Below are positions 1-64,000 of a DNA stretch of 64,000 nt, one piece after another (the stretch's first letter is position 1; every line of letters begins with the position of its first letter). The notes under the pieces were generated by a model. It saw only the letters and a program-made list of their open reading frames with translations. It made no database searches and was not told the DNA's origin. The position numbers and the translations under genes are program-made. This DNA comes from Alphaproteobacteria bacterium (GTDB taxonomy: Bacteria; Pseudomonadota; Alphaproteobacteria; Caulobacterales; Hyphomonadaceae): the NCBI GenBank assembly GCA_018969425.1, contig JAGWYJ010000003.1, positions 1-64,000 of the forward strand. Direction: 5' to 3'.

Positions 1-1
1 C

Positions 2-1408
2 AGCCAGGACTCAGACGGGGGGCTTGCCTTCAGGGAGCGCCACAATCTCTCGGTCCCCGTGCTCTCCGACGCCGAGTGCCGGACGTCGATGGCCTGGGAC
101 TTCGAAATCGTCCCGGCAGCCTTTCTGCTGGATGCAAACGGCGTCGTCCTCGAGCGCTTCGAGGGCTTCGTTAAAGAGGAATGGCGATTGATGGAGGCGC
201 ACCTTCAGCCTGCCGAAGCCGATAGGCAGCCAGACATCGACTGGTCGGCCTACCCTGACTGGCGTCCAGGGTGCGGCTCAAAGCATCTCGACCCTGCCAT
301 AAGCGACCGTTTGCAGGCCGAAGCCGAAGACAGCCCCTTGAGGGCCCGGAAGATTAACATCGGACAGTCCGACGACATCAGCGAATTCATGTTTGATCAG
401 GGTTTCAGCGACGGCCTTCCGCTCGTACCCCCTACTCCCGAGCGCGTACTTAAGATGCTTAGAGGCGCCGGGCGCAACTCCCAGGAGGTCGTCGCAATCG
501 TACCCCCGAACATGGCGCCAGCGACAGTTGAGAAGATTGCTATCAACGCTGTCATGGCCGGGTGTCGCCCGGACTATCTTCCTGTGATCATCGCCGCCCT
601 CGAAGCAGTCTGTACGGACGCCTTCAATATGCATGGGGTGACGGCGACCACGATGGGCGCTTCTCCGGTTCTGGTGGTCAACGGCCCTGTGCGCCATCGG
701 CTTGGCATGAACATGCAACTCAGCGCACTGGGCCCAGACAACCGGGCCAACGCCACGATAGGACGCGCCCTCAGGCTGATTATCCGCAATGTGGGAGGCG
801 CCCGCCCCGGAGGAGTTGACCGCTCCACCCTCGGAAACCCCATGAAAATCACCATGTGCTTTGCCGAATGGGAGGAGCGCTCGCCCTGGTCGCCCCTTCA
901 TGTTGAAAGAGGCTTCAAGCCGGACGAATCCGTTGTGACCGCATTCGCCATGACCAGCGGTCCGGTCCAGATCGTCGACCAGGAATCACGGGCCCCGGAC
1001 CAGATCGCAGGATCCCTGGGCCTGGGTCTTGAAGGCGTCTTTCTTCCAAAGATGCGGAGAATGCACACGGACGCGCTTCTGGTCGTCTGTCCGGAGCACG
1101 TGGCGACCCTGACCAGTCAGGGGGATTATTCCAAGGAGCGCCTGAGGGCGCGCATTCAGGAGGTGACCCGGCGACCGCTTCGGGAGATGCTCGCCGACGA
1201 CCGGTCCGGCGCTGGCCTTTCAGCTGCGGCCGCGGCGCGTCTTTCACCCGCCCAGCTTGACGAGACGGTTTCAAAATTCGCCAGCCCGTCAAACATTCAT
1301 CTCTGTGTGGCGGGTTCAACCGCCGGCAAGTTTTCGGCCGCCTTTCACGGATGGGTGACGGGGGCCATGGGTTCGACCGCGGTTTCCAGACGGATCGAAA
1401 CCCTGTAA
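2..1408 (+). CDS. Thioredoxin-like/UGSC-partner domain fusion protein (5' end outside window)
   Basis: The reading frame is open from the first bases of the window, so the N-terminus is missing; an internal ATG at 59 is not the true start. The first ~70 visible residues look like the back half of a thioredoxin/peroxiredoxin fold (FRERHNLSVPVLSD, then VPAAFLLDANGVVLERFEG); the active-site Cys or Sec would lie upstream of the window. After a linker with a PGCGSK motif comes a ~340-residue conserved domain (GFSDGLPLVPPTPERV, TVEKIAINAVMAGCRPDYLP, GPDNRANATIGRALRLI). I recall this domain type as a neighbour of UGSC-family proteins, but I know no assigned activity. It ends 30 nt before the selenoprotein gene, on the same strand with no room for a promoter of note, so the two are probably one operon. 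A thiol/selenol redox role is inferred from the thioredoxin part and the context only. Confidence 0.8.
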   Translation, partial: SQDSDGGLAFRERHNLSVPVLSDAECRTSMAWDFEIVPAAFLLDANGVVLERFEGFVKEEWRLMEAHLQPAEADRQPDIDWSAYPDWRPGCGSKHLDPAISDRLQAEAEDSPLRARKINIGQSDDISEFMFDQGFSDGLPLVPPTPERVLKMLRGAGRNSQEVVAIVPPNMAPATVEKIAINAVMAGCRPDYLPVIIAALEAVCTDAFNMHGVTATTMGASPVLVVNGPVRHRLGMNMQLSALGPDNRANATIGRALRLIIRNVGGARPGGVDRSTLGNPMKITMCFAEWEERSPWSPLHVERGFKPDESVVTAFAMTSGPVQIVDQESRAPDQIAGSLGLGLEGVFLPKMRRMHTDALLVVCPEHVATLTSQGDYSKERLRARIQEVTRRPLREMLADDRSGAGLSAAAAARLSPAQLDETVSKFASPSNIHLCVAGSTAGKFSAAFHGWVTGAMGSTAVSRRIETL

Positions 1409-1438
1409 ACTGCCGAAGTCGCGCTTGCGGAGGACCGA

Positions 1439-1957
1439 ATGCTGACCATTCTCGATCCCACGGACGAACGTGTCCCCATTGAACGGCGAATCACGCCGAG
1501 GACAGGCCGGATCTCAGGAGTGATTGGGCTTCTCGATATTCGAAAGCCGAGGGGCGATGTGCTTCTGGATGAGCTCGCCGCCATTCTGGCTGAGCGAGCG
1601 CCAGACGTGGAAGTGCGGCGCTACCAGAAGCCCACCTTCGCCAAACCGTGCCCAGACGAACTTAGGGGCAGGATCCGCGATGAATGTTCGGCGGTGATCG
1701 AGGCTCTTGCGGACTGAGGCTCATGCACGACGTGCAGTATGCACGACACGGTATGGTTTGAGATCCAGGGGCTTCCATCGGTGACCATCGCATCCAGCGA
1801 ATTCCATGAGGCGGCTATTGTTCAGCGCGACGCGCTGGGGATGACGGACGCTCGTTTCGTTCTCGTGGACCACCCGATTCAGGACGCGACCGACGAGGAA
1901 ATGAGACTGAAGGCTCGGGGTGTGGCGGACGCGGTGCTAGCCGCGCTGACGGACTGA
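1439..1957 (+). CDS. UGSC-family selenoprotein, Sec encoded by in-frame TGA at 1715-1717
   Basis: This is one 172-residue protein read through an in-frame TGA as selenocysteine at residue 93. The start ATG is preceded by GGAGG at 1429-1433 with 5 nt spacing. The frame continues without a break from the TGA to the TGA at 1955-1957. The codons around the TGA give A-D-U-G-S-C-T-T-C-S-M-H-D, the signature of the UGSC selenoprotein family first described from marine metagenomes. Downstream, W-F-E-I-Q-G-L-P-S-V-T is the conserved helix/strand after the motif, and the remaining residues (ALGM..RFVLVDHP) match the family layout. A conventional gene caller would report two small hypothetical proteins (92 and 72 residues). 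The Sec plus Cys96 and Cys99 suggest a redox or thiol-transfer active site; the substrate is unknown. The gene follows a thioredoxin-domain gene. It requires SelA/B/C/D, none of which is in the window. Confidence 0.9.
1715..1745 (+). promoter_or_regulatory. Putative bacterial SECIS element of the UGSC selenoprotein
   Basis: Directly after the TGA (1715-1717) a 6-bp perfect stem forms between 1731-1736 (CGUGCA) and 1740-1745 (UGCACG), closing a GUA loop at 1737-1739. The loop begins with G followed by U. It lies 19 nt after the TGA, inside the 16-37 nt window and the 3-14 nt loop size expected of bacterial SECIS elements, which sit inside the coding region and recruit SelB. A competing hairpin, 1724-1728 with 1732-1736, shares one arm; its loop is too close to the TGA to be the SelB site. 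Confidence 0.65.
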
Positions 1958-1997
1958 CCGGGAGGGTCCGGGGACGGAATGAGATGAAAGGTCGCCG

Positions 1998-2020
1998 TCA
2001 CCCCCAAGAGGGGGGGGTGA
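1998..2020 (+). terminator. Hairpin downstream of the selenoprotein gene
   Basis: An 8-bp stem pairs 1998-2005 (TCACCCCC) with 2013-2020 (GGGGGTGA), about 40 nt after the selenoprotein stop. There is no T-tract, so intrinsic termination is doubtful. It may be a 3'-end stabiliser or part of the gltB leader. A second imperfect inverted repeat (TTCGACC at 2022-2028 and GGTCGAA nearby at ~2045) follows. No known riboswitch was recognised. Confidence 0.3.
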
Positions 2021-2230
2021 GTTCGACCATGAAATCGCCTTCGGTCGAAACACATCGCCCCAAATCAGGCCCGACGCTAGGCGATCATGCCCACGACAAG
2101 GGCATGGAGTAGATCCTCTCAACCTCCTTTGCAGTTTTCCCCGGCGCGTGGGGACAAGTTGGCTCTTGGACGAAGGGCCCTCTTCCTGCTACGCGCGCAG
2201 ATCACCTGTCGAATGAACGGATGGAAACGG

Positions 2231-6871
<4,641 letters not shown>

Positions 6872-6888
6872 GATCAGGAGACCCGAAC

Positions 6889-8340
6889 ATGGGAAAACCA
6901 ACCGGATTTCTTGAATACCCTAAGAAGGAGCGGTCTTACGAGAAGCCGAATGAGCGGCTTTCAACCTACAAGGAGTTCCTGCACCGGCTCCCTGAAACCG
7001 AACTGCGGGAGCAGGCGGCGCGGTGCATGGATTGCGGCATTCCGTTTTGTCACAATGGATGTCCCGTCAACAATCAGATCCCCGACTGGAACAACCTGGT
7101 TTACCGGGATCACTGGCGCCAGGCCCTGGACAATCTCCACTCAACCAACAACTTTCCGGAATTTACGGGCCGCATCTGCCCGGCGCCCTGTGAGGCCGCA
7201 TGCGTTCTCAACATTACCGACAATCCCGTATCGATCAAAACAATCGAATGCGAGATCGTGGACCGCGGCTGGGACGAGGGATGGATTCAGCCGCAGATGT
7301 CGCCGCGCGGAACAGGCAAGCGGATCGCAGTGATCGGTTCAGGTCCTGCGGGTCTGGCGTGCGCGCAGCAACTGGCGCGAGCCGGTCACGCGCCGACGGT
7401 GTTTGAGAAGAGCGACCGGATCGGGGGATTGCTCCGATACGGCATTCCTGACTTCAAGATGGAAAAGCATCTGATTGATCGCAGGGTCAGCCAGATGGAG
7501 GCCGAGGGCGTCATTTTTCGCACGCGGATGCATGTCGGCGTGGACGTAAGCGTTCAGCGCATACTCGATGATTATCAGGTGATCGTCATGTGTGGGGGCG
7601 CGGAGACCCCGCGGGACCTCGCAATTCCGGGCCGCGAACTCGACGGCGTCCACTTCGCAATGGATTTTCTGACACAGCAGAACCGGAGGGTTGCAGGCGA
7701 TGACGAGAGGGCTGCTGCGCCAGCGGGAACCCTGCGGGCAGATGGAAAGCATGTGATCGTCATCGGTGGCGGAGACACAGGATCGGATTGCATCGGCACG
7801 TCAAATCGCCACGGCGCAGCGTCGGTTACGCAGCTTGAGATCATGCCCAAGCCCCCCTCCTCTGAAAACAAAGCGCTGTCCTGGCCCGATTGGCCCCTGA
7901 GACTTCGAACATCATCTTCCCATGAGGAAGGATGTGATCGGGATTGGGCCGTGGTCACTAAGCGGGCGGTTGGCGAGAACGGAAAGGTTCGCGCACTTGT
8001 ATGCGCCCGAGTGGAGTGGAAACGCTCACAGGGCGGCGCGATGGAGATGCAGGAAGTCCCAGGCAGCGAATTCGAGATGAAGGCCGACCTGGTTCTTCTG
8101 GCGATGGGGTTCACCGGTCCGACCGTCCCAGGTTTGATCGCCCAGTCCGGCGCACGCCTAGACGGGCGCGGAAACGTCGCCGCCGATACGAGAGATTACC
8201 GTACCTCCTCTGAACGGATTTTCGCATGCGGAGATATGAGGCGTGGTCAATCCCTCGTAGTCTGGGCGATACGGGAAGGGCGGCAATGTGCCCGCGCCGT
8301 CGACGAGTTTCTCATGGGATCGTCCAACCTTCCGCTTTGA
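6889..8340 (+). CDS. gltD: Glutamate synthase [NADPH] small subunit
   Basis: The beta subunit takes electrons from NADPH to FAD and passes them through Fe-S clusters to GltB. It is 483 aa, the usual length. The N-terminus carries two cysteine clusters ([17 protein letters not shown] and CPAPCEAAC) that ligate the 4Fe-4S centres. The FAD-binding Rossmann motif is [17 protein letters not shown] at about residue 148, and the second nucleotide-binding motif GGGDTGSDC is at about 298. The C-terminal [17 protein letters not shown] is the conserved FAD-contact region. A CAGGAGA ribosome site lies 8 nt before the ATG, and gltB ends 17 nt upstream. Confidence 0.97.
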
Positions 8341-8453
8341 CGCCAGAAACCGCAATTGAGTGGCTGCGCCGCCTGTCAATTAGTCATGCGCAACCCTGGC
8401 TCGAGGCGACGGCGACCGCACGGGAACTTGGAGCTCGGCAGGGAGCGGCTTGA
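8337..8453 (+). CDS. Possible 38-aa protein overlapping the gltD stop
   Basis: A TTG at 8337 overlaps the gltD stop in a TTGA arrangement typical of translational coupling, and opens 38 codons ([20 protein letters not shown] ... ending RQGAA). The composition is protein-like and it would form an amphipathic helix, but I recognise no family. The small size, the rare start codon and the absence of homology evidence make this tentative; it may be chance or the remains of a longer gene. Confidence 0.2.
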
Positions 8454-8507
8454 CGGGAAGCAAGCGATCAGGCCGGACTTGAGGCGAGTCATGAGCGGAC
8501 TGGGTCA

Positions 8508-9101
8508 ATGACCGACAAGGCGAACATCCGGCTTTCGGAGCTGCAAGCGGCGTTGGAAAACGCCCGCAGGCATCTCCCTTCAGACCCCTCGGTTTCGCAG
8601 GCTCAAGCCGTTGAGATACTGCGCAGTGATCCGGGAAACCGAAACGCGATCGTTTTGCTCGCCGCTTCGCTTCGCCTCCAGGGCTTTCCACAAAAGGCTC
8701 TGGGCGTGCTGGAGCCTCTGATACGCCAACATCCCCCCTCCCCGGAGGTCGACCTTGAAGCCGCCCTCTCGATGTGGGCGCTCGGCCTGATCGACGGGGC
8801 GATCCCTGCCCTTCAGAGGGCGCTCGCGGCGAACCCCGGACTGACTGACGCCTGGGGGATTCTGTCTGCTCTACTCTCGAAGAAGGGAGACATGTCCAGG
8901 GCCCGTCGCGACCCGCATAAGCGCACCCAGGCTCAGCAAACGCTGATGCTTAAAGCTCTCCAGACCCTTCTGAAAAACGTGGAGGAAGCCCGGCAACGCC
9001 TGGGCGCTGTCGCCTGGAGAATTCGCCGCCAGCATGTGATCAATCGTCTCGGACAGAGAGTCGCTTACCTCAGGGGGACGGCTGTGCGGGCGCGTAGTTG
9101 A
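8508..9101 (+). CDS. TPR-repeat protein, probably a 3'-truncated remnant of a TPR-sulfotransferase-type gene
   Basis: It encodes 197 aa. Residues 1-130 form three TPR-like helical pairs (QAVEILRSDPGNRNAIVLLA, ALGVLEPLIRQHP, AIPALQRALAANPGLTDAWG). The arrangement resembles the N-terminus of the TPR-containing sulfotransferases common in alphaproteobacteria: a short leader, then repeats, then a GDMSRARR element. Those proteins usually run to 500-700 aa; here the frame ends after a degraded repeat (INRLGQRVAYLRG) and 32 bp inside the 3' end of the convergent lipoprotein gene. No sulfotransferase domain follows. It could be a short functional TPR adaptor, but truncation fits better. The start ATG lacks a strong ribosome site. 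Confidence 0.6.
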   Translation: MTDKANIRLSELQAALENARRHLPSDPSVSQAQAVEILRSDPGNRNAIVLLAASLRLQGFPQKALGVLEPLIRQHPPSPEVDLEAALSMWALGLIDGAIPALQRALAANPGLTDAWGILSALLSKKGDMSRARRDPHKRTQAQQTLMLKALQTLLKNVEEARQRLGAVAWRIRRQHVINRLGQRVAYLRGTAVRARS

Positions 9102-9822
9102 ATATTCCGCAGTTCCTCGCGCTGTCGGCTGGCGGCCAGGGTCCGGGACTGAATGAGGCAAGGGTGAGATAGTCTTCATCCGATGGAGCAGTAACTGCGA
9201 TATAGCGGACAGTCGCACATCCGGGGGCGTCAGAGACCTCGTCAGGTGCGCCGGGCTTAATCACTTCAAAGACAAAAACCAGCGTACCAGGCTCTGCCGG
9301 AATATCTGTATCTGGCGACTCTGCCGGCGCTCTCAGGAAATCGGCCATCCCAATGGGTCTTTGCATAATCTCCGACCAGTCGATTGTATCGATGGCGGCG
9401 ACACCGCCATCCTCGACCATTCGCAGGTCATAAGACAGACCGTTAGCACCCTGCATGCGCACAGGATGAGTGGGAGAGTCCCAGGTCTCAGGAATTGGCA
9501 GCGCTGAAAAGGTCACCGCTCCAGTGAACCCGTGAGCGCTAGTCGAATCCGAATCGAAAGTGCGCGTTTCACCGTTTGGGCCCAAGGGGGGAGGGTAAGG
9601 CATGATTTCGTACTGATATCCGTACATCTCCTTCTCGGTTCGCGGAGGTCCAGGGTCGGCTTCCCCTTCGTCAGAACCCTCATCCGGATTTCCCAGAGCT
9701 GTGTCGGTCTGGGCACCGCCCACGCCAGCAGAACCCTCTGCATCCTCTAACGCCGCCTCCTGAGAGCAACCGACCAGCACAATCATCGCCGAAAGCGCCG
9801 TTAACGAGACCCGACTAAGCAT
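9070..9822 (-). CDS. Lipoprotein of unknown function
   Basis: It encodes 250 aa with a lipoprotein signal peptide: Arg4, a hydrophobic core (VSLTALSAMIVLVG) and the lipobox L-V-G-C with Cys19 as the acylation site. Residues 20-60 are acidic and rich in Gly/Ala/Glu, a disordered linker. The rest is a globular domain with short beta-rich segments (GAVTFSALPIPETWDSP, AEPGTLVFVFEVIKPG, CATVRYIAVTAPSDEDYLTL) and two further cysteines that could form a disulfide. I do not recognise the family. It is convergent with the TPR gene, overlapping it by 32 bp. Confidence 0.7.
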   Translation of the reverse strand: MLSRVSLTALSAMIVLVGCSQEAALEDAEGSAGVGGAQTDTALGNPDEGSDEGEADPGPPRTEKEMYGYQYEIMPYPPPLGPNGETRTFDSDSTSAHGFTGAVTFSALPIPETWDSPTHPVRMQGANGLSYDLRMVEDGGVAAIDTIDWSEIMQRPIGMADFLRAPAESPDTDIPAEPGTLVFVFEVIKPGAPDEVSDAPGCATVRYIAVTAPSDEDYLTLASFSPGPWPPADSARNCGIFNYAPAQPSP

Positions 9823-10395
9823 GCGTCCTGCCCTGCTCTATGCACCGGAAAGGTATCAGCTCCACCCGACGACGATCTGGCCGCCGAGGACCGTAGGCAA
9901 TGTTCTGAAACGTCAGGTTCGCGAGCAACTGACTGTTCAGGAGCTGCCGAAAAATCCGTCCGAGCGCTAATCGCCTTAAAGCGCCTCATCCTCGAACCAA
10001 CGTCAAGTCCCAAACGGTCCGACGTGCCGCCCCATCTGAACGCCTAACCCTCAGGATAGAATGACCGGGCAGACCGTGCGTCACTCAAACGACATAAGAG
10101 ACCCCGCAGACGCACCGGCGAACGCCATGCCCTGGACAGCCTCAACGGGACCTAAGGCCTGCAACGTATGCGAAACAGCACCGATACCATCGGCCGACGG
10201 AGGATAGAGCCAGAGGGCTCCCGACCCGAGAACCCCGGAAAAAGCGGAGGTTGCTGCTCTGGAGACGCCGGATTTTCAAGAAACGCGGTCACGCAGCTGA
10301 CGCCTGACATGGACCGGCAAAACCGATCCGAGACATCTGCAGAAATGGAAAAAGGGCCCTCTCAGGGGAAGGCACCAGACGCTGCAAAGGAAAGA
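9823..10395. other. 573-bp stretch without a convincing gene
   Basis: The stretch lies between the lipoprotein gene start and tRNA-Ser. It must hold the lipoprotein promoter, but no clear -35/-10 pair was seen. On the minus strand, 10275 down to 10081 is an open, protein-like frame without an ATG/GTG/TTG at its head (see rejected items); it could be a gene remnant. No repeats or RNA structure were recognised. Confidence 0.4.
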
Positions 10396-10485
10396 TGGCG
10401 GAGAAGGTGGGATTCGAACCCACGGTACGCTTGCACGCACAACGGTTTTCGAGACCGCCCCGATCGACCACTCTGGCACCTCTCC
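10396..10485 (-). tRNA. tRNA-Ser (anticodon CGA)
   Basis: Read on the minus strand this is a 90-nt class II tRNA. The acceptor arms are GGAGAGG and CUUCUCC, with discriminator G and an encoded CCA at 10396-10398. The anticodon loop is CUCGAAA, giving CGA, which reads UCG serine codons. A long variable arm and the T-loop GGUUCGAAUCC are present. It stands alone, opposite to rplU. Confidence 0.95.
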
Positions 10486-10787
10486 GGGAGCCCGGACCTA
10501 CATCAAGCCCGGTAAGGATGGCAAGCTGTTCCTGTAAGGCCTCTTTGGATTCGAAGTTTGGAAACACATGAAGAACACGGTTTGGGGCGGCATCCGAGCT
10601 CGGCGGGAACGGCGTTGATTTTGCGCGGCGATCGAGGAAAAACGACCCCTTCACGTTTGACATCACGCCCATGAGGCGTCTATATGCGCCCTCCCCGCTC
10701 ACAGGCGACTGTGAGCGGCCGATATATATCGAGGAAACGCCTCCGGATGGCTCCGGTCATGCGTCTCGACAAGGGCAGAGATAAATT
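10486..10787. other. 302-bp intergenic region between tRNA-Ser and rplU
   Basis: This region must contain the divergent promoters of tRNA-Ser (minus) and rplU (plus). Its clearest structure is the GNRA-capped hairpin at 10695-10718, described separately. A minus-strand frame (10702 to 10289) crosses it but also runs through the tRNA, so it is not a gene. Confidence 0.45.
10695..10718 (+). promoter_or_regulatory. 10-bp GNRA-capped hairpin upstream of rplU
   Basis: A perfect 10-bp stem (CCGCTCACAG with CTGTGAGCGG) closes a GCGA tetraloop, a stable GNRA loop. It sits 69 nt before the rplU start. It could be a ribosomal-protein leader for L21 autoregulation or simply a transcript-start structure; no known L21 leader consensus was matched. 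Confidence 0.4.
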
Positions 10788-11348
10788 ATGTTCGCGGTCA
10801 TCAAAACGGGCGGAAAGCAGTACCGGGTCGCCCAGGACGACCTGATCGTCGTGGAGAAACTTGCGGGAGAAGCTGGCGAGACGCTGGTGTTCGGCGAAGT
10901 TCTCATGATCAGCGATGGAAATACGGTGGAAATGGGCTCGCCGGTGATCGGCGGAGCGCAGGTCGTCGGCGAAGTCGTCGAACAGCGCCGCGGAGCCAAG
11001 ATTATCATCTTTAAGAAGAAGCAGCGGAACACCTATCGACGCAAGAAGGGTCACCGCCAGCATGAGACGGTTGTAAAGATTACAGAAATTCTGGCCAAAG
11101 GCGGGAAGGTCGCGACTGAAAAGAAGGCGACCCCGGCTCCGAAGGCCGCCGAGGGCGGGGACAATCTGACCAAGCTCGCAGGCGTTGGAAAAGTGATGGC
11201 CACGAAGCTGAATGAAGAAGGTTTCACGACTTTCGCTCAGTTGGCGGCGATCACGGACGAGCAATTCGCTGCCCTGGACGAAAAGATCTTCAAGGGCCGG
11301 GTCCCGAAAGATCAGCTGGTCGCAGAAGCCGGATCTTTGGCGGGTTAA
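10788..11348 (+). CDS. rplU: 50S ribosomal protein L21, C-terminally extended
   Basis: Residues 1-105 are the ordinary L21 barrel that binds 23S rRNA ([18 protein letters not shown] at the start, [19 protein letters not shown], then TVVKITEI). The protein is 186 aa against about 103 in E. coli. After a Lys/Ala/Pro linker the extension forms a helix-hairpin-helix-like unit ([40 protein letters not shown]), a fold often used for nucleic-acid contacts; similar tails occur in other alphaproteobacterial L21 proteins. rpmA follows 57 nt later, the usual L21-L27 operon. Confidence 0.97.
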
Positions 11349-11405
11349 CGTTTCGGGTCGGCAAGCTGCCGGCAAAGACATCTGAGACTCTGAAGGAGCT
11401 CTTTC

Positions 11406-11681
11406 ATGGCCCATAAGAAAGCTGGCGGCTCTACCCGCAACGGTCGTGACTCAAACGCCCAGCGCCTTGGCGTCAAGCGCTTCGGGGGCGAAGCCGTACT
11501 CGCAGGAAACATCATTGTCCGGCAGAGAGGAACCCAGTTCTGTGCGGGTCCCAACGTCGGCATCGGACGGGATCATACCCTTTTCGCCCTGAAAGATGGA
11601 AAAGTCGCGTTCCGCGAGCGGGCGAAGGGCAAAAAGTTTGTTGAGGTTGTTCCGGCAGCCAAGCCGCTCGCGGCCGAGTAA
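11406..11681 (+). CDS. rpmA: 50S ribosomal protein L27
   Basis: L27 is 91 aa and begins [16 protein letters not shown], the unprocessed proteobacterial N-terminus that reaches towards the peptidyl-transferase centre. The conserved LGVKRFGG and [19 protein letters not shown] segments are intact. A GAAGGAGC ribosome site lies shortly before the ATG. It is cotranscribed with rplU and followed by a terminator-like hairpin before obgE. Confidence 0.97.
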
Positions 11682-11756
11682 TTCGCCGACGTGTCAGGGG
11701 CTGGCCTCCGCCTTCGAAGCGGAGAGACCTCAGGTCCTGCGGAAGACAGGTTGAAG

Positions 11757-11790
11757 ACAAAAGGGGAGGCTCGCGCCGCCCCTTTCGTGT
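11757..11790 (+). terminator. Likely terminator after rpmA
   Basis: AAAGGGG at 11760-11766 pairs with CCCCTTT at 11779-11785, with an inner GGC/GCC pairing and a TCGC loop. It is followed by C-G-T-G-T-T-T-T, a weak T-run. It lies about 80 nt after the rpmA stop and would separate the ribosomal-protein transcript from obgE. Confidence 0.45.
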
Positions 11791-11917
11791 TTTCGGGGCA
11801 TCGAGCCCGGATCCGAACATCTTCGGTGGAGTTGCGGCCGGTTTGGAGCCGGGGCCTTCCGCAACCTGGATAAGAGACGCGTCTTACAATCCTGCTGGAC
11901 ACCGCAGAGGCGTTTGA

Positions 11918-14196
<2,279 letters not shown>

Positions 14197-14268
14197 CAAG
14201 ACGCCATCTTACCGCTTTCGAAGCTAAGCAAGTGCTGCTAGACCTCCCGAGCTTTCGGAACTCCTTCG

Positions 14269-15561
14269 ATGACCCTCGCCGCACCCCAGATTACAAGCGA
14301 TGCTGGCCTTTTCGGCGCGATGATCGCCATGGGGGTTCGAGCCCGCGAGGCCTCTCGTCTCGTCTCGCATGCGGGCCCGGAGAGACGCACACGAGCGCTC
14401 GAGCTTATGGCGGAAGCGATCCTCGCGGCCTCTGAGGCGATCCTGGAAGCCAATGCGCTGGATATGGCGGCAGGCCGATCCAAAGGCATCGCGCCCTCCA
14501 TGCTTGATCGTCTCGAACTCACCCCTGCCCGCATTCGCGCGATGGCCGACGGGGTGAGGACTGTCGCTGCGCTCCCCGACCCGATTGGAACAGTCCTGGA
14601 AAGCTGGAAGCGGCCCAACGGCCTTGAGATCTCCCGCGTGCGCGGACCTATCGGCGTCATCGGAATTATCTACGAAAGTCGGCCCAACGTCACAGCGGAC
14701 GCAGGCTCGCTTTGCGTGCGATCTGGAAACGCCGTCATACTTCGCGGCGGATCGGAAAGCGCGCACTCCTCAATGGCTATTGCGGACGCGCTGAGATCAG
14801 GTCTCCGACAGGCGGGTCTCCCCGAGGACGCCGTGCAACTGGTGGAGACCACCGATCGAGCGGCTGTAGGCCACCTGCTTTCCGGCTTGAACGGCGCCCT
14901 CGACGTTGTTGTGCCGAGAGGCGGGAAAGGCCTGGTCGCGCGCGTTCAGGCCGAGGCGCGGGTTCCGGTGATCGGGCATCTGGAAGGTTTGTGCCACACT
15001 TATGTTCATTCAGGCGCCGACCTCGACATGGCGACCGCCATTATCCTCAACGCGAAGCTTCGACGACCGGGGGTGTGCTCTTCGACAGAGACCCTCCTGA
15101 TCGATGCGCGGGTCGCCCCGGACTATCTCCCGAAAATAGCCGAGGCTCTGATTGCGGCGGGCTGTGAGCTGCGAGGAGATGGCCGGGCCCGATCACTGTG
15201 TCCGATGAAGGCGGCGACGGAAGAAGACTGGCGAACCGAGTATCTTGGACCCGTCTTGTCGATAGCGGTCGTCGACGATCTCGACGGCGCGATGACCCAT
15301 ATCGCCACCTACGGCTCTCAGCACACGGATTGCATCATCACCAGCGACGATCAGGCGGCCGAACGGTTTCTTGCAGAGGTTGACAGCGCGGTCGTGCTTC
15401 ACAACGCCTCGACCCAGTTCTCGGATGGGGGAGAGTTCGGCATGGGTGCGGAAATCGGGATCGCAACGGGCCGCATCCACGCACGCGGCCCGATCGGCGC
15501 AGAGCAGCTGACGGTATTCAAATACGTTGTTCGGGGCCACGGGCAGGTCAGGCCGCTGTGA
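14269..15561 (+). CDS. proA: Gamma-glutamyl phosphate reductase
   Basis: It reduces glutamyl-5-phosphate to glutamate semialdehyde using NADPH, the second step to proline. It is 430 aa, the usual length. Family marks: [33 protein letters not shown], the catalytic-cysteine segment [13 protein letters not shown] at about residues 263-275, and the C-terminal [20 protein letters not shown]. It lies directly after proB in the obgE-proBA-nadD cluster. Confidence 0.97.
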
Positions 15562-15621
15562 AACGGACAGGAGCCCCAAGATCCGTTACAGGGATCCGGG
15601 CGATAGGCCTGCTGTGGTGAC

Positions 15622-16254
15622 ATGGCGAAGCGATTAGCCGGAAAGCCCGTCCGTCTCCCAGGTCCCTACCGAGGACTGACCATCGGTCTCGTCGGGGGAG
15701 CATTTGATCCGCCTCATGAAGGCCACCAGCACGTTGTAGAAATCGCGCGCAAGCGGCTCCGCCTCGACTGGATCTGGGTGACGCCCGCGTCCGACCATCC
15801 TTTCAAGCCGAACGCCTCCGCCTATCCCGATCGGGTTCGGGCGGCGCGGGAGGCTCTGTCCGGTCCACGAACCCGGATCGCCGCTATCGAGGGGGCGCTT
15901 GGGGTTACCTGCACCCGCGATCTGCTGGCGCATCTGAAACGCCGTGCGCCCGGAGCCCGGTTCATCTGGATCATGGGAGCTGACAACGCGATTTCATTTC
16001 ACAGGTGGAAAGCTTGGAAGGCGATCGCCAGCCAGGTCCCGATCGCCATCGTATCGAGACCCGGCGCCAGCCCCAAAGCGGGTTTATCGCGACTGGCGCG
16101 GGAGTTTTCCGGGGCACGACTTGCTCAAGAACAGGCAGGCTCGCTCAGTCTTCGACGACCGCCGGCCTGGATTTACCTATCGGCGCCATTGAACCCTGCA
16201 TCCTCGACACGCCTGAGGATAACGCCCTCTCACGGCGTCCGGGAGCGCCGCTGA
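15622..16254 (+). CDS. nadD: Nicotinate-nucleotide adenylyltransferase
   Basis: It adenylates nicotinate mononucleotide in NAD synthesis. It is 210 aa. The nucleotidyl-transferase signature GGAFDPPHEGH lies at residues 25-35. Further marks are WVTPASDHPFKP, the FIWIMGADNAISFHRW segment, and the C-terminal S-S-T-x-L-R phosphate-binding motif (ASSTRLR). It lies between proA and rsfS, the standard alphaproteobacterial order. Confidence 0.95.
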   Translation: MAKRLAGKPVRLPGPYRGLTIGLVGGAFDPPHEGHQHVVEIARKRLRLDWIWVTPASDHPFKPNASAYPDRVRAAREALSGPRTRIAAIEGALGVTCTRDLLAHLKRRAPGARFIWIMGADNAISFHRWKAWKAIASQVPIAIVSRPGASPKAGLSRLAREFSGARLAQEQAGSLSLRRPPAWIYLSAPLNPASSTRLRITPSHGVRERR

Positions 16255-16357
16255 CGATCGACACAAGATCCCCCTGTCAGAGCCTTTCCCTCCCCCCCTC
16301 GCCCGAACGCAGTCTCCATGATAAAAGGGAAGCCCAAGTTATTAAGAGGATCAGACC

Positions 16358-16786
16358 CTGCCCGCCCTTCGACCGTCGAAAACCGGCCCCGCCTTAACCG
16401 CTCATAGCGCCGCTGAAGGCTCTCACGCCCCCGAGCTTCTGTCTCATCAGATCGCCACTCAACTGGAGGACGACAAGGCGGAGAATATCCTCGAGATCGA
16501 TCTCCGGGGAAAATCCGCGATAGCCGACGCCATGATCATCGCATCGGGCCGTTCTCAGCGTCACGTGACGGCGCTCGCGGACCATGTCGAACGAAAGCTT
16601 CGGGAGGCGGGATTAAAGAAGGTGCGGGTCGAGGGGCTGCCGAACGCCGACTGGGTGCTGATTGATGCTGGCGACGTCATTGTGCACATCTTCAGACCCG
16701 AGGTTCGGGAGTTCTACAATCTGGAGCGCATCTGGTCCTCCGACGCCTCGGGCCATGCGGCCCCAGCTTCGCCAGTCTCAAACTGA
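16358..16786 (+). CDS. rsfS: Ribosomal silencing factor RsfS (start uncertain, possible CTG)
   Basis: RsfS binds L14 on the 50S subunit and blocks subunit joining under starvation. The conserved core (LEDDKAENILEIDLRGKSA, MIIASGRSQRHVTALADHVE, GLPNADWVLIDAGDVIVHIF) is complete. However, its first ~25 core residues lie upstream of the only in-frame ATG (16532), and no ATG, GTG or TTG exists between that region and the in-frame stop upstream. A CTG at 16358 with AAGAGGA about 6 nt before it is the best start in this frame. Alternatively translation begins at the ATG at 16318 (good frame to 16407) and a +1 shift or a sequence error joins the frames. From 16358 the product is 142 aa, a little longer than usual. 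rlmH follows 6 nt later. Confidence 0.85.
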   Translation: MPALRPSKTGPALTAHSAAEGSHAPELLSHQIATQLEDDKAENILEIDLRGKSAIADAMIIASGRSQRHVTALADHVERKLREAGLKKVRVEGLPNADWVLIDAGDVIVHIFRPEVREFYNLERIWSSDASGHAAPASPVSN

Positions 16787-16792
16787 CGTCTC

Positions 16793-17251
16793 TTGAAAAT
16801 CCGTCTTCTTTGTGTCGGCAGACTCAAGGAGGGTCCTGAAAGGACCCTCCTGGACGACTATCTGGCGCGCGCTCGCAAGGTCGGCCAGTCTCTTGGAATC
16901 AAGGGGCTGGAGGAAATAGAGATTGAGCCGGGAGGCGGATCTGACCGGGAGGGCGGACGTCTCCTGACGCGGCTTTCGGACGCGATTTGCGTTTGCCTCG
17001 ACGAACATGGCGATCCCTGGCCGTCGAAAGATCTCTCGCGCCGCCTGAGTCGCTGGCGCGATGAGGGTCATGACGTTGATTTCGTCATCGGTGGAGCCGA
17101 CGGGCTGGCGGCGGCGGTGATGGCGCGAGCGAGGTTCAGACTGGGCTTCGGCCCTCAAACCTGGCCTCACAAACTGGTTCGGGTGATGCTCGCCGAACAG
17201 ATCTACAGAGCACTGTCGATTGAAGCCGGATCACCCTATCATCGCGAGTAA
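16793..17251 (+). CDS. rlmH: 23S rRNA (pseudouridine1915-N3)-methyltransferase
   Basis: A SPOUT-fold methyltransferase that modifies pseudouridine 1915 in helix 69 of 23S rRNA on assembled 70S ribosomes. It is 152 aa with a TTG start (LKIRLLCVGRLKEGPE). The SAM-binding knot carries FVIGGADGL, and the C-terminus ends in AGSPYHRE, the invariant tail contacting RNA. It is coupled to rsfS (6-nt gap), a conserved pairing. Confidence 0.95.
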   Translation: MKIRLLCVGRLKEGPERTLLDDYLARARKVGQSLGIKGLEEIEIEPGGGSDREGGRLLTRLSDAICVCLDEHGDPWPSKDLSRRLSRWRDEGHDVDFVIGGADGLAAAVMARARFRLGFGPQTWPHKLVRVMLAEQIYRALSIEAGSPYHRE

Positions 17252-17297
17252 CCGAACGATCGGCAGTCCGCTGTTCGCCTCCGAGGGTTTCGTATCC

Positions 17298-18512
17298 ATG
17301 TTCAGGAGACGGATCATCCTAACGCTAAGCCTCGCCCTGATCGGAGGGCTGGCGCAGGCTCAGTCTGCGCGCTCCCAGGGGACAGCTCTTCAAACCTACA
17401 CTCTCGAAGACCTCAGAAAAGCGGAGGATGCCCGGGATAGGGCGACCGCCCGACTGAAATTGCTCGAAACGGAAGCGCGGGAGACCTCACGACAGTCCTC
17501 GGAGATCGAGACTGACCTTATCGCCGCCGCCGCCGACAGTCTTAGAAGAGAAGAAGAGGCTGCGGACACCGAGAGGCGCATCGAGGCGCTGAGAGAGGAG
17601 GTTGCAACCGCAAAATCCCGTCTTCTGACGAACCAATCCGCGCTCGAGGACCTTCTCGCCGGCCTCATGAACCTTGAGACCCGCAGACCCGCAGCTCTTG
17701 CCGCCCATCCCACGGATGCGACAGCAGCCGTCAGAGCGGCCATCCTCATGAGCGATGTATCGCCCCGGCTAACAGGACGAGCCCAGAAGCTGTCTGAGCA
17801 GATCCAATCCCGGACGGCCCGGATCGAGAACCTTCGGCAGGAACAGGCGAAGCTCGCCCGTCAGGAGGCAGGCCTGGCTGCCCGGCGCGAAGAGATCGCT
17901 GCGCTCGCGGAGGAGCGGCGACGGCGACAGGTCTCGCTAAACGCCGAAACAGCCGCCCTGAAAGCCGAGACGAGGCGCCTCGCGTCAGAGGCGGCGACGC
18001 TCCGTGACCTCCTAACAGCTCTGTCTCGTTCTGCTCCAAAAGGGCCGAGCCTAAAGCCGGTTGAACGCGCATCTCCCAAAGACGCCCCCTCCCCCAGGGC
18101 CGCGACGCCCGCGGCGTCCCAACCGGGAAAGGTCGGCGCCAAACCGACGCCGCCAGCCTCCGGGCGCCTCACGCGACGGTTCAACCAGGCGACTGACCAG
18201 GGACCGAGTCCGGGTCTCATCTACGCGACACGCTCCGGAGCGCAAATTGTATCTCCCATGAACGGGCGCATCCAGTTCGCCGGACTGTTCAGAAGTTATG
18301 GACAGATGATGATTCTCGATGTCGGCGGCGGCGTGCTTGTGGTAATCTCTGGACTTGACGCGCTTTATGCCGAAGCTGGAAAACAAGTGATGGCCGGAGA
18401 GCCGGTCGGTCGGATGGCGGATCGGGCATCCCCGCCGCCGGAGCTTTATTTTGAGGTGCGTAGAAACGGGCAACCGATCGATCCGGAAAGATGGTTGTCC
18501 AGGGGAAGTTGA
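17298..18512 (+). CDS. EnvC-like murein hydrolase activator (degenerate M23/LytM)
   Basis: A periplasmic regulator of amidases at the division site. From the ATG at 17298 it is 404 aa; the frame extends upstream into rlmH, but this start gives a clean signal peptide (RRRIILTLSLALIGGLAQAQ). Residues ~35-270 are a long coiled coil rich in Ala/Arg/Glu, followed by a Pro/Lys linker. The C-terminal ~120 residues have the LytM fold (IVSPMNGRIQFAGLFRSYG, EVRRNGQPIDPERWL), but the zinc ligands are lost: the usual H-x-H of the PHLHFE segment is PELYFE, and LYAHL is replaced. It is therefore a non-catalytic activator, as EnvC is. ctpA follows after ~100 nt. Confidence 0.9.
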   Translation: MFRRRIILTLSLALIGGLAQAQSARSQGTALQTYTLEDLRKAEDARDRATARLKLLETEARETSRQSSEIETDLIAAAADSLRREEEAADTERRIEALREEVATAKSRLLTNQSALEDLLAGLMNLETRRPAALAAHPTDATAAVRAAILMSDVSPRLTGRAQKLSEQIQSRTARIENLRQEQAKLARQEAGLAARREEIAALAEERRRRQVSLNAETAALKAETRRLASEAATLRDLLTALSRSAPKGPSLKPVERASPKDAPSPRAATPAASQPGKVGAKPTPPASGRLTRRFNQATDQGPSPGLIYATRSGAQIVSPMNGRIQFAGLFRSYGQMMILDVGGGVLVVISGLDALYAEAGKQVMAGEPVGRMADRASPPPELYFEVRRNGQPIDPERWLSRGS

Positions 18513-18615
18513 GACGATCCCGCGGGTCCGTGAAAGTTGAGCCGCGAGAGGACGAAGTGCAGGCGGGTGCGCCGGGCGGGCGCGGTCTCGCAAGTAGGGT
18601 AAGGAGCGTGGGGAT

Positions 18616-19965
18616 ATGCGCAGTTGGTTGCTGATTCCGGTTCTCGGCGCAGGCCTGCTCGGCGGCGCTCTGGGGGTGTCCGCATTCGCCGTGACGTCGG
18701 GACAGGCGGAAAGCAGGGCGGAAACCTTCAAGCAGCTGGAATTGTTCGCGGAGATCCTCGCGCGCGTCGAGGCCGACTACGTCACGGAGATTGACCAGAA
18801 AGAAGCGATCGAGGCCTCTATCGACGGGATGCTGTCGTCCTTGGACCCTCATTCGTCCTATCTCAATCCCGACGAGTTTCGGGACATGCAGGTTCAGACA
18901 AGCGGCGAGTATGGGGGCCTGGGCCTGGAGGTCAGCTCGCAGGACGGCTTCGTTAAGGTCGTGGCTCCAATGGACGGAACGCCGGCCGCTCGAGCGGGTG
19001 TGAAATCAGGCGATTACCTGACCGCGATCGACGGCACGACGATTGTGGGAATGACCCTTAACGATGCCGTGAAGCAGATGCGCGGAGCGGTCGGAACGCC
19101 GATCACCATCACGATCGTTCGCGAGGGAGTGGAGCCGTTCGACGTCACCATGACCCGGGAGAACATTCGTCCCGAGAATGTGAAGCATCGTGCCGAAGGC
19201 GACGTCGGATATATCCGGATATCCAGTTTCAATGAGCGGACCGCCGATGGTCTTGATGCGGCGATTGCTGGCGTCAGACGGGATGTCAAAGGAGGAATGA
19301 AGGGACTGGTTCTGGACCTTCGGGACAATCCCGGGGGGTTGCTCGATCAGGCCATCGAAGTCTCCTCTCGTTTTCTCAACGGGGGAGAGGTCGTCTCAAC
19401 TCGCGGACGCCGACCGGAGGACATTGAACGTTACAACGCCCGCCGGGGTGAGAGATTCCCAAATATTCCGGTCGTCATTCTGGTCAACAACGGCACGGCT
19501 TCCGCAGCAGAGATCGTTGCCGGGGCGCTGCAGGATCGTGGGAGAGCTAAAGTCCTTGGAACGACAACCTTCGGCAAGGGGTCGGTTCAGACGGTGATAC
19601 CCCTCGGGCCAGAAAAGGGGGCGATGCGCCTGACGACATCGCGCTATTACACGCCTTCGGGCAAAGCGATTCAGGGTTCAGGGATCGAACCCGATATTGA
19701 GGTGGCTTCGACCCGTCTTTCGGACAAGGATCTTGAGGATCTCCGCCAGCGGGCGGCGCGCTACAACGAAGCCGCTCTCCCCAACGCCCTCGAAAATGAT
19801 CAGGGTTTAAAGCGCGTGGCGCCCCATGTTCCGGCGGATATGCCGCCGGCCGGATATGCGGGCAAAGACTACCAACTGGAAAAGGCGCTTGAACTGATCC
19901 GCACAGGCCAGGCGGTCGTAACCCCTGCGCGTCCCGGGACAGATAAGCCTCAAAAGGCGAAGTAG
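18616..19965 (+). CDS. ctpA: C-terminal processing protease, S41 family
   Basis: A periplasmic serine protease that trims or degrades envelope proteins. It is 449 aa. The N-terminal hydrophobic segment (LLIPVLGAGLLGGALGVSAF) is a signal anchor. A PDZ domain spans about 95-175 (EYGGLGLEVSS, AGVKSGDYLTAIDG). The catalytic dyad is Ser296 in NNGTASAAEIVAGAL and Lys321 in TFGKGSVQT, 25 residues apart as in Prc/CtpA enzymes. It sits between envC and the deacetylase, the usual envelope cluster. Confidence 0.95.
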   Translation: MRSWLLIPVLGAGLLGGALGVSAFAVTSGQAESRAETFKQLELFAEILARVEADYVTEIDQKEAIEASIDGMLSSLDPHSSYLNPDEFRDMQVQTSGEYGGLGLEVSSQDGFVKVVAPMDGTPAARAGVKSGDYLTAIDGTTIVGMTLNDAVKQMRGAVGTPITITIVREGVEPFDVTMTRENIRPENVKHRAEGDVGYIRISSFNERTADGLDAAIAGVRRDVKGGMKGLVLDLRDNPGGLLDQAIEVSSRFLNGGEVVSTRGRRPEDIERYNARRGERFPNIPVVILVNNGTASAAEIVAGALQDRGRAKVLGTTTFGKGSVQTVIPLGPEKGAMRLTTSRYYTPSGKAIQGSGIEPDIEVASTRLSDKDLEDLRQRAARYNEAALPNALENDQGLKRVAPHVPADMPPAGYAGKDYQLEKALELIRTGQAVVTPARPGTDKPQKAK

Positions 19966-20090
19966 TCCCAGTGAAGGCGCGCACCGTCCGCCCTTGAGGG
20001 TCACGGGTGAGGCGAGCGTTACCGAGTTCTTAAGACTACATTCGCACTGTTGAAAGCATCAGCAGAAGCGCGTGGAAAGTGGGATCAGGA

Positions 20091-21275
20091 ATGGCTGCGC
20101 CCAAAGCCGCCGAGTATTCAGCCGTTCGAACCGGCCTTAATCATCTCGTGATGAGCCTTGGCGTCTTTGCAGGAGTGACCTTGCTTATCCTGGGCGCAAC
20201 CGCCGCCTTTGGAAATCCTGAGAGCGCGAGCCCTAGAATTGAACTGGCGCTGTTTCCGGCGGGACAGAAGCCGAAACCCGCGCCAGGCGGACAGGCCGAT
20301 GACCCTTCAATCCCATCGACGGCGGTTTACTTCGGCGACGGGGAAATCGCCCCTCTGCTAGAGGCGGCGGCCAACGCAGACCCTCTCGCCGAGGGAACGA
20401 CGAATGGAACGACGGACCTTTCGGCCTCCGTCGTAATCCCCCGATCGCTCCCCAAAGCTCCGCTTCCGGGCCTGTTCGAGCGAACGAGCTTCGGCGACCT
20501 GCCTCGGATTGCAAGCGATGGCGCAACGCCCGCTCAGGCCTATGCGAGAGCGTTCGTGCCGAACGGACAGCCTCGCGTTTCGCTGATTGTCGGAGGCCTG
20601 GGCCTGAAAGCGAGCCACACGCTGGCGGCCATCAACGACCTCCCCCCTGAAGTCACTCTGTCCTTTGTTCCCTATGCTGACGATCTGCAGGTGTGGATAG
20701 ACAAGGCTCGGGAAGCCGGACACGAAACCCTGATTGAACTTCCTATGGAGCCTTACGACTATCCGAACGTAGACCCGGGGCCGCAGACGCTTCTGACCAC
20801 CGCGACGGCTCAGGAAAACACCCGCCGTCTCAACGTCCTTCTTGGGAGGACGACAGGCTATTTCGGAGTGACCAACTATCAAGGGGCGAAATTCGTTACA
20901 GACAGGCGGGCGCTCATGCCGGTCCTCTCGGCTGTGGCGGCAAGAGGCCTTGTCTTTGTTCACGACGGGGCCGCGACCCGCTCGGCCCTTCCGGATGCCG
21001 CCGCGGCATCCAAGACACAGGTCTACGCGGCTGACCGCATTCTAGATGCTGAACCCTCGGCAGACGCGATCGACCGCGAGCTCCTTCAGCTCGAAGCCTT
21101 GGCCGTTCAGAAAGGCAAGGCTCTGGGTATGGGCTTCGCCTATCCCGTGACGATCGAGCAATTCCGCCTCTGGACCGCCGAGCTGAAGGCGAAGGGTTAC
21201 CAGTTGGCCCCCGCTTCATCTTTCGCGGGGGTTAAAACCACTCCGCCTCCCGCCGCGGGACAATCTCGACCATGA
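20091..21275 (+). CDS. Divergent polysaccharide deacetylase family protein
   Basis: It encodes 394 aa from the ATG at 20091 (a GTG at 20079 in the same frame is an alternative). A single transmembrane segment (HLVMSLGVFAGVTLLILGA) at about 23-41 anchors it, followed by a low-complexity linker. The C-terminal ~240 residues are the divergent deacetylase (YibQ-type) NodB-like fold: RVSLIVGGLGLKAS, LPPEVTLSFVPYADDL, ETLIELPMEPYDYPN, YFGVTNYQGAKF. The activity is unproven. It overlaps rppH by 4 bp (ATGA), so the two are coupled. Confidence 0.9.
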   Translation: MAAPKAAEYSAVRTGLNHLVMSLGVFAGVTLLILGATAAFGNPESASPRIELALFPAGQKPKPAPGGQADDPSIPSTAVYFGDGEIAPLLEAAANADPLAEGTTNGTTDLSASVVIPRSLPKAPLPGLFERTSFGDLPRIASDGATPAQAYARAFVPNGQPRVSLIVGGLGLKASHTLAAINDLPPEVTLSFVPYADDLQVWIDKAREAGHETLIELPMEPYDYPNVDPGPQTLLTTATAQENTRRLNVLLGRTTGYFGVTNYQGAKFVTDRRALMPVLSAVAARGLVFVHDGAATRSALPDAAAASKTQVYAADRILDAEPSADAIDRELLQLEALAVQKGKALGMGFAYPVTIEQFRLWTAELKAKGYQLAPASSFAGVKTTPPPAAGQSRP

Positions 21276-21790
21276 CGACCCCGTATTCCCCGCTCTCGCC
21301 GGTCAAAGATCCGTCAGCCTACCGTCCAAATGTCGGACTCGCTCTGTTCTCCAGGCGGGGCCATGTTCTTCTTGGACGTCGAGCGACTGTGCGGAAAGAA
21401 GACACCCGGTTCGCATGGCAAATGCCGCAGGGGGGAATTGATAGGGGTGAGGACGCAGCTGCAGCGGCGATACGAGAGCTTGCTGAGGAGACCGGGGTTG
21501 GCAGGCATCACGTCGAGCTGCTCGAAGAGCTCGAGCCCTGGTTGTTTTACGACTTCCCGCCGGCCCTCAAAGCAAGACTGTCAGGGCCCTATAGCGGTCA
21601 ACGGCAGAAATGGTTTGCGTTCCGATTTCACGGGGCGGACAGCGACATCCGGCTGGACACTCACACACCCGAATTTGACGCGTGGAAATGGGCCGACTTG
21701 AGCGAGGCGCCCTCACTTGTCATTCCGTTCAAACAGCCGGTCTACCAGGAAGTCGCAAAGCGCTTCGAAAGGTGGACTCAGCCAATCTGA
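21272..21790 (+). CDS. rppH: RNA pyrophosphohydrolase (Nudix)
   Basis: It removes pyrophosphate from the 5' end of mRNA to trigger decay, or hydrolyses dinucleoside polyphosphates. It is 172 aa. The Nudix box GGIDRGEDAAAAAIRELAEE plus TGV matches G-x5-E-x7-R-E-U-x-E-E-x-G-U exactly. The family start YRPNVGLALFSRRG and the C-terminal WKWADLSEAPSLVIPFK are present. It ends the plus-strand envelope/RNA cluster, convergent with the next gene. Confidence 0.95.
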   Translation: MTTPYSPLSPVKDPSAYRPNVGLALFSRRGHVLLGRRATVRKEDTRFAWQMPQGGIDRGEDAAAAAIRELAEETGVGRHHVELLEELEPWLFYDFPPALKARLSGPYSGQRQKWFAFRFHGADSDIRLDTHTPEFDAWKWADLSEAPSLVIPFKQPVYQEVAKRFERWTQPI

Positions 21791-21812
21791 AGCGCCCGAT
21801 CAAACGCTACAT

Positions 21813-22328
21813 TCAGGAATGAGCGCTGTCTTTCGAAGGATCGTCATCACCTTCAGAGCGCCCAAGTCGACCTTTGGCAGATCGACGACGCCCTTGCGCC
21901 GGCGCCAGCTCGCCAGCCATCGCGAGTCCCCACCTGGGCATATTGTTGTAAATGCTCTCATGCTGACCATCTTTGATCAGATAGGTCTCGTGCCAGATCC
22001 CGACATCACCGTTTGAAGCGATCGCGCGATTAAAGGCTTTCCATGCAGGGAGATGCGCCAGGGTTTTGTCAGTCGCATAGGCGTGAAGCGCCTCGAAACT
22101 TCGCCAGTACTGAATGACAAAGATGTTCGGAAAGCCAAAAAAGGTCCGAGCGTGCAGGAGGCCCAGTTCGGGAGACTTGCCGAGCTCAGTCAGCATGCGG
22201 GGCATAGCAGTGGCCACAGGACCCCATTTCCAGAATTTCAAGGGCCGATTGATCCGCATTCCAATCAGGAAGACAACAAAGTCTCCCTCAAGCGTAGCCG
22301 CCATACGCTCGGCAACAAGTTTGGTCAT
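21813..22328 (-). CDS. DUF4188 family protein
   Basis: It encodes 171 aa. The segment GDFVVFLIGMRINRPLKFWK, then PRMLTELGKSPELGLLHART and the YWRSFEALHAYATD motif followed by W-x-x-F-N-R, are typical of DUF4188, a dimeric alpha/beta-barrel fold distantly related to haem-binding monooxygenases and aldoxime dehydratases. No haem-ligand assignment is possible from sequence alone. The last ~25 residues are a charged tail (GRRRSAKGRLGRSEGDDD). It lies downstream of the atp operon in the same direction but ~140 nt away, so it may be separately expressed. Confidence 0.85.
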   Translation of the reverse strand: MTKLVAERMAATLEGDFVVFLIGMRINRPLKFWKWGPVATAMPRMLTELGKSPELGLLHARTFFGFPNIFVIQYWRSFEALHAYATDKTLAHLPAWKAFNRAIASNGDVGIWHETYLIKDGQHESIYNNMPRWGLAMAGELAPAQGRRRSAKGRLGRSEGDDDPSKDSAHS

Positions 22329-22407
22329 CCTCCGCTCCTGTTATGCGAGCCGCCTCATGCGTCTCCCATCAAACGTCACGAACCCTGAGGAGTCAAACAA
22401 GAGGCGC

Positions 22408-22435
22408 AAAGGGTCCATAGCTTCGCCTGGGACCC
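22408..22435 (-). terminator. Weak terminator-like hairpin after atpC
   Basis: On the minus strand GGGTCC pairs with GGACCC across a 13-nt loop and is followed by TTTG. It begins about 37 nt after the atpC stop. The 6-bp stem and short T-run make it a weak candidate for the end of the atp operon. Confidence 0.3.
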
Positions 22436-22471
22436 AGTCATCATCTCAAAAGAGTAAATCGCCAGAACAGA

Positions 22472-22873
22472 TCAGGCGGACAGGGCCGCCCTGAGAGCTT
22501 CCAGATATTTCAGCCGCTCGGCAGCCCGGCCTTTTCTCGCGTCGTCACCCGGATCATTGGCGTCAGCGCGCAGATCACTGATCTGCTGCTCCAGCTGGCT
22601 GACATCGACATCGGCAAGCCGGACGGCTTCCTCAGCAAGGATTGTCAGGCCGTCCGGGGTCACGTCGGCGAAGCCGCCCCGAACGAACACCGCTGTCACG
22701 CCTGCAGCCTCTCGTATCCGAACCACTCCCGACTTGAGAGTGGTCATAAAGGGCGCATGACGCGGAAGAACGCCAAACTCGCCCTCAACACCTGGAGCGT
22801 CGACTTGCTCGACCTCCCCCGAATAAAGCTCGCGCTCCGGAGATACGAGTGCGAATCGAAGGGTTTCAGCCAT
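22472..22873 (-). CDS. atpC: F1 ATP synthase epsilon subunit
   Basis: The central-stalk subunit that couples rotation and can inhibit hydrolysis. It is 133 aa. The N-terminal beta-sandwich is clear (LRFALVSPERELYSGEVEQV, GEFGVLPRHAPFMT), and the C-terminal helical hairpin (QLEQQISDLRADAND) is full length. It is the last gene of the operon, 24 nt after atpD. Confidence 0.97.
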   Translation of the reverse strand: MAETLRFALVSPERELYSGEVEQVDAPGVEGEFGVLPRHAPFMTTLKSGVVRIREAAGVTAVFVRGGFADVTPDGLTILAEEAVRLADVDVSQLEQQISDLRADANDPGDDARKGRAAERLKYLEALRAALSA

Positions 22874-22897
22874 CGGATAACCTCTTCAGACGAGCGC

Positions 22898-24391
<1,494 letters not shown>

Positions 24392-24495
24392 GGTTCCAAT
24401 CAGTCTCATTCAAGTCCCTGTCGCACCCGCATCGCCTCACTACTGAGACCGGAGCGGACGCAGATCGTCCAGACGGCGACGCCTGGATGTGTCGC

Positions 24496-25374
24496 CTAGA
24501 GCGCTTCCGCCCCAGAGATAATCTCAATCAGCTCCTTGGTGATCTGCGCCTGGCGCGCACGATTGTATCGAAGGTTGAGTGTCCGGATCATGTCACCGGC
24601 GTTTCGTGTGGCGTTATCCATCGCAGTCATCTGAGCACCCGAAAAACCTGCCTGCGTCTCCAGGAGCGCCGACAGAAGCTGGGTGGAGAGATAGCGAGGC
24701 AACAAGGTCTCAAGAAGCGCAGCCTCGGAAGGCTCATAGATGTAACGGGCCCCTCCCAGATCAACCGTCGGAGCGTCATCCGGGGCCTTGGCGGGAATCA
24801 GCTGAAGCGCTGTCGGAACCTGCGTGAGCACGTTTTTAAAGCGGGCGAACACTAATGTTGCAACGTCGAACTCTCCGGCTTCGAAACGGTCAGTGACAGC
24901 TCCGGCGATCCGGGCCGCAACGTCGCCATTCATCACTCTCTCGCCTCTAAGGTCGATATGACCGACGATCATAGGACCGTATTGCCGCTTGAGGGCATCA
25001 GCCCCTTTCTTGCCTATAGTCAGAAGCTTGACTGTTTTGCCGGCATCGCGGAGCCTGCGGATCTCGGACCTCGCCAGCTTGACGATATTGGTGTTGAAAC
25101 CTCCGCAAAGGCCCCGCTCCGAGGTCATGACCACAAGCAGATGAACATCGTCACGCCCGGTGCCCGCGATAAGCCTGGGACCGCCGGCCGCCGATGCGCC
25201 CTTCGCCAGGTTAGCGATCACGGAAGCCATTCGCTGAGCATAGGGTCGCGCCGCTTCAGCGGCTTCCTGAGCGCGCTTGAGCTTTGCAGCCGCCACCATC
25301 TGCATGGCTTTGGTGATTTTCTGAGTGGACTTCACGCTCGCTATGCGGAGGCGAAGATCCTTCAAGCTGGGCAT
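24496..25374 (-). CDS. atpG: F1 ATP synthase gamma subunit
   Basis: The rotating central shaft, 292 aa. The N-terminal helix ([20 protein letters not shown]) and C-terminal helix ([20 protein letters not shown], then [12 protein letters not shown]) that form the coiled-coil axle are intact. The central Rossmann-like domain includes [12 protein letters not shown]. Position between atpA and atpD is standard. Confidence 0.97.
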
Positions 25375-25422
25375 GTGGCGTCTCTGATCCTGTCAGCCTT
25401 GAACCGGGGTCCGGGCAACCAC

Positions 25423-26973
25423 TTAGGCGAAAGTCTTCGAGAAAGATTCGAGAGCCGACTTAATCGAGTCCTCGATCTTCACGCCACCCGCACCAGCCTT
25501 CGAGATATCCTTTGCAGTGCGAATGTCCGCCAGCAGGGAAGCATGGTCAGAATGCAGGAAACGCAGAAGCTCGGCCTCGTAGCGCTGCACCTGATCGACT
25601 GCGACCTTATCAAGGAAGCCGCGCGTTCCGGCGTAAACGACGACAACCTGCTCTTCCATCGAGAGAGGAGAATACTGCGGTTGCTTGAGAAGCTGGGTGA
25701 GTCGTGAGCCCCGGGCCAGCTGTCGCTGCGTTGCGGCGTCAAGATCCGAACCGAACTTCGCGAAGGCCGCCATCTCGCGATATTGGGACAATTCTGACTT
25801 CATCGTTCCGGCCACTTGCTTCGTCGCCTTCACCTGAGCCGAACCGCCGACCCTGGACACCGAGAGACCGACGTTCACAGCCGGGCGAATACCCTGATAG
25901 AAAAGATCCGTTTCGAGGAAGATCTGACCATCGGTGATCGAGATCACGTTGGTCGGAATGTAGGCCGAAACGTCATTGGCCTGCGTTTCGATGACCGGAA
26001 GCGCCGTGAGCGATCCGGACCCGTGATCGGCATTGAGCTTCGCCGCTCGCTCCAGAAGACGGGAGTGAAGATAGAAAACGTCACCGGGATAGGCCTCTCG
26101 ACCCGGCGGACGCCGAAGCAGGAGCGACATCTGACGATAGGCGACAGCCTGCTTCGACAGATCGTCGTAAATGATCAGAGCATGCATTCCGTTATCGCGG
26201 AACCATTCGCCCATCACGCACCCCGTGAAAGGGGCGAGGTACTGCAACGGCGCAGGCTCCGAAGCGGTCGCAGCCACGACGATAGTATACTCAAGCGCTC
26301 CGCGCTCCTCGAGAGATTTCACAACCTGGGCGACGGTCGAGCGCTTCTGACCAATGACAACGTAGATGCAATAAAGCTTCTCGCTCTCAGTGCCCCGCGC
26401 ATTGATCGCCTTCTGATTGAGAATCGCGTCGATCGCGACGGCAGTCTTGCCAGTCTGCCTGTCGCCAATGATCAGCTCCCGCTGCCCACGTCCGATCGGA
26501 ACCAGACAATCGATAGCCTTGATGCCGGTCGACATCGGCTCATGCACAGACTTCCTCGGGAGAATCCCCGGAGCCTTCACATCAACCCGACGCCGCTCAG
26601 ACACTCCGACCAGCGGCCCCTTCCCATCGATCGGCTCGCCAAGCGCATTGACGACGCGCCCCAGAAGACCCTTGCCGACGGGCGCGGCCACAATTTCCTC
26701 GGTCCGCTTCACGGTGTCGCCTTCGCGGATGCCGCGATCGTCGCCGAAAATCACGACGCCGACATTATCTCGCTCCAGGTTGAGGGCCATGCCCTTCACA
26801 CCGGACTGGAACTGAACCATCTCTCCGGCCTGCACGCTGTCGAGGCCATAGACGCGCGCGATGCCGTCTCCGACCGAGAGCACCTGCCCAACGTCGGACA
26901 CCTCGGCTTCAGCGCCGAATGACTTGATCTGCGCCTTGAGGATGTCGGAAATCTCAGCGGCTCGGATATCCAT
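25423..26973 (-). CDS. atpA: F1 ATP synthase alpha subunit
   Basis: The regulatory nucleotide-binding subunit, 516 aa. The N-terminus ([20 protein letters not shown]) is the delta-binding segment. Walker A is [13 protein letters not shown] at about 169. The conserved Arg finger region [10 protein letters not shown] is at about 370. atpH lies 4 nt upstream and atpG 48 nt downstream. Confidence 0.98.
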
Positions 26974-26977
26974 CGGG

Positions 26978-27538
26978 CTAGGCCCCCTTCATTAGATTCG
27001 TGAGTGCGTTCAATTTATTACGAAGGGACGCGTCAATCAGACGTGACCCAATCTGCAGCTGAAGCCCGCCGAGGAGCGCGGGGTCGACCTCAACATCAAT
27101 ACTCACCGAGCGCCCAAGAGACGCGGACACAACGCCCTCGATCTCACGGGCCTGCTCCGGCGTCGCCTTAACAGCCACCCGGGCCACAACACGCACCTCT
27201 CCGCGATGACGCGCAAGACGCTCTGCGAAGGCGGCCGCGATCGAACCCAGATCCCCGCTCCTGCGGTTCATAGCAGTCACGCCGATAAATCGGCGCGTAA
27301 GATCAGACAGCCCGAGCTTCTCTGCCAGCGCGCCAAGTACGCCCGCCTTTTCTTCAGCCTTGTACAAGGGGGAGCTGAGAGCTCTGGCCAGGTCCGGATT
27401 ACCCCGGATTGTCGCGGCGATCGCCTTAAGGTCTGCGTCAACCGGGTCCAGAGACCCCGCTTGCAGCGCCAGATCAAACAGCGCGGCCGCATAGCGGTGA
27501 GCCGCTTCGTCGATGGAAGTGGTGGATGAACCCGCCAA
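26978..27538 (-). CDS. atpH: F1 ATP synthase delta subunit
   Basis: The peripheral-stalk subunit at the top of F1, 186 aa, first gene of the operon. The start is a TTG at 27538 ([20 protein letters not shown]); no in-frame ATG exists nearby. The six-helix N-terminal domain ([20 protein letters not shown]) and the C-terminal segment [20 protein letters not shown] are typical. A possible promoter lies ~115 nt upstream. Confidence 0.96.
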
Positions 27539-27652
27539 AAGTTTGCTCGCTTGCCCCGAACCGCCGCGTCGATCTCAGGGACCCAGAAAAAATACCTGAA
27601 GACAACGACTTAATGACGGCTGGCCGCAGTCTGCCGTCAGTCGATGGCGCAG

Positions 27653-27681
27653 GCGATAGCATGCTGACCCTCGTGTGACAA
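27653..27681 (-). promoter_or_regulatory. Possible sigma70-type promoter of the atpHAGDC operon
   Basis: On the minus strand a TTGTCA at 27676-27681 and a TATCGC at 27653-27658 are 17 nt apart. They are placed about 115-145 nt before the atpH TTG start and after the terminator of the upstream gene. It is the only good pair seen in this gap. Confidence 0.35.
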
Positions 27682-27757
27682 CACGCCCCGGATCCGAATT
27701 TCGCCCACCCGTACGGGCGTTTCGTCGCGCCCCGGTCAGGGCCGGAACCCGCAAGGC

Positions 27758-27796
27758 GAAAAACAAAACGCCGGCCGGAATCAAATCCGACCGGCG
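27758..27796 (-). terminator. Strong rho-independent terminator of the redoxin/copper-monooxygenase gene
   Basis: On the minus strand an 11-bp GC-rich stem (CGCCGG-T-CGGA with TCCG-G-CCGGCG, one G-T wobble) with a TTTGAT loop is followed by TTTTGTTTTT. It begins 38 nt after the stop of the 27834-29825 gene and isolates that gene from the atp operon. Confidence 0.88.
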
Positions 27797-27833
27797 CTGA
27801 AGTTTCATCCTCAGAAACGGAGGGGAAGTCGCC

Positions 27834-29825
27834 CTATCCGGTCACCCCGCCGCGGGCGGCTTTGGCCTTGGCCCGAGCCTTTTCGACCACCGACATTCCA
27901 GCGGCGAATTCGACAGGCGTAAGTCCCCCGTCCTTGTCGCCGTCAAGCTGAGCGAAATAAGCCTTTAGCGGTTCCATCATGGGACCCTTGAGTTCGGCTT
28001 CCTCGATCTTGCTGTTGAGGTTGTCGTCGATGATGGTGAACATCTGACGCTGTTTCAGAATCGTCTGAAGATCATCACGGGGCTTACCGGCGGTCTCGTC
28101 GACCCAGCGGAACTGAACGCTCGTGAATAGCATCTCTTCAAATGATTGGTCGCCCCAAACGACTTCCTTGTTCGGATCCGGATTAGCGGGGTTCAGGTCC
28201 GAGTTGTCGTACCAGTAATCCGCAACAAGCTTGGTTTCCGCAGGCAGTTCGATGAGATCCTTGTAGATGTACTCTCTCTGCCAGTTGAAGTCGTATTTCG
28301 GCATGTTGAGAAGCACCTTCTCAGTTCCGTCAGGAAGAACAGCCGTGAGCTTCGAGGCGTACCCGCGATAGTGAGCATGCGGCTGGGACGCATAGATCTG
28401 GACGGCTGCCGGGAACTGAACATAGGCCCGCTCATGGTGGCGAGACGTATTGGGCTTGATGGTGATCGTCGGGTCGGCGATCACGATCTGGCGCTTCACC
28501 AGCTCGGGCGCTTTATCGAGAAAATAGAAACCGATCTTGCTCGCATCCGTTACGGCTTTGCCGAACGGGGTGTAATGCATCTGGAAATTGAAGGCCCCGC
28601 CAGCGGGAACATAGGTTCCCCATCCCTCAGGCGCGAGGTTCGATTCTGAACCGACCGCATACCCCCCCATCGAGATATCCCAGTCAAACCCGCCCTTGCC
28701 CTTCTCAGGCATTTTCGGAACCCAACCGGCCAGAATATGGTGGACGCCCTGACGCTCACCCGCCTTGAACGTCGTGGCCGCAAGCCACTTTCCCTCCTTG
28801 AGGGGGCTCGCAACGACGGGGACCTGATAGTCAACCACTCCGCTGGCCGGGATTTCATACGACGGGATCTCCACCACGAGATCTGGCTTGCCAAGCGGCC
28901 ATTCAGGCCGCTCGGTGACCCCCTTGAGCAGCGGATCTTCGCCCTCCCCCCTCGGAGCGCCCGCCTCGATCCAGTGAACGAGCGTCTTGGTCTCAGCCTC
29001 CGTAAGGTTCTCGTCATTCTGGAAAAGATTGACGTGACGATCGACGTCGTAGGGAGGCATTCGATCCACGCGAATAGCCTCACGTATCATAGGGGCAAAG
29101 CCCTTAATCACCTCATAGCTCGTCATCTGGAAAGGACCAATGCCGCCCGGCTGATGGCAGTCGACACACTTGTCCAGAAGAATGGGCGCCACCTCGTCGA
29201 CGTAAGAGATCTTCGCAAATTCGGCGCGACGAGCGCGGTCAGGAAACTCAATCACCGCCGCCTTGATCGGCACCTCAGCAACGGTAATCGCCTGACCGGC
29301 GCTGATCGCGGCAAGAGCCTCGGAGAGATATCCGTCAGACTTTCGGGCCGCCGCAGAGGCGTCCACCGGTCCGTGATAAACGACTTTCCAGGTCTTGGGG
29401 TCGATGACGATCGCCTCCCCCGCCCTCGAAAGGCCAAGGCTTTCCCCTATGAGCTGAAACTCATCATCGAGCACAGGCGTCGCAAAGCCTTGGCCAAGCG
29501 CTTCGGCGCGGATCGAATCGCGATCATCGGCAAGGCTGGAGTTGATCATCTTGAATTCAACGGTCGGATAGGTCGTCTGAAGCGCCGCCAGAGCTTTGGC
29601 CGCCGCGCGGGACGTTTCATCGCCATTGACCTGCGTCACCAGCACGATCGCCGCGGCCTTCCGATTGTACTTGAGGGTGTGTGCAAGGCCGTCATGATCG
29701 ACAAGCATGAAGTTATCGACCGTCGCACCCGTAAGAGATGTCGTCGTCTCGCCTTCAGGCGAACAAGCGCTCAAGACGAGAGCCGAGACGCCAGCCAACA
29801 AAACCCCGGAAACCATTCTGATCAT
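27834..29825 (-). CDS. Multidomain lipoprotein: cysteine-free redoxin, cytochrome c, copper monooxygenase-like, EF-hand
   Basis: It encodes 663 aa from the ATG at 29825, which has AGGGAGGAG 8 nt upstream; 18 further codons are open upstream. The lipoprotein signal ends LVLSAC, with Cys21 acylated. Residues ~35-185 have a thioredoxin/redoxin fold (GLAHTLKYN, AIVLVTQVNGDE, FQLIGESLGLSRAGEAIVID) but no cysteine at all. A single-haem cytochrome c site, CVDCH at 220-224, has Met256 as likely distal ligand. Residues ~340-575 resemble copper type II ascorbate-dependent monooxygenases: H362-H363 and H417 for one copper, H483-A-H485 and Met565 for the other. An EF-hand loop is at 628-639 (DGDKDGGLTPVE). 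It is presumably an exported oxidoreductase that receives electrons through the haem; the substrate is unknown. It is monocistronic and closed by a strong terminator. Confidence 0.85.
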   Translation of the reverse strand: MIRMVSGVLLAGVSALVLSACSPEGETTTSLTGATVDNFMLVDHDGLAHTLKYNRKAAAIVLVTQVNGDETSRAAAKALAALQTTYPTVEFKMINSSLADDRDSIRAEALGQGFATPVLDDEFQLIGESLGLSRAGEAIVIDPKTWKVVYHGPVDASAAARKSDGYLSEALAAISAGQAITVAEVPIKAAVIEFPDRARRAEFAKISYVDEVAPILLDKCVDCHQPGGIGPFQMTSYEVIKGFAPMIREAIRVDRMPPYDVDRHVNLFQNDENLTEAETKTLVHWIEAGAPRGEGEDPLLKGVTERPEWPLGKPDLVVEIPSYEIPASGVVDYQVPVVASPLKEGKWLAATTFKAGERQGVHHILAGWVPKMPEKGKGGFDWDISMGGYAVGSESNLAPEGWGTYVPAGGAFNFQMHYTPFGKAVTDASKIGFYFLDKAPELVKRQIVIADPTITIKPNTSRHHERAYVQFPAAVQIYASQPHAHYRGYASKLTAVLPDGTEKVLLNMPKYDFNWQREYIYKDLIELPAETKLVADYWYDNSDLNPANPDPNKEVVWGDQSFEEMLFTSVQFRWVDETAGKPRDDLQTILKQRQMFTIIDDNLNSKIEEAELKGPMMEPLKAYFAQLDGDKDGGLTPVEFAAGMSVVEKARAKAKAARGGVTG

Positions 29826-29860
29826 ATGACGACTCCTCCCTTGGGTATCGTAACGGTCTG

Positions 29861-29889
29861 TATAAAGCGCACATTTCAAGCCCGTGCAA
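29861..29889 (-). promoter_or_regulatory. Possible promoter of the redoxin/copper-monooxygenase gene
   Basis: On the minus strand TTGCAC (29884-29889) and TTTATA (29861-29866) are 17 nt apart. The predicted start would lie about 30 nt before the ATG at 29825. The gap up to pyk (29826-30095) should also hold the divergent pyk promoter, for which no clear pair was seen. Confidence 0.4.
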
Positions 29890-30095
29890 TGTCCGCAGAC
29901 CTGACAAAGCCCGATAACCGCGAAGCCCTTAACGGACCTTCACCCGCATCGCCCAATCCCTCCGAACGACAGCCGTCAGGCGAGGCGGAAGGCTGGTCTC
30001 GAGCAATGGGAGGGAGGCATTCGGTCCGATAGAGCGCCGGCAATACTGCATGCGATTAACCGGGCTATCATCTTCAGGAGGGATAGTGCTGAGCG

Positions 30096-31538
30096 ATGCG
30101 CCTGGCGCATATTCCGGGGCCCCGCTTCATGTCTTCAGATCTCGTCCGCCGCCGCACCAAGATCATCGCCACCCTGGGTCCGGCGAGTGACGGAGCGCAT
30201 CGCATGGAGGAACTCTGCCGCGCCGGCGTCGACGTCTTCCGGATCAATTTCTCACACGGCGACCACGCCCAGCACAGAAATCGTATCGCAGCAGCGCGGG
30301 AAGCTGAACGGGCCGCAGGCCGCCCCCTCGCACTTCTTGCGGACCTGCAGGGCCCCAAATTGAGACTTGGCGACCTCCTTGGCGGGACAATCGACGCCCG
30401 TATGAGCAGCGAGCTTCGGCTTGTTATCGCAGCGTCAAGCGCCGAACCGGACACCGTCCCCATACCCCATCCAGAGCTCGTATCTTCGCTCCAGCTTGGC
30501 GACCGCCTTCTGATCGATGACGGCAAAATCACGCTGATCGTCGTACGCGCAGACGGCGACACTCGAATCTGCAGACCTCTGGCTCCAGGCCGTCTGTCCA
30601 GCCGTAAAGGCGTGGCGGCCCCAACCCGTCCGATCCCCATTCCTGCATTAACGGAAAAGGATATCGCCGACGGCCGGTTCGCCATCGAGCAAGGGATCGA
30701 TTATCTCGCTTTATCCTTTGTCCAGAGATCCACCGACCTCAGTCTCGCCAGAGAGGTCTTTGGGGAGCGGATTCCGCTGATCGCAAAAATCGAGAAGCCG
30801 GCAGCTCTCGATGATCTCGAATCAATCGTGAGACACGCAGACGCCGTCATGGTCGCTCGCGGAGATCTCGGGGTTGAACTGTCGCCCGAACAGGTCCCGA
30901 TTGCTCAGCGACGGATCGTCAGGGCGTCGCGAGCGGCGGGAAAGCCGGTGATTGTCGCCACACACATGCTCGAATCCATGATTGAAGCCCCTGTGCCGAC
31001 ACGTGCGGAAGCCAATGACGTAGCGACCGCAGTCTATCAGGGAGCGGACGCCGTCATGCTCTCAGCGGAGAGCGCCGTCGGCCGTCACCCTTCAGCGGCC
31101 GTCGCGATTATGGACCGGATCATCCGCGCGATCGAATGCGATCGCGAAGACACCTCGGCCGCGGCGCATCAACAGGCGCCGGCCGCCTCGACCGCGGACG
31201 CATGCGCCAGAGCCGCCTCGCGCCTCGCCGACGACCTGAACTGCCCGCTGGTGGTCTTCACCCGATCGGGGGCATCCGCCCAAAGAGTATCCGCCACGCG
31301 CCCTGGTCAGCCGATACACGCCCTGACCCCGAGCCTGCCGACGGCCCGAAGGCTGTCACTTATATGGGGTGTGTCCGCAGATATCGAACCCGAAGAACCG
31401 CGGTCATTCGACGACATTCTCGATGCGGTCACTCGGCACGAAGCCGCCTCCGGGGTTCAACGCTTCGTCGTAACGGCCGGATACCCCTACCACTCCGATA
31501 ACTCCACGGACACCATCAAGGTGGTCGAACGACGATAA
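30096..31538 (+). CDS. pyk: Pyruvate kinase
   Basis: The last step of glycolysis, phosphoenolpyruvate to pyruvate with ATP formation. It is 480 aa from the ATG at 30096 (AGGAGG 13 nt upstream; an in-frame ATG at 30129 is an alternative). Motifs: RRTKIIATLGPAS, RINFSHGDH, DLQGPKLRLGDL, IAKIEKPAALDDLE with the catalytic Lys, MVARGDLGVEL, and ATHMLESMIEAPVPTRAEAN. The C-terminal domain is shorter than in type I enzymes but contains CPLVVFTRSGASAQRVSATR. It stands alone, divergent from the copper-monooxygenase gene. Confidence 0.96.
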   Translation: MRLAHIPGPRFMSSDLVRRRTKIIATLGPASDGAHRMEELCRAGVDVFRINFSHGDHAQHRNRIAAAREAERAAGRPLALLADLQGPKLRLGDLLGGTIDARMSSELRLVIAASSAEPDTVPIPHPELVSSLQLGDRLLIDDGKITLIVVRADGDTRICRPLAPGRLSSRKGVAAPTRPIPIPALTEKDIADGRFAIEQGIDYLALSFVQRSTDLSLAREVFGERIPLIAKIEKPAALDDLESIVRHADAVMVARGDLGVELSPEQVPIAQRRIVRASRAAGKPVIVATHMLESMIEAPVPTRAEANDVATAVYQGADAVMLSAESAVGRHPSAAVAIMDRIIRAIECDREDTSAAAHQQAPAASTADACARAASRLADDLNCPLVVFTRSGASAQRVSATRPGQPIHALTPSLPTARRLSLIWGVSADIEPEEPRSFDDILDAVTRHEAASGVQRFVVTAGYPYHSDNSTDTIKVVERR

Positions 31539-31557
31539 GACGCCCATCAGACAGGCT

Positions 31558-32259
31558 CTATTTAAGAACCGCCGCGGAAGGACTTCGCGCCATAGCGGCC
31601 CGATAAACTGCGAGATTCCATTCAGCGCCGCTGAGGCCTGTATGATCGGAGGGAACCCGCGTCTCATCATCAAGACCAAGAGCTCCGGCGACATCACGAT
31701 TCAGAAGCTGAGGCGCTCCAGCCCCCCATGCGAGAGACGGAAGGTCGAGTTGAAAGTAACTGAAGAGGTCCCGAACAGATGACCCGCTCCCTAGGAGAAG
31801 GGCGTCCAGAAAGCTTCGGTCAAACCAGGCGTTATAAGCCGTAAACAGCCATGTACGGGGCAGGCCGCGGGCGCCGTGATGTCGGCTGACGACCTCCGAA
31901 TGGAAGTCGAGGAACCGGCGAACAGCCTCCGCCTCCTCGACAGCTCCCAACTCCTTCCATCGCTCCACAGAGAAGCCGTTTACCCTCGCAGCGCCCGGGT
32001 CGAGCCTCTCCGGGTGATCCGGCATGATCCTGATGAAGAAGCGATCAAGTTCACGTCCATCAAGATCGGAATAAATCACGCCGAGATCGATCATGTCATG
32101 AACGGCGGGATCAAGACCTGTAGTCTCAACATCTACAATGAAAAGCCCCCAGGCGGTCTTGTCCTGAACCGGCCATATCGACTGTGAAAGCGCCTCCGGC
32201 TGAAAGCACCCAACAGCCGCCAAACAAACGCAAAATGCTCGCATCAGAGACCAGAGCAT
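31558..32259 (-). CDS. Exported DEDD-type 3'-5' exonuclease (DnaQ/RNase T fold)
   Basis: It encodes 233 aa from the ATG at 32259, which lies 1 nt after the stop of the upstream nucleotidase gene; longer starts inside that gene are possible. The N-terminus (LWSLMRAFCVCLAAVGCFQP, then EALSQS) looks like a signal peptide. The exonuclease motifs are intact: ExoI DVETTGLDP, ExoII YNAWFDRSFLDAL and ExoIII HTGLSGAEWN (an H...D/E-type variant with Glu in place of the usual Asp position). Most DnaQ-like enzymes are cytoplasmic, so export is unusual. Its coupling to a 5'-nucleotidase lipoprotein suggests breakdown of extracellular or periplasmic nucleic acid followed by dephosphorylation; this is inferred. 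Confidence 0.75.
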   Translation of the reverse strand: MLWSLMRAFCVCLAAVGCFQPEALSQSIWPVQDKTAWGLFIVDVETTGLDPAVHDMIDLGVIYSDLDGRELDRFFIRIMPDHPERLDPGAARVNGFSVERWKELGAVEEAEAVRRFLDFHSEVVSRHHGARGLPRTWLFTAYNAWFDRSFLDALLLGSGSSVRDLFSYFQLDLPSLAWGAGAPQLLNRDVAGALGLDDETRVPSDHTGLSGAEWNLAVYRAAMARSPSAAVLK

Positions 32260-32260
32260 T

Positions 32261-33955
32261 CTAACGGACATCGTCGCCGCCCTCGAGAACGACCCGGCCG
32301 CGCGCTGGAGCCGACACCGGAGAATGCGCTCCCAGATAGCTCTCGAGCGCCTCAACATCGCCTCCTACGGGCGTCACCTCGCGACCGACAGCAAAAGCCG
32401 TGAAGCCGTCACCTCCTGACGCAACAAAATTATTTGTCACGACACGATAGTTGCGCGCCGGATCCAGTGGGACGCCATTCACGAGAACAGACCCCGAAAC
32501 CAGAGACCCTGTTCCGTCGGCCTGCCGGCGCCACCGATAGGAAAAACCCTCTGAAACATGCAGGATCTTGTTACCCTCTGTTCGGAATTGCTGTCTGAGC
32601 ACCGCCTCGATTTCTGATCCCGCAAGCGTCATCGCGGTCAGGCTGTTGCCGAACGGCTGGACCGCGAACAAATCAGCAAACGTCACCTCGCCGGACTTCG
32701 AAAGATCGCCTCTTATCCCGCCAGGATTCATGAACGCCACATCGAACGTCTGCCCCGTCGCGCCGGTGGCGGCTTCACGCATGGCGTCAGCAATAACCGA
32801 TCCCAGATCGCTCTCCCCCGCAGGGTCGCGCACATAACTGAGGGGCGCTGTCAGCCGGCCCACAGACCGCTCCATTAGCGGAGCGGCGAGGCGCTTATAT
32901 AGCCCGATCAGATCTACTTGGACGGGATTTTCCGGAAAAACGTCGGACCGGACGATGACATTTTGCGCTTCAGACCGGACAACGTCTCGAGTTTGACGAT
33001 CGAGGGTCAGAGACATGTCGGTGAACATGGTCCCGTACTGACCGGCGCTGGTCAGAAGACGACCGTCAACACGACAGACATAAGACCGATGAGTGTGACC
33101 GCTGATGATCACATCGACAGACTTATCGAGCTTTGGAACAATCTCGGTAATGGGGCCGGAAAGTCCGTCGCACTTATCGTCTCCTGCCGGATTAAAGCCG
33201 CCCTCATGAATGAGCACAACGAACGCCTCGACGCCCTGAGCCTTAAGCTGAGCAACCTCCCGGTTCACTGACTCAGCCTCATCTAGAAACGTCAGACCGG
33301 CTCTCGAGGAAGGGGCCAGAAGAGAGGGCGTTCCCTTCAACGCCAGCCCAATGAACGCAACCTTCACCCCGCCGAACTCCCGGATCGCATGAGCAGGAAA
33401 GACCGTCCGACCAGTTGCATCATCGATGGTGCTTGCTGCGAGATAACGAAACCCAGCTCCCTTGAATGTCGCAGGACCGCGGCACCCGGTTCGGGGGTGG
33501 CATCCCCCGTTCTGCATTCGTCGAAGCTCCTCAAGCCCCTCATCGAACTCATGATTTCCGACGGCGGAAAGCGCGAGACCCATTTGCGATAGGGCTTCGA
33601 TCGTCGGCTCATCCTGAAACATGCTCGACAACAGTGGACTGGCCCCGATGAGGTCCCCCGCAGCCACCATAACCGCATTCTGAGATCCTGCTGACCGCTC
33701 TGCGATCGCCGTCGCCAGTCGCGCCGCCCCTCCGCTCGGGATGGTGATGCTTGCGCCTGACCGCTCGGGATCAGGGATCCGCACGCCCCCTGCAGGGGGC
33801 TCAAGATTTCCATGGAAATCATTGATCGCCAGAACGCGCACTTCAACGGTCGGAGCAACCCTCCCGCCCCCCGCACACCCGACAAGCGCCGCCGCAACGC
33901 CGCCGACAACGAGAGCTTTTAGCCCGGGACCCGAAAACAACGCTGGGCGCTTCAT
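32261..33955 (-). CDS. 5'-nucleotidase/2',3'-cyclic phosphodiesterase-type lipoprotein (UshA family)
   Basis: It encodes 564 aa from the ATG at 33955 (GAGGA about 10 nt upstream); 36 more codons are open upstream but unlike the family. A lipoprotein signal ends ALVGC with Cys27. The metallophosphatase domain shows AINDFHGNLEPP, AAGDLIGASPLLSS, GNHEFDEGLEEL and SGHTHRSY for the two-metal site. The C-terminal 5'-nucleotidase domain shows NPGGIRGDL and ASGGDGFTAF for substrate binding. It probably releases nucleosides and phosphate in the periplasm. It is followed by the exported exonuclease after 1 nt. Confidence 0.93.
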   Translation of the reverse strand: MKRPALFSGPGLKALVVGGVAAALVGCAGGGRVAPTVEVRVLAINDFHGNLEPPAGGVRIPDPERSGASITIPSGGAARLATAIAERSAGSQNAVMVAAGDLIGASPLLSSMFQDEPTIEALSQMGLALSAVGNHEFDEGLEELRRMQNGGCHPRTGCRGPATFKGAGFRYLAASTIDDATGRTVFPAHAIREFGGVKVAFIGLALKGTPSLLAPSSRAGLTFLDEAESVNREVAQLKAQGVEAFVVLIHEGGFNPAGDDKCDGLSGPITEIVPKLDKSVDVIISGHTHRSYVCRVDGRLLTSAGQYGTMFTDMSLTLDRQTRDVVRSEAQNVIVRSDVFPENPVQVDLIGLYKRLAAPLMERSVGRLTAPLSYVRDPAGESDLGSVIADAMREAATGATGQTFDVAFMNPGGIRGDLSKSGEVTFADLFAVQPFGNSLTAMTLAGSEIEAVLRQQFRTEGNKILHVSEGFSYRWRRQADGTGSLVSGSVLVNGVPLDPARNYRVVTNNFVASGGDGFTAFAVGREVTPVGGDVEALESYLGAHSPVSAPARGRVVLEGGDDVR

Positions 33956-34047
33956 GGACGACCATCCTCGATCATGTCTCTTGGAACAGGATTGAAACGA
34001 TCCTGACAACTCTTGCAACAGGGGGGGCCGCAAAGGCAGATGACAGC

Positions 34048-34716
34048 ATGACCACAAGAACACATGCTGAGAATTTGGAGTTCATTCGGACTCACACGCG
34101 TCCAATTCCGGTTTCAGGACTTGAACCTCTCGTCCTTTGGCAAGCTGACGACGTGACCCCAATTTGGGAGGCGACGGAAGCGGACCTTCGGAAAAATCGT
34201 CTGGACCCGCCTTTCTGGGCCTTTGCGTGGGCTGGCGGCGTGGGTCTGGCGCGCTTTATCATCGATCGTCCTCAGCTGGTCATGAATAAGCGGGTCCTGG
34301 ATCTGGCCTGCGGTTCGGGAATCGTGGGGCTGTCTGCGGCTCTCGCGGGGGCCGAAAAGGTGGTCTGGAACGATATCGATCCAATATGCGAAGCCGCTGT
34401 AGAACTCAACTCCGAGCTCAACCTCCGACCCTGTCAGCGCAGGCAGGCTGAATGGAGAAGCGGAGACCTTCTCGGGGTCGAACTCGAGGACTTCGACGTC
34501 GTTTTGGCTGGCGACGTGTTCTATGAAAAGCAAATGGCCGACCGCTTCATCTCATATCTGAAAAAAGCCCGAGGCCGCGGCGCAGATGTTTTTGCGGGCG
34601 ACCCTGGTCGGGCTTACGCCCCTCGCGATTTGACAGTATCCGCTCGCTACTGCGTGCCGACCAGTCTATCAATAGAGAACGAAACCGAAAAAACGACGGC
34701 CATCCTGGCCTTCTGA
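34048..34716 (+). CDS. SAM-dependent methyltransferase (ETFB-lysine/PrmA-like)
   Basis: It encodes 222 aa. The class I Rossmann motif I is VLDLACGSGIVGLSAALAGA at about 89-108, with NDIDPICEAA for motif II. The GDVFYE segment and the N-terminal PPFWAFAWAGGVGLARFI resemble the nicotinamide-methyltransferase/ETFB lysine methyltransferase group, which methylates proteins. The exact substrate cannot be told. It diverges from the nucleotidase gene with a 92-nt gap. Confidence 0.88.
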   Translation: MTTRTHAENLEFIRTHTRPIPVSGLEPLVLWQADDVTPIWEATEADLRKNRLDPPFWAFAWAGGVGLARFIIDRPQLVMNKRVLDLACGSGIVGLSAALAGAEKVVWNDIDPICEAAVELNSELNLRPCQRRQAEWRSGDLLGVELEDFDVVLAGDVFYEKQMADRFISYLKKARGRGADVFAGDPGRAYAPRDLTVSARYCVPTSLSIENETEKTTAILAF

Positions 34717-34745
34717 ATGCCGGCGGCGGCCTGACCGTGACTTCG

Positions 34746-35552
34746 TCACACAGCACGATTCCCAATAAGTTTGAACCTGACGCCCACAAGGTCAAATCCG
34801 TCCTCATGCATGACAAGGCCTTCAGCGCGTGCGGCGCTTAAAATGCTTTGAGGATCTGCGCAGCCTAGATACACGCAGGACAGGCCCTCTCCCCGTTCGT
34901 CCTCAAGAGATGTGAATCGGGCAAACCCGTGATCCAGCCTCATTTCCCAGATCCCATCCGATACGCGACTGACAGGCCGTTCGAGAATATCGCTCCATCT
35001 TCGTGCGAGTCCCTCGGGGTCGGAGGATTGCATGTCCGCACCCAACAAGACGCGCTCCGCAGGAGCCGCCGCCTTGAGCCGCCAATTCGTTCCAGCCCAG
35101 AAATAACCGCCCATCATGTCGACACCGCCCGTATGGCGGTCAATTGAAAGCAAACACCCGCCTGTATCCCGGGGGTGGAGATGGATCGCCTCCGATCCCA
35201 CGATGTCATCTCCCGCCTTGAGATCCTCGACAATACGCAGGCCGAGGCCCTGGAAGCGCACCCTTCGCGCTTCGAGGTCGTCGCAATCGACAATAAACAT
35301 GTAGCCGCCATCGCCTCCCCGACGGGACAGATAACGTTCAGCGGCAGTATCCTTCGCCTGGGGAAGTGGCGAGACGACTTCGAGGAATGTCCCGCCCATC
35401 GCGAACAGGGCGTTGTGAAGCCCGTATTTCCCCACGCCCGGATCACTGTAACAGACCGGAACGCCGAAAACCGCCTCGATCGTCTGCGTGGCCCGCGTCA
35501 GGTCCCCTGCGACAAGGCAGATTTGACGAAGCCTGAGGTACGGCTCATTCAT
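34746..35552 (-). CDS. VOC superfamily (glyoxalase-like) protein
   Basis: It encodes 268 aa from the ATG at 35552, chosen because AGGAG lies 7 nt upstream; 21 more codons are open. It has two beta-alpha-beta3 modules: LRLRQICLVAGDLTRATQTI with VFGVPVCYSD and GTFLEVVSPL in the first, and RVLLGADMQSSDPEGLARRW with VSDGIWEMRLDHGFARF in the second. This is the glyoxalase/bleomycin-resistance/dioxygenase fold. The metal ligands and substrate are not evident. It is convergent with the methyltransferase gene. Confidence 0.85.
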   Translation of the reverse strand: MNEPYLRLRQICLVAGDLTRATQTIEAVFGVPVCYSDPGVGKYGLHNALFAMGGTFLEVVSPLPQAKDTAAERYLSRRGGDGGYMFIVDCDDLEARRVRFQGLGLRIVEDLKAGDDIVGSEAIHLHPRDTGGCLLSIDRHTGGVDMMGGYFWAGTNWRLKAAAPAERVLLGADMQSSDPEGLARRWSDILERPVSRVSDGIWEMRLDHGFARFTSLEDERGEGLSCVYLGCADPQSILSAARAEGLVMHEDGFDLVGVRFKLIGNRAV

Positions 35553-35698
35553 GAAGCGTCTCCTGTGCGGCTGCGAGCGGACCCCTCCCCCCGCAGCCTG
35601 TAAACCCGAATACAAGCTTCAGCCTTTTTCCGAGCCTCGCGCAACCTCGTCGCGGACAGAGAGGCTTCGGGATAGTCTCTGGGCTGTCCTGCGTGCGC

Positions 35699-37870
35699 CT
35701 ACATGAAACTGTAGGGCTCAACGTCCAGAGACATTCGCACAGAGCGAGGCAGATGGGTCCGGGCCTTCCAGCTTGAGAGATAGGCGGACAAATCGATGTG
35801 GCGTTCGGACCGCACCAGAAATCTCCACCTGTAGCGACCTCTGAGAACGGCGATGGGCGCCGGAGCGGGGCCCCAGACCTCCACTCCGTCCGCCTCAGGC
35901 GCCTTCGATCCGACGAGCAGCGCCGCCTGTCGGGCGGCGTCAGCATCCGAACCCGCCACGATCACGGCGCCCAATCGACCGAAGGGAGGGAAACCCAGAC
36001 TCTCACGGGTTTCCATCTCAAGATCCATGAAGCCTTCACGGTCCCCTGCAGCAAGCAATGCGATCGCAGGAGAATCAGGAGCATAGGTCTGAATGATGGC
36101 TCGACCGGGCTTGGCGGCGCGACCCGCGCGCCCCGAAACCTGACTGAGCAGCTGAAATGTCCGTTCCCCCGCGCGAAGATCACCGCCCTTTAGACCGCTG
36201 TCGGCATCAATGACCCCGACAAGCGTAAGATGAGGAAAATTATGTCCCTTAGCCGCGATCTGGGTGCCGATCAGTATGTCAATCTCATGATCCTCCATGC
36301 GCCGGATCAGATCTTGCAGAGAGGACGGGGTCCCAACGGTGTCCGACGAGAAGATCTCGATTCTCGCCTTGGGAAAGCGAAGTCGCGCCTCATCCGATAA
36401 TCGCTCAACGCCCGGACCGACGCCGACGAGAGATCCCGGAGCCTGACAGGATGGACAGCGCGAAGGCTTACGCATCGTAAAGCCGGTCAAATGACAGATC
36501 AGCGCGCCGCTGTGTCGATGCTCCGTCAGCCAGCTGTCGCTGTTGGGCGCTTTAAGACGCTCCCCGCACGCCTTGCAAATCACCAAGGGCGCATATCCCC
36601 GGCGATTGAGATACAGAAGCGTCTGCTCACCCGCTTCAAGCGTCTGCTCAATCGCCTCGACAAGCGGAGGAGAGATCCACTTGTCCCTCTCAGGCGGTCT
36701 GGCGCGCATATCCGCCAGACGGATCTCCGGCAATCGCGCTGATCCGGGGCGGGCCGTCAGCCGGACGTGCGCATATCGCCCCTGGCGGGCATTCGCGAGG
36801 CTCTCGAGCGAAGGAGTCGCGGACGCAAGAACGACAGGACAGGCTCCCACGTGCCCGCGCATCACTGCAAGATCACGTGCATGATAGCACACGCCCTCAT
36901 CTTGCTTGTAGGACGGATCGTGCTCTTCATCCACGACAATCAACCGCAGATTACAGAACGGCAGAAACAAACTGGATCGCGCTCCGACAACGATCCGAGC
37001 CCTGCCGGAGGCAACTTCCCGCCAGACACGCCGTCGCGCGCTGGCTGTGGCCGCAGAATGCCATTCCGCGGGTCGGGCCCCGAATCTCGTCTCAAATCTC
37101 GTCGTTACAGCCTGCGTCAGAGCGATCTCGGGCAATAAAACAAGAATCTGAGCGGCCGCGTCATTACGAAGCGCCGCTGCGATAGCCTCGAAGTAAACTT
37201 CAGTCTTTCCGGATCCGGTGACCCCATCAAGCAACGCTGTCGCGAATCGCTGCGCACGCACCAGATCAGACAGATGTGCGGCGGCCGATTGCTGATCTTG
37301 CGTCAGGATCTGACCGGATCGATCCGGATCGGGGTATTCGAAGGGAGAATCTATCGATTGCTGAACAACCCTGAGCGCGCCTCCATCCACGAGCGATTTG
37401 ACAACGCTCGCAGACACTCCGGCCGCCCGAGCAAGCTCTCCCGCCTCAATGGGGCTCCGAGCTGAGGCCAGAACGCGCTCACGCTCTGGCGTGAGACGCT
37501 GGGGAAGCTGCCCTGAAGCGATGAGACGGCGGGACATCAGCGGCGGATCGAGCGCTTCCGGAGAGCGCATGGCCATCGCCAGCAACGCGCCCGACGGGGC
37601 GCACACATATCGCGCGGCTCTATCGATAAACCGCCGTGAAACCTCGGGCAAAAGCGGCGCAGCTTCCAGCACCGAAGAAATAGGCTTCAACGGGCGCTGG
37701 GGCGTTGTCTCGGACACGCCCCAGACGACGCCGACACTTTCTCCTCCTCCCAGAGGAGCGCGAACAAAAGCGCCGGGGGACGCCTCAACGCCCTCAGGAA
37801 GCAGGTAATCGAAAACCCCTGCAAGAGGCTTCGGAAACAAGACCGATACTATACGAACAGGACGCTCCAT
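35699..37870 (-). CDS. priA: Primosomal protein N' (replication restart helicase PriA) with reduced zinc-ligand set
   Basis: A 3'-5' helicase that reloads replisomes at stalled forks. It is 723 aa from the ATG at 37870 (a TTG at 37891 is also in frame). The N-terminal DNA-binding domain begins VRIVSVLFPKPLAGVFDYLL. Walker A is DGVTGSGKTEVYFEAIA and the DEAH-like box is VVDEEHDPSYKQDE. The C-terminal GVIDADSGLKGGDLRAGERT and VSGRAGRAAKPGRAIIQTY are helicase motifs V-VI. The zinc region keeps CKACG, CHLTG and CPSC, but the positions of the usual CPNC and the second Cys of CHHCG read A-P-N-S and C-H-L-T-G, so three of eight ligands are missing. xerC is divergent. Confidence 0.96.
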   Translation of the reverse strand: MERPVRIVSVLFPKPLAGVFDYLLPEGVEASPGAFVRAPLGGGESVGVVWGVSETTPQRPLKPISSVLEAAPLLPEVSRRFIDRAARYVCAPSGALLAMAMRSPEALDPPLMSRRLIASGQLPQRLTPERERVLASARSPIEAGELARAAGVSASVVKSLVDGGALRVVQQSIDSPFEYPDPDRSGQILTQDQQSAAAHLSDLVRAQRFATALLDGVTGSGKTEVYFEAIAAALRNDAAAQILVLLPEIALTQAVTTRFETRFGARPAEWHSAATASARRRVWREVASGRARIVVGARSSLFLPFCNLRLIVVDEEHDPSYKQDEGVCYHARDLAVMRGHVGACPVVLASATPSLESLANARQGRYAHVRLTARPGSARLPEIRLADMRARPPERDKWISPPLVEAIEQTLEAGEQTLLYLNRRGYAPLVICKACGERLKAPNSDSWLTEHRHSGALICHLTGFTMRKPSRCPSCQAPGSLVGVGPGVERLSDEARLRFPKARIEIFSSDTVGTPSSLQDLIRRMEDHEIDILIGTQIAAKGHNFPHLTLVGVIDADSGLKGGDLRAGERTFQLLSQVSGRAGRAAKPGRAIIQTYAPDSPAIALLAAGDREGFMDLEMETRESLGFPPFGRLGAVIVAGSDADAARQAALLVGSKAPEADGVEVWGPAPAPIAVLRGRYRWRFLVRSERHIDLSAYLSSWKARTHLPRSVRMSLDVEPYSFM

Positions 37871-38095
37871 AACGGCAGGGTGAAGGGGCAACGACCTACA
37901 ATCAACCCGGCGCCTGAAAAAGACGATCGGCTCGGGGTCAAAGATAATCCTCGCCGGAGCCCCCCCCTGTCACTGAACGCTCATAGGATGAAGGTATGGA
38001 CAGTGGTTCAAGTCCTATAGAGGAGACGTAATCCCGAAAGGGCCTTCAGCGCGCGTCGAAACACGACTTTAAGACAGTTGTTGGATCCTCCCCCC

Positions 38096-39028
38096 ATGAC
38101 CAGTGATCTGTCCGCCCCAGAGGCCCTTGAAGCCTTCATCGCATGGCTCGAAGCTGAGAGGCGATCATCTGTAAGAACCGTTGAGGCCTATCGCCGTGAC
38201 ATTTCACATTTTCTCCAGTTCATGACTGAACACATCGGACAGACGCCGACGACTGCCGATCTCGCTGCAATGACCAGACACGATATAGTGGCGTGGCTCG
38301 CCTATCGCAGACAGCACGACCACTTGGCCGCATCGTCCCGGGCTCGGGCAGCTTCCAGCCTGAGAAGCTTTTTTCGCTTTATGGATCGTCGTCTGGACAA
38401 GCCAAATCCAAAGGCGATGATGTTCGAATCTCCCAGACGTCCCGTCCGTCTTCCAAGACCGCTGACAGCTCGGGACGCCAAGGCGGCCCTGGACGCAGCG
38501 TCCCATGGAGATGAAAGTCCGAATACGCCGTCATGGGTGCAAGATCGTGACGCGGCGATCCTCGGACTTCTTTATGGAGCAGGTCTTCGACTTTCAGAGG
38601 CGTTGTCGCTTCTGGGAAGAGACATTCCGGCTCCCGAGACCCTGAGGATCAGGGGTAAGGGCGGAAAGGTCCGCCTAATTCCCCTTATTCGGATCGTCCG
38701 CGAGGCTTTGAATGGGTACGCGGCTTCCTGCCCGTTCCCGTTGCTGCCTGACGAACCCCTTTTTCGCGGGGTGCAGGGCGGCCCTCTGAATCCTCGCCTG
38801 GTTCAGAGAGTGATGGAACGCCTCCGACCGGAGCTCGGCCTCCCGGAAACTGCTACGCCGCACGCTCTGCGTCACTCGTTCGCAACTCATCTTCTGGCCA
38901 ATGGCGGCGACCTTCGATCCATTCAGGCGCTCCTAGGACATGCCAGTCTGTCGACAACTCAAATCTATACAGGTGTTGATGCTGAACGGATCAAGGCGGT
39001 CCATGCCGAAGCCCATCCGCGGGCCTAG
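38096..39028 (+). CDS. xerC: Tyrosine recombinase XerC
   Basis: It resolves chromosome dimers at dif with XerD. It is 310 aa from the ATG at 38096 (TTG at 38078 also open). The N-terminal SAM-like core-binding domain is EAFIAWLEAERRSSVRTVEA, then YRRDISHFLQF. The catalytic set is present: Arg in GAGLRLSEAL, Lys in RGKGGKVRLIPL, H-x-x-R in TPHALRHSFATHL, His in LLGHASLSTTQ, and the nucleophile Tyr in IYTGVD. XerC rather than XerD is chosen from its place beside priA, common in alphaproteobacteria. Confidence 0.9.
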   Translation: MTSDLSAPEALEAFIAWLEAERRSSVRTVEAYRRDISHFLQFMTEHIGQTPTTADLAAMTRHDIVAWLAYRRQHDHLAASSRARAASSLRSFFRFMDRRLDKPNPKAMMFESPRRPVRLPRPLTARDAKAALDAASHGDESPNTPSWVQDRDAAILGLLYGAGLRLSEALSLLGRDIPAPETLRIRGKGGKVRLIPLIRIVREALNGYAASCPFPLLPDEPLFRGVQGGPLNPRLVQRVMERLRPELGLPETATPHALRHSFATHLLANGGDLRSIQALLGHASLSTTQIYTGVDAERIKAVHAEAHPRA

Positions 39029-39109
39029 AACTCCGCCGCATATCGATTTAGAGCGCTTGACCGGCTAAACAGGTGAGGTTCCCTCAACGGCCAGACACAA
39101 GAGAATGCG

Positions 39110-40441
39110 GTGCGACGATCCATTTCTCATCCTACGCGGCTGATCCCTCTCGCTTTTCTCGGCGTGATGGCGCTGGGGACCGCGCTTCTCATGCTTCCGG
39201 CGGCCCGTCCGGAAGGGGTCGGGGCGCCGTTCATGACGGCTCTTTTCACAGCGACTTCAGCTGTAAGCGTTACCGGCCTGATCGTCGTCGATACCCCCGT
39301 CTACTGGAGTCTGTTTGGCCAGGTGGTGATTCTCGCCCTGATCCAGATAGGCGGCTTCGGGGTCATGACAGCCGCAACCCTTCTGGGCCTTCTGGTTTCA
39401 CGCAAGCTCCGTTTAACGACCCGCCTCCTCGCACAGGCGGAGACCCGAAACCTCAATCTTGGCGACATCCGCCCCGCCGTGAAGTTTATTCTGATCGCAA
39501 CGCTTGCGATCGAGGCGGCGATGGCGCTTTGGATCGCCTTAGCGTTGCACGGCGTTCACGCGCAATCATGGACGGACGCGATCTGGAACGGTGTCTTCCA
39601 TTCCATCTCAGCATTCAACAATGCCGGGTTTTCGACCTACTCGGATAATCTCGTGGGCTTCAGTGGAGATCCGCTGATCCTCACGCCGATCATGCTGGCG
39701 GTCGTTGTTGGCGGCATTGGATTTCCGGTTATGTTCGACATCCGGAATGCCCCGCGCTCCCCAGCCAAATGGTCTATTCATACACGTATCACCCTCTGGG
39801 GATCATTGGTCCTTCTTCTGGTCGGATGGGCGGGAGTAGCCGCGTATGAATGGAGCAACGCCGCCACACTCGGACCAGCGACGACAGGCGAAAAGCTGAT
39901 AGACTCTCTGTTCTTTTCCGTCGTCGCCCGAACAGCGGGTTTCAACACAGTCGACATCGGAGCTCTGACATCAGGGACCCTGGCGCTCACGGAGGGCCTG
40001 ATGTTCATCGGCGGTGGGAGCGCCGGCACGGCAGGAGGCGTCAAAGTCACCACTTTTGTCGTAATCGCACTCGCCATTTGGGCAGAATTACGGGGTGATC
40101 AGGACGTGACGGTTTTCTGGCGAAGGGTGCCGACAGACACTCAGAGACAGGCGCTCGCAGTGGCGGGGCTGGCGGTTGCAATCATCTTTGTGGCGGTGTC
40201 GATCCTTGTCACTGTGTCGACCCTGCCTCTGGACCAGCTTGCCTTTGAAGCGGTCTCCGCCTTCGCCACTGTCGGCCTCTCCACCGGCATCACCGCCGAC
40301 CTTCCTGCTGAGGGCCAGCTGGTCCTCATCATCCTCATGTGGCTGGGACGCGTAGGAGCTTTCACGTTCGCCGCATCTCTCGCTTTGAGGCCCTATCGCC
40401 AACCGTATCGCTTGCCGGAGGAACGCCCCATTGTCGGCTAA
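39110..40441 (+). CDS. ktrB: K+ uptake transporter membrane subunit (KtrB/TrkH family)
   Basis: It encodes 443 aa with a GTG start (VRRSISHPTRLIPLAFLG). About ten hydrophobic segments form four M1-P-M2 repeats. The selectivity-filter loops include TATSAVSVTGLIVVDT, FHSISAFNNAGFSTYSDNL, SVVARTAGFNTVDIGAL and AVSAFATVGLSTGITADL. The length fits KtrB rather than longer TrkH. It overlaps the regulatory subunit gene by 11 bp, so the two are coupled. Confidence 0.93.
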   Translation: MRRSISHPTRLIPLAFLGVMALGTALLMLPAARPEGVGAPFMTALFTATSAVSVTGLIVVDTPVYWSLFGQVVILALIQIGGFGVMTAATLLGLLVSRKLRLTTRLLAQAETRNLNLGDIRPAVKFILIATLAIEAAMALWIALALHGVHAQSWTDAIWNGVFHSISAFNNAGFSTYSDNLVGFSGDPLILTPIMLAVVVGGIGFPVMFDIRNAPRSPAKWSIHTRITLWGSLVLLLVGWAGVAAYEWSNAATLGPATTGEKLIDSLFFSVVARTAGFNTVDIGALTSGTLALTEGLMFIGGGSAGTAGGVKVTTFVVIALAIWAELRGDQDVTVFWRRVPTDTQRQALAVAGLAVAIIFVAVSILVTVSTLPLDQLAFEAVSAFATVGLSTGITADLPAEGQLVLIILMWLGRVGAFTFAASLALRPYRQPYRLPEERPIVG

Positions 40442-41114
40442 TCGAAAAAATCCGCAAAATGACAGTGTCGTTGTCATAGGTCTCGGGAGATTCGGCGGTT
40501 CCGTCGCCGAATCCCTCGTGAAGCTGGGACACGACGTCCTTGGAATCGACAGTGACGAGGACCTCGTACAGAAATGGTCAGAGGTCCTTACTCACGTCGT
40601 TGAAGCTGACACAACCTCTATCGAAACCCTGAGACGGCTGGGTGTTCATGAATATTCCCACGCCGTCGTCGGCATAGGGACAGATGTCGAATCGAGCGTG
40701 CTGACCGTTCTGGCGCTCAGCGAACTTGGCGTGAAGGACATTTGGGCAAAAGCGCTGGGAACCAACCACGGCCGGATTCTCGAACGCACGGGAGCTCATC
40801 ATATCGTCTATCCTGAAGCGGACATGGGAGAACGTGTCGCTCATCTTGTGACGGGTAAGATGATCGACTTCATTGAGTTTGATGAAGGCTTCACAATCGC
40901 CAAAACGCTCGCCCCTGACGAAGCGATCGGGAAGACGCTCGCTGAAGCAGGTATTAGAAGTAAGTACGGCGTCACCGTCGTCGGGATAAAGAAGCCTGGC
41001 GCAGACTTCACTTACGCCACGCCAGAAACGCGCATCGACCGAAGCGACCTGCTCGTCGTGTCAGGAACAACGCAGATCGTGGAAGCATTCGCCAGCGCCA
41101 GTCGCAAGACCTGA
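40431..41114 (+). CDS. ktrA: K+ uptake regulatory subunit (KtrA/TrkA-N, single RCK domain)
   Basis: It encodes 227 aa with a TTG start preceded by GGAGGA 8 nt upstream, inside the end of ktrB. The Rossmann motif VVVIGLGRFGGSVAESLVKL with IDSDEDLVQ binds nucleotide; residues ~140-220 are the TrkA-C domain (TLAEAGIRSKYGVTVVGIKK). One RCK unit fits KtrA rather than the double-length TrkA. It gates the adjacent KtrB in response to ATP/ADP or NAD(H). Confidence 0.93.
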   Translation: MSANRKNPQNDSVVVIGLGRFGGSVAESLVKLGHDVLGIDSDEDLVQKWSEVLTHVVEADTTSIETLRRLGVHEYSHAVVGIGTDVESSVLTVLALSELGVKDIWAKALGTNHGRILERTGAHHIVYPEADMGERVAHLVTGKMIDFIEFDEGFTIAKTLAPDEAIGKTLAEAGIRSKYGVTVVGIKKPGADFTYATPETRIDRSDLLVVSGTTQIVEAFASASRKT

Positions 41115-41127
41115 GGATCATCCTCAG
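41111..41127 (+). terminator. Small hairpin at the ktrA stop codon
   Basis: CTGAGG pairs with CCTCAG over an ATCAT loop and contains the ktrA stop. It is followed by TATTCTG, only a poor T-run. It is a weak candidate for the end of ktrBA. Confidence 0.25.
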
Positions 41128-41247
41128 TATTCTGATGATATGACGGACGATGGAGTGGCGCGGATTCATACTTGAACGGGCTTGGTTTGACCGCCTACGG
41201 TAGGTTTCAGGCCGCACTCCGCGGCGGGTTTTCGTGAGCATTCTATT

Positions 41248-42624
41248 ATGTCCGCTGGATCTGACCTGGCCTTTCTCACCGCAGGAGAGCTTCTCGAGCG
41301 ACTTGATCGGCGCGAGTTGAGCGCTCTGGAGGCCTGTGACGCGGCCATCGCCAGAATTGAGACGCTAGACGCTTCTATAAACTGCGTTGTGGTGCGGGAC
41401 TTTGAGCGAGCGCGGAGCGACGCCAGAAATGCCGACAAACTCCGCGCCGAAGGAAAGGCCCTGCCTCTGCTCGGCGTGCCGATGACAGTGAAGGAAAGCT
41501 TCAATCTCCGGGGTTGGCCGACGACATGGGGGTTCGAAGAGCACCGCCACCACGCTGCGAGCGACGATGCACTGGCCGTACAGAGGCTGAAAGCGGCAGG
41601 GGCCGTGATCCTGGGGAAAACCAATGTGCCGCCCGCGCTGGCGGACTGGCAATCCGCCAATCCCGTCTACGGCGTCACCAACAATCCCTATGACACGACC
41701 CGCAGCCCCGGAGGATCATCAGGCGGCAGCGCCGCCGCCCTCGCCATGGGCTTCGCCCATCTCGAACTCGGATCGGACATTGGAGGCTCTATAAGGGTGC
41801 CAGCGGCCTTCTGCGGCGTGTTCGGGCACAAATCTTCCTACGGCCTTCTTCCGATGGCCGGCCATAGTCTTCCGGGTCTTCCGGACGCACCTCCAGAGCT
41901 AAGCGTGATCGGACCAATGGCCCGGTCGGCGAGCGACCTTGACCGCGCCCTCGGAGTGCTTGCTGGGCCGGACCAATTCTCCGCAGCGAACCGGATCGAC
42001 CTGCCGAAGCCGCGACATTCGCAGCTCAAGGACTTCCGGGTATTGGTCATAGACTCCCATCCTGCAGCGGCCGTCGACAGTCAGATAGCCGGGGCGATAG
42101 CGGAAATCGCCATGCAGCTCGACGCGGAGGGCGCGCAGGTCGAGAGGTCATCGCCGGATCTTCCCGACATGCAGCTGTCGTGGAGAACCTATCAGGCGAT
42201 GCTTCACACCATCACGACCCGGAGGTCGCCGACAGGACGGCCGCCCATAACGGCACATGCTTGGATGGATCACCTGGGGGCGCAAATGCGCTTGCGAATC
42301 CAGTGGGCGGAGTTCTTCAGGAACTTTGACGCTGTCATAGCTCCCGCCTTTGGATCTCCTGCCTTCCCCCATACGGACAATCCAGACTGGCGGACACGGT
42401 CGTTGACCATTGATGGCGAGACAACCCCGTTCGGCGCACAGCTGGTGTGGGCTTCGATGGCCACCGTGGCCAACCTCCCCTCCACTGCAACGCCGATCGG
42501 GATGTCTCGGGAGGGTCTTCCACTCAGCATGCAGATCATCGGCCCACATCTGGGCGATCGTACGACGATCGCGCTTGCCGAACTCACCTCAAAAGCCATG
42601 CCCAGAGCGCCTCTTGCAAAATGA
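41248..42624 (+). CDS. Amidase (amidase signature family)
   Basis: It encodes 458 aa. The Ser-cisSer-Lys triad is readable: Lys in GVPMTVKESFNLRG, cis-Ser in SPGGSSGGSAAALAMG and the nucleophile Ser in GSDIGGSIRVPAAFCG. The C-terminal ATVANLPSTATPIGMSREGL is the typical substrate-pocket segment. There is no gatB nearby and no GatA-specific partner, so it is a hydrolase of a small amide rather than a tRNA amidotransferase. The substrate is unknown. Confidence 0.9.
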   Translation: MSAGSDLAFLTAGELLERLDRRELSALEACDAAIARIETLDASINCVVVRDFERARSDARNADKLRAEGKALPLLGVPMTVKESFNLRGWPTTWGFEEHRHHAASDDALAVQRLKAAGAVILGKTNVPPALADWQSANPVYGVTNNPYDTTRSPGGSSGGSAAALAMGFAHLELGSDIGGSIRVPAAFCGVFGHKSSYGLLPMAGHSLPGLPDAPPELSVIGPMARSASDLDRALGVLAGPDQFSAANRIDLPKPRHSQLKDFRVLVIDSHPAAAVDSQIAGAIAEIAMQLDAEGAQVERSSPDLPDMQLSWRTYQAMLHTITTRRSPTGRPPITAHAWMDHLGAQMRLRIQWAEFFRNFDAVIAPAFGSPAFPHTDNPDWRTRSLTIDGETTPFGAQLVWASMATVANLPSTATPIGMSREGLPLSMQIIGPHLGDRTTIALAELTSKAMPRAPLAK

Positions 42625-42698
42625 GAGGGTCGTCGCTCCAGACGTGATGCGATTCCTAGGACCCATCCGGCCCAGGATCGAAGATAAGGATCGTCAGG

Positions 42699-43640
42699 AT
42701 GGCGGCTACGCCCCGCGAACTCCCGACTAGGCTTCCAAAACGTCTGACCGGCGTCGGTTTGGCGGCCGCAGGCGCCGCTCTATTCTCTCTCAAAGGGGTA
42801 GTGATCAAACTCGCCTTCGCACAGGGCGTGGGAGTCGATCAGCTCTTGACCCTGCGCATGCTCTTTTCATTACCCTTCTACCTGGTTGTCGGCGCGCTGG
42901 CCTGGAGACGACTGACCATCCGACCGGCATTACGAACGTTTGCTGTCGCTGCTGCGCTCGGCATCCTGAGCTATTACGTATCGTCTTATTTGAACTTTAT
43001 GGGACTGAAGTACGTATCGGCGCAGCTGGAACGACTGATCCTCTACATCTATCCGACGATGGTCGCCTGTCTCGCATGGCTGGCGTATCGACAGCCCGTG
43101 ACCCGACGACATATGACAGCTCTCGCTCTGGCCTATGGAGGGGTCGTAATCCTATTCAGTTCAGAAATTGGACGGCTGGGACCGCAGGCATGGTTGGGCG
43201 GCGGTCTAATCTTCGCAGGCGCGTTCCTCTACGCCGTCTACGTCACCGCATCAAAGCCGGTTATCTCTGCGATGGGATCGCTTCTGTTCACCTCCTTTGC
43301 AATGAGCGCAGCTTCAATTGTCTTTCTGGCTCAAAGCGCGCTGGGTCTTATGATTAGCCCCCCGGAACCGGTATCCTGGAACGGGATAGGCCTCAGCTTT
43401 CTTCTTGCGACGGTATGCACGGTCGCCCCAAGTTTCATGATTGCAGAAGCCATCAGTCGCCTGGGGCCCGGACCCATGAGCGCTATCGGGGGTATAGGGC
43501 CCGTCGTCGCCGCCTGGGCGGCTGTGGCCATCCTGAATGAACCGTTTGGATGGGCTCACGTATGCGCCATGACCATGACGATGGCCGGTGTTTGGCTGCT
43601 CGCGAAAGACCCGCCACAGAAAAACGGTGTCCCGGAGTGA
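42699..43640 (+). CDS. EamA/DMT family transporter
   Basis: It encodes 313 aa with ten predicted transmembrane helices in two EamA repeats (GVGLAAAGAALFSLKGVVIK in the first; LGGGLIFAGAFLYAVYVTAS in the second). The end of the second repeat, GGIGPVVAAWAAVAILNEPF, carries the conserved E-P signature. It is probably an inner-membrane exporter of metabolites or amino acids; the substrate cannot be told. It starts 75 nt after the amidase gene on the same strand. Confidence 0.88.
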   Translation: MAATPRELPTRLPKRLTGVGLAAAGAALFSLKGVVIKLAFAQGVGVDQLLTLRMLFSLPFYLVVGALAWRRLTIRPALRTFAVAAALGILSYYVSSYLNFMGLKYVSAQLERLILYIYPTMVACLAWLAYRQPVTRRHMTALALAYGGVVILFSSEIGRLGPQAWLGGGLIFAGAFLYAVYVTASKPVISAMGSLLFTSFAMSAASIVFLAQSALGLMISPPEPVSWNGIGLSFLLATVCTVAPSFMIAEAISRLGPGPMSAIGGIGPVVAAWAAVAILNEPFGWAHVCAMTMTMAGVWLLAKDPPQKNGVPE

Positions 43641-43703
43641 GTAAGCATACAAACGACGAAGGACTAGGCCTGGACGATGCAATTGTTCCAAAAACCGGAA
43701 CCG

Positions 43704-45104
43704 TCACATCTGCATGGTCCAGCCTTCAACACCCATCGCCGCCTGACGTATCGCCTCTGTCATAGTCGGATGAGCATGGGACGTACGAGCCACATCTTCT
43801 GACGAAGCCCCGAACTCCATCGCCACGCACATCTCTCCGATCATCTCGCCAACTCCGACCCCCATCATGTGGGCGCCAAGAATTCGATCCGTCGCAGCAT
43901 CAGCCAGGATCTTCACGAAGCCATCCGTCTCGTGATTGGTTCGGGCTCGGGAATTCGCTGAGAAAGGAAATTTGCCAACCTTGTAAGCGACACCCGCCGC
44001 CTTGAGATCTTCCTCGGTCTTGCCGACCCACGCGATCTCCGGCTTGGTGTAGACCACCCCTGGGATGATGTCATAGTCCACATGGCCCGCCTTGCCCGCG
44101 ATAAGCTCTGCGCACGCGCTGCCCTCGTCTTCAGCCTTGTGAGCCAGCATCGGTCCGGTTGTGACATCTCCCACAACCCAGACCCCGGGCGCCGATGTGC
44201 GGAAATGCGTGTTCGCGATTACGCCACGTCGGTCAGGCTGAATGCCGACCGTTTCCAGACCGAGGCCCTCGGTCCAGGGCCTACGGCCGATCGCGACCAG
44301 CACGACGTCGGCGTCGAGGACGTCTGCAGCGCCTCCAGCCGAAGGCTCCATGGAAAGTTTCAGCTTGCTCTTGAGCTTTTCGACCCCGGTGACCTTCATG
44401 CCAAGGCGGAAATCCATGCCCTGCTTGGCGAAGACGCGCTGCGCCTGCTTGGCGAGCTCCGCGTCAGCGCCCGGAAGTATGCGGTCTAGATATTCCACAA
44501 CGATCACTTCCGACCCAAGTCGGCGCCAGACCGAGCCGAGCTCGAGGCCAATGACGCCTGCGCCGATCAGGATCATTCGCTTAGGCGTCTGTTTGAGCGC
44601 CAAAGCGCCTGTGGACGAGACCACCCGCTCTTCATCAATCTCAACGCCCGGAAGAGAGGCCGGCTCTGAGCCGGTGGCGATGACGATATTGCGTGCGCCA
44701 AGAGAAACCTCTCCGGCGGCGGACGTCACGATAACTCGACCAGCGCCCGCGATACGACCGGTGCCGTTAAAAACGGTCACCTTATGCTTCTTCATCAGGT
44801 ACGCGACGCCAGCGGTCAGCCCGCTCACCGCATCCGCTTTTTGCTTCTGCATCTGATCAATGTTGGCTTTGAGGCCAGTCACCTCGATCCCGAGCCCGGC
44901 GAAGTCCTTGGCGGCGGCCTCATAGTATTCTGACGCGTGAAGCATGGCCTTCGAGGGTATGCATCCCACATTCAGACAGGTCCCGCCGAGCGTCGAACGC
45001 TTCTCGATAATCGCAGTCTTGAGACCCAGCTGACCACAACGGATGGCGCAGTTATAACCCCCGGGGCCGGCCCCAATGATCACGACGTCATAGGTATCAG
45101 TCAT
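43704..45104 (-). CDS. lpdA: Dihydrolipoyl dehydrogenase (E3)
   Basis: The flavoprotein that reoxidises dihydrolipoyl groups with NAD+ in the 2-oxoglutarate dehydrogenase complex. It is 466 aa. Motifs: FAD VVIIGAGPGGYNCAIRCGQL, redox-active disulfide GGTCLNVGCIPSK, NAD site LIGAGVIGLELGSVWRRLG, and C-terminal His-Glu HAHPTMTEA. It is the last gene of the sucCDA-odhB-lpdA run. Confidence 0.97.
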   Translation of the reverse strand: MTDTYDVVIIGAGPGGYNCAIRCGQLGLKTAIIEKRSTLGGTCLNVGCIPSKAMLHASEYYEAAAKDFAGLGIEVTGLKANIDQMQKQKADAVSGLTAGVAYLMKKHKVTVFNGTGRIAGAGRVIVTSAAGEVSLGARNIVIATGSEPASLPGVEIDEERVVSSTGALALKQTPKRMILIGAGVIGLELGSVWRRLGSEVIVVEYLDRILPGADAELAKQAQRVFAKQGMDFRLGMKVTGVEKLKSKLKLSMEPSAGGAADVLDADVVLVAIGRRPWTEGLGLETVGIQPDRRGVIANTHFRTSAPGVWVVGDVTTGPMLAHKAEDEGSACAELIAGKAGHVDYDIIPGVVYTKPEIAWVGKTEEDLKAAGVAYKVGKFPFSANSRARTNHETDGFVKILADAATDRILGAHMMGVGVGEMIGEMCVAMEFGASSEDVARTSHAHPTMTEAIRQAAMGVEGWTMQM

Positions 45105-45211
45105 TCGCTGCTCTCTTCACGTCCCAAACTGGTTTAACAACCGCCGATCAGGCCCTAACCCCATGGCGACGATCCGCGCCTCAAGCCGCCTGGATCACTG
45201 AACGACCATCA

Positions 45212-45231
45212 CCTTATCCCACGAGATAAGG
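45212..45231 (-). promoter_or_regulatory. Intercistronic hairpin between odhB and lpdA
   Basis: CCTTATC pairs with GATAAGG around a 6-nt loop, 13 nt after the odhB stop and ~108 nt before lpdA. There is no T-tract. It may serve as an mRNA 3'-stabilising or processing element rather than a terminator. Confidence 0.3.
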
Positions 45232-45243
45232 AACAACTCCTCA

Positions 45244-46764
45244 TTAGAGATCGAGAAGCATCCGTTCCGGATCCTCGAGGGCCTCCTTGACCCGGACGAG
45301 GAACGTCACCGCCTCCTTCCCATCCACCAGACGGTGGTCATAGGACAAGGCAAGATACATCATCGGTCGGACCACGATCTGCCCATTGACGACGACGGGC
45401 CGATCTTCAATGCGGTGCATGCCCAGAACGCCCGATTGGGGCGGATTGAGAATGGGCGTGGACATCAGCGAGCCGTAAACGCCCCCATTGGTGATCGTGA
45501 ACGTGCCGCCCTGAAGATCCTCCATGGAAAGCTTTCCGTCACGGGCAAGCGCGCCTAGGCGCCCGATCTCCGCCTCGATCTGCGCCAGAGACATCATGTC
45601 AGCGTCGCGCACAACCGGAACCACAAGGCCCTTCTCTGTTCCGACGGCCATACCGACGTGATAATAATTCTTGTAGATGATGTCCGTTCCGTCGATTTCA
45701 GCGTTCACCGCTGGAATTTCACGCAGGGCTGAGACACAGGCCTTCGTGAAGAAACTCATGAAGCCCAGACGGACACCGTGCTTTTTCTCGAAGAGGTCCT
45801 TGTAACGCTTCCTGAGGTCCATGACCGCAGACATGTCGACGTCATTGAATGTCGTCAGCATAGCGGCCGTGTTCTGAGCGTCCTTTAGGCGGCGCGCGAT
45901 CGTCTGGCGGAGCCGGGTCATTTTCACGCGCTCCTCCCGGGGGCCAAGGTCGCGGACCTGTCGGCTGTCAGCAGGAGCAGCAGGGGCCGCTGCGGCGGCC
46001 GCAACATATTTGAGAGCGTCTTCCTTCGTGGCTCGTCCACCGCGGCCCGACCCGGGAATATCCGACGGGTTAACGCCGGCTTCCGTGGCCACACGGAGAA
46101 CCGAAGGAGCCACCTTCTCGCTGACGGCCGCCTTTGGAGGCGGAGCGGATGCAGGCGCGCTGCTGGTTGCAGAGGCGGCCGCGACAGACTTTGCAGGAGC
46201 CCCTCCGGCGGTCATGCGGGCAATCACAGTGCCGATTGCGACCGTCTCTCCAGCCTTGACGATCAACTCCGAGACAACCCCGGCGGCGGGCGCAGGCACT
46301 TCGATCGCAACTTTGTCCGTCTCGATCTCAGCGATCGGATCGTCCTGCGCAACAGCCTGGCCGGGCTTCACCAGCCAGTTCGCGAGCGTGCCCTCGGTCA
46401 CGCTTTCACCCATTACTGGCACTTTGATATCCATGGTGTCTCCAGACTCGTTCTTGTGCGAAACGGTCTGAGCCGCATCGCCAGTTGTTTCCTGCCTAAC
46501 GGGATTCGCCACAGCGAGTGAGGCCCCCCCGGTAGGCGCTATGCGACCCAGAATGGCGCCAATTTCCACCGTCTCGCCGGTTCGTTTCAACACTTCAGTC
46601 AAAACGCCGTCCTCCGCGGCAGCGACTTCAACCGAGACCTTGTCGGTCTCAAGCTCAACGAGAGCCTCATCTCGAACGACCGACTGTCCGGCCGCCTTCA
46701 GCCACGTTCCGACAGTCGCTTCTCGAACGCTCTCTCCAAGCACCGGGACAACTATATCCGCCAT
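45244..46764 (-). CDS. odhB: 2-oxoglutarate dehydrogenase E2 (dihydrolipoamide succinyltransferase) with two lipoyl domains
   Basis: It transfers the succinyl group from E1 to CoA. It is 506 aa. Two N-terminal lipoyl domains are present: Lys42 in [11 protein letters not shown] and Lys151 in [11 protein letters not shown]. Most bacterial E2o has one, so this enzyme is longer than the ~400-aa norm. The peripheral subunit-binding domain is at ~219-255 ([20 protein letters not shown]), after Ala/Pro-rich linkers. The catalytic domain ends with [20 protein letters not shown], containing the active-site His-Asp. Confidence 0.96.
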
Positions 46765-46824
46765 TCAGCAACTCCGTTGAGACCGGAGACGGATCGGCCC
46801 GCCTCCAGCCTTCGCAGGAACCTT

Positions 46825-49818
46825 TCATTCGAACGCAGCATCAAGAAATGCAGCAAGCTCCTTGTTGTGCAGAGACATCGTGCCCGCTGCAGTCGAAGCG
46901 GACGCAGGCCGACCGACATAACGCGGTCTTTTGGACTTCACGCCATCAAGTCTTTCGAGCGTTTTCTCGATGTTCCAGTCCACAAACGTCCAGGCCCCCA
47001 TATTCCTTGGCTCTTCCTGACACCAGACCATATCGGCCTGAGGGAAACGCGCGAGTTCCTTCAGAAGCGGCGCGACTGGGAAGGGATAGAGCTGCTCGAG
47101 GCGCAACAGGTAGACGTCCCGAACGCCCCTTTTCTCCCGCTCTTCGAAGAGGTCATAGTATACTTTTCCGGAGCACATCACCACTCGCCGGATTTCCGAG
47201 TCAGGAACGAGACGAACCTCCCCTTCCCGGCCAGCGGTCTCCGCGTCGTCCCACAAGATACGATGGAAGGTCGAGGCCGCACCCATGTCGTCGAGGGTCG
47301 ACACCGCACGCTTGTGACGCAGCAACGACTTCGGGGTCATCACGATCAGCGGCTTGCGGAAGTCCCTATGGATCTGCCGACGAAGGATATGAAAATAGTT
47401 CGCCGGGGTCGTACAGTTCGCGACCTGAATATTGTCCTGAGCGCACATCTGAAGGAAGCGCTCAAGGCGTGCAGACGAGTGCTCAGGACCCTGTCCCTCA
47501 TAGCCGTGGGGCAGGAGACACACGAGACCGGACATCCTCAGCCACTTTCGTTCACCGGACGAAATGAACTGGTCAAAAACGACCTGAGCGCCGTTTGCGA
47601 AATCTCCGAATTGGGCCTCCCACAGAACAAGCGTGTTAGGGGCCGTGAGCGAATAGCCGTACTCATACCCAAGCACAGCCTCTTCAGAGAGAAGAGAGTC
47701 AATCACCTCATAGGGCGCCTGGGTCGCGCTGACATGGTTGAGGGGCGTATAGCGCTCCTCAGTCAGCTGGTGGATCATGTGACTGTGGCGCTGGGTGAAG
47801 GTGCCGCGGCAGGAATCCTGACCTGAAAGACGAACAGGGAAACCTTCTTCAACCAGAGTGGCGAACGCCAGATGCTCCGCCATTCCCCAGTCGATCCCAG
47901 CGCCTGTCTCCGCCATGGTCCGACGGTTAGCCAGCACGCGGGCGACAGTCTTGTGCACCTCGAAGCCTGGCGGGATATCGGTCAGACGTCGTCCAAGGTC
48001 CCTTAGCTTGGCGACAGGCACACCGGTATGTCCGCGGCGCTCGTCATCCTTCGGAAGACCAAGACCCGCCCACTTTCCATCCAGCCAGTCGGCGCCCTCA
48101 GGCTTATACGACTTGGCCTGGTCGAACTCCCGATCAAGGAACGCTTCGAGATCCGCCACCATTCGATCGACAAAGCCCTGGTCGACGACGCCGGCGTCGA
48201 CCAAGCGACGGGCGTACAGCTCCCGGGTCGACGGCAGATCGCGGATCCGCGCGTACATGATCGGCTGAGTCATCGTAGGGTCATCGCCCTCATTATGACC
48301 ATATCGCCGATAGCAGAACATATCGATCACGACGTCCTTGGAGAATTTCTGACGATACTCCGTCGCAACCTTCGCCGCGTGAACCACGGCCTCAGGATCA
48401 TCGCCGTTCACATGAAAGATCGGCGCCTGCACCATCAGCGCCACATCCGACGGATATGGAGACGATCGGGAGTATTTTGGACTCGTGGTGAACCCGATCT
48501 GATTATTGACGATGAAATGAACCGTGCCGCCGGTCCGGTAGCCGGCAAGGCCGGAGAGCGCCAGACATTCCGCCACCACGCCCTGACCAGCGAAAGCGGC
48601 GTCCCCGTGCAGCAGCAGCGGCATGACCTTGGTGCGAGGGGCCTTGCGATCTTCCTGAAGGTCAAATGACTGCTTGGCGCGAGCCTTGCCGAGCACGACT
48701 GGATTGACGATCTCAAGGTGAGATGGATTCGCTGTGAGGGAAAGATGGACCCGGTGATTGTCGAAAGTCCGGTCTGACGAAGCTCCGAGATGATACTTCA
48801 CATCCCCTGAGCCAAACTCGTCGGCTCCTTGAGTGTTTCCGCCTAAAAACTCAAAGAAAATCTTGTGATAGGGCTTTCCCATCACCGCCGCGAGAACGTT
48901 CAGACGCCCCCTGTGCGGCATTCCGAGGATGATTTCGTCAACCCCCAGAGCGCCGCCGCGTTTGATAATCTGTTCGAGCGCTGGAACCATGGCCTCGCCG
49001 CCGTCCAGACCGAAACGCTTCGTTCCGGGGTAGCGCTTGTGCAGGAAGCGCTCAAACGCCTCAGCTTCCGCCAGCTTCTGAAGGATCGCCTTCTTTCCTT
49101 CCGGCGTAAACGTTATCTCCTTATCGGCTCCTTCGATCCTCTCCTGAATCCAAGCCTTCTCCTCAGGATCGGAAATATGCATGAACTCAACGCCGAACGT
49201 CGAGCAGTAGGTCCTCTTCAGGAGATCCAGCATCTGACGGGGAGTCGCATACTCCAGGCCCAGCACGTGATCGATGTAGATGCGTCGGTCCATGTCTCCC
49301 GGACCGAATCCATAAGTCGCCGGATCAAGCTCAGGCTGGACCTCCCGCTGCTCGAGCGAGAGGGGATCGAGGTGCGCCGCCAGGTGCCCGCGGATTCGAT
49401 AAGCCCGGATCATCATCAGAGCCCGGATCGAATCCCTCACCTGCTGGTGGATGTCGGCAGAGGCCGCTGCCGGCGAAGCGCCGGCCGCCTTGGCCTTCGC
49501 CTCGATCTTCGTCTTGAGGCCGGCTTCAACCGCGCCCCAGTCTCCGTCCAGAGCTGATACAAGCTCACTTCGAGAGGGCTTGGGCCAGTGAGCTCTGCGC
49601 CACTCAGGGCCTTTCGCAGCCCGCAAAGCAGTCTGGGGAGGGTCCGATATCTGACCGAAGAAGACACGCCAGCTTTCGTCCACAGAAGATGGGGCTTCAA
49701 GATACTGGGCGTAAAGCTGCTCGATGTAGGCTGCATTCGCCCCATCCAGAAACGCCGTATCCAGCAGAGCCTCATTGGCCGCTGTCCGCGCTTCCCCTGC
49801 GCCCGCCTCGATCGTCAT
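46825..49818 (-). CDS. sucA: 2-oxoglutarate dehydrogenase E1 component
   Basis: The thiamine-diphosphate decarboxylase of the complex. It is 997 aa from the ATG at 49818, which has AAAGGACGG 5 nt upstream; 34 more codons are open but not family-like. The N-terminal docking region (FLDGANAAYIEQLYAQYL) and the TPP segment (HVNGDDPEAVVHAAKVATEY) are clear, as are EIILGMPHRGRLNVLAAVMG and the transketolase-like C-terminal half (LSGQDSCRGTFTQRHS). odhB follows after ~60 nt. Confidence 0.98.
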   Translation of the reverse strand: MTIEAGAGEARTAANEALLDTAFLDGANAAYIEQLYAQYLEAPSSVDESWRVFFGQISDPPQTALRAAKGPEWRRAHWPKPSRSELVSALDGDWGAVEAGLKTKIEAKAKAAGASPAAASADIHQQVRDSIRALMMIRAYRIRGHLAAHLDPLSLEQREVQPELDPATYGFGPGDMDRRIYIDHVLGLEYATPRQMLDLLKRTYCSTFGVEFMHISDPEEKAWIQERIEGADKEITFTPEGKKAILQKLAEAEAFERFLHKRYPGTKRFGLDGGEAMVPALEQIIKRGGALGVDEIILGMPHRGRLNVLAAVMGKPYHKIFFEFLGGNTQGADEFGSGDVKYHLGASSDRTFDNHRVHLSLTANPSHLEIVNPVVLGKARAKQSFDLQEDRKAPRTKVMPLLLHGDAAFAGQGVVAECLALSGLAGYRTGGTVHFIVNNQIGFTTSPKYSRSSPYPSDVALMVQAPIFHVNGDDPEAVVHAAKVATEYRQKFSKDVVIDMFCYRRYGHNEGDDPTMTQPIMYARIRDLPSTRELYARRLVDAGVVDQGFVDRMVADLEAFLDREFDQAKSYKPEGADWLDGKWAGLGLPKDDERRGHTGVPVAKLRDLGRRLTDIPPGFEVHKTVARVLANRRTMAETGAGIDWGMAEHLAFATLVEEGFPVRLSGQDSCRGTFTQRHSHMIHQLTEERYTPLNHVSATQAPYEVIDSLLSEEAVLGYEYGYSLTAPNTLVLWEAQFGDFANGAQVVFDQFISSGERKWLRMSGLVCLLPHGYEGQGPEHSSARLERFLQMCAQDNIQVANCTTPANYFHILRRQIHRDFRKPLIVMTPKSLLRHKRAVSTLDDMGAASTFHRILWDDAETAGREGEVRLVPDSEIRRVVMCSGKVYYDLFEEREKRGVRDVYLLRLEQLYPFPVAPLLKELARFPQADMVWCQEEPRNMGAWTFVDWNIEKTLERLDGVKSKRPRYVGRPASASTAAGTMSLHNKELAAFLDAAFE

Positions 49819-50002
49819 GATAACCGTCCTTTTGACCGGATCAGTCGGACGAGCACCTGAAGGCTCCGCCCAGCCGCTCCGGATCGTGTAAAGACCTTCG
49901 CTTCGAAATCGCCGACTCAACCCCTCGGGATCGAGACGGAGCCGCTCATATCACAATTGGACCAAGACGCATCTTGCGAACGATCGTTTCGCACCGAAAA
50001 AG

Positions 50003-50917
50003 TCATCGTCCCTTCAAAATCTCAGTCATCGTCGCACCGAGGCGCGCAGGGCTGGGAGAAACCACAATGCCCGCCGACTGCATCGCCTCAATCTTATCCT
50101 CAGCGCCGCCCTTGCCGCCCGATACGATAGCCCCGGCATGGCCCATCGTCCGGCCCTTGGGAGCGGTGCGCCCGGCTATGAAGCCGACCATGGGCTTTTT
50201 CCGGCCCCGGCGGGCCTCATCCTTGAGAAACTGTGCGGCGTCCTCCTCAGCCGACCCGCCGATTTCGCCGATCATAATGATCGATTGCGTCTCGTCATCA
50301 GCCAGGAACATTTCCAGGACGTCAATGAATTCGGTTCCCTTCACCGGATCTCCCCCGATTCCGACACAGGAGGATTGCCCAAGGCCCTCATTGGTCGTCT
50401 GGAAAACCGCCTCATAAGTGAGGGTGCCCGACCGGGACACAACCCCGACCGACCCGCGCTTGTGAATATGACCCGGCATAATGCCGATCTTGCACTCGCC
50501 AGGCGTGATGACCCCAGGGCAGTTAGGGCCCACAAGGCGTGACCTGGACTTAAGAAGTTTGTCCTTGACGCGAACCATATCGAGCACCGGAACGCCCTCT
50601 GTGATCGTCACGATCAGAGGAATCTCTGCGTCGATCGCTTCTTCGATAGCCGCAGCGCAGAACTTCGGCGGGACATAAATAACTGTGGCGTTCGCCCCGG
50701 TCGCAGCCTTCGCCTCGGCGACGGAGTTGAACATTGGGCGCTCAACTTTTGATCCGTCGGGCAGCGTCCCCTGCCACATTGTCCCGCCCTTACCCGGCGT
50801 AACCCCGCCCACCATCTGGGTGCCGTAGGCGATCCCCTGCTCGGTATGAAAGGTTCCGGTCGCTCCGGTCATGCCCTGAGTGAGAACTTTGGTGGTCTTA
50901 TCAACGAGGATGGACAT
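50003..50917 (-). CDS. sucD: Succinyl-CoA synthetase alpha subunit, with an insertion near the CoA-domain hinge
   Basis: It forms succinate and ATP/GTP from succinyl-CoA with SucC. It is 304 aa against 289 in E. coli. The CoA-binding start [17 protein letters not shown] and [11 protein letters not shown], and the phospho-histidine segment [14 protein letters not shown], are intact. Where most SucD proteins read roughly THLGLPVFN, this one has an extra ~9 residues ([16 protein letters not shown]). The rest matches alphaproteobacterial SucD ([20 protein letters not shown]). Confidence 0.96.
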
Positions 50918-51003
50918 GGGGTTTTCCTGGATGGAGGCGGACGCGGCGGACAGATGATCTTTATCTGATTGCGGAAGCGGCGACAGTAGATCGATTGATG
51001 GTC

Positions 51004-52200
51004 TTAGCGACCCTTCACGGCGGCGACGATTTTCTGAGCCGCATCATCAAGGTCATTGGCAGGAATGACATTAAGCCCTGAATCCGCTATGATTTTTTTG
51101 CCCTTTTCAACGTTTGTCCCCTCGAGTCGCACCACCAGAGGAACAGACAGAGACGTCTCGCGAACCGCCGCCAAAACGCCCTCCGCGATAACGTCGCACT
51201 TCATGATGCCGCCGAAGATGTTCACAAGGATACCTTTGACCTTCGGATCCTTCATGATGATCTTGAATGCGGCTGTAACCTTTTCCTTATTCGCCCCACC
51301 CCCGACATCGCAGAAGTTCGCCGGTTCCTCGCCGTAGAGCTTGATAATGTCCATCGTTGCCATGGCCAGACCAGCGCCGTTCACCATGCACCCTATGGTT
51401 CCATCGAGCGCGATATAGGCCAGATCCCATTTCGCGGCCTCAATCTCCTTCTCATCTTCTTCAGTCTTGTCGCGAAGAGCCTGAATATCGGGGTGACGGA
51501 ACAATGCGTTCCCATCGAATGAGACTTTCGCATCCAGAACCCGAAGACGACCATTCTTCATCACGATCAAGGGGTTGATCTCGAGCATGGACATGTCCTT
51601 CTCGACGAAGGCCCGGTAAAGAACGCCGCTAAGACTGATCATGTCCGCGCGCGCCTCACCCGACAGCTTCAGTGCGTCCGACAGCCTCTCTCCATCGTCG
51701 CGCGTGACCCCAAGAGACGTATCTATCTGAATCGTGAGTATTTTTTCGGGCGTCGCATGAGCGACCTCTTCAATGTCCATCCCACCCTCTGTCGAGGCGA
51801 CGAAGGCGACCTTCCCCGTCGTTCGATCGACCAGAAGGGACAGATAAAGCTCCTTCTCAATGTCTGCGCCGTCCTCGATGTAAATCCTGTTGACCTGCTT
51901 GCCCCCGGGACCAGTCTGGTTCGTGACAAGCGTACGTCCCAGCATCGCCTGGACATGATCCAGCGCCTGTTCTTTCGAGAACCCCAGCCGAACCCCGCCT
52001 TTTTCGCCGGCCTCGGCTTCTTTGAAGCGTCCCTTACCGCGTCCGCCCGCGTGAATCTGCGACTTCACAACCCACAAAGGGCCCGGAAGACTATCGATTG
52101 CCGCCTTGGCCTCATCCAGAGAAAACACAGCGACGCCGGACGCGACGGGCGCCCCGAATTCCTTCAGTACGGCCTTCGCCTGATGCTCGTGAATATTCAT
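51004..52200 (-). CDS. sucC: Succinyl-CoA synthetase beta subunit
   Basis: The ATP-grasp nucleotide-binding subunit, 398 aa. Motifs: [78 protein letters not shown] and [18 protein letters not shown]. It is the first gene of the TCA run sucC-sucD-sucA-odhB-lpdA; a 105-nt gap to the MFS gene upstream leaves room for a promoter. Confidence 0.98.
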
Positions 52201-52305
52201 GACCTGTCGCCTCTGGAGGGAGGGCCCGCCAGTCGGCCCTGCTCGGAGGGCGATTATCGCACTCAGAAGGGCAAGGCAACGCCGCCGCAGCCCCTAGAAG
52301 GAGGG

Positions 52306-53553
52306 TTAATCCGCCCTGGAGGCCGCCTTGGACGATTCAGCTATCTCCCCTGCGACAACGCTGGTCTGGTCAACAGGCGTGAACCGGGAGCGGGCGCCGG
52401 GGCGCCCCCGCTCGTTCAAGAGAGACCACACATTAACCCCGCCGAGAACGACATAGGCTGCCGCGACGACGGCGAAAACGCCAGATTGCCCGAGACCGGT
52501 GTCGGCAACAGCGCCAGTTATAACAGGGCCGACAACTGATCCCGCCGCCCAGACGAACAACATCCCAGACATGATCTGCGCAATACGCCCGGCCTCAGCC
52601 CGGTCTGTGGCGTGAGCTGCGGAGACAGGATAGAACGATAGGGCCCCAGCCCCCCAAAGTCCTGCGAGCATTACAGTGACTGACCAGCTGACGCGACCGC
52701 TGGTAAGGAAAAGACAGACACAAGCCAAAAAGGCCAAAACGCTCAAAATCACGACAACGAGCTGACGGCTCAGCCGATCTGAGAACAACCCGGCAGGCCA
52801 CTGGGTGATGGTGCCTCCGATCCATGCGGCGATAGACAGAGTTGCGGCAGCCGCCTGGGGCGACACCGGCTGAAGGGACTGGGCGTAAAGCGGCATTTGG
52901 CTCATCACGCCCGTGTTGGCGACGCCCGCCACGATCGCTCCAGCGAGAGCTGGCGCAGGTATCCGGAAAACGCCCTCAAGACTTAAGGCTTCACGATCGG
53001 GCAAAACAGGCTGCGCTCGTCTTGTGGCGCACAAGGGCACGAGGGCGAGAACCATCAGCAGACCCGCCCAGATGAACGGGCGCAAATCATCCGCTGCGTG
53101 ATCCACGATCAACAGCGGTCCGAGAGACATCGCCACCTTGATGAGCAGCTGGTACAGCCCCATGACCGAACCGCGTTGGGATCTTGGCGTCGAATCGGCC
53201 ATCCAGCTCTCGACCGACGCGAACATGACTGCCGAGGCGCCTCCCTGAATGAGGCGAAAAACAGCCCACGCGATAGGATCGAACGCCAGAGCCATCGCAA
53301 GGATGCCCGCCGAATAGACGGCGGCTGCGGCGGAATAGGCCCGGATATGACCAACGGAGCGGACAACGTCAGGGGCGAACCAGGCGCCAGCCATGAACCC
53401 GCCGGAAAAAACGGCGGCGACAAGACCCACTCCAAGCGCGCTAGCGCCCATCGCGTCCAGAGCAAGAGGAGTGGAGACGCTGAGAATGCCCGATGCCGCC
53501 TGAAGCAGCATAGCGGCAAGAATGAGCGAGGCGACATTTCGATAAAGGGTCAT
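52306..53553 (-). CDS. MFS transporter
   Basis: It encodes 415 aa with 12 hydrophobic segments. The first half has the loop RSVGHIRAYSAAAAVY and a D-R-like motif; the second half has TITQWPAGLFSDRLSRQLVV, typical of the MFS loop 8-9 motif. Proteins of this shape (YcaD/MFS_1-type) export drugs or small metabolites; the substrate is unknown. It lies upstream of sucC on the same strand but separated from it. Confidence 0.88.
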   Translation of the reverse strand: MTLYRNVASLILAAMLLQAASGILSVSTPLALDAMGASALGVGLVAAVFSGGFMAGAWFAPDVVRSVGHIRAYSAAAAVYSAGILAMALAFDPIAWAVFRLIQGGASAVMFASVESWMADSTPRSQRGSVMGLYQLLIKVAMSLGPLLIVDHAADDLRPFIWAGLLMVLALVPLCATRRAQPVLPDREALSLEGVFRIPAPALAGAIVAGVANTGVMSQMPLYAQSLQPVSPQAAAATLSIAAWIGGTITQWPAGLFSDRLSRQLVVVILSVLAFLACVCLFLTSGRVSWSVTVMLAGLWGAGALSFYPVSAAHATDRAEAGRIAQIMSGMLFVWAAGSVVGPVITGAVADTGLGQSGVFAVVAAAYVVLGGVNVWSLLNERGRPGARSRFTPVDQTSVVAGEIAESSKAASRAD

Positions 53554-53653
53554 GCGGCGGAACCGTTTCGGAGTGTCTCACTCTGCCGAGAGGGACAGAG
53601 ACTTACTCTGCTTTGAACGACGACGCGCGTTAATTATCTGTCGGACTAGGATG

Positions 53654-54979
53654 TCACAGATCTTGATCGGTCTGAACATCCGGACCACCGGTCAAACCGC
53701 TTCGGCTGCGAGATGCTGCGCGGCCGACCAGATCAGCCACAAACCGAATGTGGGCCCTCAGGCGATAGAGATCATCGGTAAATGACAGGGGTACCTGAAT
53801 TCGGGATGCGTCGACCTGCAGCGCATGGAGTCTCTCAAGGACCTCCTCACGCTCCTCCAGGGTCCCGGCCGATCGGCCAGCCGCCTCGAGATCTCGAAGG
53901 TGCCTGTACCAGACATAAATCTTTCTCCGGATCCGCCATCGGTAAATAGGCGGAGAGGCGCGCACCAGAGGGAAAATCAGTGTCGCCAGAGGAATAATGA
54001 ACACCCACGCCCGTTCAAGAAAATTGGCGACATCAAAAGGAAAGATACGCCGAAGAACGGAGGGACCATCACGATAATAGCGATCAGCCTCTTGCGAGAG
54101 AGGAATGTCTGCGAGCTTCGGGGTAGGAAAGAAACCCGGCTCAGAGAGCATGGATCCGCTGGAGTGAGCTGAAAAAGCCGCCTCAATGAGAAGGGCCTGG
54201 ATCGCCGGATGGAGATTTTCTCGAACAACGATCTGTGCGACGGGCGAGAGAAGAACGACATCCTTGGACGGCACGTCCCGCTCAAGATCAAGAACGCCCC
54301 TGAAAAGAGTCACAGACGCGAGATAGGGGTGCCGCCGCACATATGCCGGCGCCCTCTCTAGGGACAACAGTCGAACGGATGGATCCGACGCAAGGTCCCG
54401 GATCCATGGAGCGTCCGGCGCAGCAATCACCACGGCCGCGTCCACATCCCCGGCCATGAGAGCCGAAGCGGCGGCCTGACCCGCCAGAGGAACGCCCTCG
54501 AAAGCCTCCTCATCGAGACCCACATCGTCGAATAGAACGCGCGACAGAACACGAACCCCTGAGCCTTCAGGTCCGATAGCGACTTTAAGCCCTCGCAAGT
54601 CGTCGAACTCACGCACAGTCCGACGCCCCGAATAGAACACCCATAACGGTTCGAGAAAAACAGCCCCCAGAGACCTGACGCCCTGCGTGCCGAAATCGCC
54701 GGCAAGGCCTGTCTGGACCAGCGCGATATCCGCCCCCCCGGACTTGAGGCGCCGAAGGTTATCCACAGAACCGGCTGTGCGCTCGACATCGGCGGAAACG
54801 CCGCGCTCGCGCAAGGCGACCGCGTAACGATCTGCCGCAACAGCGTAGGACCCTCCCTCTGCACCCGAAACGATACGCACGCTTCGGGGCGGAGGAGGCT
54901 CCAAAAACAACAGGGTCAGTCCGGCCACAACAAGGACGAGAAGAACCGGCGCCGCCCAGATACGGACAATTTCACGCAC
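53654..54979 (-). CDS. TAXI family TRAP-type solute-binding protein with C-terminal membrane region
   Basis: It encodes 441 aa. An N-terminal membrane segment (IWAAPVLLVLVVAGLTLLFL) anchors it. The TAXI binding domain is clear: RIVSGAEGGSYAVAADRYAV, SVDNLRRLKSGGADIALVQT, KVAIGPEGSGVRVLSRVL. After ~320 a second hydrophobic segment (AWVFIIPLATLIFPLV) and a charged C-terminal helical region follow, as in the long TAXI variant. No TRAP permease genes are adjacent, so the transport role is uncertain. Confidence 0.88.
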   Translation of the reverse strand: MREIVRIWAAPVLLVLVVAGLTLLFLEPPPPRSVRIVSGAEGGSYAVAADRYAVALRERGVSADVERTAGSVDNLRRLKSGGADIALVQTGLAGDFGTQGVRSLGAVFLEPLWVFYSGRRTVREFDDLRGLKVAIGPEGSGVRVLSRVLFDDVGLDEEAFEGVPLAGQAAASALMAGDVDAAVVIAAPDAPWIRDLASDPSVRLLSLERAPAYVRRHPYLASVTLFRGVLDLERDVPSKDVVLLSPVAQIVVRENLHPAIQALLIEAAFSAHSSGSMLSEPGFFPTPKLADIPLSQEADRYYRDGPSVLRRIFPFDVANFLERAWVFIIPLATLIFPLVRASPPIYRWRIRRKIYVWYRHLRDLEAAGRSAGTLEEREEVLERLHALQVDASRIQVPLSFTDDLYRLRAHIRFVADLVGRAASRSRSGLTGGPDVQTDQDL

Positions 54980-55018
54980 GGCGAATCTCCCGCCTATCCG
55001 CCCATCGCGCTCGTTTCC

Positions 55019-55924
55019 TCATGACCCAGGCATCTCGAAAGGGCGTTCAGGATCGTAAGGCAGGACGTCCTCAACATAGGCGCGCAATCTGTCGGTCACT
55101 GCCTGCGGATCGCCCGCAAGACGCTCCCAGGGAATCGGCGGACCGAAAGTCAGTTCGAACTCGTCGCCTTGCTTGTTCAACAGCTCATGAAACAATGTGA
55201 TATCTCTGAGCTCCTTATTAAGATCCACAAGCCGGTAGTAGAGCCAGGAGTTTCGCGCCCGCACATGCAGAGGAATGATGGGCGCCTTGTTTTTTCGGGC
55301 AAGTGAAACCCCTGTCGGGAACCACTCCTTGTCTACGAGACGGCCATCGACAAAATGAGCAAGTCGACCCGAAGGAAAAACGACCAGCATCCTTTCGGCG
55401 GCGAAAGCCGAACCCGCCCGACGGAGCGTCTCGCGGGTTTTGGCGGGCGTGCGCTTCTCATTCACCCACTCTACGGGAATGATCACATCAGCGAAATTGG
55501 GATTGACCCGGCACGCGTCAGCATTCGCGAGAATCTCGATGTCCGTTCTGACAGGCCGGAGAGCAGCCAGAACAGCTGATCCATCAGCAAGGCCGGTCGG
55601 ATGATTGGCGATCACGACAGATCGTCCGCTTGAGGGCACCTGATGACGACCCGCCACACGGACATTGAGTTCGAGAGCATTATGCAGATAGTCGAAGCAG
55701 GCATGCCCCGTTGGAAGTCTCTGAATATCATCAGCCCACTTCCTCGCCTTCTTGTAACCAAGCATCTGATAAAGGACGGGTCGGACCACTGGCCACGTCC
55801 AGTGCTGCACGAAGCTTGGGCAGCGTTCTTCGATCAGTATGTCGACTATGTGACCGTCCCGCTGCTGGGCGTCCACAAAGGCCGCGATCCGCGCGTCGGG
55901 TGTCAGATCCAGATCCTGCGGCAT
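55019..55924 (-). CDS. Lysophospholipid acyltransferase-like protein
   Basis: It encodes 301 aa from the ATG at 55924 (GGGGAGAA just upstream); the frame is open for 75 more codons without family likeness. The PlsC-type motif is VVIANHPTGLADGSAVLAAL, an H-x5-D variant of the usual H-x4-D, followed by IPVEWVNEKRTPAKTRETLR and the VVFPSGRLAHF segment. It probably acylates a lipid at the membrane. It lies 39 nt before the TAXI gene on the same strand; possible cotranscription. Confidence 0.8.
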   Translation of the reverse strand: MPQDLDLTPDARIAAFVDAQQRDGHIVDILIEERCPSFVQHWTWPVVRPVLYQMLGYKKARKWADDIQRLPTGHACFDYLHNALELNVRVAGRHQVPSSGRSVVIANHPTGLADGSAVLAALRPVRTDIEILANADACRVNPNFADVIIPVEWVNEKRTPAKTRETLRRAGSAFAAERMLVVFPSGRLAHFVDGRLVDKEWFPTGVSLARKNKAPIIPLHVRARNSWLYYRLVDLNKELRDITLFHELLNKQGDEFELTFGPPIPWERLAGDPQAVTDRLRAYVEDVLPYDPERPFEMPGS

Positions 55925-56215
55925 ACTTCTCCCCGTCTCACGATCCTCTCCGACAGACATCGGACTGCATCCGTCCTCCCCCGCGGAAACCAATAGGCAG
56001 GCGTCTGATGGACAGGTAACCACGCTGAGACGCCGCGGCAATGGCGCTCGCAGTCCAATCCGTAACCTGTCATCTGAAATAGCCATGCCTTTCCGGCGGT
56101 CGAACCATGCCCGCGCTTCGCGGACCTCGAATTTCGGCCTGTTGGACATTTAGCGACCGTTGAATGGAAAAAGACACTGGTCTAGGGCGACGGGGCCAGC
56201 CTAGAAGCCTCTGTC

Positions 56216-57346
56216 ATGACACGATTGCTCACCCTCTACAGGGATCGCTTGAAGGCTGGCCAGGTCGCCCCCGACCCGGCTCAGGAGGACGTTGTTCAGA
56301 GACTGGACGGTCTGTCCGCCGCCCTGATGCGACGATCGAAACAACTGTTCGGCCGAAAAAAGGATAGCGTCCGCGGAATTTATCTTTGGGGAGGGGTCGG
56401 CCGGGGAAAGTCTCTACTGATGGACATGTTCTTCCAGTCGATCGAGACGAATTCCAAGCGCCGGGTTCATTTTCACGATCTGATGCTTGAGACCCATGCG
56501 TTTATATTCGAGTGGAGAAGATTCGGTCCGTCAGACAGGAAACGCCACCCGGCGTTCGTCCGAGGAGCGGGGGACGATCCCATCGCTCCTGCAGCGAAGA
56601 ACATCGCACGGCAAGCCTACCTGCTGTGTCTGGATGAATTCCATGTGACGTCGATAGCCGACGCGATGATCCTGGGTCGCCTTTTTGAGCGCCTGGTGGA
56701 GTACGGAGTCGTCATCATCGCAACGTCCAATCGCCCCCCCAGAGACCTTTACGAGAACGGCATAAACCGCCAGCTCTTTATTCCATTCATAGAACGTCTG
56801 GAGACAGAGCTTGATATCGTTGAGCTGAAGTCCGCACGCGATTTCAGGCTCGAACGACTTAGGGCGGCGCCGGTGTACCACTCGCCCCTCACAAGCGCCT
56901 CAGATCGCGCCATGGACGAAGCCTTCGAAAGGCTTATCGCGGGCGAGGTCGCCGGACCGGGGTCTCTAGACGTCCAGGGTCGCACAATTCGCGTTCCCCT
57001 TCAGGCGGCGGGCGTGGCGAGATTTTCGTTCAAGGATCTGTGCGCCGCCGCCCTTGGCGCCGCGGACTACATCGCCATCTCGCGTCGATATCACACGGTT
57101 CTGGTCGACCGGACGCCCAGGCTGTCCCCCGAGAGACGAGACTGGGCGGCGCGCTTCGTCACTCTCATTGACATATTCTATGAGGCCAAGACCAAGCTTG
57201 TCATATCAGCAGACGAGGAACCTGACCGTCTTTATCCGTCCGGAGACGGCTCGTTCGAGTTTCAAAGGACGGCCAGCCGCCTTCATGAAATGCGATCCTC
57301 CGACTATCTGGGCCTGGCCAGAGCCGAGCCCGGCGTTGCCGACTGA
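56216..57346 (+). CDS. zapE: Cell division ATPase ZapE (AFG1-like)
   Basis: It encodes 376 aa. Walker A GGVGRGKSLLMDMFF is at about 60, Walker B LCLDEFHVTSIADAMIL, and the Arg-rich FATSNRPPRDLYENGINRQ-type loop (IIATSNRPPRDLYENG) follows. ZapE interacts with FtsZ and its mitochondrial relatives act in protein quality control. The start ATG at 56216 follows a 290-nt divergent gap. mdh follows, an arrangement common in alphaproteobacteria. Confidence 0.95.
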   Translation: MTRLLTLYRDRLKAGQVAPDPAQEDVVQRLDGLSAALMRRSKQLFGRKKDSVRGIYLWGGVGRGKSLLMDMFFQSIETNSKRRVHFHDLMLETHAFIFEWRRFGPSDRKRHPAFVRGAGDDPIAPAAKNIARQAYLLCLDEFHVTSIADAMILGRLFERLVEYGVVIIATSNRPPRDLYENGINRQLFIPFIERLETELDIVELKSARDFRLERLRAAPVYHSPLTSASDRAMDEAFERLIAGEVAGPGSLDVQGRTIRVPLQAAGVARFSFKDLCAAALGAADYIAISRRYHTVLVDRTPRLSPERRDWAARFVTLIDIFYEAKTKLVISADEEPDRLYPSGDGSFEFQRTASRLHEMRSSDYLGLARAEPGVAD

Positions 57347-58689
<1,343 letters not shown>

Positions 58690-58717
58690 GGACCGGGTCG
58701 AGGACTTCTTATGCTGG

Positions 58718-58752
58718 ACCTGCGTCGCGCGCATCACGCACGTGACGCAGGT
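58718..58752 (+). terminator. 12-bp hairpin after mdh, without T-tract
   Basis: ACCTGCGTC at 58718-58726 pairs with GACGCAGGT at 58744-58752, extended inward by three more pairs (one G-T). It starts ~28 nt after the mdh stop. The lack of a T-run argues for 3'-end stabilisation or Rho-assisted termination rather than classical termination. Confidence 0.35.
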
Positions 58753-58793
58753 AAGACGCCTGGAGCCCGAATTCTGTCTCGTCAGGTGTGGGG

Positions 58794-59360
58794 ATGAAGA
58801 GCCTTCCATTGTCGCTGGAGACCAGACGGCTGAGACTTGTTCAGCCGACTATGGATCATTTCAGCGCGTGGTGCGATTTCATGGCGGACGAGGAGGCTGC
58901 GCGCCATCTTGGCGGGCCGCAGGATCCATCTTCCGCCTGGCGGACCCTCGCGACCATGCGCGGATCCTGGTCTCTCCAGGGGTTCGGAATGTATTCGGTT
59001 ATCGAAAAAGCGAGCGGGGAATGGGTCGGTCGCGTGGGGCCATGGCGACCGCATGACTGGCCTGGGACAGAAGTGGGCTGGGGCGTGATACGCTCCAGAT
59101 GGGGTCAGGGGTACGCATTCGAGGCGGCCGTCGCTTCCATTGACAGCGCCATCACCCACCTCGGATGGACCGAGATCATTCATCTGATCGCCCCCGCCAA
59201 CCATCGCTCCCAATCCCTTGCAAAGGGACTGGGGGCCCAAAACCAGGGACCATGCGCTCTGCCCGGCCCGCTTCGGGCTTATCCTGTTGAAAAATGGCGG
59301 CAGACGGCGGATGAGTGGGCGAACCGTCGCTCCTCCCTTCTCCGCCAACAAGCCCCGTGA
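58794..59360 (+). CDS. GNAT family N-acetyltransferase
   Basis: It encodes 188 aa from the ATG at 58794 (a GTG at 58788 is in frame). The RimJ/RimL-like layout is clear: LSLETRRLRLVQPTMDHFSA, MYSVIEKASGEWVGRVGPWR, and the acetyl-CoA loop RSRWGQGYAFEAAVASID with ANHRSQSLAKGLGA. The acceptor substrate is unknown. Confidence 0.88.
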   Translation: MKSLPLSLETRRLRLVQPTMDHFSAWCDFMADEEAARHLGGPQDPSSAWRTLATMRGSWSLQGFGMYSVIEKASGEWVGRVGPWRPHDWPGTEVGWGVIRSRWGQGYAFEAAVASIDSAITHLGWTEIIHLIAPANHRSQSLAKGLGAQNQGPCALPGPLRAYPVEKWRQTADEWANRRSSLLRQQAP

Positions 59361-59461
59361 GCCCGAAAAGTCGAGCGACCGGCGGCCCCTTAGCGTATCA
59401 ATGGGCGGGAGCGCGATGGACAACTCTTGCGGCCTGCCCGGTGTGATCGCATAACCACGCT

Positions 59462-60871
59462 ATGACCGAGAACTCACGCACGCTTTACGACAAAATCTGG
59501 GACGCCCATCTCGTCCATGAGGACAAAGCCTCAGGCGAAGCGTTGCTGTATATTGACCTCCATCTGATCCACGAGGTGACAACGCCCCAGGCGTTTGCGG
59601 GCCTCAAGGCGAACGGACGACGCGTTCGAAGACCCGACCTGACGCTCGCAGTAGCGGACCATAACACGCCGACAGAGAATCAGGCGGCCGGGCTCGCGGG
59701 GGTTCGCGACCCTGAAGCAAGAGAGCAGCTGGAAACTCTTGAACGCAATGTATCGGAATACGGTATCCGGTTTTTTCCCATGGGTGACCTCAATAATGGG
59801 ATTGTTCACGTCGTAGGTCCTGAGCAGGGACGCACTCAACCCGGAATGACGATCGTCTGCGGGGACAGCCACACATCCACTCACGGCGCCTTTGGAGCGC
59901 TGGCGCATGGTATTGGCACTTCCGAAGTCGAGCACGTTCTCGCCACGCAGACCCTGCGGGCGAGGAAGATGAAGAACATGTCGATACGGGTGAATGGAGA
60001 ACTGGCCGCGGGCGTCGGCGCCAAGGATCTCGCCCTGCATATCATCGCCCTGATAGGAACAAATGGCGGGGCAGGTTATGTCGTCGAGTACTCGGGATCA
60101 GCAATCTCTGCATTGTCCATGGAAGGCCGGATGACGCTCTGTAACCTTTCAATCGAAGGGGGAGCGCGTGCGGGGCTGATAGCGCCCGATGAAAAGACAT
60201 TCGCCTACGTCAGAGGACGTCCTGCCGCCCCTAAAGGCGGACAATGGGAAACGGCGCTGAATGTCTGGCAAACGCTATTCTCAGATCCCGGCGCGCGTTG
60301 GGACCGAGTGATCGATGTTGACGCCTCTGACGTTCATGCAACGATCACCTGGGGAACGAGCCCTGAACAGGCGGCTCCGATCAACGGCTGCGTCCCCAGA
60401 CCCGAGGAGATCGAGGACCCTGTGAAGCGCGAGGCGGCCGTGAGGGCGCTGAACTACATGGGACTTGAGCCTGGGCAGAAGCTGCTCGGCGTTCCAATCG
60501 ACCGGGTATTCATCGGGTCCTGCACAAACTCCCGGATCGAGGACCTGAGAGCTGCGGCAGCAGTTATCCGAGGGCGGCGCGTGGCGAACGGAGTGCGGGC
60601 GATGGTCGTGCCGGGATCCGGCCTGGTAAGAGCCCAGGCCGAGGAAGAAGGTCTCGACACCCTTTTTCTGAAGGCCGGCTTCGAGTGGCGTGAGCCCGGG
60701 TGCTCCATGTGCCTGGGAATGAACCCTGATATCCTGTCGCCCCAGGAACGGTGCGCCTCAACATCCAACCGTAACTTTGAAGGACGACAGGGGCGGGGCG
60801 GACGAACTCACCTCATGAGCCCTGTTCTCGCAGCACAGGCGGCGATCGCAGGAAAGATCTCTGTCGATTAG
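59462..60871 (+). CDS. leuC: 3-isopropylmalate dehydratase large subunit
   Basis: An aconitase-family enzyme of leucine synthesis, 469 aa. The 4Fe-4S cysteines are in [11 protein letters not shown] (about residue 348) and [10 protein letters not shown] (about 411, 414). [20 protein letters not shown] and [20 protein letters not shown] are family marks. The small subunit gene leuD is not in the window, so it must lie elsewhere. Confidence 0.97.
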
Positions 60872-60884
60872 GTCAAACGATCCC

Positions 60885-61757
60885 ATGATCCGATGGCGTC
60901 GATCATCGCATGGACGTTCGCTGAGAAACGTCATGGCGCTGGCGCTGTGGGGCGTGATGATCGCCGCGTCGACGGAGGGACCGGCCGACGACGAGCCGTC
61001 CTGGGACGAAAGGGTCTCGAATTTCACTCTTCCGGGGCCTGATAGAACATCGAACGGCTATGACGGTCCGTTCTCGATCTGGTCGACCCAATATTTCATT
61101 CCCACTGTCTCGACAGCGGATCCTGACGATCCAGACAGCCACGCTCTCCTCGACACCCGGGGCCGAGCCATCTCTCCGGAACTCAAAAGAGAGGACTGGT
61201 GTCACGGCGTTCTCCAGGGGTCCGTCCACATCAAGACGCCGACAGGCGAGATCCAGTCATACGCCTATGTGGACTCGAAAGGTCCAACCCAGGCGGACTG
61301 CGACCGCTGGCTCGGGCAACTCTCTGACGGTGTCAAACAGGCATCCCGGCGTGCACGCTTCAGACGATTGACCTCCCCTCTGGACTGCCTCGACCGGGAG
61401 CGCCCGCTAACCCCGTTCCGAACAGTCGCTGTTGACCCCGATGTCATCCCGCTGGGAAGCGTATTGTACGTCGATCGCTTAAGCGGACAGCCATTTCGCC
61501 TGAACGGCCGCGAATTCATCCATGACGGATATCTGATAGCCGACGACTATGGAGGCGCAGTCGATGGTAATCAGATCGATATGTTCACATCAGGCGAAGA
61601 AAAGACTCCCCTCCCGGCAATCGTAACGAACACTCGAAAAAATCCTGTTTCAGCGCAGATCGCCCCCCCGGATTCACTGCCGGCCATGGCCCTGAAACAG
61701 ACCCTCTCCGCCCAATGCCGGGAACAAACCGATCAATCCGCGCCTCTGGACAGGTAG
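60885..61757 (+). CDS. 3D-domain protein (MltA-like double-psi barrel), exported
   Basis: It encodes 290 aa. An N-terminal signal segment (RNVMALALWGVMIAAS) leads to a domain of unclear kind and then the 3D domain: RTVAVDPDVIPLGSVLYVDR and DGYLIADDYGGAVDGNQIDM, containing the three conserved aspartates that name it. Such domains occur in MltA-type lytic transglycosylases and related cell-wall enzymes. The whole MltA fold was not confirmed. It is 14 nt after leuC, same strand. Confidence 0.85.
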   Translation: MIRWRRSSHGRSLRNVMALALWGVMIAASTEGPADDEPSWDERVSNFTLPGPDRTSNGYDGPFSIWSTQYFIPTVSTADPDDPDSHALLDTRGRAISPELKREDWCHGVLQGSVHIKTPTGEIQSYAYVDSKGPTQADCDRWLGQLSDGVKQASRRARFRRLTSPLDCLDRERPLTPFRTVAVDPDVIPLGSVLYVDRLSGQPFRLNGREFIHDGYLIADDYGGAVDGNQIDMFTSGEEKTPLPAIVTNTRKNPVSAQIAPPDSLPAMALKQTLSAQCREQTDQSAPLDR

Positions 61758-61801
61758 GGCGCGACCTGCATCTATCGTAGGGTCCAAGGGAGATATCCAA
61801 G

Positions 61802-62962
61802 ATGAAGCGAACCCTGATTGCCGGCATTTTCGCAGTTCATTTCGTCGTTCCCGCCTTCTCCCAAACCCCTCCGCAGGCGCAACCGGCGAACCCGACGAGG
61901 ACAGATTATTCTCGCAGCGAAAACTGGCTGTGCAGGCCGGGAATCCAGCCGAACGCCTGTGAGGTTAATCTTGATACGACGGTAATTCAGGCTGACGGCT
62001 CATCTCAAGTGGAGACCTTCGCCGCAGACACGACTGCGCCGATTGACTGCTTTTATGTGTATCCAACGGTCTCTCTCGATGCGTCAGCCTACAGCGATCT
62101 CAAACCGGGACCGGAAGAGCTGAACGTCGTAAAGGCGCAGCTTGCGCGCCTGGGCTCCGTATGCCGACTTTTTGCTCCCATGTACCGTCAAGTGTCCTTA
62201 GGTGCATTACGAGCGCGAATGTCAGGGGGCCCGGCAGTGCCGGTTAATGGCACGCCCGCAGATCCCAATAACGATGTGGACGACGCATGGGCATGGTATC
62301 TGGCTAATGAGAATAAGGGACGTGGCGTGGTCATACTTGGCCACTCTCAGGGCTCAGGCCAGATCACACGCCTCATCGCGTCCAAGATCGACAGCACGCC
62401 GGTTCAGTCCCAACTCGTGTCAGCGGTTATCCTGGGTTCGACGGTCCAGAAACCGAAGACAGGCGATGTAGGAGGCACCTTTAAGTCTATTCCGACATGC
62501 ACGCGCAATGATCAGTTCGGATGCGTGATCAGCTTCTCGACTTTCCGTGAGACCCTTCCGCCTTCACCAAACGCTCTGTTTGGTCGCAATGGCAAAGAGA
62601 CCGAAGCCGTATGCGTAAATCCCGGATCGATTGAAACAGGCGAAACCGCAAATCCGAAAATCTATTTTTCCAACAATGGGAGAGAATGGGCGAAAGGTGT
62701 CAAAGTTGAGACCCCGTTCGTCGCCTTGCCAGGTCTGGTGTCGACAGCGTGCGTTAAGTCACCCTCGCACACCTATCTGGAAATGAGGATTCGGCCGCTT
62801 CCCAACGACCGTCGGTTGGCCGATCCAGGCACCGATGTGATGGCGGCTGGAAAGCCGGACCCGGCATGGGGCCTTCATCTGATCGACGCGAACATCGCGA
62901 TCGGCGATCTGGTGGATGTCCTGAAACGACAGGGACAGAACTGGCGCCAGGGACGTCGCTGA
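61802..62962 (+). CDS. DUF3089 family exported hydrolase-like protein
   Basis: It encodes 386 aa with a signal peptide (MKRTLIAGIFAVHFVVPAFS). The DUF3089 alpha/beta-hydrolase fold has a nucleophile elbow GVVILGHSQGSGQITRLI with Ser in G-H-S-Q-G. Early FYVYPTVSLDASAY and the C-terminal DANIAIGDLVDVLKRQG are typical. It may be an esterase; the substrate is unknown. An AAGGGAG ribosome site lies ~10 nt before the ATG. Confidence 0.88.
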   Translation: MKRTLIAGIFAVHFVVPAFSQTPPQAQPANPTRTDYSRSENWLCRPGIQPNACEVNLDTTVIQADGSSQVETFAADTTAPIDCFYVYPTVSLDASAYSDLKPGPEELNVVKAQLARLGSVCRLFAPMYRQVSLGALRARMSGGPAVPVNGTPADPNNDVDDAWAWYLANENKGRGVVILGHSQGSGQITRLIASKIDSTPVQSQLVSAVILGSTVQKPKTGDVGGTFKSIPTCTRNDQFGCVISFSTFRETLPPSPNALFGRNGKETEAVCVNPGSIETGETANPKIYFSNNGREWAKGVKVETPFVALPGLVSTACVKSPSHTYLEMRIRPLPNDRRLADPGTDVMAAGKPDPAWGLHLIDANIAIGDLVDVLKRQGQNWRQGRR

Positions 62963-62997
62963 TGGTCGATGGGGGCCGACCGACACCAGTGGCAACC

Positions 62998-63654
62998 TCA
63001 GAACTCCATATCGAGCTCCTCAATCTCCTCAGGCTCATTCAAGGCGTCGGAAATCCATTCGCTCATCGGAGACCAGGACATGATAAGATCCGCGTAGCTT
63101 CGCGCCCAGGGCTCCAGCTCCACGCCATACGTACGGAAGCGAGTGCAAACCGGCGCATACATGGCGTCAGCGACTGTCGGTTGACGGCCGAACAGAAAGG
63201 GCCCGCCATAGAGGGACAGACATTCACGCCAGATAGTGAGCACGCGAACAATGTCTGAACGCGCTCCGGTAAAGATCCGGAAGCCGTGGTATCGCGCCCT
63301 CAAATTCATAGGGAGGGCCGAACGAAGATTGTAAAATCCCGAATGCATCTCAGCACTCACTGACCGACAATGCGCACGGGCAATGCGCTCGGTCGGCAGA
63401 AGCCCCGCATCGGGAGCGAGCTCTTCCAGATATTCAGCTATCGCCAGGGTATCCCATACGCTCGCCCCTTCGTGGTTAAGGCGCGGAACAAGGACGGTCG
63501 GGGATAACAGGAGCAGCTCAGCTCGGTTTGCGGGATCATCGACCGGCACGCTGACCACTTTTACATCCAGCCCGGCAAGCCGGCACAGAAGCCAGGCCCT
63601 GAGCGACCAGGAGGAATAGTTCCGGCTCGAAATGGTCAAAGTGGTCTCGCCCAT
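62998..63654 (-). CDS. Glutathione S-transferase family protein
   Basis: It encodes 218 aa. The N-terminal thioredoxin-like domain starts TLTISSRNYSSWSLRAWLLC and continues LSPTVLVPRLNHEGASVWDT with LAIAEYLEE, the glutathione-binding core; Ser rather than Cys or Tyr precedes the helix. The C-terminal helical domain includes YGGPFLFGRQPTVADAMYAP with the N-capping Asp. The substrate is unknown. It diverges from phaZ at the window edge. Confidence 0.9.
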   Translation of the reverse strand: MGETTLTISSRNYSSWSLRAWLLCRLAGLDVKVVSVPVDDPANRAELLLLSPTVLVPRLNHEGASVWDTLAIAEYLEELAPDAGLLPTERIARAHCRSVSAEMHSGFYNLRSALPMNLRARYHGFRIFTGARSDIVRVLTIWRECLSLYGGPFLFGRQPTVADAMYAPVCTRFRTYGVELEPWARSYADLIMSWSPMSEWISDALNEPEEIEELDMEF

Positions 63655-63699
63655 CCGTTACCCCTTTTCAGGACGTTAATTTTGGTGTGCTATCCTATG

Positions 63700-63710
63700 C
63701 TGCACCGCAA
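63700..63710 (+). promoter_or_regulatory. Possible PhaR-type operator upstream of phaZ
   Basis: CTGC-ACC-GCAA resembles the CTGC-N3/4-GCAG consensus reported for PhaR repressors of PHA genes, with one mismatch. It lies just after a TATCCTAT segment that could be a -10. This is one short match and could be chance. Confidence 0.25.
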
Positions 63711-63782
63711 CAAGGCGGAACGGATTTCCGGTTTTAAGAAGGCCGCATATCCCTCCCGCCTGGAAAATGAGCGCGCCAAGAC

Positions 63783-64000
63783 ATGTGGTATCACCTTTAT
63801 GAGGCGCAACTTCAGGCGTCAGCGCCATTCAGAGCCGCTGCGATGGGGATGAAGAACGTTCTTGCGCGATCGAATGGAACCACGCTGGAGCGCCAGATCA
63901 TGGCGACGCTCGAGATGGCTGGAAGGGCAAGACTGACACACAGAAGACCCCCGTTTGAGATCCGCTCGGTCGAAGTTGGCGACACGGTCGCAAATATAAC
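63783..64000 (+). CDS. phaZ: Intracellular polyhydroxyalkanoate depolymerase, 5' part only
   Basis: The frame from the ATG at 63783 runs to the window edge (72 codons). MWYHLYEAQLQASAPFRAAA followed by PPFEIRSVEVGDTV matches the start of PhaZ-type depolymerases that mobilise stored polyhydroxyalkanoate. The catalytic residues lie outside the window. The call rests on the N-terminus only. Confidence 0.75.
   Translation, partial: MWYHLYEAQLQASAPFRAAAMGMKNVLARSNGTTLERQIMATLEMAGRARLTHRRPPFEIRSVEVGDTVANI

Follow-up and report, generated by a model that had tools for sequence, protein, structure and literature searches.

The locus raises two questions: whether an in-frame TGA in a short gene is read as selenocysteine, and what the resulting protein might do. 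We analysed a stretch of 64,000 nucleotides, referred to as the window, which covers positions 1 to 64,000 of the forward strand of contig JAGWYJ010000003.1 (assembly GCA_018969425.1, Alphaproteobacteria, Hyphomonadaceae). The first-pass annotation, made from the letters of the window, had joined two small frames of one phase, 1439-1717 (92 amino acids) and 1739-1957 (72 amino acids), across TGA 1715-1717. It had described the product as a 172-residue protein with a U-G-S-C motif, a good ribosome site and family-like sequence on both sides of the TGA. Each of these points was borne out, and the features of the gene are as follows.

1429-1433, plus strand: ribosome-binding site GGAGG, 5 bases 5' of the ATG (direct reading)
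1439-1957, plus strand: UGSC family selenoprotein gene, 172 residues with Sec93, Cys96 and Cys99 (translation with TGA as U; family profile matches)
1715-1717, plus strand: in-frame TGA, predicted selenocysteine 93 (translation, homologues, co-occurrence with SelA, codon-position bias)

Translation of 1439-1957 begins at ATG 1439 and ends at the true stop TGA 1955-1957. With the internal TGA translated as U, the joined protein carries the motif U93-G-S-C96-T-T-C99. It matched the Pfam UGSC family (PF24696) over positions 1-171 of 172 (E 7.6e-47, 160.1 bits, cut-off 25) and the NCBIfam model UGSC_fam (NF041046) over positions 4-147 of 147 (E 3.1e-47, 160.3 bits, cut-off 125). Each half alone matched its own part of the Pfam model: positions 1-92 for the half before the TGA (E 3.6e-15) and positions 94-171 for the half behind it (E 4.9e-23). 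Further, we compared the 78 codons behind the TGA with five relatives and counted differences at codon positions 1/2/3 (10/8/42, 11/8/47, 13/8/41, 13/9/37 and 15/7/39). The changes fell mostly on third positions, therefore the part behind the TGA appears to be under selection as protein. In an alignment of 104 UGSC rows, residues 93 (Sec or Cys), 96 and 122 were invariant. Outside this alignment, L255 (G910:C84) has Cys in place of Sec and Ser in place of Cys96 (motif CGSS). Cys96 is thus not universal, and a member with Cys can lose the other half of the redox pair.

The window gene is a further member of an already known selenoprotein family and, as a finding, it is ordinary. The expectation that automatic annotation would almost certainly split or drop it went too far: the gene need not be dropped, because NCBI holds a curated model, NF041046, for exactly this family.

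A working selenocysteine system had been implied by the first-pass annotation, which proposed to look for selA, selB, selC and selD. We found all of them in the window's own genome (3.2 Mb in 91 contigs, stated completeness 99.98%), which supports that claim. SelA (E 2.5e-142), SelB (304.7 bits, cut-off 242) and tRNA-Sec (76 bits) lie side by side on a 9.3-kb contig, C19, and SelD (426 bits, cut-off 125) lies on contig C9. The tRNA on C19 has the anticodon TCA (UCA as RNA), and ARAGORN names it tRNA-Sec. A second locus of the same genome also scored above the cut-off of the tRNA-Sec covariance model (51 bits), so this model is not very specific and alone is not decisive.

Beyond the tRNA-Sec, the end of C19 carries the start of a gene that continues at the start of the window. 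Positions 1-294 of C19 and 1-294 of the window agree in opposite orientation (96.9%, 9 mismatches). The mismatches between the two contig ends perhaps reflect differences among strains, or a repeat collapsed where the assembly broke. On the most economical reading, C19 and the window form one island, selA-selB-selC-partner-UGSC, broken at a contig end. In a relative, G200, selA, selB, tRNA-Sec, the partner gene and UGSC follow in that order on one contig. A scan of window positions 1-4500 with Rfam gave nothing at gathering scores.

The host genome (G000) has a second gene with TGA as Sec, which lies outside the window (L064, G000:C9, at about 59.6 kb, minus strand). It encodes a PrdB/GrdB-like selenoprotein with the motif UPNCTRAVC, stands beside a transposase-like gene (rve/HTH_21) and is about 12 kb from selD.

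We looked at the occurrence of UGSC and SelA in 299 genomes drawn from the order. UGSC was found in 21 of them, 18 of these having one in-frame TGA; at the level of matches, 18 of 22 had exactly one in-frame TGA and the other 4 had Cys there. SelA scored above its cut-off in 17 of the 299 genomes, and all 17 were among the 18 with a TGA-containing UGSC gene. Three further genomes gave sub-threshold SelA matches only. SelA and UGSC share a contig in 15 of the 17, at a distance of 1.9 to 4.1 kb, and G000 and G096 have them on separate contigs. The sole genome with a TGA-containing UGSC gene and no SelA match was G274. Its likeness to the island (L046, G274:C13) stops inside the partner gene, and an IS240-type transposase gene (DDE_Tnp_IS240, E 2e-41) begins where it stops, at position 4526 of L046. 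A break at such a transposase marks the G274 gene as a natural remnant. The genomes G087, G147 and G167, which have UGSC members with Cys and no TGA, gave no SelA match. Neither UGSC nor SelA was found in the four other listed genomes of the window's own genus.

In a draw of 385 genomes from the class, UGSC was present in 38, with up to 8 copies each. By hand count from the listing, 92 of the 97 matches had one TGA; the remaining 5 were four Cys members (L231, L250, L251, L255) and one fragment. Five genomes of the class (G797, G886, G804, G959 and G965) each carry between 6 and 8 copies of UGSC, almost all of which contain TGA. A TAG codon occupies the Sec site of the UGSC gene (L144, 6993-7499) in Candidatus Blastococcus massiliensis. 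In Blastococcus (L144/L149) the best match to the tRNA-Sec model has the anticodon CTA, and ARAGORN labels it tRNA-Pyl. UAG-encoded Sec in UGSC proteins of Geodermatophilaceae has been published already, according to the part of that paper available to us (PMC5330540). We also searched viral contigs with a pattern and obtained 36 matches, none of them a relative; the pattern spelled the motif with Cys codons, so TGA forms would escape it.

The TGA might instead be a true stop, in which case the gene would be degenerate or would encode two small proteins, the downstream one beginning at ATG 1739. TGA is indeed a stop in table 11, and ATG 1739 follows close behind it. Against this stand the Sec machinery, the co-occurrence with SelA, the third-position bias, the family match on both sides, and the Cys and TAG versions at the Sec site. 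The first-pass annotation had named homologues that end conservedly at this codon as a contrary sign; what we observed were versions with an in-frame TGA, Cys or TAG instead. We consider a true stop or a pseudogene ruled out by the machinery, the co-occurrence, the third-position bias and the variants at the site, and put the chance of it as extremely small. Insertion of Sec at TGA 1715-1717 is, judged from the sequence, nearly certain.

Behind the TGA we identified a candidate recoding element.

1731-1745, plus strand: SECIS-type hairpin, stem 1731-1736/1740-1745 (CGUGCA/UGCACG), loop GUA 1737-1739 (folding of the sequence behind the TGA)

Bacterial SECIS elements have a G within the first two loop bases. 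The window hairpin has 6 bp, its loop lies 19 nt after the TGA and G is first in the loop. Of the Sec rows, 137 of 137 had a hairpin whose stem has 4 bp or more and whose loop has G at its first or second position; these rows are the 138 Sec matches minus one incomplete, and the 138 represent 131 distinct proteins, as seven proteins occur twice. The loop was 17-19 nt behind the TGA in 134 of the 137. The exceptions were L118 (13 nt), where a longer alternative stem scores best, and L226 and L229 (24 nt each). Stem changes were compensatory, from CGUGCA/UGCACG to CAUGCA/UGCAUG in L053, L081, L114 and others. Fused members have very different stems (CCCGC/GCGGG; GCCCCAC-GGUC-GUGGGGU in L059). 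The second selenoprotein gene of the host, L064, has the hairpin CGCGCA-GUA-UGCGCG with its loop 18 nt after the TGA. The window hairpin was equalled by 300 of 5000 synonymous recodings, and 84 of the 137 rows reached 5% or less against 200 recodings each. A hairpin in a single sequence is thus weak, and the weight is carried by the constant place and the compensated changes. In four Cys members the region folds unlike in Sec members, a number too small for a claim.

Having placed the gene in its family, we turned to its neighbourhood. The gene that enters the window from C19 is the near-constant neighbour of UGSC, and its features are given below.

2-1408, plus strand: partner gene, cut by the contig start, stop TAA 1406-1408 (frame reading, Pfam, contig overlap)
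to about 180, plus strand: end of the thioredoxin/AhpC-TSA-like domain of the partner (Pfam)
266-280, plus strand: linker with PGCGS motif (sequence reading)
about 371-1405, plus strand: "DGLP" domain (no Pfam family matched)

The N-terminus of the partner, with a CKTC motif, is on C19, and this part matched thioredoxin/AhpC-TSA with E 3.2e-9. DGLP is a name coined here for a domain about 340 residues long, D-G-L-P being one of its motifs. It gave no convincing match in Pfam or NCBIfam, and its best PDB sequence match had E 0.047. As it has no recognised family, any role proposed for it is a guess.

A search of genome contigs with DGLP only confirmed 563 relatives, of which the best 80 became the named loci. 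These were picked for likeness to the window's DGLP, so proportions among them are no survey, and assembly titles can be wrong. In 77 of these best 80 loci, UGSC comes after DGLP in the same orientation, at most 268 bases away (median 35). The distance is about 1.8 kb in L117 and L118, and the record of L121 ends 227 bases after DGLP. Exactly one TGA was present in the UGSC frame in 77 of the 80, the exceptions being L121 (no UGSC match), L132 (contig end before the site) and L144 (TAG). The PGCGS linker motif was found in 68 of the 80. In 75, a motif of thioredoxin type precedes DGLP in the same frame, with Thr in place of the second Cys in L115 and L116. Three loci (L128, L135, L146) seem to be without the thioredoxin domain, the region is masked in L092, and L139 carries CPTC and failed the motif rule owing to a TGA further upstream. 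UGSC and DGLP were fused in one chain in 21 of 52 loci examined (18 Sec, 3 Cys), a set that includes 20 loci fetched for their long frames. We regard the partnership of UGSC with the thioredoxin-DGLP protein (Trx-DGLP) as constant, and highly probable to be so. In several multi-copy genomes of the class, an additional DGLP gene, a second or third one, adjoins the UGSC-DGLP pair or fusion.

Since UGSC and its partner sit in the sel gene cluster, they might serve selenium metabolism itself, as a selenium carrier, a sensor or a reductase feeding SelD. The fetched flanks of the 80 named loci contain selA in 22, selB in 21 and a SelD-type gene in 7 (clusters named by eye from sequence, not by HMM), and in the host the cluster can be read as selA-selB-selC-partner-UGSC across the contig break. 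However, 58 of the 80 lack selA in the vicinity, some of these being cut short by a contig end, and the Cys members of G087, G147 and G167 stand in genomes that gave no SelA match. A single genome can also have many copies, and the setting of some looks catabolic. We therefore consider a role in selenium metabolism very improbable.

We then asked how UGSC relates to other selenoproteins. When the 104 UGSC rows were scanned against NCBIfam (hmmscan, E up to 0.1), the glycine reductase selenoprotein B model TIGR01917 was matched in 39 rows, NF040794 (GrdF) in 37, TIGR01918 (a mixed family) in 14, NF040795 (GrdH) in 12 and TIGR04483 (PrdB) in 9. The best E value to a Grd/Prd model was 1.3e-5. Among the matches listed, no family outside UGSC and Grd/Prd was seen in more than 2 of the 104 rows. 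The window's own UGSC protein gave no Grd/Prd match at E 0.1 in this NCBIfam scan, nor did L059 and L190, which were scanned singly. Singly scanned members that did match reached 11.5 to 16.1 bits against curated cut-offs of 300 to 800. Arithmetic that ignores gaps places the UGSC Sec of L118 (residue 91) and of L187 (residue 92) near position 347 of the 431-position profile.

Further, we compared a UGSC profile with one made from 11 PrdB-like proteins, the host's own included; these were the 11 of 36 extracted loci that had a clean frame by the motif rule. The comparison gave P values of 2.2e-5 and 3.5e-5, with Sec aligned to Sec. Its score was 37.8, against at most 20.5 in 40 controls with block-shuffled columns and 15.1 for the reversed profile. 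The hhalign probability was 72-77% for the PrdB-like profile and 18% for one GrdB fragment, a single truncated sequence. The motif U-x-x-C-x-x-C, which a 2026 review names for GrdB in the part available to us (PMC13188914), was present in 112 of 131 distinct Sec UGSC proteins (119 of 139 rows). A search for a GrdE-type partner (PF09338) found no match in the host genome, nor in any control genome. PDB sequence relatives were not convincing (best E 0.84 for UGSC, 0.053 for the PrdB-like protein). The Sec domain of UGSC is very probably homologous with that of GrdB/PrdB, at a distance, as far as sequence comparison can tell.

The fold of UGSC was predicted with AlphaFold2, with Sec modelled as Cys (pLDDT 94.8, pTM 0.88). 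The model has five strands and five helices in strict alternation, and Sec93 lies just before helix 94-109. Its neighbours in Foldseek and VIA-align were lumazine synthase, flavodoxin-like and receiver-domain folds with middling scores, and Foldseek also listed flavodiiron, azoreductase and similar folds. No thioredoxin fold was among the 50 Foldseek neighbours listed. The predicted fold thus looks flavodoxin-like, unlike the thioredoxin fold that had been supposed; the architecture is a very common one and proves no function. Such a listing of neighbours excludes nothing, a thioredoxin-like fold included. We also modelled a natural UGSC-DGLP fusion, L056 (pLDDT 86.5, pTM 0.89), and the neighbours listed for it were taken up by its UGSC domain. 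For both models the second neighbour was 8s7v_H, a chain of the methyl-coenzyme M reductase activation complex (Z 10.1 for UGSC, 10.4 for L056).

These data bear on the view that UGSC is a redox protein, with the fused thioredoxin domain as a redox relay and DGLP as an accessory. The U-x-x-C motif is redox-like, the partner has a thioredoxin/AhpC-TSA domain, and genes for pyridine nucleotide-disulphide oxidoreductases, thioredoxin-reductase-like by eye, stand near three fused members. The authors of the Global Ocean Sampling (GOS) study themselves supposed a redox role and a thioredoxin fold, as stated in the portion of their paper that was available (PMC2398784). Against it speak the alternating strands and helices of the model with no thioredoxin among the 50 neighbours listed, and the HMM matches of UGSC, which go to Grd/Prd reductases. 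Moreover, up to 8 copies per genome would suit substrate diversification better. We find the redox reading rather unlikely.

We favour, with some reserve, the explanation that UGSC is the small selenium subunit of a two-subunit reductase recharged by thioredoxin, with the product of the upstream Trx-DGLP gene as the large subunit. In the proposed sequence of steps, TGA 1715-1717 would be read as Sec with the help of the host SelA, SelB, SelC and SelD and the hairpin at 1731-1745. UGSC and Trx-DGLP would then form a physical complex. The Sec loop, U-x-x-C-x-x-C at the start of a helix, would be homologous to that of reductase selenoprotein B. The DGLP domain would hold and polarise the substrate, the selenolate of Sec93 would attack carbon, and the leaving group (an amine or similar) would be freed. 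Cys96 would resolve the selenium intermediate, giving a selenenylsulfide. This may be reduced again by the CxxC of the fused thioredoxin domain, or by the thioredoxin-reductase-like flavoprotein found beside some other members. The Sec coding, the machinery, the gene partnership, the distant homology and the predicted fold come from the sequences; the complex and the order of the reaction we infer.

The mechanism is carried over from the chemistry of glycine reductase protein B. There, according to the available parts of two papers, the substrate is bound by protein B, its C-N bond becomes polarised and Sec attacks as a nucleophile (PMC13188914, PMC10838667). A GrdB-like pair has also been proposed, in the accessible part of one of these, to cleave the C-F bond of monofluoroacetate (PMC10838667). 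By this analogy, a chemistry of reductive cleavage for UGSC has a chance that we would put just short of even. In multi-copy genomes, some UGSC-DGLP genes are near hydantoinase A/B genes (L236, L239) or an N,N-dimethylformamidase-like gene (L241). Such neighbours would suit C-N chemistry and are a possible hint at the substrate, the examples having been picked from 20 loci.

We put forward tentatively, and as somewhat doubtful, that UGSC and Trx-DGLP form an unrecognised and widespread class of enzymes. Its members would be selenium reductases of the GrdB type that bring their own thioredoxin domain for recharging, encoded partly in a sel island. They would occur in Alpha- and Gammaproteobacteria, Chloroflexi, Actinomycetota and others (by titles), with up to 8 copies in some genomes of the window's class, and would cleave bonds of carbon to nitrogen or another heteroatom in organisms other than the strict anaerobes from which glycine reductase is known. 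If this is true, selenium-dependent carbon-heteroatom cleavage is spread far more widely than among the amino-acid-fermenting anaerobes where it was first found. UGSC, tied to a defined partner, to a fused thioredoxin domain and to the Sec domain of glycine and proline reductases, thereby gains a testable hypothesis for an uncharacterised family. What is newly added to the first-pass annotation is the upstream partner gene and the relation of UGSC to GrdB/PrdB.

Among known systems, the nearest is the UGSC family itself (PF24696, NF041046), described in the GOS paper of 2008. The window protein matches it over its whole length, with the UGSC motif and Sec at the same place, and shows no difference of substance; it stands beside the partner gene and, across the contig break, the sel genes. 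UGSC ranked with the most abundant selenoproteins of the aquatic GOS metagenomes, according to the available parts of two reports (PMC2398784, PMC9402790), and the excerpt of the 2026 review still counts it among selenoproteins largely uncharacterised in function (PMC13188914). The first-pass annotation had called the function of the family undetermined, which agrees with the accessible parts of the literature (PMC2398784, PMC13188914, PMC9312934, PMC5330540, PMC7539508, PMC9402790, PMC5029168). Those same parts of the open-licence papers name for UGSC no function beyond the supposed redox role and no relation to GrdB (PMC2398784, PMC13188914, PMC9312934, PMC5330540, PMC7539508, PMC9402790, PMC5029168). 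Literature searches for UGSC likewise listed no paper that assigns it a function in its title or in the first lines of its abstract. The UGSC/Unknown_1 fusion of the GOS paper likewise joins a UGSC domain to a conserved domain; Unknown_1 may be our DGLP, which is a guess.

The second comparison is with GrdB/GrdF/GrdH and PrdB (PF07355, TIGR01917, TIGR04483), which have, like UGSC, the motif U-x-x-C-x-x-C with Sec at the matching place. UGSC differs from them in size, with 172 residues against models of 431 (TIGR01917) and 238 (TIGR04483), in lying far below the curated Grd/Prd cut-offs and in having Trx-DGLP as its partner. The Grd/Prd reductases are known from amino-acid-fermenting anaerobes, unlike UGSC, whose host genomes carry titles such as Phenylobacterium, Henriciella, Hyphomonas and Sulfitobacter. 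The Grd/Prd system is also a thioredoxin-linked reductive one with substrate-specific gene copies, as described in the available parts of two papers (PMC13188914, PMC10838667).
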